A stretch of 64,000 bases of DNA from Dermatophagoides farinae (Eukaryota > Arthropoda > Arachnida > Sarcoptiformes > Pyroglyphidae), in the NCBI RefSeq assembly GCF_024713945.1, contig NC_134679.1, forward strand, positions 749,001-813,000. Direction: 5' to 3'. The notes beneath the pieces are model-generated. The model made no database searches. It was not told where the DNA came from and worked only from the letters and a program-made list of their open reading frames with translations. A program made the translations under genes and the position numbers. Positions 1 through 64,000 of the stretch are shown piece by piece; the stretch's first letter is position 1; each line of letters starts with the position of its first letter.

Positions 1-891
1 ATATCTTACCATGCTCTAGTTACTGTTTTTTTTTTCTTCTTTTTTGATTCATTGAAAATGTGAATAAACATGGAACAACAACAACAAAATGAAATGAAAA
101 TAAATAAAATTTTTCCAGTCTAAAATGTGAAATGTCTTAGAAAACGTTATCATTATCGTTCACAAACGTTTAGTAGTTTTATTTTCAATTTTTAGTCATT
201 TTTTTTCCTAATGATTATGATGATGATTACAATAATGACAACGTTGATTTGATTACAATTTGATAGTGTGTGTGTGTGTGTGGTGAAAACAAAATGGCTG
301 ATATTTTTTAATTGTGAAAAAAATTTAAAATTTTCTGATTTTCTGGTCCATTTGGTGAATTATTGTTGTTTAAAGATTGTCATCATGTGATATCATTATT
401 GTTGTTGTTGTTGTTGAAAATTGCATTTTTATTCTGCTACTTTCTTTTTCAATTCTAATAAAGCAAAAAACAAAAAAAAACAAAACAAAACGAATCTCTA
501 TCTAAATTAATTACATTTTACATCACTGTCATCATGGTGAGCAAAATTCTGGAAATAAAAAAAAAACGAAACAGAATTATAATTGAATAATACATTTCTC
601 TCTTCTGTTTTTTTTTTAATATCATGATCATCATCATCATCCTCCACATATTTGATTCTAATTCTGATTCTGAAATTCTTTTAAAGATTATTCATACACC
701 CACACACACACACACACACACAATTATGAGGAATTAGAAATTATAAATACAGAATTTCCATTACTATATATTTATTTATCGATAATTATAAAAAAAAAAT
801 TATTATTATCAAATATCACAAGATTCCGCTTCTCTCTCTCTGAAATTCTATTTTTTCTCCCAAAATAATTAAATCATAATTATTTCATGTT

Positions 892-917
892 TCTCTCTCT
901 CTCTCTCTCTCTCTCTC
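892..917. repeat. (TC)n microsatellite
   Basis: A near-perfect CT dinucleotide run, the first of several CT/GA tracts in the window. Confidence 0.9.
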
Positions 918-2851
918 GACATACGAAAGCTAAGCAATGTTTATGTGTGTTTGAATTGAACAAGAAAAACATGTATAGAGAGATTAATTAACTTTTTTTT
1001 CTTTCTCTGTCTCTCTGCCTGCTTATGTTCTTTTTTTTTTGTTCATTGGTTTTTTATACTTATTTTGTTTTCCATTTTCAAACCAAAATTTGTTTTCTTG
1101 TTTTCGTTGCTGCTGCTGCTGCTGCTGCACTTAACATGAACATGATGATGATAACAACAACAACAACAATAATCATCTTGAAAATGTATGGCAAAACTTT
1201 GATAAAACAAGAAAAAAAAATTCTTCATTCAAACGAAATGAAAAAAAAATTGGATATTTTTAATAGAAAACAAAAAATGCTAAATTACAACAAAAAAAAA
1301 TGTTGATTGAATGAAAATGAAAAAAAATAACTAGAGAGAGAGATAGAGAAAACTGTGTGTGTGTGTGTATATTTTTTTTCCACTACTGTTTTAAAAATAG
1401 CTTTTTTTGTTTGTTTGTTTGTCAAACTGTTTGTTGTTGTTGTTGTTGTTGATGTTCAAGTCAGAGAAAAAAAATTCAAGTTTCTCTCTCTCTCTCTTGT
1501 GTTGTGCGTGTGCGTGTGCATATTAGAAACAAGCAAAGTAAAATTTTTCGTTTTGTTTGTTTGTTTGTTTGTTTGTTTATTGAAACATTATTTGTGGAAT
1601 TTGTTTGTCTGTTTGTTGATTTTCATGGAAAAAAAATGTGAAATTGAAATTTTTTTTGTTGTTGTTGTTGTTGTTGTCCCATTTTCAATTTTCAATTCTA
1701 TTTTTCCATTATATTCAGCAAAAATAATTTTTTCTCCTTACATATATGACGTAACATTTGAACAATATTGTTTGTTCTCATTTTTATTTTTTCTCGCCCA
1801 CTATAGTTTTTTTTTCTTCATCTTGACCAGGTTGGTCACATATTCACATACTCTGGAACCATCGATTCAAATGTGTTGTTATTGGAGAAAAAATTGAACG
1901 AGAAAAAAAAACAAACAAACAAACAAAACTTGAAAAATGAAACAAAAAAAAAGCGTTCGCAGAAAAAAAAAATAATTTGTTTATTTCTATTTTTTCATAT
2001 TCATATATGAAAATCAGATTGTCACATTTTTTTTGTTGTTGTTGTTGTTGAAAAAAATTTTCTGGTTCTCTCCTTCCTCTGTGTTTTGATTCAATATTCA
2101 TGTTTACGATGATGATGATGATGATGATGATAACAATTTCAAACTTGAGAGAGACGAAAAACATTATTTTTTTTATCGTTCGTTCATTTTTTTTTTTTGA
2201 ACAACATCAATAAAGCTTGAAAATCAAATCAAATATTCATGTGATTCATTCATTCTTTTCTTCATCATTACCATAAAGGAATCATCATCATCATTTTTTT
2301 TGTTATTATTATTATTTGTAAATTGTTCACGACTATATATATATATTCAATTCAATTCAAGCATCATTCAATGTGAGAATAGCAGGAAAAAAAACCTTAT
2401 GCACACACACACAGACAGACACACAAAACGCTTCACTAGAACAATTTATTTATTTATTTCTCGTTTCGTTTCATCATCAATTGTTTGATGTTTTGATCAT
2501 CATTTTTTTATTATTATCATCATCATCACTATTCAATTCTCAATCAGTTTTTTTTCTCTCGTTTTTTTCATTCTTTCCTTTTCCTGTTTATATATTTATA
2601 TTCTATTTATGATAATTTTCTCTCCATGTGTGTGTGTCTGTGTGTTTGTGAGTTTGAAATTCAATTATAAATGTGCAAATGTGGAAAACGAACAAACGAA
2701 ACGAAAAAAAAAAAAATTGTAAATTCAATTCAATTCAATTCAATGATGATAAAATTGAATTTTTTTTCCTATTGTTTTTTTTTACCATTTTCAATGATGA
2801 TGATGAATATTATAAATGGTTATTATGTAGAATAAACAACAACAACAACGA

Positions 2852-2893
2852 ATCGATCGATCGATCGATTGAGAGAGAGAGAGAGAGAGAGAG
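2852..2893. repeat. Compound (ATCG)n-(GA)n microsatellite
   Basis: A run of ATCG units, which is self-complementary, passes directly into an uninterrupted GA run. It lies in gene-free DNA. Confidence 0.9.
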
Positions 2894-4384
2894 CGCAAAA
2901 AAAATGATGAGAATGGATTTTTGCTAGTGCATCATCATCATCATCATTTCGATTATAATTCAATTTTTGTTTTTTACATTGGAAAAAATTTTGAAAAATG
3001 TTTTATTTTTTTGTATACACATGAAATGGAAAAATTTTTCCTTCCCATTTTCCTGGAAAATGAATGAATGAATGAATGATGAAAAGCTTTAAATCTGTTT
3101 TTCAGTTTTATTTGGAAAATTGTAATTCAATTGGGAATTTGGTTTTTTTGCTGCTGATGCTGCTGCTGTTGATGCTGTTTCCGCGGAAAACATAGCATAG
3201 ACATGAATTTGAAATTTTTTTCTTTCTTTTCCCTTCATTTCAAATGAAATAAGAGTTTTTAATTTATTGTATTGATTCATTATTCATTTTGGAATTATGA
3301 CAACAACAACAACAACAACAACAGAAACAGCTGAAATGAAATGAAATGGATAAAGAAAAAAAAATTTGAAATTCATAATTCATAATGGCGAAATTCATGA
3401 ATGTAATGTAATGTTGTTGTTGTTGTTTTCATCATTTTGACTATTATAATCTGTAGAGATTTGAAATGTAAACACAACAGCAACAACAACAACAACAACA
3501 ACAAAAAAACAATACTGATGTTGATGATAATTTTTTTTTTCATTCGTCCATAAATATTTCATTTGATTTGAGATTCGTTTTTTATTTGCTGAATAAAATG
3601 TCGAAATTTTTTTTTCTCTCTCTTCTTCTATCGATCAATTATTATGATGATTATGATCCAATTGGTTGCACATACACACAATTGTCAGTGAGTCAATTTC
3701 ACATTAAATCAAATTTTCACATTAAAATTGAGTTAAAATGCCTCTGGCTAAAAATTGATTGAATGGTTTTTCATAATTTATTTATTTTTATTTTTATTTC
3801 TCTTTTAATTTCATTTCATGATTTTTTTTTCATTTTCGCATCAATTAAAAATTTAAAAAAAAAAACGATGACGATTATATTCAATCGACAATTTGATTAC
3901 AGTTTTGATTTTGGATGATTTGCAAATAAAAAAAACGAAATGAAATGTGTGTGTGTGTGTGTGAAAACAATGAATTCATTTTCTCATATGTTTTTTCTTG
4001 CTTCTTTTTTCATATATATATACAGATATATTTCGTAATTGAACCTGATGCAAACAAACAAACAAAAAAATTAACCCGAAAAAAATCGTAAAAAAAAAAA
4101 TTTTTTTTGTTGTCATTGAATTGCGAAACCATAGTGAAACAAAAACTTTCATCATCATTTTCAATCAATCAATCAATCAATCAATCAATTGTTCAAGTTG
4201 ATTGTCTACATTTCAAATGGTAAGCAAAAAAAAAAATTTCTTTTATGCACAATCAATTAATATGATCTCTCTCTGTTGTTCATTTTATTTGCATAATTTA
4301 GTGAGAAAAAAAAAATCATCATCGAAATATATTTACTACTACTCAAATGTGTAAATGTCACCCAAATGTGATTGAATTTCATCA

Positions 4385-7300
4385 ATGATGATTGATTTAG
4401 ATCAATGTTTGCCACAAAGAATTCACAACAACAACAATAATCATCATTATCATTCTAATCATCATCATCATCATCATTATTCTGCAAATATTCAACATAC
4501 AAATTATCAACATCAAAATGTTCAACCAAATTCATCAACAACAGCAACAACGATTGATTCTATTGGATCGCATTTTCATCAAACAATGCCTACAACACAA
4601 CAACAACAACAACAACAACAACAGCAATCAAATATTAATAATTCTTTATCAGAATTTATGACTAACAATCATCATCACCATAATAATAATAATAATAATA
4701 ATAATAATAGACAATTCTATAATCAACAACAACAACAACAACAAACAGAATTAATGTATAATAATAATAGTAATGGTAAAGTGAAACGTTGCCATAATAC
4801 GAATAATAATTCATCAACATTAAAATTGATTCAACAGAATCAATTATTCTCATCATCATTGAATCAATCTCATCATCGACATCATCATTTATCATCACCA
4901 CTACCTCAATCTGCGAATATACGAATCAATCAAATGACAATGAATAATAATAATTCTATTAGTAGTGGTGCAGTTGGTAAATCAATTACACCACCACCAT
5001 TAATAATGTCTTCGTCAACACCATCTTCTGCATCATCATCATCATCAATGTTGAAGATCTCAACAAATAATAAATCATTGATGAATGGTAACCATCTGAA
5101 TCTAAATTTAAATGAAAATTCCAATGATAGCCAACAACAAAATGCTCAACAACAGAATGGTCCAATAATGACAACAGCAGATACGATACGTAGAAAAAAG
5201 AAAAGTCATCTTAGTCGTGATGAATTGGCACGTGTTTGTCAATTGGGTGAAGTGACATTTGAATCATATAATAATAGTACATATATGATTGCCATACGTA
5301 GTAAAGGTGATCGTAAATCATTGATTGGTTATCGTTGTGATTGGAACACTTGTGGTTATATGAATGCACGTGTTGAACGTATGTTTGGTCATATTCGATC
5401 ACAACATCCTGAAGCGCCAACTGTTAAGAAATTAGTTACCACCGGCAATTCAGCAACATCTTCGACGACAACTGTGTCAACAGTGACAAGTTCAATTTCA
5501 TCAACATCATCCACATCATCTACATCTCGTCATCGTTCATCATCATCATTATCGACAGCATCCACATCATCATCTGCGTCATCGAATTCTCATCAAAGTC
5601 CACTTGCAACATCATCGATCAATAAAAATAATTCTTCAACTACAACCAAATTCCACAATAGTACGTCATTGTCAACAACAATTAGCTCAACGACATCGAC
5701 TACAACAACAGCAACAGCAACAACAACAACAAATTCAATTTCATGCAATTCACCAACATTATTGACAGCATTATGTCGAATTGATTCAAATTCCGATAAT
5801 AATGGTAATAAAAAAACAATTGGAAAAAAATCTATCAGCAGCAGCGGAAGTCAATTACTTGATCTATTGAATGGTGGTAGCGGTAGTAGTACTAGTGGTA
5901 CTAGTGCTATTACTGGTACGGTTGATTCAGAATTGAAACAACAGAAAACTACAAAAAATTCATCTATCAATCAAATGGATATTGTCACCATCAATGATGA
6001 TAATGATAATGATGATGATGATGTTAGTGAAAATATTGTTGATAATCATCAATCACCATCATTGATTCCGAGTAATACAGTTGATCTCAATAATCATGTT
6101 GATCGTAATAATAATAAAAGCAATTGCCAACAACATGATGATGATGATAACGATTCTTCATCATTAATTGTTGAATCAAATACAAATAATCAACAACAAC
6201 AACCAATCAATGGTGTTGATCAATCATCATCTGATCCAAATCAATTCAATTCATCAACCATTCAACAACAACATGAACCACCGACAACAACAACAACGAC
6301 AGTAAATCTACAAGTAGATCTGGATCTAGATTCATTGTTTATTGATACTACAGCAGTAAATAATGAAGATGATGTTGTTGTAAATTCAATTTCTATGCCG
6401 AAATCGACAAGTTTACTGGATGATAACGATGATGATTGTGACCAAAATGATGAAGATGATGGTGATAAACACTCTTCATCCAGCACACCAAGTGAATCGT
6501 GCTTATTGTCATCGACAGGTAAGTGATTTAAAAATGAAAAAATAATTCACAGATTTTGTTGTAGTAAGAATCAATCGAATGAATAATGAACAATATTTAA
6601 TAATAAAATAATGTTAATCGTAGCTGAATAATGCTACTCTTATAAATATTGTACAAACATAATTGTTAAGTAATTTCATTACTACAACAGATTTTAATTT
6701 AATTAATTTTTTTTTTCGATTTTATTTAGATGAAAATAATCATCATCTTAATCCAATTATGATCAATGCAAATGAAACAATTGATCATCAATCAATTATC
6801 GATAATTATTCAACAACGGCAACAACAACAACGACATTTAATGGAAATTCTGCAAATTGTTTTACATTTTCAAATTGTCCAAATAATGAATACAATAATA
6901 GTAGTAGTATGGAATCTCATCATCATCATCATCATCTTCATCATCTTCATCATCCTCATTGTTATCAAAATCTGATAATAATTCACAACAATCGGCTAGT
7001 AATCATCAAATGAATGGTTGTGATACATTATCATCATCATTATATGAAGAAAATGATAATGATCATGTTTCATTTGGAATGTCTTGAAGAAGCATTATTA
7101 TTAAATGATGATGATGATGATGATGATGATAATGGTTCAAATACAAGTACAAATAGTGTTGGTTATGGTTTCGAAAACATTATCAACAACAACAATAATA
7201 ATAATATCAACAACAACAACAACAACAATAACATCAACAATAACAACAACAACAACAGCAGCAATAGCAATAATAGCAATAAAAAACGTAAAGCAAACAA

Positions 7301-9492
7301 TTCAAAAAATTATATTGGCAAACAGAATCTATTTCAAGAATTTCAAAGCGATGATGTTGCCAAAATTCGTGATAATGAAAATAAATATATAATCGGTATG
7401 TGTAGATCAATACAGAATTTTTTTTCTGATTAATTTTGTTTTTTTTCTAGCATTACAAAAAGACATGAAAATCGTTGGTTACCGTTGTGATTGGCCAGAA
7501 TGTGAATTTCTTACCTGCCGTAAATATGTTATGGTCAATCATATAAATGGAAAACACACTAATCAAAGGCCTTATTCATGTGACATGTGTAATTTTACAT
7601 TTGTCAAACGTTATTTTCTCAAAGCCCATATGTATAAAGTACATAAACGGCGAATGAGTTTAGATGACCGAAAAGATCAACATGACACTGATATTCATAA
7701 TGATGATTGTTCATCATCATATGATGATTCTAATGCAGCCATTATCATCAACAATAGCAGTAGCAATAATAAACGTGATCATCAAAATCATGATTCATTC
7801 AATGATTCATTAGGCTTATTGGTTAATAATAATAATAAAAAATTTAAAATCGATCCACAATCTACAATGATCAATAACGTATATAATAATGATATGATTT
7901 ATGATCAACAACAACAGCAACAACAGCCGCAAATTCCTTATAATGGACAATGTCCATTACCATCAGTAAATGATGTTCAAAATATTTGTTATAATAAACA
8001 ACAACAACAACAACAACAACCATATAAATCTTCATCTTATCATGATTATTCTGATAATATCTACGCATATAATAATAATGTTTATAATAATTATCAACAA
8101 CAATCGACGACAATTGTAAATAATAATCATCATCATCAATTTGATAATAAACCTATTGATGATTCAATGGTTATTAATAATAATGATAATAATAATTACA
8201 ACAGTTATCCACAAATGAATCATATTGATAATAATAATTCATATCCATCAATGTTATCGACAACTACAAGACAACAATCATCATCGATTATTGATCCATT
8301 ATTGACACCACCATTAATTAATAGCAATAATAATAATTGTCATCATAATCATCATCGCCGTCCTTCAACCCTTGTGGTTAATAATAATAATAATAATGTA
8401 CCAATGACCAATTCTACTGATTGTTATAATAATTATCCAACAATTGATCAGCAACAACAATCATCATATTGTAGCAATAATAATAATACAGCCTTAACAT
8501 TGACCAATGGCCATCAACATCATACACATCATAATTCATCGATAATTATAACGGATGAATTTCTTAGTCCACCATCATCAATATCATCAAATGGTTCATC
8601 ATCATCAATATCATCAAATGGTTCATCATCATCATCATCATCATCATATAATAATGGTAATGGTCAATGGCCATTATCCAATGATCTACAAATGCAACAA
8701 CCAATTCGTGTTTCAACATCATCGACAACGACAACAGCGACACCACCAACAATAAATAGCAATAATCAACGGAATTTATTGAATAATACACCAAATTCAT
8801 TAGCAAATAATTCATCATTTTTCCTGCATACACCATCACCATCACCATCATCATTATCACATTCACCAGGTAATAATAATAATTCATCAATTCCAATGAT
8901 TTTTCCAACAACATCGGCCACGACAACGACAGCATTGATCAATGTAAATCAACAATCTCCAGACATTACTACTGGCTATAATAAAAATATTTCACAACAA
9001 CAACAACAACAACAACATTATCCAACCAATTTTGCTGATACATTTATTAATGGCAATCCAACAACGATTGATTATTGTGATTGGGAAATGAAAAATGATC
9101 ATAATGATGATGTTGGTTTATACGAAAAAACCAACATGTATCATCATGGATCGATGAAACAACCAACACCATCGACAACAACAACCATACAACATCAGCC
9201 ACAGCAGCAGCAGCAACAACAATATTTTGGTTTTGATCAACAACAACATTCACAACCAATCGATAATAATTATGATCAGCTTTTAATACCTTCTTATAAT
9301 GAATTTACAGCAAGTAATAACGGTACCGGTGGTGGTTATCATCAAGTTGATCATCCTAATCAATCGAATCAAATGATGATGATGTCAACAACGTTTGGTC
9401 ATCATCATCATCATCGTACATCATTTAACAATGGTCAACAACAGCAGCAGCAACAACAACAACAAGAATGTTGGACAACTGGAACATGGTAA
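4385..9492 (+). CDS. Three-exon C2H2 zinc-finger protein with polyQ/polyN tracts
   Basis: Exons 4385-6518, 6730-7395 and 7451-9492, joined at GT-AG borders, both introns in phase 1. Exon 1 holds a basic stretch followed by a C2H2-like finger (C-x4-C-x12-H-x3-H) starting at Gly-Tyr-Arg-Cys-Asp-Trp, about residue 315. Exon 3 opens with two more C2H2 fingers; the first starts with the same GYRCDW hexapeptide, so the exon 1 and exon 3 fingers look like relatives. The rest is very low complexity (Gln, Asn, His, Ser, Thr, Asp). A nuclear DNA-binding regulator is the natural inference; I do not recognise an orthologue. Exon 2 has an in-frame TGA at 7011-7013, and its best-looking coding frame switches near 6915 and back near 7088. 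As sequenced, the frame is therefore broken inside exon 2, although net phase to exon 3 is preserved. The start could be either of the tandem ATGs at 4385 and 4388. Confidence 0.75.
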
Positions 9493-9737
9493 AATAATTT
9501 AAAAACTAACGAACTCATACACCTAAATCATTGATCTCATCAATAATCATAATAATGATACTTAAATGTCACATCTATTTATTATCTCAAATTACTGAAT
9601 GCAAGATTTTGATGATGAACAAAATTTTTTTCCTTTCAAAAATTTTCGTTTTTTTTCATTTCATATAATTTTTGGCAATACTTTCGTTGGCTAAACTGAT
9701 TTTTTTTCTATCTTGTTACATCATCATTCATTCATTC

Positions 9738-9765
9738 ATCGATCGATCGATCGATCGATCGATCT
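9738..9765. repeat. (ATCG)n microsatellite
   Basis: About seven ATCG units, followed by degenerate ATCC units. Each unit is self-complementary, so the tract can form a hairpin. Confidence 0.9.
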
Positions 9766-10248
9766 ATCCATCCATCCATTCATTCATCCATCAATCCCGG
9801 TGATTAATAATCGATTATTGATGATTTAATTATTGACACACATGCGCTGAAAAAAAAATTCATCTTGTTGTTGTTGTTGTTTATACGAGAAAAAAAATAT
9901 ATTATTTTTGTTGTTGTTACACTGTTGTTGTTGTTGTTGTTGTTGATTGCTTTTTTTTGAAACAAAAAAAAAAATTTTTTTTTCATCACGTTTTTTTTCA
10001 TTCAATAATCATCGAACAAAAAAAAAATTCTTGATTATCATTCAATTCATTCAATTATTATTATTATTTTATTATGTCCATGTTTTCTATTTCTATTTGT
10101 GAATTTTTTTTTCGCTCTTCATTCATTCATTCATTCACCAATTTATCCATCATCATCATCATCATCATTTAAAATCATCATCATTATCTCAAATCGATAA
10201 AACACAAAAATTTAAATTTAAAAAAAAAACAATTAACACGATCCACCT

Positions 10249-10262
10249 GGCGCCATCTAGCG
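10249..10262 (-). promoter_or_regulatory. CTCF-like motif
   Basis: The minus strand reads CGCTAGATGGCGCC, a close fit to the conserved animal CTCF core (AGATGGCGC in its usual form). A related site lies at 54177-54189. Only the motif is seen; binding is inference. Confidence 0.35.
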
Positions 10263-10627
10263 AACATTATGATTGAATTGAAATAATTTGGCGCTCATCA
10301 AATAATAATTCAAAAAAATACAAAAACAAAAAACAAAACATGAATTATTGAACACACACAAAAATTAAACAATAAATCAAATCTTTGTAAATGTAAATAT
10401 TCACACACACACACACACACACACTCACGAAACAAAAACAAAATCAATTTAAACTGAAAATTGAATGACATGAATAAAATTTGAACAAAAAAAAAAAATT
10501 TATGATAATAATACATTACCATTGCAAATTGATCATTGGCAGCATCGAAATCATTTTATTATTAAAATAAATCATCATTTCGAAAAATTATGATTTTTTT
10601 TCTTATCAATTTGAGCATCAATTGTTA

Positions 10628-11031
10628 CCAGCCCGGTACAGGCGCTTCGCGCCTGCCCAGGCTGGCCCTGCGGGGCTGTCTATCCTTGACGGTCAATAAA
10701 GCTGGATACCCGCAGGTGGGGACGGCTGCGCCGCCCCCCTACTTGGCATCCAGTCAAAGGTATAAATCCTTGACGGTCAATATAACTGGATACCCGCAGG
10801 AGGGGACGGCGGCGCCGCCCCCTGCTTGGCATCCAGCCAAAGGTGTCAATTTTAACGCTTCGTGCCTGACGGTGGATTTCTATGCACGGCGTTTTGCTTC
10901 CGGCTTTCGGTTTGGTACCGCAGGGTCAGCCATGACTTGTGTATTGTACCCAGGGCCGGCCGAGGCGCCTGTGCAGACTGTGCACCGCACAAGGCCTCGC
11001 GCTGCCTTCGCCCTTTCCGCTGTACAACACA
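10628..11031. other. GC-rich island of foreign composition with hairpins
   Basis: About 400 bases whose base composition is plainly unlike everything around it, with sharp edges on both sides. It contains a perfect 7-bp hairpin with a 3-base loop at 10639-10655. Two imperfect tandem copies of an 84-base unit follow (10684-10767 and 10768-10851). Each unit carries a TTGAC-G-GTCAA palindrome and a long hairpin between CTGGAT and ATCCAG, with a GGCGGCGCCGCC palindrome at the centre of the second. Open frames on both strands run through it, but I recognise no protein. Bacterial or phage-derived DNA, a GC-rich mobile element, or an assembly chimera are all possible. Confidence 0.7.
10684..10851. 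repeat. Two tandem 84-base hairpin units
   Basis: Both units start CCTTGACGGTCAAT, share CTGGATACCCGCAGG, and end with CATCCAG(T/C)CAAAGGT or nearly so. They differ by scattered substitutions. Each unit can fold into a stem from CTGGAT to ATCCAG with a GC-rich centre, reminiscent of bacterial intergenic palindromes. Confidence 0.75.
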
Positions 11032-11360
11032 TGTCATGTTGATCTTTTCGGTCATCTAAACTCATTCGCCGTTTATGTACTTTATACATATGGGCTTTGA
11101 GAAAATAACGTTTGACAAATGTAAAATTACGCATGTCACATGAATAAGGCCTTTGATTGGTATGTTTTCCATTTATATGATTGACCATAACATATTTACG
11201 GCAGGTAAGAAATTCACATTCTGGCCAATCACAACGGTAACCAACGATTTTCATGTCTTTTTGTAATGCTAGAAAAAAAAACAAAATTAATCAGAAAAAA
11301 AATTCTGTATTGATCTACACATACCGATTATATATTTATTTTCATTATCACGAATTTTGC
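11032..11360 (-). pseudogene. Inverted partial copy of the zinc-finger exon and its intron
   Basis: This block is the reverse complement of 7361-7687: the end of exon 2, the whole second intron and the start of exon 3 of the zinc-finger gene. The intron is retained, so it arose by DNA duplication and is not a retrocopy. In the part compared there are two synonymous changes (in the His-Thr pair after Gly-Lys) and one Cys-to-Arg change that removes a zinc-binding cysteine of the second finger. Small length differences occur in the intronic T tracts. On the minus strand the reading frame runs out of the copy into the GC-rich island and stops at 10880. It is a truncated fragment and probably non-functional. 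Confidence 0.9.
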
Positions 11361-11362
11361 TC

Positions 11363-11535
11363 TTTCTTGTTCGTTTAGCATTTTCTTTTCTTTATTTTTT
11401 CTTCAAACGAAAACACTAAAAAAATGAATGATGATGGTGAACAAACAATTTCTTGTTCGTTTAGCATTTTCTTTTCTTTATTTTTTCTTAAACGAAAACA
11501 CTAAAAAAATTAATGATGATTATGGTGAACAAACA
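11363..11535. repeat. 86-base tandem duplication
   Basis: Two adjacent near-identical copies start at TTTCTTGTTCGTTTAGC (11363 and 11449). They differ by a few single-base changes and indels. They begin directly after the end of the inverted zinc-finger copy, so the duplication may belong to the same rearrangement. Confidence 0.85.
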
Positions 11536-12716
11536 TGAACAAAAAATGAAATGAAAATTATTCGAATTCAAATTCGATTTCGGAATATAAAATGAATGGT
11601 GATTAGATTAGATTAGAATTGATAAAAACAATACACACTTTTCAATATCATCATATACTCATCACATATTCATACATGCACACAAAATGAAAATCACGTG
11701 TGTCACCATCTAAAATTCGAATTCGAACTCTTTCTATGTTCTATTGAATGACTGCACCATCTATTGAATGCAAAAGCTGCAGCAACGTGTGCTGAGCTAG
11801 AACAATGAAAAAAAGCTTTGTCAAAGCTACATACCACAGAAGTGACTTCTACTTCTGAGCTGGACGAACTGTTCAGCGGCATTCAAAAGTTTTCCCGCAT
11901 GCTCAGACACACACACACAACACACACTGAGTAGCTCATACTAAATAGTTATGTTTGTACTGAAAATAAGCAGGAATGGCCGGCTCAGCTTCGCCGCATT
12001 AAATGCCAAGTTAATACACAGTGCTAGTACACAGTGCAAGCACTTGGCGAGTGTAAAAGTTGCAGTTACACACAAACGTTAGCCTCTTAAAGAGATATAT
12101 ATAATATAATATAATATAATAATAGATAGATAGATAGATAGATAAATAAATATTTAAAAAAAAATACATATATAATGGCAGCACAATCGAATTTTTTACA
12201 TTTTCTTCATTTCAGCACGCAGTTGCATTTCGAATTAATATATTGAGCATGGTCTTCCTATAAAAAAAAAAATAGAAAATAGAAAATCAAAAACACGGCC
12301 ACTGAACATGCGTATTTTGAATTGATCTCGAAAATTGAGTGAAAAATATTCATTTGAGCATTTTTTTTTTCGTTCATGTTAGTCATAGTTCATTTTGTGT
12401 ATGAATTTTTTTTTTACTCTGAATAATAAATAATAAAAAAATAAAACAATTTAACGAGAAAAAAAATCGGTTCCATTCACAGAGATCATATAAACTTTTT
12501 TTTTTAGTTTTCTATTTACTGTATTTATGTGTGTGTGTGTGTGTGTGTGTGAATTGATTTTTTTTTCTTGTAAGAAACGACTAACCAGTTTTATCAGCCA
12601 TTTTGTTTTTGTGATATAACAAGGTAATAGTTTTTTTTTGTTTTGTTTCAATAAGTCATTTTTTTTGATGTTTATTCCGGTCAAATAAATCTATCGATAG
12701 ATAAAAACAATACAAG
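11536..12716. other. Gene-free block with degenerate repeat-like DNA
   Basis: From about 11690 to 12090 the sequence is less AT-rich than its surroundings and full of short inverted repeats: AGCTTT-GTC-AAAGCT, AGAAGT-G-ACTTCT, and GCCAAGT/ACTTGGC arms enclosing two ACACAGTG copies. It ends in an ATATA/GATA microsatellite tail at 12095-12145. That arrangement, a structured body with a simple repeat tail, is what an old SINE or LINE 3' end looks like, but no family is recognised. After 12150 it is ordinary AT-rich spacer up to the next gene. Confidence 0.5.
12095..12145. repeat. (ATATA)n-(GATA)n microsatellite tail
   Basis: Repeated TAATA units pass into GATA units. The tract directly follows the structured block at 11690-12090. 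Confidence 0.85.
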
Positions 12717-14417
12717 ATGGCTAGACGAAAAAAATTTTATGACAAAACACCGATTCCTAGTAAAAAACATGTGATTTCATCATCATCATCATCACTACCG
12801 GAAACTAGTGGCCAAAATATTGTCAAATCTTCGAATGAACAGCATATAAACTTGGAATTGCTTCAATTACTATATTTTTATGATAATCTAGTCCAATTAA
12901 TGTTGTTGAATCAAAAAGAATGTGAACAAATTCAAAAAGATAATGAATGGATCAATCAAAATATGAAAATAGTGTTCCGAAAAATTGTCGAAAAAAATGA
13001 TGTTCAATCTAAAATGAATGATTTTCCCAACAAATTCATGACATGGAAAAATTTAAAAAAATCCATTACAACAACATTCAATATCACTAATAATGCCAAA
13101 CATTTGAATGTTGATCAACAGATGGCTCTTCCAGCTGCAATGACAAAATCAAAAATTAATGTAAATAGAAAATTGCACAAAAATATCGAAAAATTATCTC
13201 GATTAGCCAAAAAGAAATCATGTGCCTTTTCAATGAATAAACCAAGAACTTTGACCATAATATCTGATGATGATGATGAATCAGACAGTGATATATCATC
13301 AACAACAAGTGAATCATCGTCAAGTGAATCTTTGATTATTGAAAAAAAAGATTCAACAAAAAATGTTGAACAATTAGTTATCAATTGTGATCCATTCAAT
13401 TGTATGCCAAGCACCAGTAATGGTAATGGCCATCAGATTCGAAAATCAATTTCAACAATAAACGCAACTGATACCTCTAGTCCTAATGTTTTAGCGATGA
13501 GAATAGCTGGAAATCAATATATTAGACCAATCATTCCGAATATTGATCAATTAATGCTTGTAAACAATCAATATCAACAACAAACATCGACATTGATCAA
13601 TAATAAGCTACCAATTTTTGGCCAAATAATGATTAACGATAATAGAATTCCAGTATCTCAATCATCAATATCAAACGAACAAGTTTTGCCAACTTTATCC
13701 ACCGACATTAGACCAAAACAACCATTCACTGGAAAAGTATTGTTATTTAATTCTAGACCAATTTTAGTTCAAAATGGTGATCAAGTTCAATTGCCAGTGA
13801 TATCGAATAATTCTCAACATGCTCCATTACCGATTCTGGTTGAAAATTTCCCTCAGCCAAATAATAAAAACGGATCATCATCAACTGATCAATCTACTTG
13901 GGGTTCAACGAAAAAATCACCACCTGAAATAATCAAAATTGAAGATTCCGACGATGAGGATGATAATCATAATAAAGTTGCAAGTAAATCGAAATGTATT
14001 GAAAAAAAATCAAATGAATCTCATGAACAACAACAACAACAATGTAATCATCAATCATATGCCGTTCAACATCAAGGAAAATCATCAAAACAAATATTAC
14101 ATTCATCAGTAAATCATCCTGATGGTGAATTGATAAATGTTTCGATGCAAACATTACGGAAAAATATTACGGAAACGGAAACCAATTTAGCCAACAAGCG
14201 CCACTGTAATGCCGCCGCTAATGACAACAATTTTTTTTTGCAAACAACTACCAAATGTTTGCCCACTCCTGGTCTAGTCAATCAAAATGATTCAAAATCC
14301 ATAAAAATTTCCATTCACAAACAAAAATCAACAAAACGCTCCAAAAATTCAAAGGCCGCATTGTTATTGCATCGAAATTCTTATAAAGGTAATGAGATGA
14401 ATGAGAACAAAAAATAA
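12717..14417 (+). CDS. Unrecognised acidic/low-complexity nuclear-type protein (566 aa)
   Basis: A single open exon of 566 codons with no family I recognise. The N-terminus is basic (Ala-Arg-Arg-Lys-Lys), then a Leu-rich predicted helical segment at about residues 45-95 could be a coiled coil. Two hydrophobic-then-acidic motifs, LTIISDDDDESD (about 178-190) and EIIKIEDSDDED (about 404-415), match the pattern of SUMO-interaction motifs. Basic patches occur around 140-170 and at the C-terminus. The start ATG is in fair context (AAGATGG) after a multiframe-stopped leader. A nuclear scaffold or transcription/chromatin-associated factor is plausible, but this is inference from composition only. 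A GGTAATGAG near the 3' end could be a donor, giving an alternative C-terminus. Confidence 0.75.
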   Translation: MARRKKFYDKTPIPSKKHVISSSSSSLPETSGQNIVKSSNEQHINLELLQLLYFYDNLVQLMLLNQKECEQIQKDNEWINQNMKIVFRKIVEKNDVQSKMNDFPNKFMTWKNLKKSITTTFNITNNAKHLNVDQQMALPAAMTKSKINVNRKLHKNIEKLSRLAKKKSCAFSMNKPRTLTIISDDDDESDSDISSTTSESSSSESLIIEKKDSTKNVEQLVINCDPFNCMPSTSNGNGHQIRKSISTINATDTSSPNVLAMRIAGNQYIRPIIPNIDQLMLVNNQYQQQTSTLINNKLPIFGQIMINDNRIPVSQSSISNEQVLPTLSTDIRPKQPFTGKVLLFNSRPILVQNGDQVQLPVISNNSQHAPLPILVENFPQPNNKNGSSSTDQSTWGSTKKSPPEIIKIEDSDDEDDNHNKVASKSKCIEKKSNESHEQQQQQCNHQSYAVQHQGKSSKQILHSSVNHPDGELINVSMQTLRKNITETETNLANKRHCNAAANDNNFFLQTTTKCLPTPGLVNQNDSKSIKISIHKQKSTKRSKNSKAALLLHRNSYKGNEMNENKK

Positions 14418-14939
14418 ACTCTCATTGCCCATTTTTCCAACTAAAAACCTAAATCCACACTGCAAGTAAATTATTTATTTTATTAAAATTTTCAAATTAC
14501 TGATTTGTCATTTTTTCTTTTTAAATAGTAAATTAGGATTAGAATCATGCACTTAGAAAAGCCAAACATGCCGAATATATGAGAGGATATATGGAGAGGA
14601 TATCGTAAGAAATTCAAACAAAGCCGTAATTCGATTGATAATCTCATTCAAAGAAAAAATGATGCCACATATAACGTTGATCATTGTAATTCATTTCTGG
14701 TTTTTTTTTATCTGTAACTTTTTTTGTTTTATAAATGACATTCAATCATCAAACCAAATCGAAAAATGTTCGAAAAAAGTTCGATCTCATCTTTTTTTTT
14801 GTTCTTTGATTCACCTTTTTTTGTTTTCCAAGTTCGATATATACGATAGTTCGAAATACACAACTTTTTTTCGAAAACCACAGTGTGTGCGTGTATCAGT
14901 ATCAGATGCATCTTTGTATGTGAAACAATAAATGGAAAA
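14418..14939. other. Spacer upstream of innexin
   Basis: AT-rich DNA between the preceding gene's stop and the innexin start. It includes presumed 3' UTR and promoter/leader sequence. No exon is recognised; a 19-codon in-frame upstream extension from 14883 has no innexin-like sequence. Confidence 0.6.
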
Positions 14940-16301
14940 ATGTTTGATGAACTTCGAGCGTTATTTTCATTTCTACAACGACGATCATTATCTATTGATG
15001 GTCTTGTATTCGGTATTGTTTGCCGTATGACAGCCATTTTAATGTTGGCCGGTTTAGTTGTTGTTTGTTCAAATCAATTGATTGGTAAATTAATCAATTG
15101 TGATGCATCAGCCCTTTCGATTGAATCGGAATTTTTGAATACATTTTGTCTCATACATACAACATATATTGTTTATGAACCATCAACATCAATGAAGAAA
15201 TCTACTTCAAATTCAATGACGAGACATAATGGAATATTTCCAGGCATTCGTTTAAACCGCGTCCAAGATCAATCGCATCAATTGAAACGTAGTTTTATCG
15301 AATATTATCATTGGCTTTGGATGATCTATTTTGTGGGCGGATTGTGGTTCTATTTTCCACATTGGTTATGGAAAAAATTAGAATGCCGTCGTATTCGATC
15401 ATTGGTATCGCATGCCGATATGTTAGTGGATCATCAACATAATCAATCATCGGAATATATAAAATTGAAACGTATCGCTAATTATGTTGTCACATCATTC
15501 GGTTCGAATGATCGTTATATGTGGGGCTATTATTTTTGTGAAATTATTGCCTTCACCAATCTATTCGCACAGATGTATACATTGAATTTAATTTTCGATG
15601 GCCGATATCTCTCGTATGGTATTGATGCAGTTCAAATATTTTGGCATAGCAATTATGATCGTGATTTGAATCCTATAAATATGGTATTTATGTACTTTTT
15701 TTTGTTACAATTTTAATAATTTACTGACTGATGATGATGTTGTTGTGAACAACAGATATTTCCTCGTATGACCAAATGTGAATATCGCCGCTATGGTCCT
15801 TCTGGTGCATGGGAAAATCTCGATTCTCTATGTATGCTACCGATGAATATTTTCAATGATAAATTTTTTCTTTTCATTTGGTTCTGGATCATAATTATGT
15901 TTGTTGCATTTATGATTACATTTCTACATCGTTTAGCGCAAACATTTTGGCCAAAAATGCGTTCCAAATTTCTTTGTGATTTATTAATGAAATCATCTAA
16001 TTGTGAAAATGATCCAGCCATGATTGATCTACTAACTAAATTACGAATGTCTGATTGGTTTTTTCTCAATCTAATTGCCAATAATGTTGATCGATTATTT
16101 TTAGTTCAATTATTAGCCGAAATAAGTATTATTATTAAGAAAAGATCTCAATCAATCGCGATTAAAATTGGCGATGATGATGTTGATGTTTGTATATTGG
16201 ACCAACAGCAACAACAACATCAGCAATCATTTCCCGATCCAAAATCATCATCATTAGAATTATTACCAATGACCAATATTTCAATCTCAGGTCATCATTG
16301 A
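14940..16301 (+). CDS. Innexin (gap-junction channel subunit)
   Basis: Exons 14940-15683 and 15756-16301, GT-AG, joined in phase 0, giving 429 residues. Innexins form hexameric or larger gap junctions and hemichannels in invertebrate plasma membranes. The start was placed at Met-Phe-Asp-Glu-Leu because innexins begin with a short cytoplasmic segment before TM1. Four membrane segments are visible: TM1 near residues 28-55, TM2 following YYHWLW (YYQWV-like innexin signature), TM3 with the conserved CE, and TM4 with FLFIWFW. Each extracellular loop has the two expected cysteines: loop 1 in INC...TFC, loop 2 in TKC...SLC. TKCEYRRYGPSG and the LPMNIFNDK segment are diagnostic. The C-terminal tail is Gln/Ser-rich. 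Which innexin subfamily it belongs to is not clear by eye. Confidence 0.95.
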
Positions 16302-16437
16302 TTGTCATCAGTTGAAATTATTATTATTATTGAAATTATTTTTGTTTTTTCATTGAATATAATAAATTTTATTTGGAATTTGACATGATTTTCTATTCAT
16401 ATTGTATATGACAAAGATTAAATTGCGCAATATGAGA

Positions 16438-19412
16438 TTATCTTTGGCCACCAGCCTCCGGATTCATTGATGATGATAATATCATAAAGAACATTACGGG
16501 AACAATATAGATCCACTGTTATTAAATAAAAAAATAAAAAAACAAATTAATGATCATCATTAATGGTAATTAGTTCAATATTCTTACGTATTTAGCTAAA
16601 AATGATCGATTATCCTGTTTATTGCCGCGTAATTTTTCCTGTCTTTGTTGTTCAACACGTAATAAATAGGTTTTTGTTTCTGGTCTGTAAAGTTTGGAAA
16701 AAAATAACAAAAGAGACAATATAAATAAGGAAATAGTTTATTATTATTTTGGTTATTTTTCAATCAGGAAATTCATTTATTTAGCATATTTATCCAATGT
16801 ATCAATCATATCATTTATAAATAAAACTCCAGCATTTTCACCAAAACCAAAATCTAAATGTGTCCATTTTGGATCCGAAACAATAAAATCACGAATCAAT
16901 GTGACTCCAGATTTTTTGAAAATCTGCTTCAAATGTTCAACATTTGGTTCAGTCGATAGTATATCATTACGTCCTTGATATAAAGCTATTTTAGCACTTG
17001 TTGGAATATTTTCCAATGGAATATCGGGCGCTGTTGATTGATTATAATGGCGTTGATTACGTGCGGATGAACCATAATCGAAACGTTGAAAACGACCACG
17101 ATTCACCGATTGAGCCCAATGAGCTATATCCCATGTAGATGTTGTTGATGGTGTAAAATGTAAATAGACACCGATACGTGTTTCATTCAAATTTTTCTTA
17201 TCAAAACCACCAAAAAGGAAAATTAAATTGGCACAAAGTGGACGGATATCTGGATAAACACAAAATCTATCGACCAAGTTATCGATTAGAGTATTGGATG
17301 GCAGGAATTCACCACCAATCAATCTTAACAATGGTTCCATTGGAGAAAAATAACGCATTGGTGATTGAATATTTTTCACAAATGTTATCGGTGCTAAAGC
17401 AATGAATGGCTGTACAATATCAGCATATTCTGGACGTAGACTCAACAATGCAAACATAATGGCCGTTCCTTGTGAATATCCAACATAGGCTAATGTTTTA
17501 CGTCCTGTTGCATTACGAATATATTCAATGGTTGCAGGTAAATCTTCGGTGGCCATCTGATCCCAGGAAAAATTCCAAAAATCACGATTCGCTGGTGAAC
17601 GTGTACGATGACGACGTGAATAACGATTACCACGTGAATTTCCCAACCATACATCATAACGTTTGGTCATCATCAATGCAAAAGCCATTGTATCACCGTA
17701 TAGTGAACGTTTCGTACGTAAAAATGGTGAATTAATACAAAAATCTGATGATGCACCAAAGAGACCATGTTGAAGTAGCACTGGTTTCAAATCTTGAGAA
17801 TTAATCGTGCTATTTTTTGGCCATACAATACGATGTGCAAGCAAGATGTAACCATCATTTGTTTCAATAGAATGTTCTTCTACTTGAAATCCACGTGATT
17901 CAATCAATTCAACAAGTGTTCGATGTTGATCCGGATCATCTTCATGCATCGATTGACCATTTGTTATAGCCAGTAATATGGTTAGCAAAATGGCTATTAT
18001 CGAATAATTCCAGGCAATCATCATTATGAATGAATGAATGAATTCGAAAATTGAAATGAAATAAAAATAAAATTTCACCAGATTGTTTTTGTAAAATGGC
18101 AGGACAAAAAAAATATTAAAAATTTTGTTCATATCTAAAAATCAAAAACATAAACACACACACACAGACACTTGATTGCACTAGTCAAACAAAGATTTTA
18201 TATTATAGCCAAATATTCATATGTATGTATTATCCATCAATCAGGCAATGATGATGATCATGATAATAAAATTATTGGACATTGATATCAACGAAAAAAA
18301 AAATTATTTCTTTAAATAAATTGGTAATCAAGGACAACTATGATGACTATTATCGAATGAATCATTCAAACAAACTAAAAAACAAACGAATCTATCTATC
18401 GAGCTGGTTAAATAAAATAGATAATAAGGAAAACAAGATAACAATCCATTGATTGGAGTAAATTTGTTCGATTATTAACATGTTGATTGGCAATAATCGA
18501 CAGCAAATGGAGAGAGAGAGAAAAACAATTGATAAAATTGTTTTCTTCCCCAATATTTATCATTAAGAGAAACAAAAACAAAAGATTATACATACCCTGA
18601 AGAGATGACAGTTTTACTGTATAAAACAGTTGTATTGAATGATTTCAATGTCCAAGAATTATCAATCGATGATGTTGATAATGTTGATGATGACGAACAA
18701 TAAACATTCGGAACATTTGCCATTAAATATACGAATCGAGAATTTACATCTAATGAAATCCATAGCTGATCATTTAATGATGATTCCAATAATGCACACT
18801 ATAGATCGATATTTAAAGTGATTAATAAATTGCAAAATAAAAACAAAATAAAAACTTACAGCAGGTATAAATGTTTTAGTAATCTGATATGGTTTTTCAT
18901 GTTCGAAAACCAATGTTTGATGAGCTTCAGCTTTCAGATAATAATTGTCACCATTTTTTGCTGATTCTCGTAACAATTGTAATTGTTCATCATTGATTAA
19001 ATCTTGTTTAATGATTGGAACATTATTCTGTATGGTTAAAAGACCACGATATTGATAATTTTGTTCTATGTATGAAAGTGAGAATGAAAATTAATCAAAA
19101 ATAGAAATAGAATCATCATCAGATTATCATTACCTGAATTGAATGCATGATACAAACGAATGATGACTAGATTGTTGATTTGATTATTATTCATTATATT
19201 TTGTGATTGAATATCATCAATATTATTATTATTGTTGATAATTATGTTGGCCTGATGATGATGATGATGTTGATGATCACATGACTAGACAGAATTTGAA
19301 AAAAAACTTTTAAAATTAAATGAATTATGCATTCAGAAATTACCGTTTGACCTAGATAAATTAATGCTAATAACATTAATTTTATCCAATGATTATGATG
19401 CAATTGGGGCAT
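16438..19412 (-). CDS. EMC10: ER membrane protein complex subunit 10
   Basis: Six exons, all GT-AG and in frame: 19412-19344, 19284-19134, 19065-18860, 18798-18596, 16684-16588, 16515-16438. The product is 267 residues, close to the usual size of about 260. EMC10 is the lumenal/single-TM subunit of the EMC, the ER insertase for tail-anchored and polytopic proteins. The sequence shows an N-terminal signal-like helix, an Asn/His-rich insert, and the conserved core YRGLLTIQNN, LLRESAKNG and FIPACALLESSLNDQLW. The C-terminal segment after FLAKYWIYIVPVMFF is the TM helix with a short Gly-rich end. The intron between exons 4 and 5 (about 1.9 kb) holds a complete lipase gene on the same strand. The other introns are 60-75 bases. 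Confidence 0.93.
16777..18024 (-). CDS. Secreted acid lipase (gastric/lysosomal triacylglycerol lipase family)
   Basis: An intronless frame of 415 residues from the Met-Met-Ile-Ala start, chosen because a hydrophobic signal peptide (about residues 3-23) follows at once. The upstream extension to 18132 is Phe/Tyr-rich and not lipase-like. It belongs to the alpha/beta-hydrolase acid lipase family, which hydrolyses triacylglycerols and sterol esters outside cells or in lysosomes. Seen: oxyanion-region HGLFGASSDF, nucleophile elbow GYSQG (Ser184; the family usually has GHSQG), catalytic Asp354 in GRND, and His389 in THLDF. DVWLGNSRGNRYSRRH is the characteristic family segment. The gene sits within an EMC10 intron on the same strand, so it needs its own promoter and must be avoided by EMC10 splicing. 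A digestive or lysosomal role is the likely one. Confidence 0.93.
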   Translation of the reverse strand: MMIAWNYSIIAILLTILLAITNGQSMHEDDPDQHRTLVELIESRGFQVEEHSIETNDGYILLAHRIVWPKNSTINSQDLKPVLLQHGLFGASSDFCINSPFLRTKRSLYGDTMAFALMMTKRYDVWLGNSRGNRYSRRHRTRSPANRDFWNFSWDQMATEDLPATIEYIRNATGRKTLAYVGYSQGTAIMFALLSLRPEYADIVQPFIALAPITFVKNIQSPMRYFSPMEPLLRLIGGEFLPSNTLIDNLVDRFCVYPDIRPLCANLIFLFGGFDKKNLNETRIGVYLHFTPSTTSTWDIAHWAQSVNRGRFQRFDYGSSARNQRHYNQSTAPDIPLENIPTSAKIALYQGRNDILSTEPNVEHLKQIFKKSGVTLIRDFIVSDPKWTHLDFGFGENAGVLFINDMIDTLDKYAK

Positions 19413-19493
19413 TTTTTCGATTATTTTGAGTTCAAAAAAAAAATTATTCCGCTTGTTATGATCAATGATGATTCGATCATCTCAAGAATGAGT

Positions 19494-19554
19494 AACTTTT
19501 CGGACATGATTTCAGTATAGGCGGAGTCTGTCCCTAATTCATTTCCGAAAAGTT
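19494..19554. promoter_or_regulatory. Inverted repeat in the EMC10 upstream region
   Basis: Perfect 11-base arms, AACTTTTCGGA at 19494-19504 and TCCGAAAAGTT at 19544-19554, are separated by 39 bases. They lie 82 bases upstream of the EMC10 start codon, between EMC10 and NIP7. A paired binding site or promoter element is inferred. Confidence 0.4.
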
Positions 19555-19689
19555 TTTCATGTTGCCAATTTTCAAAACGATTTTTATTTGGAATTTTTTT
19601 TCGAAATTTAATTCAAGGAATTAAAATTTATTCAAATTAAGAAAAAAATTATAATACAAAATTCATATAAATTCACGATCAGAAATTAA

Positions 19690-20364
19690 TTAAGCAAGAA
19701 AATCTTCATTACGAAGATATTCGCCTGTATCAGCTTGATGGAATACAACAATGGCCATCGGATCAGCTACACGAATATCGGCCGAACATTTTGCTGCCAC
19801 TCCAAAACCTAATGGTAAATCGTTCATCGAATAAATGATGACACCTTGATATTGATCCGTATTATCGCTGATTCGTGAAAGACCAGATTTCAGTATATGA
19901 TTTCCGTATAGAAATTGTTGTTCAGCATTTGGTTTTAGCCATACTTTATACTGCACGTGCAAATGAAAATACATCCAAAATCAAAAATATGAACAAACAT
20001 ATCATATAAACCCATTTACCTTTGCATATGGAGCCAAAAATTCTAATGCCGTTATATTCAAACGAAATTTACGTGTTTTCGTAAATTTTCCAATACAAGT
20101 TCCAAATGAAATTAAATTTTCACGAGCTATGGTTGCAGCAAGTTTAATCATCCGTTCACTTGCATAGAAAATACGTTCTTTTTGTAACCGGAATGAATAA
20201 ATTCCTTCGGGACGATCCAATAAACATTTGACATTTTCACCAATGCTAATTATCATTAAAATTCATGAATCAATTTGAAGAAATTTCGAAAAATGCAACA
20301 AAACTTACTATTTAGATAATTTTTCAAAAACTAATCTGGTTTCCTCTTCAGTTAGCGGACGCAT
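19690..20364 (-). CDS. NIP7: 60S ribosome biogenesis factor NIP7
   Basis: Exons 20364-20309, 20245-20020 and 19950-19690, GT-AG, in frame; exactly 180 residues, the usual length. NIP7 is a nucleolar factor needed for 27S pre-rRNA processing and 60S subunit assembly. It has an N-terminal alpha/beta domain and a C-terminal PUA RNA-binding domain. Diagnostic segments are the start [48 protein letters not shown], the PUA segment [12 protein letters not shown], and PLGFGVAAK. It is head to head with UQCC1 (266 bases between start codons), so the two probably share a bidirectional promoter. Confidence 0.97.
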
Positions 20365-20630
20365 AATTCGTCGATGATGATGATGATGATGATATCAAAT
20401 AAAAATCGGAAAATAAAATCAAAACAATATATTCAGACAAATTGAAACATGTGCTCGAAATCAAATAATTTGCCACGTCGTTTACGAATGATCCGCTACA
20501 AACGTTCTTTAATGAGAACATGTGATTGGAATTTAAAAAAAAATTTCAAATTTTTAAATTTTTTCTTTCCATTAATTCATTCTTAGAATCTCAATAGTCA
20601 TAAATTTTCAAAAACAAACAAACAAAAAAA
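20365..20630. promoter_or_regulatory. Bidirectional promoter between NIP7 and UQCC1
   Basis: Two start codons face outward with only 266 bases between them. The gap has no coding sequence and must hold both 5' leaders and promoters. Both genes are housekeeping genes, which suits a shared promoter. No TATA box is evident. Confidence 0.6.
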
Positions 20631-21661
20631 ATGAGACCTCTACAGAGAACATTAGCGTATTACTCTGGCTTCAATGCTACGAAAATTGGTCAGATTCGAT
20701 ATTCATCATCATCAAAGGTTTGGTGTAAAATAGAATTTTAAAAATTTCTAATTCTAACAACAATCAATTCTTTTTCCATTTGAAAAAAGCCAATTTATGA
20801 TTATTCATTATTACCTGATAAAGGTGATCAAAAAATATGTCGAGCACGTCAAATGCTTGGTTTCAAAACGCCACCATTATTTGTTATACGTAAATCCAGC
20901 ATATTTCTATACGAATCTTGTACGGATAAAATTGATATAACCAGATTTTTCAATACACTTAAATTGGATGATACATTCAATTCATGGTTCTGCATTACAC
21001 GATTACATGTATGGTAATTGCAAAAAAAAAAATTCGAATTGAAATTTTTTTTACTAAAAAACAACAATTGATTTTTTCTGAATTAGGATGATTGCCAGCC
21101 GTTGTATGGAAGACAAGGTGAATGGTGAAACATTACGTAATGAATTATTGAAACGAATGTGGGAAGATGTCAATAATCGATTGGATAAATTATCGGTAAG
21201 AATCGAGAGTTTCAAAAAAAATCATATGGTCCATTTTCTATGCTTTTTTTAGTATATAAAGCGTCGAAAAAAATTTGTTATGGTACAGCAATTATATGCT
21301 GAATTCAACGCTACATTATTTGGACTTGATGAAGGTTTGGCCACTAATGATTGTATATTGGCCAGTGCTATTTGGCGTACAATACTTGGCATGAAAGAAG
21401 AGATGGCCGATCCATTGATATTAGAATTATTAGTACGATATACACGTGTTCAGGTAATGTTTAAATGTTTTGTTTCTTTTGTTTTTTTTTAATTCTAAAA
21501 TTTCAATTCACTCAATCAAATAGACAGAACATTTGTCAACGACAATTTCACCCAATTATCTACTATTCAATGGCGATATTCAATGGAAAAATCTACCACC
21601 ATTGATTGAAAATGATAATTTAAATACAACAACCAATAATAGAACAACATTAGCATCTTGA
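20631..21661 (+). CDS. UQCC1: Ubiquinol-cytochrome c reductase complex assembly factor 1 (CBP3 family)
   Basis: Five exons: 20631-20717, 20790-21013, 21087-21195, 21253-21453 and 21524-21661, all GT-AG and in frame, about 252 residues. UQCC1/Cbp3 binds newly made cytochrome b at the mitochondrial ribosome and starts complex III assembly. The Ser/Arg-bearing N-terminus fits a mitochondrial presequence. Conserved segments include DTFNSWFCITRLHVWM, LLKRMWEDVNNR, LYAEFNATLFGLDEGLA, ASAIWRTI and LELLVRYTRVQ. It is shorter than the vertebrate protein mainly at the N-terminus. An AATAAAATAAAA-like poly(A) signal follows the stop. Confidence 0.95.
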
Positions 21662-22184
21662 ATTGAAATTTTAAATATAAATAAAATAAAAAAATTAAAA
21701 TCAATTAAAATTATTTTTTTGTTTGTTTGTCTGTTATCGTTTGTAAATTAGATTTTTTTTTGTCCTTGATACAAAACAACAAATCAGGATGATTGAAAAA
21801 AAAAATAATATCAACTTGTTCTGTGTTCAGCGTACTGATAATGGGAATGAAAAACAAGTCTTTGATTTGACATTAGCCGATTTTTTCTTCTTATTTCGAA
21901 ACGAAAACATCACTTGATCATGGAAATGATTTTGCAATGGCAAATGATGGTTTTTTTTTCGATAATCAAATGATGCGAATAAAACATTTACTTTTTATCA
22001 TTCATTTTTTTTTGTGAATGATAATCCAAATCAATGATTTAACTATATTCGATAATGATAATCACGAACGAGACAGAGACATGTCCGTCTTTTAAATGTT
22101 TCCTTAATTTCATGTGTGTGTGTGTGTGTTTGATTAGTACCGAAAAAAAATTCGAAGAAAACAAATATTCACATTCAATTGAAA
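21662..22184. other. UQCC1-DGAT1 spacer
   Basis: AT-rich DNA with poly-T tracts and a TG run near 22111-22128. It holds the UQCC1 3' end and DGAT1 promoter/leader. No further exon is seen. Confidence 0.6.
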
Positions 22185-24046
22185 ATGAGTGATTCGAATA
22201 AAAATGGACGAAAAAAATCCACAATGGACAATGGCTTGAATGGTAATAATAATGATAATGAAATATTGAAACCAGAAGAAACAAATGTTTTATTCTATGA
22301 TAATGTGTAAGTAGTGCGTATTCAAAAAACGAATAAATTCTGGTTAATAATAATGTGGGTACATTGAAACTAATCATTTTTTTACCACAAAAAATAGGAT
22401 ACATCATCGAAAAGAATCGACATTCAGTGATTATAAATTAAAATTAGATTTTGATGGATTCAAGAATTTTATCAATATTCTTTTGGTGAGTATTTTGTTG
22501 ATTAATAATTTGATCAATTGTTAATAATAATGAATTGTTTAACTGTACCACTGTAGCTTATATCAGTTGGAAGATTAGTTTTAGAGAATGCAACCAAATA
22601 TGGTTTTAAAGCTAATCCAATACGATGGTTTGAAGTGATATTCTATCATGAAAATCATCCATTATTATTAGCCCTTTTGTTCACCAATATGATGGCATTA
22701 TTTTCATTATTTATTGAACGTTCATATGTCTTTTATCTGGAATCTATGGGTCGTGTTTCACAGGAAAATCTACCCGAATCATCTATCACATTTGCACCGA
22801 AATCTGATGGCCAATTGATACATATATTGCGTTTTCGTACTTGTCCAAAAGAAGAACAAATTTTTCGCACATTTTGGCTATTAATTTTGTTTTCAATGAT
22901 GTTTATACCAATTGGATTGTCCATCACATATGATTGTAATCCATATCTGTTGTCCATTTTATGTGTATGGTATTGTATCGTATTTTTTAAACTTTATTCA
23001 TTTCATGAAGTCAATGCATGGTGGCGTACAGCACAAGTATATGGTGGCTGTTTACAACCAACAAAAGAGACAAATGAAAAATTAGAACTATATCAAGGTG
23101 AAACACTTCGTTCATGGGATCCATCAAAATTGATTCTTTATCCAGATAATCTTTCCATTACAAATATTCTTCAATTCCTGTATCTACCGACAAATTGTTA
23201 TCAATGTAATTTTCCAATGAAAAAATCTCGCAATTATACATTCATGTTTCGATGTTTGATTGAATCTGTAAGTGTTTTTTTTTTGTTTTTTGTTCTCTTG
23301 AAAACATTGAACATGGTTAATTTTTTTTATGGAATGTAGGTGTTTCTGACGGAATTAGGTTGCGTTCTAATTCAACAATGGGTCATCGTACCATTAGAGG
23401 ATAGACATTTTAATCTATCAGAAATAACTGTTTCACAATTTCTTTCACAATGGACCAAAATGTCGGTATGTTTATCATAATAATAACAATATAATTGATG
23501 ATTTTGATTTTAAATTGAAATTTTAATTGTTTTTTTTCTGTTTGAATTGAAATTCTGAACAAATCCGTAACCATAATATAGTTGGCTACAATAACCATAT
23601 GGCTATTAGGATTTTATTGCATTTTTCAATCAGTAATGAATTTAATGGCCGAAATGCTTTGTTTTGCTGACCGACATTTCTATGATGATTGGTGGAATAG
23701 TCATACGATATCAGAATTTTGGCGTCGTTGGAATTTACCTATCCATCGTTGGCTAAAACGTCATTCATTTATACCCATAATAAATAAAGGATATAGCCAA
23801 TTTCAAGCAGCATTTTTGATATTCGTATTTTCTGGCATATTTCATGAATATTTTGTTTCAGTACCATTAAGACGTTTAAGTGTACATTTTTTCTTTGGAA
23901 TGTGTTCACAAATCATATTGGAAATGGTTACTAAAAATATTCGTTCATGGCATCTGGCTAATGCTGTTGTATGGTGTTCATTAATACTTGGACAACCATT
24001 ATTGATTTTACTTTATTATAATGATGTACAAAATTCATTGAAATGA
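22185..24046 (+). CDS. DGAT1: Diacylglycerol O-acyltransferase 1 (MBOAT family)
   Basis: Five exons: 22185-22306, 22398-22485, 22557-23267, 23340-23465 and 23582-24046, all GT-AG and in frame, 503 residues. DGAT1 makes triacylglycerol from diacylglycerol and acyl-CoA in the ER membrane. The N-terminus is hydrophilic, followed by multiple TM helices. Diagnostic features are YPDNLSITNILQFLYLPTNCYQ, the acyl-CoA-binding motif FYDDWWN (about residues 382-388), WRRWNLPIHRWLKRH, and the catalytic His of the MBOAT family (His437) in GIFHEYFVSVPLR. Sterol acyltransferases (SOAT) share the fold, but the FYDDWWN and YPDNL segments fit DGAT1 better. Confidence 0.96.
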
Positions 24047-24296
24047 ATTTCAATATATTTAAATCATAATCAGGTAGATAGATTTTAAAAGTACTGAAAA
24101 CAGCAGCAGCTCAATGAAACAAACAAACAGACAAACAAACAAAAAATCCAGTTTTGTATTCAATGGATTAATATGAAATAAATATGATGGTGAATTAAAA
24201 AAAAAATCATGAATAACTAATGTGTACCATACGATTGAATTTTTTGGTTATAGGAAAACAACAGTAGCAACAACAACAACAACAATAGATTTGGAT

Positions 24297-24331
<35 letters not shown>

Positions 24332-24568
24332 TAGGATGGACCAATTGGAACCAAAAAATGATATTGATGTTTCCACATTAATGGATGATGATGATGATGG
24401 AAGGAGGAGTCAAGTTGAATTCAATTTGTTAGACATTGTATCCTATGTTTCTCTCTTTGTATATATATATATTCTGTATATATAAATCTAAAATTCTGTT
24501 GTCGATAGAATCACTAAAACAGAATTTATCCAATGTTTGAATCCAAAATGAAAAGCAATGAAATTTTC

Positions 24569-24602
24569 AGTGGACAAATTTGAAATTTGAAATTTGTCCA
24601 CT
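24569..24602. repeat. 34-base near-perfect palindrome
   Basis: Arms AGTGGACAAATTT and AAATTTGTCCACT (13 bases, perfectly complementary) flank GAAATTTG. The whole can fold into a hairpin or cruciform. It lies about 520 bases after the DGAT1 stop. Confidence 0.85.
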
Positions 24603-25350
24603 CGCTGGTGTTAAGTGAATCATCAAAATTTTATCATTAAATTGTCAAGTGTGCGTGTGTGTGAAGAATTCATCAAAAATTTCAATTGTGATTCACTAGT
24701 TTTCAAAATGTAATTTATCTTTCGATGATAATGATGACGATGGATGGGTGAGAAAAAAAATGGTAAGTTTTTTTCCATGGATTTGAATATTTTAAATTAG
24801 CATTTTATTTTTTGACATTGAAAATCAAAATTCAAAAAAATCAAGATTGTTTGTTGAATGAACCATCATCACCATAAGCATCATCATCTTGAAAAATCAA
24901 TCTAATGGAACTAATGCACATGACGACTAAAACACTTAAACATTTCAGGCATGAGTCAAGTGAAATTAACCCTGATGATTATGATGATGATTCCGGTTCA
25001 ATGATGCCGAATAAGCCAATTGAAACCACAAATTTAATTGTCTTAGAAGTTTATTTTTTTCCCCGACAACAACAACAACAACAACAACAAGCAAACGATA
25101 AAATTTTTATTGAAAAAAATTACAATTGACACAATGGATGAATGAATGAATGATTGAATGAATTTTTTTCTTTGAAAAAACATTGTTTGACACAAAGAAA
25201 AAGGTAGTAGAAGCTTTTGTTATTGAAATGTGATCCAAACAAACGTTTCAGGTTTCATTCATCACACATTTTCCACCATCATCATCATGGGATTTAATAG
25301 TGATGAAAAAAAAGTCCCGGTGAACCAATGGTAGTTTTCAATGATCACCG

Positions 25351-25367
25351 GCTAGCTAGCTAGCTAG
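25351..25367. repeat. (CTAG)n microsatellite
   Basis: Four tandem GCTA/CTAG units, a self-complementary simple repeat unusual in this window. Confidence 0.85.
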
Positions 25368-26241
25368 TGTTTAGTATTTCACATGTCATTCGTTGTCATG
25401 ACATGAATTTATTCAATTAAATCTTCAACAGTGTAGTATATATAGTTAGTTTTAAATATGAATAGGATTATCATCTACTACAATCGCAAAAAAACCTTCA
25501 TCCAAGGAAAAAAAAATCGACGACATCTGTCTCTCATTTGTAACGTGTTGAATACATTTATTCAAAATGTAACACAAACATACAGGAGGCTATGGTTCAA
25601 TGTTTTGTTTTGTTTTGTTCGGGTGTTGATTAATCTAATTATCATTGATTATCCATTCCATTTCAATTTCAATTTCGGATCCATTCATTGATGATGATGA
25701 TGATCGTGATGATGGTGATTGTGTGACCAGATGGCCAATAACCGATAACCGATGATGATGATGATGGAGGCTTAAATTTATTCGTCGTTAGTTAGCTGTA
25801 TGTTTTATGTATTAAAAAGAGTCAGAGAGAGAGAGAGAGAGAGAGAAAAAAAAATGTATTATCATTATGCCTCCTTTTTTATTTTCACCATTGCCGGGTT
25901 AACCTTTGTTGTTTTTTTTTCCAATTCACATTCATTTACAATTCATCTGTGTCTTGTCCGTTTGTATGTTTTGTTTCGTTTTTATTATCAACCTTAATTT
26001 GAATGACAATAGCCTTCTTTCCACCCAAAAAAAAACTAAACAAACAAACAGACAGAGGTGGATGAATGAAAATGAACAGAAGGATGAAATAGTGTGAAAT
26101 TTTCAGCTGTTTTAGCCTCCGAAAGAAAAATAAAAATAAAAAACTTTTAATTTTTAAAAGAAAAAATAAATTTTTTTTTTTGCCATTTAATCTCAAAACA
26201 TAAATTTTTTCCCCTCCTCCCTAAAAAAAAACACACAGAAT

Positions 26242-27579
26242 ATGTGCGTAAATAATCATCATGGAAATTATAATCCGATCATGATGGATAACAACGATGA
26301 TGATGAAGATCGTCAACGATACAGGTTCATCACAAATTCCATACTACAACAACAACAACAACGAAGGCGACGAGAAAAAATTTTGAAATTTCAACCAAAA
26401 AATTCATTAATAAATTTAGAATCAATGATGGATTCATCATCATCATCATCGTCATTATCATCGTCGTCGTCGTCATCATCACAGAATATCATTATGGGTC
26501 ATCATAGATTACAATCATCATATGAATGTTTTGATAATCACCATCATCGACAACAACTAGAAAGACAGAATATTTGTGCATATCATCATAATCATCATTC
26601 GACCAACAATAATAATGTTGTTGATTCAAATTATTCAATTACTGCTACTACCACTGCTACTGCTTCAATTATGCTCAATAATGATAATCAAATTTTTTAT
26701 CAACAACAACAACCTCAACAACAAGAATATTATGATGTATCACAAAATATCAACCGAATTGATGTGGATCATAATCATCAACAACAACAACAACAACAAA
26801 CTTTATTCAATAACAATATTGATGATAAATTGAATTCATCCACATTACAAATACTGGACAACGATGCTTGTGATGATGATGATGATAATAATAATAATAA
26901 TAATGTGAATAAAAAACTGCTACTTGTTAATCATGAACCAGAATTCAATTACGAATTCATGGAAAACGGAAAAAATTCTCTACAACAGCATCCTCATCAT
27001 ACAACATCCTCATCATCAGTGAATAATAATCACCAGCATCATACTACATCATTGGATTATTGTTTGATTAATAATTCAATTTGTTCAACTTGTACATCTA
27101 GTTCTTCCGGTTTATTACAACAACAACAACAACAACAGCAGCAGCAGCAGCAACAACAACAACAGGAAACGACAACAACAATGAATAATAATGAAAAATC
27201 AATGATGAATAGAAAACGTGGTCGTAAACAAAGTGTTAAATTCAATCATAATAAAATTAACGTTAATGGTGGCCGTAATAATGGAAAAACCAATGTCAAT
27301 GGTCAACCACAACAGCATAGGCAAAAAAAATCCGAAATGGATCCAGAATTAGCAAAATTAAGTCGTGAAGAACGACGTCGTCGTCGTCGTGCAACGGCAA
27401 AATATCGTCTAGCACATGCAACTCGTGAACGGATTCGTGTTGAAGCATTCAATGTTGCTTTTGCTCAACTTCGTCATTTATTACCAACATTACCACCGGA
27501 TAAAAAATTATCAAAAATTGAAATCTTACGTCTAGCTATTTGTTACATTGGTTATTTGAATCATGTATTGGATGTATAG
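26242..27579 (+). CDS. NHLH1: NHLH/HEN-type basic helix-loop-helix transcription factor
   Basis: One open exon of 445 residues. The first 340 or so residues are low complexity (Asp, His, Asn, Ser, long polyQ). The C-terminus is a bHLH domain ending exactly at the protein's end: [17 protein letters not shown], then [16 protein letters not shown], loop [12 protein letters not shown], and helix 2 [20 protein letters not shown]. This is nearly invariant in NHLH1/NHLH2 (HEN) proteins, neuronal E-box-binding factors that dimerise with class I bHLH partners. Vertebrate NHLH proteins are only about 130 residues, so the long N-terminal extension is unusual. An acceptor-like tract just before the ATG suggests an upstream non-coding or short coding exon. 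NHLH1 versus NHLH2 cannot be assigned from an arthropod sequence. Confidence 0.93.
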
Positions 27580-30201
27580 ATCTCATTTTCAATTTTGTAT
27601 CTCTCTCACTCTTTAACTAGTCAATAATTTATTGATAATATTCAGGTTTTTTGCACAGAAAAAAAATAAATAAAACCTAGTCACTTTGTTTTTTTTTCGT
27701 TTGTCAAGAAAGTTTTTTTTTCAATTTTTTTAAAAATAAAAAATTTATCAAATTTTTTCCATCGAAAATGTAAATTTGTAAATTGCACATCAAAAACACA
27801 CACGCTAAGAAGTGAGTGGAGATTAAAGAGATTTAACACGTGTGTGATAATGTCATCTCTGTCATTTTTTTTTTCAAAGTCAAATTGAATGATGAAAGTT
27901 GAGAAAATATATAAAAAAAAACTTGACGCTTATGCATGAATAAAAAGTGAAAAGAAACAAGAAATGAGTGGTGGCTGTTGTTGTTGTCCAAATCCAATTT
28001 GATCGACGTGCCAAATCCATCACACATGCATACACACCGCTAGGATTGAATTTCAATTTCATTTTCAATTTGATTCAATCGAAAATTGTGAAAAAAAAAT
28101 TATTATTATTCCTGTTCGATGTTCACCTTTTCAATGTTTCGATTGCCGTTTCATTCAAGTATAGAAATTGACAAACAAATTGCCATTTTTTTATATTTAA
28201 TTTTCTTCATTCTTTACCACCACTATAATAAAATAATATGAATAGCGGTTTTGTTACGATATATAACCAGAAAAATAAAAATTTTCTGAAATTGATGTCA
28301 TCCATTCATCCATCCATCCATCTATCTAAATAGATATAGATATAGATAGATTTAATGCCGCTATTATGGTTTCAAAATGGAAATGACACTCTATGTGTTT
28401 TGGGAATTGTCACTTATTATTAGTTCAATTATTATTACTATACCAGATATATACTATTTTCATTTGGGAAACAAAACGAACAAAAAAAAAAAAAAAAAAA
28501 GATTTACTATAGTCACAATTACTAGCTAGTTCCACACACACACACACGATATGGATCATTGGATTTACGATTCAATTCGTTGCATTTTTTTTTGTCTAGA
28601 TTTGAAAAAAAAACGAAATTTTCCTTTTTCTGTGTTTCTAGATATTCTGTAGGAATAATACACAGAAAAAGAATACAAATCATGGCTCATCATCATCATC
28701 ATCATCATCAGCATTCAGACAAAAACAATCAATTTCATTTCATAGAAATGTTCATTTTAGAATCAAAACCAAACGAAACCAAGCAAATCGAAACAAGCCA
28801 AAAAAAAAGTATGCACAGAAACAATAAGTTTGATGCCAGAAATGTTTGGAACAAGCAAACCAGTAGATCGATGTTTCGATTTTTTTCCTATAGACTAGAG
28901 AATTGATGCTTTTTTTTTGTTCGTTCACTTTCAATTTTTAAATCTCTCATATGAAACAAGAAAGAAAAAGTTTTCTTTACCGTTTAATACTGGTTTTTGA
29001 AGATTCTTTTAGATTCATCCAACATCTGAGGACAATTGAAACGAGAAGAATTATTGATTGGATATCTGTGTGGATGAGGATGTAATTATCAATTCGGCCA
29101 AAATCAAACAAAAAAAAAATCAAACAAACAAATGTTGATTACACACATCTCACACTTTTATTCATCCACATGATTTGCGAATGCACAAAAACAAATCGAA
29201 ACAAAAAAAAAAAACACTTGATTACCGTGAATTTTTGTTTTGTTTTGTTTGAATAATAATAAAAATATACCAGTAATGGTAATAATCTCATCTCTCTCTC
29301 TCTTTAATAATCATATGGTCAATTTGATCGTTTGATGGTTTTTGTGTATGTGTGTGTGATTGATTGATTGATTGTATGACACGCCGCGAGTGTGTGTGTG
29401 TATAGTCATTGTTCAAGTCATTTCTATATCCATTGGTTTCGTCTTTCGCGTATTTTGTTTTGTGTTTTTATTTTTTTTTTTGTATATACCCATTTAAATT
29501 GGCTTATTATTATAACACAACAATAGATATATAGCAATATAGCAATAGCAAACAAAACTTGTATGAAGAGACAATAGATTCATTCAAAACAATATTTGTG
29601 AAATAATCGAGAAAAAAAAAGAAAAAGAAAAATAAGTGTATCGGGAATTTGTTTCGGGTATTACTACGGATATTATTCTAGCTTTCTTTTTTTTCTCTCT
29701 CTCTCTCTTTCTCTCTCCCGCTCTGTTTCTGGTATCTGTGTTTGCATTTGGAATTATGGGCCAGCGAACCGTGTGTGTGTGTGCGTGAAACAATAACAAC
29801 AACAACAACAGTACAACTGAATCACAATTGAAATTCAATGTTTATTCATCTAATTTTTCTCTTCTCTCTCTCTCGGCGTTCACTTTGTTTTCATCATCAT
29901 CATCATCATCATTGATGATGATGATGATTGGTTCGGGCGCGATAATTAAATTATAATGTTTTGAGACAAGAGAGAAAAAAAATTCAAATAGAATCATTGG
30001 ATAGATATAGGAAAAAAAATCCGCGGATAACGGAATCCACAACCAAGTTGCACTGAAAAAAATTTTTTGTAGGCCAAACAAAATTCAAAATGGGTCTAAA
30101 TTAGATTAAAAGCTATTTTCTTTTCAAAAATTTTTATTTCATTTATTGATATTAAAATTATCTATATAAAATATAAATTGTTTGTTTATCGATTTAATCG
30201 A
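27580..30201. other. Gene-free region
   Basis: AT-rich spacer of 2.6 kb between two convergent genes. It has an A run at about 28483-28500, CA/TG runs near 28533-28548 and 29342-29358, and a CT run near 29694-29718. Open frames here (for example 28559-28906) are His- or Phe-rich simple sequence. The left end holds the bHLH 3' UTR. Confidence 0.65.
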
Positions 30202-31245
30202 TTAGAAATGTTCGTTGATTGTTTTTTGAATCCAATCATGAAAATAGGCTACATTTGTATAGACATTTGGTCGTTTCAATGATAAACATGTAGATGATCC
30301 AACCGATACTATGCCAATTAATTTATCATCCATGGTTGTTAATGGTCCACCTGAATCACCATTACAAGCACTTCGGTCGATATCGGCAGCACAAATCATT
30401 GATTCTGTATTAACATTGAACATTGATTCCCATTGTTGTTTACATTGTTGTTTATCAACTATTTTTAATGTGGCCATTAATAAACGTTTTGAAATTGGCA
30501 ATGATCGACCAGTACGTCCCCAACCACTAACAATAACACTTTGATTAGATTCCAATTCATTATTAACATCTTCATTCAGCGTAGCTGTACCAATTAATAA
30601 TGGAATTTTCGGCAATGGATATGATAGCCGTAATAGAGCAATATCATTTTCCACTAAAGCAGCATTATAATCTGGATGTATGAAAATGGAATGAATGGCC
30701 ATCGTTGGTCCAGAATCGTATTGACGTGATGCATATCGGATTTTAAAATCCTCTGGTTTATAGCCACGTACACAATGTGCAGCAGTCAATATGAATCGTC
30801 GAGTAATGAATGATCCACCACAAACGAATTTATTTCGACGAAATAATGCAATCTGATATAGACGTTGACCAATACCAACTGGTGTTCCATTAACGATACG
30901 TTCATCATCGCCATTTTCTTCAATATTGACAGTATGACAAGAAAGATTTTTTTCCAAATTTGTCATTGGAATCAAATTATCATCATTGGTACAATAACCG
31001 CCAAAAGTATCGTTCATAGAATTATTATTATGATGATAATGATCTAATGACGATGGTATTATTTCGGATAATGAAGGCCATCTTATAAGACCGCCACCAC
31101 CACCACCACCATAATCAGCGACATCATTCATGGTAGCATCTTCATCATTATAATTGCTTCCACTTTGTGAAAAACTGCTCCATAAATATGATGAAAACAG
31201 ATAAATCAGAAAAAATTTCACGGCCAATACGAATGATAATGTCAT
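30202..31245 (-). CDS. Secreted S1-family serine protease, chymotrypsin-like pocket
   Basis: An intronless 347-residue zymogen. It has a signal peptide (about 1-26), an acidic/Gly/Asn-rich propeptide of about 90 residues with two cysteines, and an activation site at Arg116-Ile117 (R-IVNG). The catalytic triad is His157 (TAAHC), Asp201 (ENDIALL) and Ser298 (CNGDSGGP). The residue six before the catalytic Ser, which sets S1 specificity, is Ser292 where trypsins have Asp, and an Asn precedes VYT where trypsin has Gly226. Chymotrypsin- or elastase-like specificity is therefore expected; activation still needs a trypsin-like cleavage after Arg. Mite digestive and allergen proteases belong to this family, but the long propeptide sets this one apart and no allergen group is assigned. 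Confidence 0.93.
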   Translation of the reverse strand: MTLSFVLAVKFFLIYLFSSYLWSSFSQSGSNYNDEDATMNDVADYGGGGGGGLIRWPSLSEIIPSSLDHYHHNNNSMNDTFGGYCTNDDNLIPMTNLEKNLSCHTVNIEENGDDERIVNGTPVGIGQRLYQIALFRRNKFVCGGSFITRRFILTAAHCVRGYKPEDFKIRYASRQYDSGPTMAIHSIFIHPDYNAALVENDIALLRLSYPLPKIPLLIGTATLNEDVNNELESNQSVIVSGWGRTGRSLPISKRLLMATLKIVDKQQCKQQWESMFNVNTESMICAADIDRSACNGDSGGPLTTMDDKLIGIVSVGSSTCLSLKRPNVYTNVAYFHDWIQKTINEHF

Positions 31246-32353
31246 TTTTGCACGAGAATAATAGATTCTGATCAGCTGTTGAGATGTGGAATAATAATGA
31301 CAAATCGAAGAAAAATGTTCCGAATATTTATAGTCAAAAATTCTCGGTAGGCAGAGATATCATCAGTGATTATCGCGAGATTGATAATCATCGAGAAAAT
31401 TTTTTATTACTATCCTAAACAAAAGAAACGAAAAGGATTAAATTCAAGAGTTGTCGTCCCACTGGTACAAATACCTTGATTATATTTTACTATTCTCTCC
31501 ATGATTACCACCATGTGGTATGTAGCATACGATTATCATCTAACGATCATACATATAGGCTTTGGTTTGATAAACATTCGTAACGTTGTTGTTGTTGTTG
31601 TTGTTGTTGCTGCTGTTATTGTCATAGTAGTATTTATTATTGGTCAGCAAAGAATTTATCGATTTCGAAACGTTTGCTTTCGTTTGTTTTCTTATCATAA
31701 TCGATCGATATTTTATTGGTTTGAAAATCATTATTTACATGTTTACATTTTCACATGTCCAATTATAAATTCGAATATATTCGAAAAGTAACTGGTTTTA
31801 TCATTTGTAGATTTGATGACTCAGGTTTTGCTTTCTGTACATTTTTTATCGATAATTTTTTGGTTAATTTTCATCCGTTGTATGGATTTTTTTTTTCGCC
31901 GATAAACCAGATGATGAGCGTCTATAGATTGAACGATTATTATCGAATTTCTTGCAATTTTAATCATTTTTAAATGAAACTTTGGATCATGGGAACTTTA
32001 TCCCCTCTTAGCAGTAAAAGTGTAAATTTAAAAGTTTTCTATTTATTCGTTGAACATGTGGATTAAATCGGATTTTTAAAAAATTAAAATTAAAAAATTC
32101 AATTTGTTTGTTTATTATGTTCGAAATTGACGCGCGCTATATATCAAACAGATGCGAACGTCATCTATGGACAGTTTTGTTTATAAAACTCGAATTTTTC
32201 TTTTATCACTCAAATGAAATATTTTTGACCATCAATTTGTTTACATACAAGAAAAGAATCCAAGATATCATTCATTCATGGATGATTATCATTTTATTGG
32301 TCTATAAAAAAAAGAATAATAAATTCTTATAAATTTCTAAATCGTCATTTAGT
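31246..32353. other. Divergent intergenic region
   Basis: About 1.1 kb between the protease (leftward) and KLHL20 (rightward), so it should contain both promoters. A GTT run occurs near 31587-31608. No coding exon is recognised; open frames are short and biased. Confidence 0.6.
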
Positions 32354-34547
32354 ATGCATCATCAACGTGCTATGAATCCATTAGATATCTGTATGGATTA
32401 TGGACATGCATCAAATTCATCAACAATGCAGCCATCATCCTCTTCATCGAATCATGTTTCCACAACATCATCATCACAACAGAATAATAATTCTGGACCA
32501 ACGCTAACAACACCACCACCACCTCCACCACCACGTCCAACTTCAAGTCAATCGACTTTGTTGAATTCAAGTCCAAATCTAATTCTATCCACTGGATTTC
32601 ATTATTCATTAAGACCACCACAACCAATACCTTCATCAAATTCTTCATCGGTTACTAATCTTGATTTGAATACCGTAGCTAAACGTTTTGAATATACATC
32701 GGAAAAACATCCTAAATTATTGCTAGAATCATTATCAATATTACGTCGACGTCGAGAACTTTGTGATGTTGTTCTCATTGTTGGTCAACGAAAAATCTAC
32801 GCTCATCGTGTTCTATTAGCTGCATATAGCCCTTATTTTCTTGGTGAGAATCATTAGCATTTGTTACCATTTAGTTTTATTAATTGTAGCAATAAATTAA
32901 TTATTATTTTACGCTATTTAGCCATGTTCACCGGAGAATTAGCCGAATCCAGACAAACAGAAGTAATCATCAGAGATATTGATGAACACGCAATGGAATT
33001 ATTGATTGAATTTGCATACACTTCACATATAGTTATTGAAGAAAATAATGTTCAAGTTTTATTACCTGCTGCTTGTCTTCTACAAATGAACGAAATACAA
33101 GAAGTTTGTTGCGAATTTTTACGCCGTGAACTTGATCCATCCAATTGTCTAGGGATACGTTCGTTTGCTGATACACATGCATGTCAGGATCTTCTACATT
33201 ATGCCGATAAATATACTCAAGATTATTTTCAAGAAGTGATTGAAAATGAAGAATTTCTGTTATTGCCTGTCAATCAATTGATCGATATTGTTTCAACCGA
33301 TGAATTGAACATAACATCTGAAGAACAAGTTTATAATGCAATCATGAAATGGGTTCGTTATAATGTACAAGAACGTGGTCAACATCTAGCTCATGTATTG
33401 CAACATGTACGATTATCACAAATGTCAGCAAAGTTTTTAGTAGGAACCGTTTCCTCGGATATATTGGTCAAAAATGATGAAGCTTGTCGTGATTTGGTGG
33501 ATGAAGCGAAGAATTATCTATTATTACCACAGGAACGAACGTTAATGGTTGGTCCACGTTTTCGGCCACGTAAACCTGTTCGTCGTGGGGAAGTATTATT
33601 CGCGGCTGGTGGATGGTGTAGTGGTGATGCTATCGCTTCGGTTGAACGTTATGAACCACAAACACGTGAATGGCGTATGGTTGCACCGATGAATAAACGT
33701 CGTTGTGGTGTTGGTTGTGCTGTATTGAATGAATTACTTTATGCAGTCGGCGGACATGATGGTCAATCGTATCTAAACAGTATTGAACGCTATGATCCAC
33801 ATACAAATCAATGGTCAATCGATGTTGCTCCAACTTCAACCTGTCGAACTTCGGTTGGCGTTGCTGTTCTCGATGGATATCTGTATGCAGTTGGTGGACA
33901 GGATGGTGTTTCATGTTTGAATATTGTCGAACGATATGATCCACAATCAAATCGATGGACAAAATTAGGCGGTATGACTTCAGGTCGTCTTGGTGTAGCT
34001 GTTGAAGTACTCGGTGGCTATCTTTATGCCATTGGTGGATCGGATGGTAATAGTCCATTAAATACCGTAGAAAGATATGATCCACGTACAAATCGATGGA
34101 ATTTAGTTGCACCAATGTGGACACGAAGAAAACATCTTGGTTGTGCTGTTTATAATAATATGATCTATGCTGTTGGTGGTCGTGATGATACTACTGAACT
34201 TAGTTCAGCAGAAAGATATAATCCACAAACCAATACATGGCAACCAATCGTGGCCATGACTACTAGACGTTCAGGTGTTGGTCTTGCCGTTGTAAATGGA
34301 CTTCTTTATGCCGTTGGAGGTTTGTTGTTTTTCTTTTTGATTCATTTTGACATTTACTCATTTTAACAATTATCCATATCAATTAGGATTCGATGGTACA
34401 ACATATCTGAAAACAATCGAAATGTATAGTCCAGAAGATAATCAATGGCAACTTTGTGGTTCAATGAATTATCGTCGTTTAGGTGGTGGTGTTGGCGTCA
34501 TACGAATGTCACATCCTACGGAATCATCATTTACAAACAACAAATAA
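32354..34547 (+). CDS. KLHL20: Kelch-like protein 20 / diablo (BTB-BACK-Kelch Cul3 adaptor)
   Basis: Exons 32354-32843, 32922-34319 and 34387-34547, GT-AG, in frame, 682 residues. KLHL20 is a substrate adaptor of Cullin-3 ubiquitin ligases; the fly orthologue is diablo. A Ser/Pro-rich N-terminal extension of about 105 residues precedes the BTB domain ([17 protein letters not shown], then [15 protein letters not shown] after the first intron). The BACK domain follows ([29 protein letters not shown]), then six Kelch repeats beginning [13 protein letters not shown], each with the Gly-Gly pair and the ERYDP-type strand. The last blade is split by the second intron at AVGG. Segments are almost identical to vertebrate KLHL20. 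The start is the first ATG of the exon; the N-terminal part is weakly conserved. Confidence 0.96.
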
Positions 34548-36087
34548 TAATCAAAAAAAAAAGAATATCATTAATCTATATAGAAGAACTTTTAGAAATA
34601 GCAAGCAAGAACAATTATGTTTAATCAGAACGAACATATATAAATACTAAGAAAACGTATTGTTTGAACTAATCAAATAACGAATATTCTAGAAATGCAC
34701 GGCCGTTACAATATATACATTGGTTGTTTGCACAACCGATAGATGGTGTTAGCAGTGCTATTAATGAATTTTTTTTTCAAATTGAAAAATAGCAAAATGT
34801 TACAAAACTATTCATCCATGAATTTATAGATTATTCGATCAAAATTATTTTTTGTAAAATGAAATTTTTTTTTAATTGTATCGTACATATCATTATGTTT
34901 TTTTTTTTCTCTCTCTCTCTTGAATAAAAGAATTATCAGAATTTTCATTTTATTTTATCCAACTTTAAATGAAAAAAAACAGGTAGGATAAGAAACATAT
35001 ACAATGGTGGTATTGATTATTGGGTGAAACCGATACATCGGTTGATCAATGATAATGATGATGATGAAAAACTTGGAACGCAAAATTTATATACAACAAA
35101 AAAAACTTAGACACATTGAAAAGGATGTTTTGGTTTTCATTTTTTTTTTTTTTTTTTTAAAGACAGAGATGTATGTGTTGTGTGTGTGTGTGTGAAACAA
35201 AAAAGAAAACAAAAAAAACGATAAATTAAACTATTTTTTCAAATCAAAAACAAATTATTATATCATGTGTAGCCACCAAAAAAAAAGAAGTGATATGGGA
35301 GACGAACAAAAAAAAATCAATCAACAAAATTGTATATTCTGGATTGTGGACAAAAAATTTTTTTTTCTTTTCAATCAATTGCCACTACTACCATAGTGTG
35401 TTCTTACAAAATGACATGACATTCGATATTTAAATGTAAAATTTGTTTGTTTGTTTTTTTTCTCATGATAATCAAAAATTATGGAAATAAAGTAAAGAAA
35501 AATAAATTCAAATCATCATTATTGAGAAACAAAAATCGTAATACACACACACACACACACACACTCACTCACACGCGCAATACAAACAAAGATGACAAAT
35601 AAAAAATGTCACCACACCCACACACACAGAGAGAAAAATAAAATGAAAAAAACAGGTGTTTACACTTACACATGCACTTGGTGAATAAACGTAATAATAT
35701 ATAAAAATCACCACCGGAATTGAAATAAAAAATAAACTACTTTGTATCACACACACACACACTCACTCACACGCCCACACGTCCACTATCTTCTATACAT
35801 ATTTTATATATCGATATCGATCGTTGTTGTTGTGAAATATGGCAAAAAAAGAAATAGAAAAAAGAATCAAGAGGTAGGAGGAAAAAAAAGGATGGATGGA
35901 TGGATAGAAATAATAATAACAATGATGATGACGATGATGGAGAGGAAGAGGCCATTTTTCGGCAACTTGTGTGTGTGTGTGGGTGGGTGTTTTTTCACTT
36001 AAAAAAATCAAATTACATCATCTATCTTGTTTCGTTTTGCTTTGTTTTTTTTTGTTTTGTTTCGATTCATTTAAATTTCCATTTATA
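34548..36087. other. Intergenic AT-rich region
   Basis: A convergent spacer after KLHL20 and before the TMEM47-like 3' end. It holds A/T tracts, TG runs near 35175-35193, and CA runs at 35541-35563 and 35748-35770. A poly(A)-signal-like GAATAAAAG occurs at about 34922. No gene is seen. Confidence 0.65.
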
Positions 36088-38319
36088 TCAAGCTTTGATC
36101 GATTGATGGCTACTATTATGATGATTTGTCAATTGCTGATGATGATGATGATGTTGTAGTAGATGATTATTGGCACCACCACCATTACCAGCATGTACGA
36201 TAGTACGTTCTTGATAATAGATTTCTTCCGTTTCTTTATCGCATACTAATAAAAGAATGGCGCCAACTAAAAATATTGCCGCACCCCAACCAACACCATA
36301 TGCCCAACCGAAATACCAATGTGGACGATTTGATGGCACCATATTCGTATGATGTAATTCGGAATAGAAAAAGGCCGGATATAATGTTAATGAAACAATT
36401 ATGGCTAACACTATGATGATGATGATGATGATGAGCGAGTGAGAGAGAAAGAGAGACAAAAAAGGAGAAAAATTATAATTTATTTATTGATCAATGTGTA
36501 AATCGATATTAATTGAAACTTACAAGCGCCAAGATTAATATATAATGCAAAACGATAAAATGTATATTTTTTGTTTGGATCACGAGATGATAGGCCAAAT
36601 GAAGTCAATATTGTTGCAACTATAGCCAATAGGAAACATGCTACGGCAAAAAATCCGGATAATTTTATATAAGCTATAAATAAAAAATATTCCAATCGAA
36701 CCGAAATATAGAAAAAGAAAAAAAAATGAATCAAGGTAACAGAAAAACACCAACAAAAGAAATAAGAAAAAAAAACATACCAGCATTACGTCCCCAATGG
36801 CAACCATCATGATCATCCAGGCCAAATGGCAATGGACGTGGTGAATCAACATCGATACAATATTGCCAAAGACCTTGACGATATTTCAATGTGGTCAACC
36901 AATTTGTTGATAATAAACATAATATCATTAATAAATCGACAAGAATATTACAAATGAGGGCGATGACCTATTTGAAACCAAAACAAAAAAACAAAAATCA
37001 ATCAATCATTGAAGAGTTAAATGCAATATAAAAAGAACATGAAAAAACTTTGTCATCATCATGTGACTGAAAACTTTCACAAATATTGTGACATGAAATG
37101 AAAACAATACAAAAAAAAACAATTCAATTCAAGTCATTCATTCATTCATTCATAACCCTTTTGTTACGTACACACACACAAACAGAAAATCTGAATGAAT
37201 GAAATGAAATGAAGAACCCATGTGGAGCTATCAAATATACATAAAGGAATAATAATAATAAATATGGCCAAAATAAACTATACCCATGCGAATAATCAAA
37301 TCAAATTTTATTATTCAAATAACGATAACAACAACAACAACAAGAACGATAATAATAACATGATCATCATCATTTACTCGAGTGGAAAATTTCCATAAGA
37401 GAATCAAAAGAAAGAAAAAAAAAATCAAGATTTCATTTTTCAATCATCATTTAAAAATGTTGAAAACGGTTGTTTTTCATTTGATGAAGATGTTCAATTT
37501 TTTTTTGTGTTTGTATTTATAATTTAGAGAGAAAAAAATAAATAAATAAAATAAATGGTGATGATTTGTGCTTACTCTTGAAAAATGGAAATTAGGATTA
37601 AACCATAATGATTCTAGACCACAACAAGCTAGACAACAAAGTAAACATTTTGGTGGCGGTTGTTTTGTTAATATTAATGCTGTTGCAATTGTTGGCTGTT
37701 GTCTTAAACCATTACGATTAATATTATTATTACCGGTAATATTACCATTACCGGTAATCTGTACGGTTGTTGCATATGTTCCATTTGTTGTTAAACGGAT
37801 CATACGTTGCTGTTGTTGTGATTGATTAGGTAACATGGGACCACCACCATTAACCATCATCATTCTAGGTTGTCTTTGTACATAAATTTGGCCTTGTTGT
37901 TGTTGTTGTTGTTGGCCAATCATTTGACCAGGTTGTGGTGGTGGTGGCGGGCTTGGAGCCAATTGTATCACATTTCCATTTGGAATTATCAATTGAGGTT
38001 GACCTTGTTGATGTTGTGGATTTGGATGCTGTACATAATGGACTACAGGATGCTGTTGTTGTTGTTGATGATGATGATGAAAACCATTCGGTTGTTGTAC
38101 ATGATTTTGATGATGTTGTTGTTGTTGATGATGATGTTGTTGATGATGATGTTGGTTCGGTATGGCGCCATTCATAATAATAACCGGCTGTGGCTGTGGT
38201 GGTCCACCAGGAGCTTGTTGTTGCTGTTGCTGTTGTTGATGTTGAGGCAACATTTGCCCACCTACACCAACAGCAGCATGATTCAATGTATTTGGTATAA
38301 AACCATTCATGATAAACAA
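36088..38319 (-). CDS. TMEM47: TMEM47-like four-TM claudin-family protein, proximal isoform
   Basis: Exons 38319-37576, 36967-36781, 36673-36524 and 36410-36088, GT-AG, in frame, 467 residues. TMEM47/VAB-9 proteins are claudin-like four-helix proteins at cell-cell junctions. The core shows TM1 (VIALICNILVDLLMILCLL), an extracellular loop with NW...GLWQYC...C (claudin-type W-GLW-C-C pattern), TM2, TM3 (LLAIIVSLTLYP), and TM4 with WGYG-like FGWAYGVGWGAAIF, followed by an acidic YY-containing segment. The proximal first exon encodes about 248 residues of Gln/His/Pro-rich sequence ending in a cysteine cluster (KCLLCCLACC) next to TM1, a possible palmitoylation site. That N-terminus is absent from typical TMEM47 proteins; see the distal first exon. 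Confidence 0.85.
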
Positions 38320-39563
38320 TTTAATTTTGAAAACATTGTCATTTCATTTCAAACATGAGACATACACAAAGATTTAAAAAAAATCTACATTAAACAAAGA
38401 TAATGATGATTATTATTATTATGGAGCCGAAAAATCAAATCGAGTTATGAACAAAACAAACACGAAGAGAAAACAAAAAAACACATTCATTCATGAAATA
38501 AAAGATGAAAAAAAAGTTTTTTTTGAAAAAATCAAATAAAAAATTTGCACGAAAAATGTCCAAAAACTCTTTTTTATTGTTGTCCATTGGACTTGTGTAA
38601 AACACAAACACACACACATACACAAACAAATTCTTTATCTAGGCTCAATGCACGAAAAAAAACGGGAGAAAAAAAAATTTCCATCATGTTTTATTATTCG
38701 GATATCCAAGAAGAAGAACAAGAATCCTGGCAATCACACTCACACACACACACAAACTAATACACTAATAGCAGCAACATCATCGACAACAATAACAACA
38801 GCAGCAGCAGCATCAGTTGATGATGATGAAAAATGAGATTCACCCGAATTCACGACGAAAAAAAAGCAATGAAAGAAGTGGTGAACCTATGTGTGTATGG
38901 TTTGACAAAACACAAAAACCAATGCCCAAAAAAAAAACACGACTACTCATATACTACACAACCATCAAAATCCAAACGAAAAATAGAAAGAGACCAGAAA
39001 AAAATGAATAAATGGTTCGTATCTAGGCACCGCGAGAGCCAAAGAAAAAAAAAGACAGAGAACAAGAACAATTTTTTTTTTTTTTTTTGGACCTGAGACA
39101 TCATCAACACAAAAAGAAATGAATCTTCTGCTACTATAGAAGAAAAAAAAACATTTGTTCATCACCAACAGAAAAAAGAAAATATTCACGCATGCGATAT
39201 GCAAACATTGTACATTTGGTTCCTTGTTTTTCTTTGGATATTTGGCGCCATCATTGGAATGATGATGGCATGGACCATCTATATTTCCCATTCACACATA
39301 TATACTCCTCCTTCCCCATAGCCTATCAAAATGTGTTATTCTAGGATTTTTTTTTCTTTTATTCCAGGATTTTGAAAAACAACATGGCGTTTGTGATATG
39401 TGAATCTAAATTCTATCTATCTATTTTATTCAGCCATCGAACGTATTCTAATGTATGAGTGTGCGTACAATCAATTCATTTGGCATAATGGGCGCCATGA
39501 AAAACGATAAATTTTTTTTCTCATATTCAACTATTGTTCCAGAATCGGTATCTATGTATATAT

Positions 39564-39598
<35 letters not shown>

Positions 39599-42500
39599 AA
39601 AACCGAAAATAGAGCCGGTTTTTATCTTTTCGGTTTTCTGTTGTTTTCACTATGTGTATGTGTGTGTGTGTGTAAAACATTTATATAAATTACAATCACA
39701 CACTCAGTAAAGAATGAGAAATAAAACGAGAATAATAATAACAACGATATAGAGCTTTGGAAAATAAAGTAAAGGCTTTTTTCCATTTTTTTTTTCGTTG
39801 TTGAATCTTAATAATGGACGCCGGCGTCCACTTACACAACGAAAAATGAAGCTTTGTTTTTTTTTTGTTTCATAATAATCATCAACACCACCACAACCAC
39901 CAACACCAAACACACTGGGCAAAAAACCAGTTTACAAATATGAAGAAAAAAGATGAATAAATAAATAAATAAAAAAAGAAAGAATTTGCTTCCTGAATCC
40001 AGAATAACCAAGCAAAAAAAAAAATGTATTACACACACACACACACACCGAGATAATGTTTCACAAAATAACAATGTTTGTTTCTGCTTTTTTTCATTTT
40101 CATTTTGTTCCTTTTTCACTTTTTTTTTCTCTCTCTCTCTCTCACACACACTCCTTCAATTATTCAACCAGGCCAGAATGGAAATAAAAAGCAATGTAAA
40201 TAAATTCTTAAATGAATAACTACACGGTTCGTGGGGCATAAATGGAAAAAAAACAAACAAACAAAAACGATGGAGAGAATTAAAAAAAAACATTCATCCG
40301 GGTCATATAAATCTATTACATGCATATATGATTAACGATTATTATCAATGAGAAAAAAAAAGTCTAACACCATCATCATCATCATCATCGATAGATTAAT
40401 ATCCAATTATGATCGAGAGAGAGAGAGAGAATTTCCAATAATAATGAATTATCGATTTGTAATAATTAATAAATTACCGAGAAAAAAAACAAAAACAGAA
40501 TGGTTTGAATCCCATTCTACTATTCTAGCACATTTTTTTTGTTTTGTGTTGTTTCGTTTTTCGAAAAATAAAAAAAAAATTCCAAAGTGCAAAATGACAA
40601 TTTCAGAATTAATACCATCATCATCATCATCATCATCATTGTTCCACTGTGCCATATATTAATAATAATTGGAATCAATATTTTTCCATAGTAGGGGGTT
40701 CTGTTTTTTCCGGTTTTTTTTCTTGTGGAATTAAAATCCAGGAACAGAAACAGAAATTCTTCCATCATTTATTGCAATATATACAAGAATTTCATTTTGT
40801 TTTGGATTAAATTCTTTGCATAATAAATTTCATTATGATGCATCATGACCTCAAAACTGATCATAATTTCCGCGTTTTTTTCTGCTGTTTTGTTCTTGTA
40901 TCACTCAATCATTTTAAGTGGAAAAAAATGGGAAAAAACCCGGCATCATTAATTTTTATTTTGTCGGGCATCCCCACATACACACACACACAATGATTGT
41001 TCAATATAATGTCGTCGGTAATTGCTTGCGCTACACCATTATCATCAAATGATCTTATATTTTGCTCATTACGATAATAATTCTAGCCAGAAACAAAAAA
41101 AACTTTCAAATATGATTTGTTGGTCGGTTGGTGGGCATCATGCATGCACTGTGTGTGTGTGTGTGTGTGTGTGCGTGTGATTAAACCAACCAACAGAATA
41201 GTGTAATATTTTCACCGATTGTTTTATTTTCTATACACACACACGGTGGTGATTTTTTTTCATCCAAAAATGAACAACAACAACATCAACAACAACAATG
41301 GAAAAAATTATTACAATTCGTGTCCAGAATATTGAATCATTAGCACATTTTATTTAATGCCATTATTGTCTATACAATCTACAGAAGAAATCCAAGAGAA
41401 AATTCATTCCAAAGCTTAGAGAGAGAAAGAAAATTGCCACGATAATCAAATTGATTCGATTTGAATCATCATTATCATCGTTGAATTTCAACGATAACCA
41501 TTGTGTGTGTACACACAACTGTTACACACACACACACAGAGAGAGAGAAAAAAAAGCAGGACATCTGCTGCTGCTACTGAGATTGTTGTTGGTTGTTTCA
41601 CAAAAAAAAACAAAGCAAAAGAAAAAAGAGAACAAGTTCAATTAAAATAATGATCATCATCATCATCATCATCATATCAGGAATAATAACGATAATCATG
41701 ACAAAATAGCGATTGTTTCCGCCGATACACAATGATAGAGATAATTACCAAACACACACACACACACACATTTTTTTCTCCCATTCCATCCCCAAATTGT
41801 GAATTATTCAAGTCAATAAATTTCAAGATTTACAATCATAAATTAAAAAAAAAAAACGAGACTGATGGCGACACCTATCGTCAGTAGAATGAATTTTCAG
41901 TAGACTAAAAAAACAAAACAAAACAAAAAACGATAAGCTTCACTGCATTGATTTTCAAGAATTTATATTTTTCTGCAGAAAATAAAAACGGCGAAAAAAA
42001 AAGTTTTGGTGCATTGTCTGGTGCACACATGACAATAAAAAAAAAATCGAGAGAATATGAAAAAAAAATTTGCCTGTCAATTTTATTTTATGTTTTTTTT
42101 TACTTGATGCGCGGGCACACAAACAAAAATTCTTAAAAGCAATTTGCATGGCCTAAATATCACTGGAACAAAAGAGAGAGAGAGAGAAAAAATGATTCTA
42201 TTCAATTTAAAACGGTACGAATCAATTTTTTTTGTTTGTTTGTTTGTTTGTCGAGAATCAAATCATTTTTTTATGATATTCTGGTTTTAGATTCTGGATT
42301 TTCACCAAAAAAAAAAATTCTCTACTTCTATATTCTCGATATTTTCTTGATTTCTAAATTCAAACAAATTGATTTCCGTACGATTCAATCGATCGAAATC
42401 AAAAGGCATCATTTTCCATCAACTTGATCATTTGAATTTTTTCTTTTTTTTTTTGCTTACACCGAGAATCGAGAATCGAATCAAATTCAATCAATTGTTA

Positions 42501-42902
42501 AAGAATAATAGAGAAACGAAAGAAAAATGTAATCAACAACAATCTTTTGTAACGATTTCGGGTGAATAAAAAAAAAGAAAAAAGAGAATCCGAAATGTTT
42601 TCAATCAAATTATGATTGAAAAAGAAGGCATGAATTACTTAGAAAAAAAGTGCTTAGTACCAAAAATAAATAAGCAACTGATCACCGAAAAAAGAATCAA
42701 TTTTCTGACATTCTAACAAACAAACAAAAAAAAAGACGCCAATTGAATGGAAGAAAAAACTGATAAGAATTGATTATTCAAAGCTGACAAAAAAATGTGG
42801 TTATTGGCCATCAAAACACATACGCACACACACAATCAATAATGAATAATCAACATAAACGACGAAAAAATAAGAAAATTTTGAGAATGAAAACAGACTT
42901 GC
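38320..42902. other. Intronic region between alternative TMEM47-like first exons
   Basis: About 4.6 kb of AT-rich, microsatellite-dense DNA. It includes a GA run at 39565-39593, CA runs near 40032-40049 and TG near 41150-41175, and AGC/CAA triplets near 38770-38818. It is intron if the distal first exon is used. It must also hold the promoter of the proximal first exon, just right of 38319. No other exon is recognised. Confidence 0.5.
39565..39593. repeat. (GA)n microsatellite
   Basis: An uninterrupted GA run followed by an A tract, inside the presumed long intron. Confidence 0.9.
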
Positions 42903-42968
42903 CTTCAATGGTCGTACGATTGTCACTGTTTCCAGTGTCGCCGTTGGTGCAATCATCATCATAGTCAT
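42903..42968 (-). CDS. TMEM47: Distal alternative first coding exon of the TMEM47-like gene (GC donor)
   Basis: On the minus strand an ATG in good context (CAAAATG) opens 22 codons ending TVTIVRPLK, followed by AAG-GCAAGT. This is a textbook GC-AG donor with otherwise perfect consensus. The exon ends in phase 0, matching exon 36967-36781 (VIALICNIL). The join gives RPLK-VIALIC, which mirrors the short N-terminus of TMEM47 proteins (TPLK-LVGLVC as I recall it for the human protein). A full distal isoform would be 241 residues, much nearer the usual TMEM47 size than the proximal isoform. The call rests on frame, splice signal and family fit; it needs transcript support. Confidence 0.65.
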
Positions 42969-45412
42969 TTTGGCAGATTGTTGTTGTTGGTTTATTTCAC
43001 TGGTGAATGTTAACCACTGTTTTTCGTCTTCTTCAAGGGATTTTTGTGTGGAAAATTTTTAACGTTTTGATCAAGATATGAAACACATACACACACACAC
43101 ACACAGAAATGAAATCCAAACAATGAATTTTCTTCTTTATAATCGATCGATCGATATCATCAAATGTTGTTATTGTTCGGTTGAATGGCTATTACTTTCG
43201 TTGATTACGGCTGCGTTTTTGTCATCAAAAAAAAAAAAAAAAAAAAAAACAGAATCCGAATAACGATGGAAAAAAATTGGTCTGCAATCGATGGATTATT
43301 TTGGAATATATGGTGGTAAAGTTGTAAATTGTCAGCGAAAAATGAAATGAAATGAAAAAATTCATGTGGTGCCCGTCATCACCAGAACCAGAACCAGAGA
43401 GAGAGAGAGAATAACGGAAAAATTGAAATTTATTTGTCGATTCACTATAGGAAAAAAAGAGAGAAAAAAAAGACAAAATTTATATATTAATAAAAAAAAA
43501 ATTCTGCGAATGGAAAAAAAGAGGAAATTGAAGAAAGAAAAAAACCAAACAAATTCCTTGTGAATGTCCAACAAAAAAAAAAATACATAAATTGAGATAC
43601 CATTCTCTACACAATGGATTAAATTCTATGGGAAATTGAAATTTTTCATTTCTACTGGGAGATAGTTATTGTGTTGTATACATTTGGGATGTTATTCATT
43701 CATTTCCATAATACTAGAATATTCTGTGTGGTCGATTTATCACCAACAACACCACCATCATCATCATCATCATCATCCTAAACACTTTTTTTTTGTTCAT
43801 CATTTGTTTGTTTAACCAAGTGAGAAAACCATGTTATTATTATATTACATATATATAGATAGAATCTATAGTGCTAAATGAATCAGAAGACCTTGATTGT
43901 TGAAAATGTTATTGCAAGGGCTTTCCTTTCACTGGTTCACCATCATCAATGACACACAAACACACACACACACACACACACATGGTTGAACAAGAAAAAC
44001 AAAACGATAATGATGGTGCTGGTGGTGGTATATATATGATAATTATTGAACAATAATATATTCATTCATTCATTCATTTATTCAGTTCCAACAGAAAAAA
44101 AACAAATTCCAAATATCCGTCACATGAATATGAAATATGTAAATGAACGATTTTATTTTGCTTGTTTGTTTGTCTGTCTGTTTGGTTGGACAACAATTTC
44201 CGAATTTAATGATGTTGATGATAACAATTTTACAACATTTACATAACATAATCATCATCATCATTATTTTTGGATTTTTTTCTTTCAATTTTTTTTCTAT
44301 TATGTTTCGATAATGGGTGATGATGATGATGATGATGATGTTGGTGACCACCACCATTACCAACCAAAAAAAAAAAACAAAACATGATTTCCTGAAATCG
44401 TGAATCGTGATCATCATTCACAGATGCTATATATTAGATAGAAAGGTTTCGAAAAAAAAACTATTCTGAAACACGATATATACAATCACATAGTGGTGGT
44501 AATTGGTCAAAGTCTTGTTATAATTCTTCTCTTTTTATTATCTCGGGCTTGTGTATATACGAGTTTTATTTTTATAATGGAACAACAACAAGTAAAAAAA
44601 AAAAAAAAATAGTGTCCCAGGACAATACACGAATGAAAAAAAAACTGTATTAGATTCCAGGTAATTTGAGGTTAAATTAGTCTAGCTTATAGGCACATTA
44701 ATATTAAAAAAAAATCAACCAAACCAGATGTTCAACTTTTTTTTTGATGGTTCTAGTGGTAGCAAATATAATAATTGAATATAAAGTTTTGTTGTTGTTG
44801 TTGTTGGCATGAGACAGGTGGCAAGAAACAACAATAAGTGAATGAGGAAAAAATATTTTAGCATCTTTTTTTTTGCCAATCTATCCATATATAACGGAAA
44901 AAATGAGATTAAAATTTGTATACCATGGTAAATTGAATGAAATTTATGGATTGCCGAAAAAAAACAATTAAAAATAAACAACAAATTATGTATTCTGTAT
45001 CATTCATCATCAACATCATCATAAAAATTCATTTTTATGATCAACAGAATTTTGAACAAACTCAGAATTACACCAGTACATCACAAAAATTCATAATAAA
45101 CGTAAATGTTTGTTCATCAATAACATCATCATTATGTTTGTGGTTTATTTAATTTTTTATTTTATAATCGTTGAAAAGAAAAAAAAAGACAATAAAACAA
45201 ACACACATAAACATGCGCCGAGAGGGCAAAAAATGTGTAGGCGGCATAAATTTACAAAAAATTTCGATGTTAGTAAGTTTTTCAATTAGAAATTCTGTAT
45301 TCTCACCCAGTCATTTTATATATGAATGAATGATGTAATGAAAAAACTGTGGATATATTCAAAATGTGAGAAAATGACAAAATCTATTTTTAAACTAATT
45401 CATCATTCTAGT

Positions 45413-45414
<2 letters not shown>

Positions 45415-45443
<29 letters not shown>
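45415..45443. repeat. (TG)n microsatellite
   Basis: One of the longest TG/CA runs in the window, closely followed by a CAA run at about 45470-45494. Confidence 0.9.
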
Positions 45444-45450
<7 letters not shown>

Positions 45451-48400
45451 CCACTGAATTGAAAGGACAACAACAACAACAACAACAACAACAACGAAAA
45501 TGGAAAATGTGGTCAACAACAACAAACAACAAAACTTTGAAATATATCAAAAATTAGATTGAAACATGCAAAAATGAAAAAGTTTTACATTTATCAATAT
45601 ATATATGAATGAAGTGAAATTTTGTCACCATCACCAATTATGCAAATGACTCACATGTACTTGTTGTTGTTGTTTTTATTGATCACGAAAAAAAATTCTT
45701 CATCGGGAAAAAACCAAAAAAAAACGAGACAAATTCTTTTTTTATATAATGGTCCATCATCATCCTTTGAATTGGATTCATTATAAATGGAAAAAAAATC
45801 AACAACAACAGCGGCGACAGAAACAGAATCATTATCAACACCATCATAAACTATTTACAACTCCTTATTGAATGGATAAGATCATCATCATCTTCATATT
45901 TATGAGAAAAAAAAAGAATGTGAAAATCGACAAACAAAAAAAAAATAAAATACAATACATTCGCTAGTTTTTTTTTGGTATATATGTGAAGAAAGAATAT
46001 TTATTCTCGATTGATCGATTGATCCATAATGATGATGATGATGATGATAGTTGTGAATAGATCATTTTATTCTTTCACTGTAGATAGTTATATACACCAT
46101 AATGTTTTATGCGTAGGAGTAAGATAAAGAGAGAAAGCGAGAAAAAAAACCTATTAACAGATCAAAATTTATGATGATGATAATAATAATGGTTGAATGG
46201 TACAGTGCTGCTAGAATATTCTATCTTTATATAAATGAACAACAATAAGAATATTCATCATCATCAAGTAAACTAGATTATAATTGAGTAGTATGCACAC
46301 ACACAGACAAAAAAAAACATTTAATTTTCCATCAAGCGAAAACATATTCTACATTGTTCTGGATCGATGAAACAAAGAAAATATTTTTTCTTTCTGAAAA
46401 TTAATAAATAAATCTGTAAGTCAGAAACAAATATCTCATATCATCATGAACAATTGAAGACGAACAACAACAACAACAACAACAACAACAGCGAAAACGA
46501 AAATTAAATTTTCTTTTCATCAATCGTTTCGTACTCTCTCTCTCTCTCTCTCTCTTGAACACGTCACATCATTAATGCGTGATTATTAATCATTCTGAAA
46601 CAAACATCCATAGAATATAGCAATGATGATAATAATAATAACCGAAAAAAAAGATCCAACAGTGCGTAATCCTCGCACAACCCGAGTATCATAAGAAAAG
46701 AAAAGTAAGGAATAAAAATTTCTTGGAACAGTAACGAAACAGAAACGAAACGAGATTTCTATTCGGTTGGTTGAATCAGGACTTGAAATTGTGATTTTCT
46801 TTCACTCTCTCCCTCTCTTTCCCACATACACACACATTGTATTCAATGAGAAATCAAGTAACATTATTAATGGGCAAAAAAAGAAAAGAAAAATGTTCGT
46901 CTTCAAAATGAAATCAAATGAATCGAGGCGAGAAAATAAAATATATATTGGAACAACAAAAAACAAAAAAAAACAACAACAACAAATATAACAAATAAGC
47001 AAAGACGAGATTTTCTTCTTTTGTCTGTAACAAAAACAATACAAAACAAAAAACAAAGCTATCGATAGTTATTGGTTGTTTGATTTGTTATGATATAGAA
47101 AACAAAAGAAAAAAACATTTGAAAGATCGATTGATCAAAGAGAGAGAGAGAGAGAGAGATCGAGCGAATCAAAATGTCATAAACATTAAAATGCCCAATG
47201 TAATCATCATCAATTTGGCTATTGTTTCCATTGTTTAAATCAATGGTCAATTTAAAATCCAAAAACCGTAGCTTAAAATAGTTGATTTTTGATGGAAAAT
47301 ACAAATTTCTCACACACATACACACAGACACAGACAAAAACCGAGATTCCTTAATATATATCAGATCGGAATCGATCAATCAATCATGGAAATGAAAAAA
47401 AAATGTGTAAAAAATCAAGACATGCCAATTCAAACCATATTTAACCTTTTTTTCAGACACACACACACACAAACACTGAAAAATAGCGAAAAAGAATCAA
47501 AGAATTTTGTGCACTGAAAGAAAAAAAGTTTTCAGTTTTAATTTGAATTTTTAGTTTTCATTTTAAGTAAAGTCTGAAAACTTGAAACTTTTAGTAACAA
47601 CAACGAAAACGAAAAATAAACAAAAAACTCTTACCAAACAATAATAAAGGTTGCTGCTGCTGCTGCTGTTGTTATTCTTCTTTTTCAATTCTAGACAATT
47701 CTTGTGAATTCAAAAGTGGATGGATTCAAAGAACAAGATTGTATTCAATTTTTTTTTCTTTTGGCAAACTTTAAACATTTTATATTCTGTATAATTCTGT
47801 ATGAAAACCCATACACACACACACACAGGCACATATACAAAATGTTAAAAAACAATGTCAATGAGGATGATTTTATTTTGACAAAAATTGTCGACGATTA
47901 TTCATTGTGAAATTCAATTTTGTTGTGGTCAGAAATTTTTACAAAAAAAAAAAAAAAAAATGAAAAATTTACATTTTCATCTGGATTTGCTCACAATTTT
48001 TTTTGTTTGTTTGTTTTCAAGGAAAAAAAAATGAAATCAACCTATTTAATCGGTAACCGAACACATATACACACAAACAAACGATGTCATTGTTGGTTGT
48101 TCATATCAAACAATGTTCTTGTTGGTTGTTATTATGATGATTCTGTTTGTTTGTTGCACATAGAATAATAAAAAAAAATGACATGTTACATGTGACGATC
48201 TCACAGAATTATAGAATCACACATCCTCATATTGATGCCACATTTATTATTCTTTGAATGAAATATCACACAAAACATGGATTTTTTTCAGCGACTACGT
48301 TTTTTTTTTTTTTTTTTTTTTGTTGAAAACTTGTCTATGTTTGTTTCTCTATGTTGTGTTGCATGTGTTTTCATTTTTCATTTTTCTGTTTGCAAGAAGA

Positions 48401-51400
48401 AATTGAATATATATATATATATAGTGAAAGAACGTAGTTTTTTTATTTCTTGTTCACCGAATAGAAAATCCAGACATTTACTAATACACGAACAAAAATA
48501 CAATGAAAAAAATGTTGGCCAAAAGTATTACACACATGCAATGCATGCATGTAGGATATATATTTTTTTTCATGGACAAACTTTTTTTGGTGATTTTTTT
48601 TTTTTTTTTTTTTTGGTTCTCACTCTTGTTATTGTGTGTTCTGAGTGGAATTCAAAAAACTATGGTATGTTATATTCAATGCTTCTTCTTCGTCGTCTTC
48701 ATGTTCGTTGTTGTTGTAGTCGTTGTCTTCAGACGCCTTTAATTTTTTTTTCTGGTAATCACATACCACACACATACACATACAGCTGAAGATTCACAAG
48801 AAGTGGTTCACAAAACAATTGAATACATATATTGAATGAGAAGCATTGTGAATATATATTCATTTTCTACAACAACAACAAAAACAATCCAAACATTTCA
48901 ATATTTATGACGCCCATACTACGGAAATCTTTCGATATTTTGATTAGTAAAAAAAGAAAAAAAATTGCCTGTCTTTTCCTCCCACACAGACATACACACA
49001 TTATTTGGATTTTTATCTCATTCTGGTTTCATTTGGCCGTGGTTTAGATTATTATTGACAGTTTTTTTTTGTTTTTGTTTAAACAAAACAAAGTAAATGA
49101 TAAAAAAAACGACGAATGACTGAAATTAGCCCGAAGTCATTCAATTCATTCATTTATTTTTTTTTTCGTTCGTTCAAGTCAATACCGAAAATCGATATTT
49201 TTTTGTTGTTGTTTGTTACTGTAAGAAATGTGATACACATCATCATCCAACTATTACATACAGGACAATGAATGTCGATAAAACACTGTATCGATATACC
49301 ATACCATATATATTCCTGGATCGAACCAAAATGTCAATATTAACTAAAGGCATCCTAATTCTTTTTTTCTTTCATAGGAATTCTAGTTAAACAAAAACAG
49401 AATTTCTAGTGTTTCATTGTATTTCGTGTGTGTGTGTGTGTCATGTCATTATTTTTTTTTGTATTAATAAATACCATTACGGGCATGTATATTAACAATG
49501 GAAAGAAAAAATGCCCAAAAAAAATTCTAGGGCCAAAATGCAGTATATTAATTAATCAAAACTCATCATCATCATCATTATTCATTCATTCATTCATGGA
49601 ACAACAAGAAAAAAAATGTAAAGTTTGACTTTATTTATTAGACATGAAAAAAAAATTTTTGGTTCATGAATCATCAAAAAGTTTTTTTTTTCATTTCATC
49701 ATTTAGTGTCATCATTTAGTGTCCAGGAATTTATCTATTAGTAATGGACCATTACTTACATTCTTTCGAAAAAACAACCGCAACAACAACAACAACAACA
49801 AAACTATTTCGAATGTTAATAAAATAATTATTCACATTTCATGTCAAGTGTTTGCTGTTGTTGTTGTTCTGGACTACAAATCTCAATCCAAAATTTAGGC
49901 CATGAAAAAGTCCAAATCCATTCATTTCTTTTTTTCTTTTGATATTCAAATCATAAATCTGGTCGAGTTTAATTCTTGAATTCCATATTTTTCCATAGTC
50001 ACCCTGTTCTTGAGAAAAATTCCCCAAAGAATTTAGCGTAAAATTGCAAATTTCAGTTTTTCAAGTTCAAACAAATTTGTCCTCACATGATTTCGTGTAT
50101 GGCATGCCTGTATATGTAATTTTTGGAGTCGATATGAAAGTTTTTTTTTGCCGTTTTTGTTCTCTCATTCATTCATTCAATTTGTCCATTTAATAGTAAT
50201 CCTATTAGAGACACACATCTGGTATGACGACAAAAAAAAAATTTTTTTTCAAAGAATTTTATTCTTGATTTCATTCATCCATCGTCGTCATCGAAAAACA
50301 GTAGGCCAGTTATGCTACCCGTATGTGTGTGTGTGTGTGCTTCTGTATACAGGGGATGAAAAGATGATGATCGGCTTAAAAGCGAAAAAAAAACTACCAT
50401 AAGGTTCTGTTTCATACCAAATAAAATGTCAATGATGTATAGATTATCATTTGTTTCAATGTAGAAACATTATACAATGTTTCCATGGATATCGATCAGA
50501 TGATTTTATTGATTATTTTATCAACAAGAGGTTCGTTTTCTCGATTTAAAAACTGAAAAAAAATCCATTAAATATAAATCATCGCATTGAAAAAAATGCT
50601 GATGGCCAAGGCAATCGATTAAAAAAAAAAATCTTTTTTTGATTCATAATAAAACAACGACACCCATCATCATAGACACACAAAAAAATGGAAAAACCGG
50701 TCATGCCCGAATATTTTTCTCTCTCTCTTATTATCTTACATTCATGATTCATATTCTTATTGAGAATATGAATTATTTTTTTTGTTCATTGAAAAAAAAT
50801 CATCCCGCCAGCAAAATGATAGAGTTCATTTACCTTTTGAAATTGCATTATTTGTCAGGTAATAATAATAATAACAACAACAACAACAACAACAAATGAC
50901 TGACCAAAATAGCAGTTTGTTTGTCCGAGCTATTGCTTGAATAAAAGATAAAAATCAATTCACTTCAATTCGATTCGTTTCTTGTGTAATGAAATGAAAC
51001 GAAACGAACAACAACAAAAAAAACATCAATGAATCATGATTATCAACGAAAAGAATGGTGAAGAAGAAAACAATCGAAATGTATAAAAAAAACTGGACAC
51101 AATAGCCGAAAAGATTTGTTCTTCTCTCTTTCTCAAAAAACAACAACAACAACAAATGAATTGTATGAATGAATAAAAAATGGCCGCCTAACAATAACAA
51201 CAACCAAAACATCATAATTTGACCTTGGTCATTCGAAATTCAAAACACACACACACACATTTGTATTATTGATAAGGTCAAATGATCTCCAGAATGTAAT
51301 TTGTTTAAAGGAGAAGAAAACAAAAAAATCAATTTGGTCAGCAAATTCTTAATTTGAAATTTTTTTTGTGCACTACAAAATGGTCATCATTATCATTATC

Positions 51401-53321
51401 ATTTTTAATCAAGAAAAAAAAATTTAGAGTACCACTTTTTTTTGCAGCTAATTTGCATATTAAATCTTCAAAATTTCATCAACATTTCAATTTATTTTTT
51501 GTTGTTGTTGTTGTTGTTGATTTTCCTTTTCACAATGAAAACAACAACAAACAAGAAAAAAATATTGAAATTTGTACACTTTAACTATCACACACACACT
51601 CACACATCCAACACTCAAAAACTATTATAGAATATTCTTTTCTCCTTTCATCAGATTCTCTCAAGGGTCCATATTTTTTTCTGTTTCGTTTCTTAATATT
51701 CAACAACAACAACAACTAGGAATTGAGATTTATTCATCAGCTTCACAATCGGCTTATTTTCGTTTTTTTTCTTTTGCCATAGTTTGGAAAACATACACAC
51801 ACACAGTGTTGTTGATTCGCAAGATGAAGAAAGATGTTCCTTAGAGAGAAAAAAAGAGATGAAGAAAGAGATACCAATAACACATACATGGATGCAAACA
51901 ACAACAACAACAACAACAACATCCATTTCAAGCTAATAATGCAGCAGCTTCACCCATGTGAATAAGACAAAGAATTTCCATTGAAAAAAAAGTTCTGCAG
52001 TTTTTTTTCAGCTTTGCATTCACAATGCATATTTGAACATTGGAATAACAAGAATAAAAAAAAAGAAATGGAGAAAATGGGGTAAAAAAAAGTTGAGAAC
52101 AAAAAAATTCAAATTTTTCTCCCAATCACCCACCCAGTACACACAACTCTTTCAAGGTCGCCTTTTGGTTTAGTTCGTTGTTTGGTGGTGGGAGTTTTTT
52201 TTTCTCTCTCGTTCGTTCAAATTCACTGGTTTCAGGACGGACGAATGATTAATTGATTCGAATTGTTATTGAATCAAGAGAATGATGAAAAAAAACAAAC
52301 AGAGATGGACTTTTAATCATTTCAATTTCATTTTGATACATTCAAAACTGATAGATTTGACATTCACAGTGATGATGTGGCCATTTTTTTTAAACTAGGA
52401 AAAAAAAGTTTTGGAATTTTTTTTTTAAATTTAAAATTCTTTTTTCCTCCCATTTATCAGAAAACATGGACACATTCTTGCCAATCATTCATTCATTCAT
52501 TCATTCATTGTTGACTACTACTACTAGTATTCATCACATAACATCAAAACCGTTTATTTTTTTATTTTTTTTTAACAAGAAACTGAATTATTCTCTGTGT
52601 GTGTGTGTGTGAGAGAGTGAGTGCAATGTGGAATGGAATTTAGAATTCATCATCATGTGTGAACGATGATGTGAGTGAATGGATGATTTTTAACGCATGT
52701 GAACCATTCATTCATCCATTCATCACGAAAACACAAAGCCAATGTGTTTTGAAAATGTATCAAAATCAAAAAAACACACACACAATGGATAGAGTGAATT
52801 GATTTTCATGTTTCACTTTGCAAATAGGAATCATCATCATCATTTAAATGAAATTAATTTCAAATGACAAAATAACTCATTAACATTGAAATTGAATCAT
52901 TTTAATGTTTTACACATTGGATTTTTTTTTTGTATTTTGAAAAACAACACAGTCTGATAAAGAGGATTGAATGGAATACAGGAAAAAGGTCAGCCGATCA
53001 GCAAAAACAACAACAAAAAAAACATTAAATTGAACAATAGAACCGGAAACCAGAAAAAAAACTATTTCAATATGTGTATTAAACAGAGACATAGACATTG
53101 ATACCAGAATCCACCGCTATTCATTCATTCATTCCTGATGACAATGGACGAACAGCAGTGGGTGGTTTTCCGATTTTTTTTTTTGTTTTGGAGTCAAAAC
53201 AAAATGTCATTTTTTTTTCTCTTTCACAATGTTTCAATGTTTCTAAATGGAACCAAAGAATTTTTTTTTCATTCCATTAAAAACATCTTTTCTTTTGTAG
53301 TGAAAAAGCAATCTGATCCAT

Positions 53322-53364
53322 AACGACAACAACAACAACAACAACAACAACAACAGCAGCAGCA
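53322..53364. repeat. (CAA)n-(CAG)n trinucleotide tract
   Basis: Thirteen or so triplets of CAA then CAG in gene-free DNA, the same motif that encodes polyQ in the local genes. Confidence 0.9.
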
Positions 53365-54176
53365 TCAAAAGTAATCCAAGTATGAAAAGGATCCAAAAAG
53401 GATTTTTTTTCGAAAAAGAAAAAAAAATTTCAAATACACTGATACACTTACCATTTTTGTGATGTGAGCAGAGTATAGTGTGAGTAATCCAAAGTGGAAA
53501 GTCGAAGATTGTCGAACGAAAAAAAAAACAAATTGAATCATTGGGAATTTTAGAGAATCGGAAACAAAACAAAACAAAAAAAAAACATTCGAATTCAAAT
53601 ATCGAATGACTCTCTATGGAGTATTAATTTTTTTTCAGTGGTTGTGGTGAAAGTACTGTAGTAGTATTGATAAAAAATCGATGACGATTGAGCAACATTT
53701 ACACTTGAATGAATCACACCATACACACACAAAAAAAAACAGAAAAACAAAAAAAGAATTTTTGATGATTGTAGGAATATCACGAATAAATTCTGGTTCA
53801 TTTCATCATTATCATTCACGTTCATTGATGATGATGATGATGATCAAATGAAATGATCTGTTTTTTGTTTCGGGTTTTTTGTTAACCAGATAAATCAACG
53901 GAAAAAACAAAACAAAACTACTAATTTGATAAAGTCACATGAACATGAAATGATCTTGATTCATTATTATATAATAATGGGCGTTATTCTCTAACATTTG
54001 GTTAATAATGATGATGATGAATTAGGCCATCATTAAATCATCATCATCATCATTTAGATTATTATAGGTAAAAAAATTTGTAATAATCAATATTTATTTC
54101 AAGGTTACAATCGATTACAACACAACACACTTGATAAATATCGATTGGATTCTATCGATTTTCATTCGCATATAAC

Positions 54177-54189
54177 GCGCCATCTATGG
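54177..54189 (-). promoter_or_regulatory. CTCF-like motif
   Basis: The minus strand reads CCATAGATGGCGC, similar to the site at 10249-10262 and to the animal CTCF core. It lies 170 bases beyond the UBIAD1 stop, at the border of the gene desert. Function is inference. Confidence 0.35.
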
Positions 54190-54358
54190 ATTGGGAATCA
54201 AGTCAGTGATTTTTTTTTATTGTAAAATTTCAATAATCATTGGTCATATCACAAGATTTTCTTTTTTTTTCCTGTATTCAAAAAAAGTAATCGATCGATA
54301 TAATCAATTGCAATGATGAATAAGTATAATTTGCAAAAAAAAATTAATATAAAATAAT

Positions 54359-55950
54359 TTATCGAGGTAACAATCCAGGTAATTTATGTGCTGGTGACAT
54401 AAAACAAGCGAATAGATAAAACATTCCAAAATAGAAATTTAAACGTGCCATTTGTCTAGGTATTGATTCCAATTGTCGGTAACGAAATTGTCTTTCCAAT
54501 TTGAATGCTTTAGGCAATGTTATTAATGGTAATAGTAGCCATAATGAATAATTTAATGAACCAACCACGAATAGAATGTATGGTATGAATAAAAGTAAAG
54601 CAAACAATACATGTGATAAACGATAACCAATCAATATGGCTATTGTTACACAACCAGCACGACGATCAACATTTATATCTCTGGTATTGTTTGAATGTAA
54701 TATTGCTTCCGTATTCAATGCTAATGGTATTGCATATAATAATGTTACAAGACGAATCGTTCCTAGAGAAAGATTTTGAAATTTTGAAATGAAAAAATGG
54801 CCAGAAAAATGAATAAACAATTTTACCTGTTTGTGCAATGAATGAATATAAAACAGAAACTGGACCAAATGTAATCATAATGATAATATCACCTAATGCA
54901 ATATATTTAAGACCAATTCCTCCGGTATAAAGAAATGAACTGGACAATCCACCAAAATAAATGAATGCAAGTAATTCCATTCGCGCTGGCGATTGAATGG
55001 CAACCACCAAAAAACCGATACATCCAATGAAATAGAAAAGTACACCTGAATAATAATAATAATAAAGATGATAAATGGATGATGATTATCAGCTGTGTAA
55101 ACACAATCACACACTTACCAAGATTAACAACCTCTTCTGGTGTTAATATTGAATCAACAAGTGTACGATCATCGGATTGACGTTTTGAATCGATACCACG
55201 AACAAAATCGCAATAAGTATTAACAAGATTACCAGCAGCATGTACAGATAGAACGGTTAATAATGTGGCCAATAGAATGATCCATGAAAATTGTCCACCA
55301 CTTGTTTTCGATGCCAATACCGTGCCCATTAATACAGGTATCAGAGATGTAAAAAAAGTACCGGGTCTCAATGATGATAGATATTGTTTGGCACGTGTTA
55401 AGATTGTTGTACTTGATAAAAATATCGATGAAATTTGTTTAGATATGTTCCATGATGATGATGTAGATGATGAAAAGGTCGAAGATAATAGCGGAGATGA
55501 TGGAGATTTATTACACGATAATGATGATGATGATGATGATGATGATGTTAAGGAAGTTTCCTCATGTGAATTAATACTACTAGGAATTGGATGACTATTA
55601 TGGTTAAAATTATTTTTATTGATAACATTTTCATCATCATCAACAACAATTAAATCATTTGATTTTGATTTGTTCATCATTATATTATTGTTGGTGGTAG
55701 CAGTAGTAGTGGTAGTAGTAGAAGTAATGGATAAATCAGTTTCAGCTGATGATTCATGATGATGATGATGATGATGATGTTGATGGTGGTGATGATGATT
55801 ATCATCATTTTTATTATGATGATTAAGAATTCCAATTGATTCGGAATTATTATTCGTCATCATTGTCGTTGATGAAGCTGTTGCTGCTGCTGCTGCTGCG
55901 GTTGTTGTTGTCTTGGTGATTTTTGGATTTTTTATTTTATGTCTTTCCAT
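54359..55950 (-). CDS. UBIAD1: UbiA prenyltransferase domain-containing protein 1
   Basis: Exons 55950-55119, 55045-54827 and 54762-54359, GT-AG, all phase 1, 484 residues. UBIAD1 (fly heixuedian) is a polytopic ER/Golgi prenyltransferase that makes menaquinone-4 and is also linked to sterol-regulated HMG-CoA reductase turnover. The catalytic core starts near residue 193 (SLRPGTFF). It holds the first Asp-rich motif NTYCDFVRGID, SDDRTLVDSILTPEEVV, LAFIYFGGLSSSFLYTGGIGLKY, ALGDIIIMITFGP, and the second Asp-rich motif LHSNNTRDINVDRRAG, then ERQFRYRQ. An N-terminal extension of about 190 residues is Thr/Ala/His/Ser/Asn-rich, including a run of His; vertebrate UBIAD1 has a far shorter leader. Internal Met codons (30, 31, 91, 92) are possible alternative starts. 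Confidence 0.95.
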
Positions 55951-56634
55951 TTAAATCGAATATTATTTAAATCTTTGAATGAATATATACCTATAAATGA
56001 TTGAAGATCAACATGAATAGTAAATATTTGCTCAACACATTCATTCTTTTCCTCTTACCTCTGATGAATGTGATTTGAATGAAAAATCGAATCGATTTCT
56101 TAATCAATATGTCAATCATACAAATTAATGGAAGATTATGATTGATTGATTTGGTGAAGCAAAAAAAAAAACAAAACAAAACAGAAAAAACGGGTTAATT
56201 GACAACGCGTCACATCTAAGAACAACTTAATCAAGGACAACAACATCCATACACACATACATATTAACAATTTCGGGTCATCATCACTGTCACAGGTAAA
56301 TACCATAACATCGCATCATCATCAGATGAATAGTAACAAAAAAAAGTAACCAATCAAGTGGTGATGTATTGATGACAAAATCTTTCAATTTTTTTTCATT
56401 CAAATTGATTGATAATTTCTTTTGAAATGAAATGATGAAATCAAATGATTCAATACGAATAAAACAAAAATACCCGATAAAGAAATGAGGCCAAACAGAA
56501 AAAAATTTTTTTCGGTTGCGTGTCGCAATTGATCGATTTTGTTTTGTTTGCCCGCCCATATAGTATGTTACCAGAACACATGTTTTTTGGCGAAACGAAG
56601 ACATCGATGATCATCAAATCAAAAACAAAAAAAA
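55951..56634. promoter_or_regulatory. Divergent promoter region, UBIAD1 / MRPL22
   Basis: A 684-base gap between two outward-facing start codons, with no convincing coding exon. It should hold both promoters and leaders. The open frames on the minus strand are short and biased. Confidence 0.45.
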
Positions 56635-57465
56635 ATGATGATGAACAATTTAATTCGATCCAGAATCTGGCCCATTTATAATCAACTTTACAATGCAAGA
56701 ATTCTATTGCCAAATGTAGGATTTCCACATCAACAACAACTATTTGAATCAACGTATTCCAAATACGATACATGGACCTATCAACATGACCAGGAGATAC
56801 ATCAAGATCGTCTTTATCCAAAACCAAAACGATGGCCCAGATATAATGAAATTATCCATTCACCTGAAGAAGGTCCAGTAGAGAGGGTGAGAATTGTTTT
56901 TTTTTTACTAGAAAGAAAACATTTCTAACGTTTTTTTTCGCTTAAAATTCAGTATTATTGCCATCATCGTGAAAATATTAAATATTCGCCGAAAAAAATG
57001 TATTTTGTCGCTAGTTTTGTAAGTATTTTTTTTATTCGATTAATTTTTCCGTTGGTTATCAAGATTTTTTTTTCTTTATAGATTCGTGGCATGTCAATCG
57101 ACGAGGCAATCAAACAACTTTCATATGTTAAACTTAAAGGTGGTGCTATAGTGAAAGAAATTCTACAAGAAGCACAAGAAATTGCCGTACATGAACATAA
57201 TTTTGAATTCAAATCAAACATGTGGATTGCGGAAAGTTTTTGTTCCAAGGGTGTCGTATATAAAGGTTTTCGTAAACATGCAAGAATGCGTTTCGGTGAG
57301 ATACGTTATTTTCATTGTCATTATTATGTTAAATTGGTGGAAGGCGAACCACCGGAACATTATTATCCATCACAAGGGCCATATGTGGACAAGATGTCAA
57401 TCGAACAACGGCTTGAACAACATGTTGGAAAATTGCGTCAACGAAGAATTGATTTTGCATTGTAG
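56635..57465 (+). CDS. MRPL22: Mitochondrial large-subunit ribosomal protein uL22m
   Basis: Exons 56635-56886, 56953-57018 and 57082-57465, GT-AG, all phase 0, about 233 residues. The N-terminus (Arg/Tyr/Gln-rich, few acids) fits a mitochondrial targeting peptide. The uL22 core follows: HHRENIKYSPKKMYFVASFIRGMSIDEAIKQL, KGGAIVKEILQEAQEIAVHEHN, WIAESFCSKG, and the tail RMRFGEIRYFHCHYYVKLVEG. uL22 lines the peptide exit tunnel. The start could be any of three consecutive ATGs. The stop lies only 88 bases from the convergent neighbour's stop. Confidence 0.95.
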
Positions 57466-57553
57466 TTTAAAACAAATTTATTGATTTGTAAATAAAATTT
57501 CATTTTTTTATTATTATTAATTTCTCCTACTAATTTTTGTTGCTCGAATTCAG

Positions 57554-58694
57554 TCATTCTAATATCAATCGAAGATTTTTTTTATTCAACTGATGTAATT
57601 CATAAAGATGATCCATTACGTGGATTAAATGTTCCGATAATGTTTGCATATTATGCAAATTGATTCGATCGGCCATCTGGGCTAATGTTTTGTTTCCAGA
57701 TAAAATTTCTTTATTCTGCACCTGATAATGATGAAGTTTTCTGTGTGTGTGTGTATGGTGTTGAATTGGATTAAATTTTGATTCAAGAAAACAACGAAAC
57801 AACTTAAACTTACTTGGAAATCCAATCATGTTCGAGATGTAATTCATCAATTAAACTTTGAATTTGTTTGATAATCTTTTGTGGTGTTTGCTGCTGCTGC
57901 TGCTGCTGTGGATGATGATGATGGTGGTTTGATGATTTTTCTTGTTGATTATGTAATTCATTAATTTTATTACATAAAAGATTGTGTTGTTTCAAACGAG
58001 CCAATTGTTGTTGTTTAGCTATAAATTTTGAATGACTCTGATGTTGGAATGATTCACTATTGAGAACCAAATCAATATCCGGCTTCGTTAGACGATAATG
58101 TAAATGATGTTGAACCGGTAATGATAATGATGATGATGATAATTTTTCCATTGGATTCGATGATGATTGTAGACGATTAAATTTATTACGAAAACGTTCA
58201 TCACTTTCCAGACAAAATTTACTATATTCTGATGATGGATTCAATGAATGATTAGTTGGATGAATCGATGATCTTTCAATCAATTGTTGATTGCCATGTA
58301 AAGAAGTTTTTCGAGATTTATCTTTATCCATCGAACATTTTGTTGTTGCCATTGTGGATGATTTTGGAATTTCCATTTCTATTTTAACCGGTGTTTCAAT
58401 TTCCATTTTAACATTTTCCACCTTATTCTTATTATTATTTATCGATAATTGTTCCAATTGTCTGACAAGAAGTAATAAAATTTTATGTAAATCTTCTTCA
58501 ATATCAAACAACGAACGTTCCAACGAATGATTATGATGATGTGTACAGCCATTGCCACGATTTCTTGAATTTTGATGACGTTCATCGAACATTTTCAATA
58601 ATTCACGTTCAATTTGATCATATCGTGAATGTGATAATAGTAAACGAAAATCTGGTGCTTCATTGTTCAATGATAACGAATCATCTGTTTCCAT
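57554..58694 (-). CDS. Unrecognised coiled-coil protein, 355 aa
   Basis: Exons 58694-57814 and 57740-57554, GT-AG (phase 2), 355 residues. The N-terminal part APDFRLLLSHSRYDQIERELL and a helix DIEEDLHKILLLLVRQLEQLSI look structured. The middle is Ser/His/Gln-rich and charged, with several paired Val/Ile-Lys-Met/Glu-Ile-Glu repeats. The C-terminus is predicted helical (IIKQIQSLIDELHLEHDWISKK; LAQMADRINLHNMQTLSEHLIHVMDHLYELHQL), with heptad-like spacing. I recognise no family. A cytoskeletal, centrosomal or adaptor coiled-coil protein is possible but unproven. It converges on MRPL22 with an 88-base gap; overlapping 3' UTRs are likely. Confidence 0.75.
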
Positions 58695-58911
58695 TGTAAT
58701 TGATCAAGCAAATGATTACGAATCTTTAACGAAACAACAAAGGTTAAATGGAAACAAAAACAAAATTGAAAAACAACAACTACACGGTAACTATGGTAAC
58801 TATTTGGAATTTTATTTCGAGCATAATCTTTTTTTTTTGTTAAAAAAAAGAATCTAGATACATTTCATTATTCTTTGATCAATACAAAAGAATTAAAATC
58901 AATCGATAAAT

Positions 58912-61900
58912 TCATAATTGATAAGTTCGAATATTGAATTCTTGTTCACAGGCACTCATACCAGGCATGAATGTATCCAATTGATTTGAACGTAAACTTT
59001 GTCGTTGTCGAAAACTTTCACGAATCCTGTGGCCACGTGTACGGCGATTTTGTTGTGGATTACATTTGAATATCAACACACCTAATGCAATTGAACGGTA
59101 GAAAACAATCTGAAATAATAACATTCGTAGACAATGATAAAAATATTGGCCTTGTTCATCACGTGATAACATCATTTTATACAACACAATGGATATTTCG
59201 CCAGTATTACAACGATCAAAACCATATTGTAATTGAAATAATGCTTCATTTATAAAACGTAGTACAGAAAATTGTGCAACAAATTGATAACCATAATGCA
59301 TTTCTTCAATCGGATTGAATGTATTGGACAATACGAACCATGTGAAAAAATTTGAAAATGTCACCACAATCAATACGATAAAATTCGAACCAATCAACAA
59401 TGCAAATAGATGACTCTGGCCTTGGATGACCAAGGCGCCAAGAAATGTTAATATAACCATCCACCAATACATTCCGGGTCGTACTGGTTCAAAAACATCA
59501 ACAATATAATTATAGACAAGAATTATTGGAATTAATGCCAATATTTCATAACCAGATTTCACTAGATAAAATGACATTGTTGAATACCATCCTATTGAAT
59601 TCAAAAAAAAAATAAATTTTTCATTAACAAAATTTCAATCATCGCCATCACAATTGCTTACCATTTCGATGTTCATTGAAAAAATAGACAAATTCTTTAG
59701 TTAAAGCAAAACCAGATTGTACAAGAAAAATGAGCAAAAAAAATGAATTCATCAATATTGTATAACAGGTATTGTTGACCAAATCAATTTGTTCCTGAAG
59801 ACGAGCCGTAGAAAGATGATTAAAATCTTCATCAAAACTTACACAGCCACTGGTATGGACAGATTTTGGATTGAACACAAACCGCAATAGATATCCATGA
59901 TAAATGTATAAAACAATATACGATACTGTTTCTAACCAGAGATAATTTTTCTGATACATTAGATTACGAAAAAATAGAAACCAAAATGATGTCAATGAAA
60001 ATCTTGGACGATTTAGCTGTATACCATCATCACAAGCAACAACATCATCTTCAAATTCTTCATCAGTGATTTCTTGTGTTAAAATTCGTTGATCCGATAA
60101 TTGACATAACATTTGAACGATTCGATCTTCATTCGAAAGACATGAATATTTCATTAATTCCTCGGTAACCACTGTACAACCACATGGATCAGGAAGATTA
60201 ATCTCCGGTACAAGACGAAGATTTTCAGCAATTTTTTCGGCTACACCCGAATAAATACAAACACCACCACGTGCAAGACAATAGATTTGATCAAACATTT
60301 GTAAAATTTCTGTATTCGGTTGATGAATACTAACTACTAACGTGATTAGATGACGCCGAACCAATTTTTGAAGACAACGAATTTCAATTGCAGCTGAATT
60401 TGAATCCAATCCACTTGTTGGTTCGTCAATACAAATCAGATTTGGCATTCTCAGTGATGTCAATTCCAATGCCAATGCCAAACGTTTTCGTTCACCATCA
60501 GAACAATAATCAACAAATGTTGATGCCGTATGACTTATGTCCAATTCATCCAAGAGATTTGTTGCAATTTCTTCATAATCAATCTTGCCACCACGAAATG
60601 TTTGTCCATAGAAACGTTCGGCAATATTTTTCAATTTTGCAGCATAAATCAAACTTTGTTTTGCAGTCAAACCGGGTAATAGATGGCCAGAAATCTCTTG
60701 CGAAATATAACATATTCGTGTAGGTGTATATTTGCTAATATAGATTTGTGATTCAGCACTTAAATAGGTTTTCCATCGACCATTTAATACCTTTAATAAG
60801 GAAGTTTTTCCTGAACCTGAAGTACCCATCACTGCATTCAATGTTCCGAATCGAAATTGGCCATTCAGATTATGTAGAATTAATTTTGGATTAGTCATTT
60901 TTACAATCGATGGTGATTCACGTATCATTCGTTCACCGAATAATGATAAAGAACGCCATGCTAAATGTATTTTTCCACGGCAAAAATTTTCAAATTTTGT
61001 TTCTACATCTGGTTTGATTCTTGTGGTGAAACGAACTTTAAAACAATTTTTACTTCTTTTTCGAACATTTGATGATGATTTTGATGTTTGTCTGTCTTGA
61101 TCATAATCCACTATAGATGATACACCATCATTCGCTGATCGACGATACATTCGGTTAATTTTACCTTTGAAACTGAAACGAATCCACATACAAATCAATG
61201 TTAGCAAACGAAGAATGAACATGTTTCGAAAAACGGGTTTTAAATTTTCAAAAATTTTCTCAACATCAACCGAATATTTATGAAGCATAACTGAATATTC
61301 TGTCAATGGATCATCACACCTGTCCAGGCCATAAAATGCATACAATACACCATTGTTTATAAATCTTGAAGCCAAAAAATTTGAAATCTTGATTGCCCAT
61401 GGATTTCCCAATTGTTCAAGAATGATGAAATGGCCATCGAAAACAAACAATACAGTGATGAATATTTGAACAAGAACCATAAAAATCTGTATACGATCAC
61501 CAGCTAAAATGAGTAAAAAATGACCAAATGATTGCATATATAAAAATTCAATCCAATAAAAGAATAGAAAATGACCAAATCTTGTCCAATTGAATTGATT
61601 TTGATCCAGATATAGAAAATCCATTGTAAAATAAATCAATGATGTACTGGTCAATACATAAAGAATACTTTCAATCAATTGGATTAATGTTAATGACCAA
61701 AAACATGTTCCCACTGAATACCAACGATTACGGTGTTCATTGCGAAATACTTTCAATATTGGTACGAATAAAAAACAAGCAAGACCCATTGCAACGGATG
61801 AAATGAACAATGTTGTCATTGATTGATGCATTATAAATGAATCATGATGTGCACTATTACGAAGATTATCGTGACAATTTTCTAGATCGGTTAAATTTCG

Positions 61901-63205
61901 TCCATTGCTGTTGTCACCATTATTATCTTCGATAATGAAATTTGAAATTTTTGATAATGAAAAATTTGATTGATCAGGCAATTCACAACAAGCTTTCGAA
62001 CGAACAATTTCTTCGCCATTGAATACGGTGGAAATAAACACAAAAAGATAGGTGAATGTCAATAAAACTGCCAATACTGATTTATAATTGATCATAAACA
62101 TTATATGAAATAATCTGATGAATTCAATGATAAAATCTTTGAATAGAAAACGTTTAAAATGTTGTGGAACACCATATGGTAGGAAATCCAATTGATCGAA
62201 ATATGGCATCAATCGATCATGTTCAAGTTTTTGAACATTATGGGCCAATGTTTGTACTTTTTGGCTTTCGATTCCTTTATGGAAAAAAAACAAATCAGTG
62301 TTTCAATTGAATTTTTTCATTTCGTTGACAAACTTACCCATACAAGCGATTTTAAGATATTCTTCAATCGGTGGTTTTTCCAATTCATCTTCTTGATGAT
62401 CATCACAACTTGAATCTAGACCAAATTGTTCCTTTAGTAATGGACGTAACTGATCTGGTGGACCAGCGTAAATACAAACACCGCCTTTAGCTAAAACATA
62501 AAGTTTATCAAAAAGATGTAAAATATCGCTATTTGGTGTATGAATGGAAATGGTCACAGACATTCGATGATTATCAGCTAAACGACGTAAACATTTCATT
62601 ACAACTAATGCTGAATTTGAATCTAATCCAGTGGTTGGTTCATCTACAAACAGAAATGATGGTTGACGTCGTAGGGACATTAGTTCTTGTGCAATGGCAA
62701 TACGTTTTTGTTCACCACCGGAACAAAGATTAAAACGACGTTTCAGAATCTTTTTGTCAAGCATTAATTCTTCAATAATTCTTTCAATATGTTCATTCAT
62801 TTGATGTTTAGAGATACAACGATTTTTGAATAAAAATGCATAACGTAAAGCTTCGCCAACTTTTAATTGTCCATAAATCATTTCATGTACGGCACGATCA
62901 ATCAAACCAATAATTGGTATACGTTTTTCCACCGGATTCAAATAAATTTCTGTTTCAGATGACAATCCAGAACGTACAACCATATTACCGGTCAGGCAAC
63001 GGATGAATGTTGTTTTACCACATCCACTTGGACCCATAAAACCGGTTAAATTATGATATTCAAGTGATCCGGTTAAACATCGTAAAATTGGTACCTTTTC
63101 ACGATGATGAAGCCAATGTGATGCTTCGTAACGAAGATTATGCCATACTAATGAAATATTCAATTCGTTTGTTTGTTGTTGTGGATGTTGTCTTTGTTGT
63201 GTCAT
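58912..63205 (-). CDS. Full-size ABCG transporter (NBD-TMD-NBD-TMD)
   Basis: Exons 63205-62338, 62274-59662 and 59591-58912, GT-AG, all phase 1, giving about 1,386 residues. NBD1 has Walker A GPSGCGKTT (Lys64), signature CSGGEQ (161-166), Walker B LFVDEPTTGLD (188-189) and the H-loop SIHTPN. TMD1 follows (six hydrophobic segments, about 335-660). NBD2 has Walker A GTSGSGKTS (Lys779), a degenerate signature CSDGE (880-884), Walker B CIDEPTSGLD and H-loop SIHQPN. TMD2 fills the C-terminus. TMD1 and NBD2 lie in one uninterrupted 2.6-kb exon, so the fusion is seen directly. ABCG proteins export lipids, sterols or xenobiotics; animal members are normally NBD-TMD half-transporters that dimerise. 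The polar C-terminal tail is basic. Another ABCG gene follows upstream in tandem. Confidence 0.93.
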
Positions 63206-63483
63206 GATTGAAACTGAAATCCAAATTGGAAGATTTTTTTTTCGAACAAAAAATCATCCAATGCTTTTCTGTCGACCGTGACAGGAAACAGCAACAACAT
63301 TTTTAACCTCAAAGGTCAAACGACAATATTGTTGACCAAATATCATGTGTCATGTATCATCATGGTCAACAGGATGATTAAAAAAAATTTTGTTTTTTTT
63401 AAATCACAATTTTATTGGTTAGTTAATAATAGTAGTAGCAGTTAGATGTACAAAAGAAAATTATTAGTCATTTTTTTCAATTT
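63206..63483. other. Short spacer between tandem ABCG genes
   Basis: Under 300 bases of AT-rich DNA holding the promoter of the full-size ABCG gene and the 3' end of the upstream ABCG gene. No exon is seen. Confidence 0.5.
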
Positions 63484-64000
63484 TCACAGACGAAATTCTA
63501 ATTTCTCATCATCATCAGAATGGTTATTAATTTGACCATCAAGACTAGAAGGAGATGATGATAATTTTGCACTGAGATCGCTCACTGTACTTTCCGTTGA
63601 AGTTGATGGCGATGGCTCTTGTTGTTGTTGTTGTTGTTCCGTTTGTTGATCGTGATGATATGAATGTCTTGTTGCTGCTTTTGCCGTTGTTGTTGACCAT
63701 TCATAATGATCCAAATATGATTGATTTGTGGATGATGAAGATTTTCCAGTTATCCATAATCGATGATGATGAAATATACGATCACCATTTGCACGAAGCA
63801 ACAATGCAAACCAGGAACCAAAACGAAATAAAATTGTCTGATAGATCAGTACACGAAAACAATGATAGAAATGAATGTCTGGATTTAAATCCGAATCAAT
63901 CCTGTAAAGGACCAATGAAATTGGCTGCTGTTGTTGACGGATATATGATGAACGTGATAATGGAATTGTACAGGAATGAAAATAACCATAATGTAGTACA
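63484..64000 (-). CDS. Second ABCG transporter, C-terminal end only (cut by window)
   Basis: The minus-strand frame is open from the window edge to the stop at 63484. It encodes the end of an ABCG transmembrane domain: VLHYGYFHSC, ISLVLYRIDSD, then FYHCFRVLIYQTILFRFGSW. The same layout occurs at the end of the neighbouring full-size protein (LQYGFDRC, ISIVLYKMMLS, FYHCLRMLLFQIVFYRS), so the two are paralogues. A Ser/Gln/His-rich tail of about 90 residues follows, with an acidic end. Whether the gene is half- or full-size cannot be told; its NBD lies outside the window. Confidence 0.9.
   Translation of the reverse strand, partial: VLHYGYFHSCTIPLSRSSYIRQQQQPISLVLYRIDSDLNPDIHFYHCFRVLIYQTILFRFGSWFALLLRANGDRIFHHHRLWITGKSSSSTNQSYLDHYEWSTTTAKAATRHSYHHDQQTEQQQQQQEPSPSTSTESTVSDLSAKLSSSPSSLDGQINNHSDDDEKLEFRL

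Follow-up and report, generated by a model that had tools for sequence, protein, structure and literature searches.

The window, a 64,000-nucleotide stretch of the Dermatophagoides farinae genome, contains on its minus strand (63205 to 58912) a three-exon gene encoding an ABCG protein of 1,386 residues with the domain order NBD-TMD-NBD-TMD. We consider, with a probability of roughly 0.9, that this is a genuine full-size ABCG with about 30 paralogues, that the family goes back to one fusion of two related animal half-units, independent of PDR and followed by duplication, and that the single polypeptide provides both dimer halves. The fusion would have been a single head-to-tail event, most simply between two copies of one half-transporter gene, and its product would then have spread by tandem and dispersed duplication. 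In the resulting protein, closure of the two NBDs around two ATPs would make the two divergent TMDs alternate between inward-open and outward-open states, and the pairing of the halves would be fixed, because one chain supplies both. The focal protein would be expected to pump small hydrophobic molecules, namely lipids or xenobiotics, out across the plasma membrane.

Half-size ABCGs have been reported for animals in the literature; each known animal protein, with its single NBD and single TMD, has to form a dimer, whereas the mite proteins carry both units in one chain. Full-size ABCGs have so far been reported in plants, fungi, and some single-celled organisms. Those of plants are mentioned in PMC4923091, and PMC2984421 describes three ABCG full-transporter genes in Tetrahymena, an earlier case of half-units becoming full transporters within the ABCGs of a single lineage; according to that paper, the NBDs of the three genes are dispersed among half-transporters, whereas the mite sequences point to one fusion and about 30 genes. 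The preliminary description knew of no animal example, and none is described among the literature matches listed, apart from an unverified remark in PMC4247197 that ABCG full transporters occur in oyster and shrimp; by their titles, two of the works cited for it concern transporters of those animals and one concerns fungal PDR. The D. farinae family would thus replicate independently the half-to-full fusion known from the drug pumps of fungi and plants, and it would offer natural single-chain ABCG dimers with distinguishable halves. That a mite well known for its allergens has so large a full-size family runs counter to the half-size picture of animal ABCGs; it may also have some bearing on cuticle lipid movement or acaricide survival, and full-size ABCG loci could be split or mislabelled in annotation.

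The three exons of the focal gene (63205 to 62338, 62274 to 59662, and 59591 to 58912) give a 1,386-aa frame with no internal stops and are separated by GT-AG introns of 63 nt (62337 to 62275) and 70 nt (59661 to 59592), both in phase 1. Exon 1 contains the start codon and NBD1 (amino acids 16 to 288, about 63160 to 62342). Exon 2 encodes TMD1 (about 62272 to 60995), the linker, NBD2 (about 60973 to 60140), and the start of TMD2, and it sits within an 884-codon stop-free frame spanning TMD1, the linker, and NBD2; exon 3 encodes the remaining part of TMD2 and the stop codon. The site of intron 1 is common to 10 of the 22 modelled family members, and intron 2, which falls between NEHRN and GWYS in TMD2, shares its site and phase with 20 of them. 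An identical model was obtained with a splice-aware aligner when the focal protein was used as the query and a longer stretch (L009) as the target; since this aligner penalises stops, its models are biased towards open frames. The preliminary description had proposed a full-size ABCG in an animal genome, with TMD1 and NBD2 read through one stop-free 2.6-kb exon and with the NBD1 and TMD2 exons joined to it in matching phase, and the model and the domain matches bear this out. The gene is predicted to yield a single transcript and a single chain.

Both NBDs of the focal protein matched Pfam ABC_tran (E values of 4.5e-15 for NBD1 and 3.9e-15 for NBD2), and TMD1 matched ABC2_membrane (1.7e-12); the match of TMD2 was weak (8.6e-4) and below the Pfam cut-off. 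At an E value of 0.01, ABC2_membrane was matched by 9 of 16 family TMD2s, and a profile built from these 16 retrieved human ABCG1 in the PDB at 1.9e-9. Each NBD lies N-terminal to its TMD, which is the reverse order of the ABCG type. NBD1 contains the Walker A motif GPSGCGKTT (63034 to 63008), the signature CSGGEQKR, and the Walker B motif DEPTTGLD, and the corresponding motifs of NBD2 are GTSGSGKTS, CSDGERKR (60505 to 60482), and DEPTSGLD. The Walker A, Walker B, and H-loop residues are retained in both NBDs, and the signature of NBD2 has a Gly-to-Asp change (CSDGE in place of the usual CSGGE or CSGGQ). The site formed by the NBD1 Walker A motif and the NBD2 signature might conceivably be less active. 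The same residue is variable elsewhere, being CSNG in full-size locus L054 and in half-transporters L044 and L031, which speaks against a weak site.

The TMD1-NBD2 exon of the focal gene had 29 further matches in the genome (36% to 48% identity), all of them preceded on the same strand, at a distance of no more than about 1.7 kb, by a whole or partial first-NBD match, which excludes chance. The full-size pattern, with both NBDs on one strand, is therefore found at 30 loci in D. farinae; 23 of these were read (22 models and L054, the latter except for its end), and seven are known from search matches alone. All but one of the 22 modelled loci gave stop-free proteins (21/22; 1301 to 1605 residues). 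The overall dN/dS was 0.20 to 0.34 in all nine close paralogue pairs measured (some of which share a gene, the focal gene not being among them), and the close paralogues are under purifying selection. When L025 and L043 are left out, NBD1 and NBD2 of one protein are 32% to 41% identical. Relatives were also sought in the collections genome_contigs and viral_contigs (described as prokaryotic and viral), where 75 and 31 pattern matches were obtained, respectively, none of which was confirmed.

In the main NBD tree, which was built without the incomplete NBD1 of L025 and in which fungal NBD1s, L030, and L043 drew a long-branch warning, the mite NBD1s form one clade (99/97) and the NBD2s another (100/99). 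The two clades group with half-transporter L030 at 100/100, separately from Pdr5/Cdr1, human ABCG1/ABCG2, and nine other mite half-transporter rows. Three rows provisionally labelled ABCHorA fall far outside. When L030 was left out (a tree of 10 of the 22 full-size genes, also without L037 and L038), NBD1 and NBD2 were sisters at 100/99, and the grouping was repeated at 100/99 and 100/100 in a tree of NBD-plus-TMD units from 13 of the 22 full-size genes and 8 of the 10 ABCG-like half-transporter rows (L037 and L038 left out). The first and second halves thus share common ancestry and, with L030 included, are most closely related to each other. First-unit and second-unit trees had 13 of 18 splits in common (L025 dropped; mean of 0.16 and maximum of 4 in 2000 permutations), and the two halves evolved congruently.

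A phase-1 intron between NEHRN and G occurs in TMD1 in 19 of the 22 models, in TMD2 in 20, and also in L030, its codon being homologous between the first half, the second half, and L030. Because the TMD1 intron is present in 19 of the 22 models, the single 2.6-kb exon of the focal gene is a derived state. Together, the sister halves and the shared intron argue that two related animal half-units fused once and that expansion followed. By the NBD and unit trees, the fusion came before the modelled full-size genes radiated.

A variant of this explanation takes the fusion partners to be half-transporter paralogues that had diverged beforehand, one of which belonged to the L030 lineage, and not two copies of one gene. 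L030 is placed as sister to the first half, with support of 91/84 in the unit tree and 95/81 in the NBD tree, and the low NBD1-NBD2 identity inside one protein agrees with this variant. However, neither a topology in which the halves are sisters to the exclusion of L030 (p 0.19) nor one in which L030 joins the second half (p 0.097) was rejected, and L030, which has a long branch (2.3), may itself derive from a full-size gene by separation of one half. We therefore regard the variant as possible but somewhat doubtful. Apart from L030, the NBD tree does not show the nearest half-transporter. A nearer one may be present among five further, unread ABC2_membrane loci of D. farinae (C9:727877, C9:957415, C4:4041208, C5:4702120, and C9:2636346), near which the NBD matches reach only 28% to 36%.

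The upstream tandem gene, L043, enters the window with the last part of TMD2 and its tail (64000 to 63484, minus strand) and extends to about 817.5 kb of contig C3. The preliminary description was right that a second ABCG gene lies there, but its model is a full-size ABCG (1605 aa, stop-free) and not a half-transporter. Its proposal that tandem half genes fused holds in that two half-units were joined, but not at the focal locus: a local fusion of two adjacent half genes is ruled out because L043 is full-size and the fusion is older than the family radiation. The Walker A, signature, and H-loop motifs of L043 are lost or altered in both NBDs, and this loss, together with the Asp in the focal NBD2 signature, could mean that the two genes are decaying copies without transport function. 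We consider decay unlikely, as both models are complete and stop-free and the other focal nucleotide-binding motifs are intact. It is quite probable that animals have a PDR-like family of their own, which in the line leading to D. farinae arose by one doubling and fusion of ABCG half-units and grew to about 30 genes. L030 would be a relative that survived as a half-gene, the focal gene may be on the way to a one-weak-site asymmetry as in fungal PDR pumps, and L043 would be a member without ATPase motifs; in many pairs, gene conversion seems to have kept the NBDs alike, whereas the TMDs have diverged.

It is very improbable that the locus comprises two overlapping genes for ordinary half-transporters, the first transcript ending after TMD1 and the second starting in the linker. 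The focal linker does contain in-frame Met codons, and 7 of the 22 genes have A[AT]TAAA in their linker, so that internal transcript ends are possible in some members. However, this motif is absent from the focal linker and occurs once after the focal stop codon, and it is found within 200 nt past the stop in 18 of the 22 genes. In all 22 models, a single stop-free exon covers the later part of TMD1, the linker, and NBD2, and in L010 (1,190 codons) and L050 (1,163 codons) NBD1 is in the same plain open frame as well. The linker dN/dS was below 0.7 in all nine paralogue pairs, with only 32 to 33 codons in each. On these open frames, the linker dN/dS, and the congruence of the halves, we rejected the idea that two separate transcripts are the more likely case.

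Fungal Pdr5 and Cdr1 have the same (NBD-TMD)2 order in one chain (1501 to 1511 residues in the PDB). Their first site is degenerate (GRPGSGCTT, CWDNATRGLD, and LNVEQ), whereas 19 of the 22 mite models have canonical motifs at both nucleotide sites, and the Lys-to-Cys change of the PDR-type NBD1 Walker A is absent from the focal protein. Pdr5 and Cdr1 headed the PDB lists for both single focal NBD pieces, and ABCG-type chains, fungal PDR included, led these lists. However, Pdr5 ranks first because its score sums over two NBDs; the best single domain for focal NBD1 was that of human ABCG2 (90.5 bits versus 73.5 for Pdr5). The White-type model TIGR00955 outscored the PDR model TIGR00956 for the mite NBDs and was the best NCBIfam model for focal NBD1 and exon 2, all scores being below the curated cut-offs. 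The TMD2 profile placed ABCG1 first in the PDB, followed by ABCG2, with no PDR chain. The likeness to animal ABCG1/ABCG4 and White thus comprises the position of the NBD before the TMD, the White-type NBD profile, and an ABCG1-like TMD2. In the tree without L030, a clade of mite and fungal NBD2s was rejected (p 0.0054); one of mite and fungal NBD1s was absent from the tree, yet it was not rejected (p 0.099), and the mite halves do not pair off with the fungal PDR halves. The trees, the NBD2 test, and the two kinds of profile, together with an intron shared with half-transporter L030 and the location of the loci on 3.6- to 7.2-Mb contigs of the mite genome, make it hardly credible that the gene is a PDR-type full-size ABCG that reached the mite from a fungus (or plant) by horizontal transfer, or that it is a contaminant. 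Contamination, which the preliminary description had named as a possible refutation, is thus not supported for fungi; for plants, independence is inferred from the sister mite halves, the trees and comparisons containing no plant full-size ABCG. The mite identity of the genome is borne out by a match to 119 of 120 residues of Der f 2 (PDB 1ahk).

The minus-strand gene at positions 63205 to 58912 is predicted to encode a full-size ABCG transporter with the order NBD1-TMD1-linker-NBD2-TMD2. Its three exons (63205 to 62338, 62274 to 59662, and 59591 to 58912, all on the minus strand) are separated by two GT-AG introns (63 and 70 nt) and yield a 1,386-residue product without internal stops. The identical model was obtained with a splice-aware aligner on a longer stretch (L009) when the 1,386-residue protein was used as the query. 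Exon 2 is contained in an 884-codon open frame that spans TMD1, the linker, and NBD2. The Pfam domain ABC_tran was identified in both halves of the protein, and ABC2_membrane matched TMD1 and, weakly, TMD2. Queried one by one, 9 of 16 family TMD2s matched ABC2_membrane (E value, 0.01), and a profile of 16 TMD2s found human ABCG1 (1.9e-9) and ABCG2 (0.023) in the PDB, with no PDR chain among its matches up to an E value of 0.1.

The TMD1-NBD2 exon has 29 further matches (36% to 48% identity) in the 62.4-Mb assembly of 22 contigs, in which the window corresponds to C3:749001-813000, and all 29 are preceded on their own strand by a whole or partial first-NBD match within ~1.7 kb. A group 2 allergen gene of this assembly (L052) is identical to Der f 2 (PDB 1ahk) at 119 of 120 residues, Der p 2 being less similar, which identifies the organism as Dermatophagoides farinae (Arthropoda, Acariformes, Astigmata). 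At least 30 full-size loci are spread over six contigs, a lower bound because the search scored the best candidates only, and 7 of the 30 are counted from search matches. Six full-size genes are arrayed at C3:5612800-5645000. The preliminary description, which had proposed a full-size ABCG at 63205 to 58912, was right and even understated the case.

Of the 22 modelled loci, 21 have one to three short introns and a stop-free product of 1,301 to 1,605 residues; the aligner used penalises stops and so biases the models to open frames. The other model, L025 (994 residues), is missing sections of NBD1 and TMD1 and is possibly a broken copy. In all 22 models, one stop-free exon of 429 to 534 codons runs from the later portion of TMD1 through the linker and NBD2. 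NBD1, TMD1, and NBD2 lie within plain open frames of 1,190 codons in the paralogue L010 and 1,163 codons in L050, where the model inserts a 60-nt in-frame intron. A 23rd locus, L054, covered up to a point short of its end, has both TMD introns of the other models.

Sequence comparisons indicate that the mite full-size ABCGs are not PDR pumps by descent. Pdr5 and Cdr1 top the PDB lists for both focal NBD pieces as single queries, with totals that sum two NBDs per fungal chain; the best single domain for NBD1 is human ABCG2 (90.5 bits), ahead of Pdr5 (73.5) and another Cdr1 chain (75.5). All below the curated cut-offs, the scores for TIGR00955 (pigment precursor permease) and TIGR00956 (PDR) were 138 versus 106 bits for NBD1, 165 versus 103 for exon 2, and 297 versus 237 for the L010 frame with its two NBDs. 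In a tree of 62 NBDs, 21 NBD1s formed one clade (99/97), 22 NBD2s another (100/99), and both together with the half-transporter L030 a third (100/100). Outside it were NBD1 and NBD2 of fungal Pdr5 and Cdr1, human ABCG1 (entered with part of its NBD only), ABCG2, and a further nine rows of mite half-transporters, with no settled branching order among these outside rows; L030, the NBD1 of the tandem neighbour L043, and the fungal NBD1s were among those flagged for long branches. In a 35-row tree without L030, the mite halves were sisters (100/99); there, a clade of NBD2 with fungal NBD2 was rejected (p = 0.0054), and one of NBD1 with fungal NBD1 was not (p = 0.099).

The full-size architecture originated by the joining of two half-units, which predates the focal locus. 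A fusion of two tandem half-transporter genes had been suggested for this locus; the joining of half-units stands, but the neighbour is not the source, since L043 is itself full-size and the joining is older than the locus. The 3' end of L043 lies upstream of the focal gene at 63484 to 64000, the gene continuing past the window edge, and its model is stop-free over 1,605 aa. Across 20 genes, identities were 47% to 99% among NBD1s, 54% to 96% among NBD2s, and 32% to 42% between NBD1 and NBD2. Whole-unit trees (NBD plus TMD; 13/22 genes) gave the same two clades (100/99 and 100/100) and placed L030 beside the first half (91/84), positions outside both halves (p = 0.19) or with the second half (p = 0.097) not being rejected. 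First-unit and second-unit trees of 21 genes had 13 of 18 splits in common (permuted mean, 0.16; maximum, 4), indicating that the two halves largely moved together during family expansion.

A phase-1 intron splits the codon that follows NEHRN or the corresponding residues in TMD1 of 19 and TMD2 of 20 of the 22 models, the TMD2 intron of L027 and L028 being modelled one codon later, in phase 2. L030 is likewise interrupted at NEHRN|G by a phase-1 intron. An intron common to both halves and to this half gene is the trace expected from the doubling of an intron-bearing half gene. The TMD1 copy is missing from the focal gene and L010, which most simply lost it, and its absence accounts for the 2.6-kb focal exon; L025 is without that region. 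Among the other half-transporters, no phase-1 intron was found at this site in L044 to L048, L029, or L031 (models built with L044 as the query); in L047, a phase-0 intron precedes the site by a few codons. L030 (C5:5256000-5262000) has degenerate signature and Walker B motifs. Two divergent half-transporters, L037 and L038, lie ~12 kb apart on C2 (~6.91 to 6.93 Mb) and presumably resemble the ABCG5/ABCG8 pair.

Walker A, signature, Walker B, and H-loop are canonical at both ATP sites in 19 of the 22 models, with the variants CSGGEQ[KR]R, DEPTTGLD, and IHxP in the first half and CSGG[EQ]RKR and IHQP (VHQP once) in the second. The others are L025, which lacks part of NBD1, L043, and the focal protein. 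In L043, Walker A, signature, and H-loop are lost or altered in both NBDs and the Walker B Asp-Glu is kept; it is possibly a pseudo-transporter maintained as an open frame. The focal NBD2 signature is CSDGERKR. ABC proteins bind each ATP with Walker A from one NBD and the signature from the partner NBD, so that this Asp, tentatively, may weaken the NBD1 site. The position tolerates change, as seen from CSNGERKR in NBD2 of L054 and CSNG in the half-transporters L044 and L031.

Across nine pairs of close paralogues, with some genes used in more than one pair, dN/dS was 0.20 to 0.34 overall and 0.08 to 0.15 in NBD2. The NBD showed less synonymous divergence than the TMD of the same half in 7 of the 9 pairs for the first half (L019/L021 and L026/L028 showed the opposite) and in 8 for the second. 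In L023/L024, ~200 kb apart, synonymous divergence was 0.065 in NBD1 versus 0.99 in TMD1, with 3% to 6% of four-fold sites differing in NBD1 windows and 37% to 67% in TMD1 windows; the contrast was small in L024/L027. L018/L020 and L020/L022 also had fewer four-fold differences in NBDs than in TMDs, a contrast not seen in every pair. We interpret these contrasts as NBD gene conversion among some of the family members, which would reach genes ~200 kb apart and leave TMDs free to diverge, the pattern expected from substrate diversification. By analogy with ABCG biology and given the expansion, lipid or xenobiotic export would be the likeliest task.

Metazoans were reported up to then to have ABCG half-transporters only, and all 23 spider mite ABCGs to have the typical reverse organisation (PMC3724490); in most metazoans, ABCGs are described as half-size (PMC6471920, PMC4247197). 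Three full-size ABCGs are reported in Tetrahymena (PMC2984421). Oyster and shrimp are said to have them, which the titles of the works cited for the claim do not show (PMC4247197). Two up-regulated Psoroptes ovis genes are named ABC transporter G family member 20, size unstated (PMC12364353). The available portions of PMC7738191, PMC8290562, and PMC6806590 hold no mention of full-size ABCGs, and no further described animal example was found among the literature matches listed, subscription literature being mostly beyond reach. By all signs, the mite full-size ABCGs represent a new variant of a known architecture that evolved independently.

Downstream, the focal gene adjoins a 297-codon frame (57810 to 58703, minus strand) with no Pfam match. 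A UbiA-family prenyltransferase (PF01040), probably UBIAD1, is encoded at 54907 to 55950 (minus strand) and has poly-His and poly-Ser tracts near its N terminus. A ribosomal protein L22 domain (PF00237) at 57082 to 57465 (plus strand) probably belongs to mitochondrial L22.
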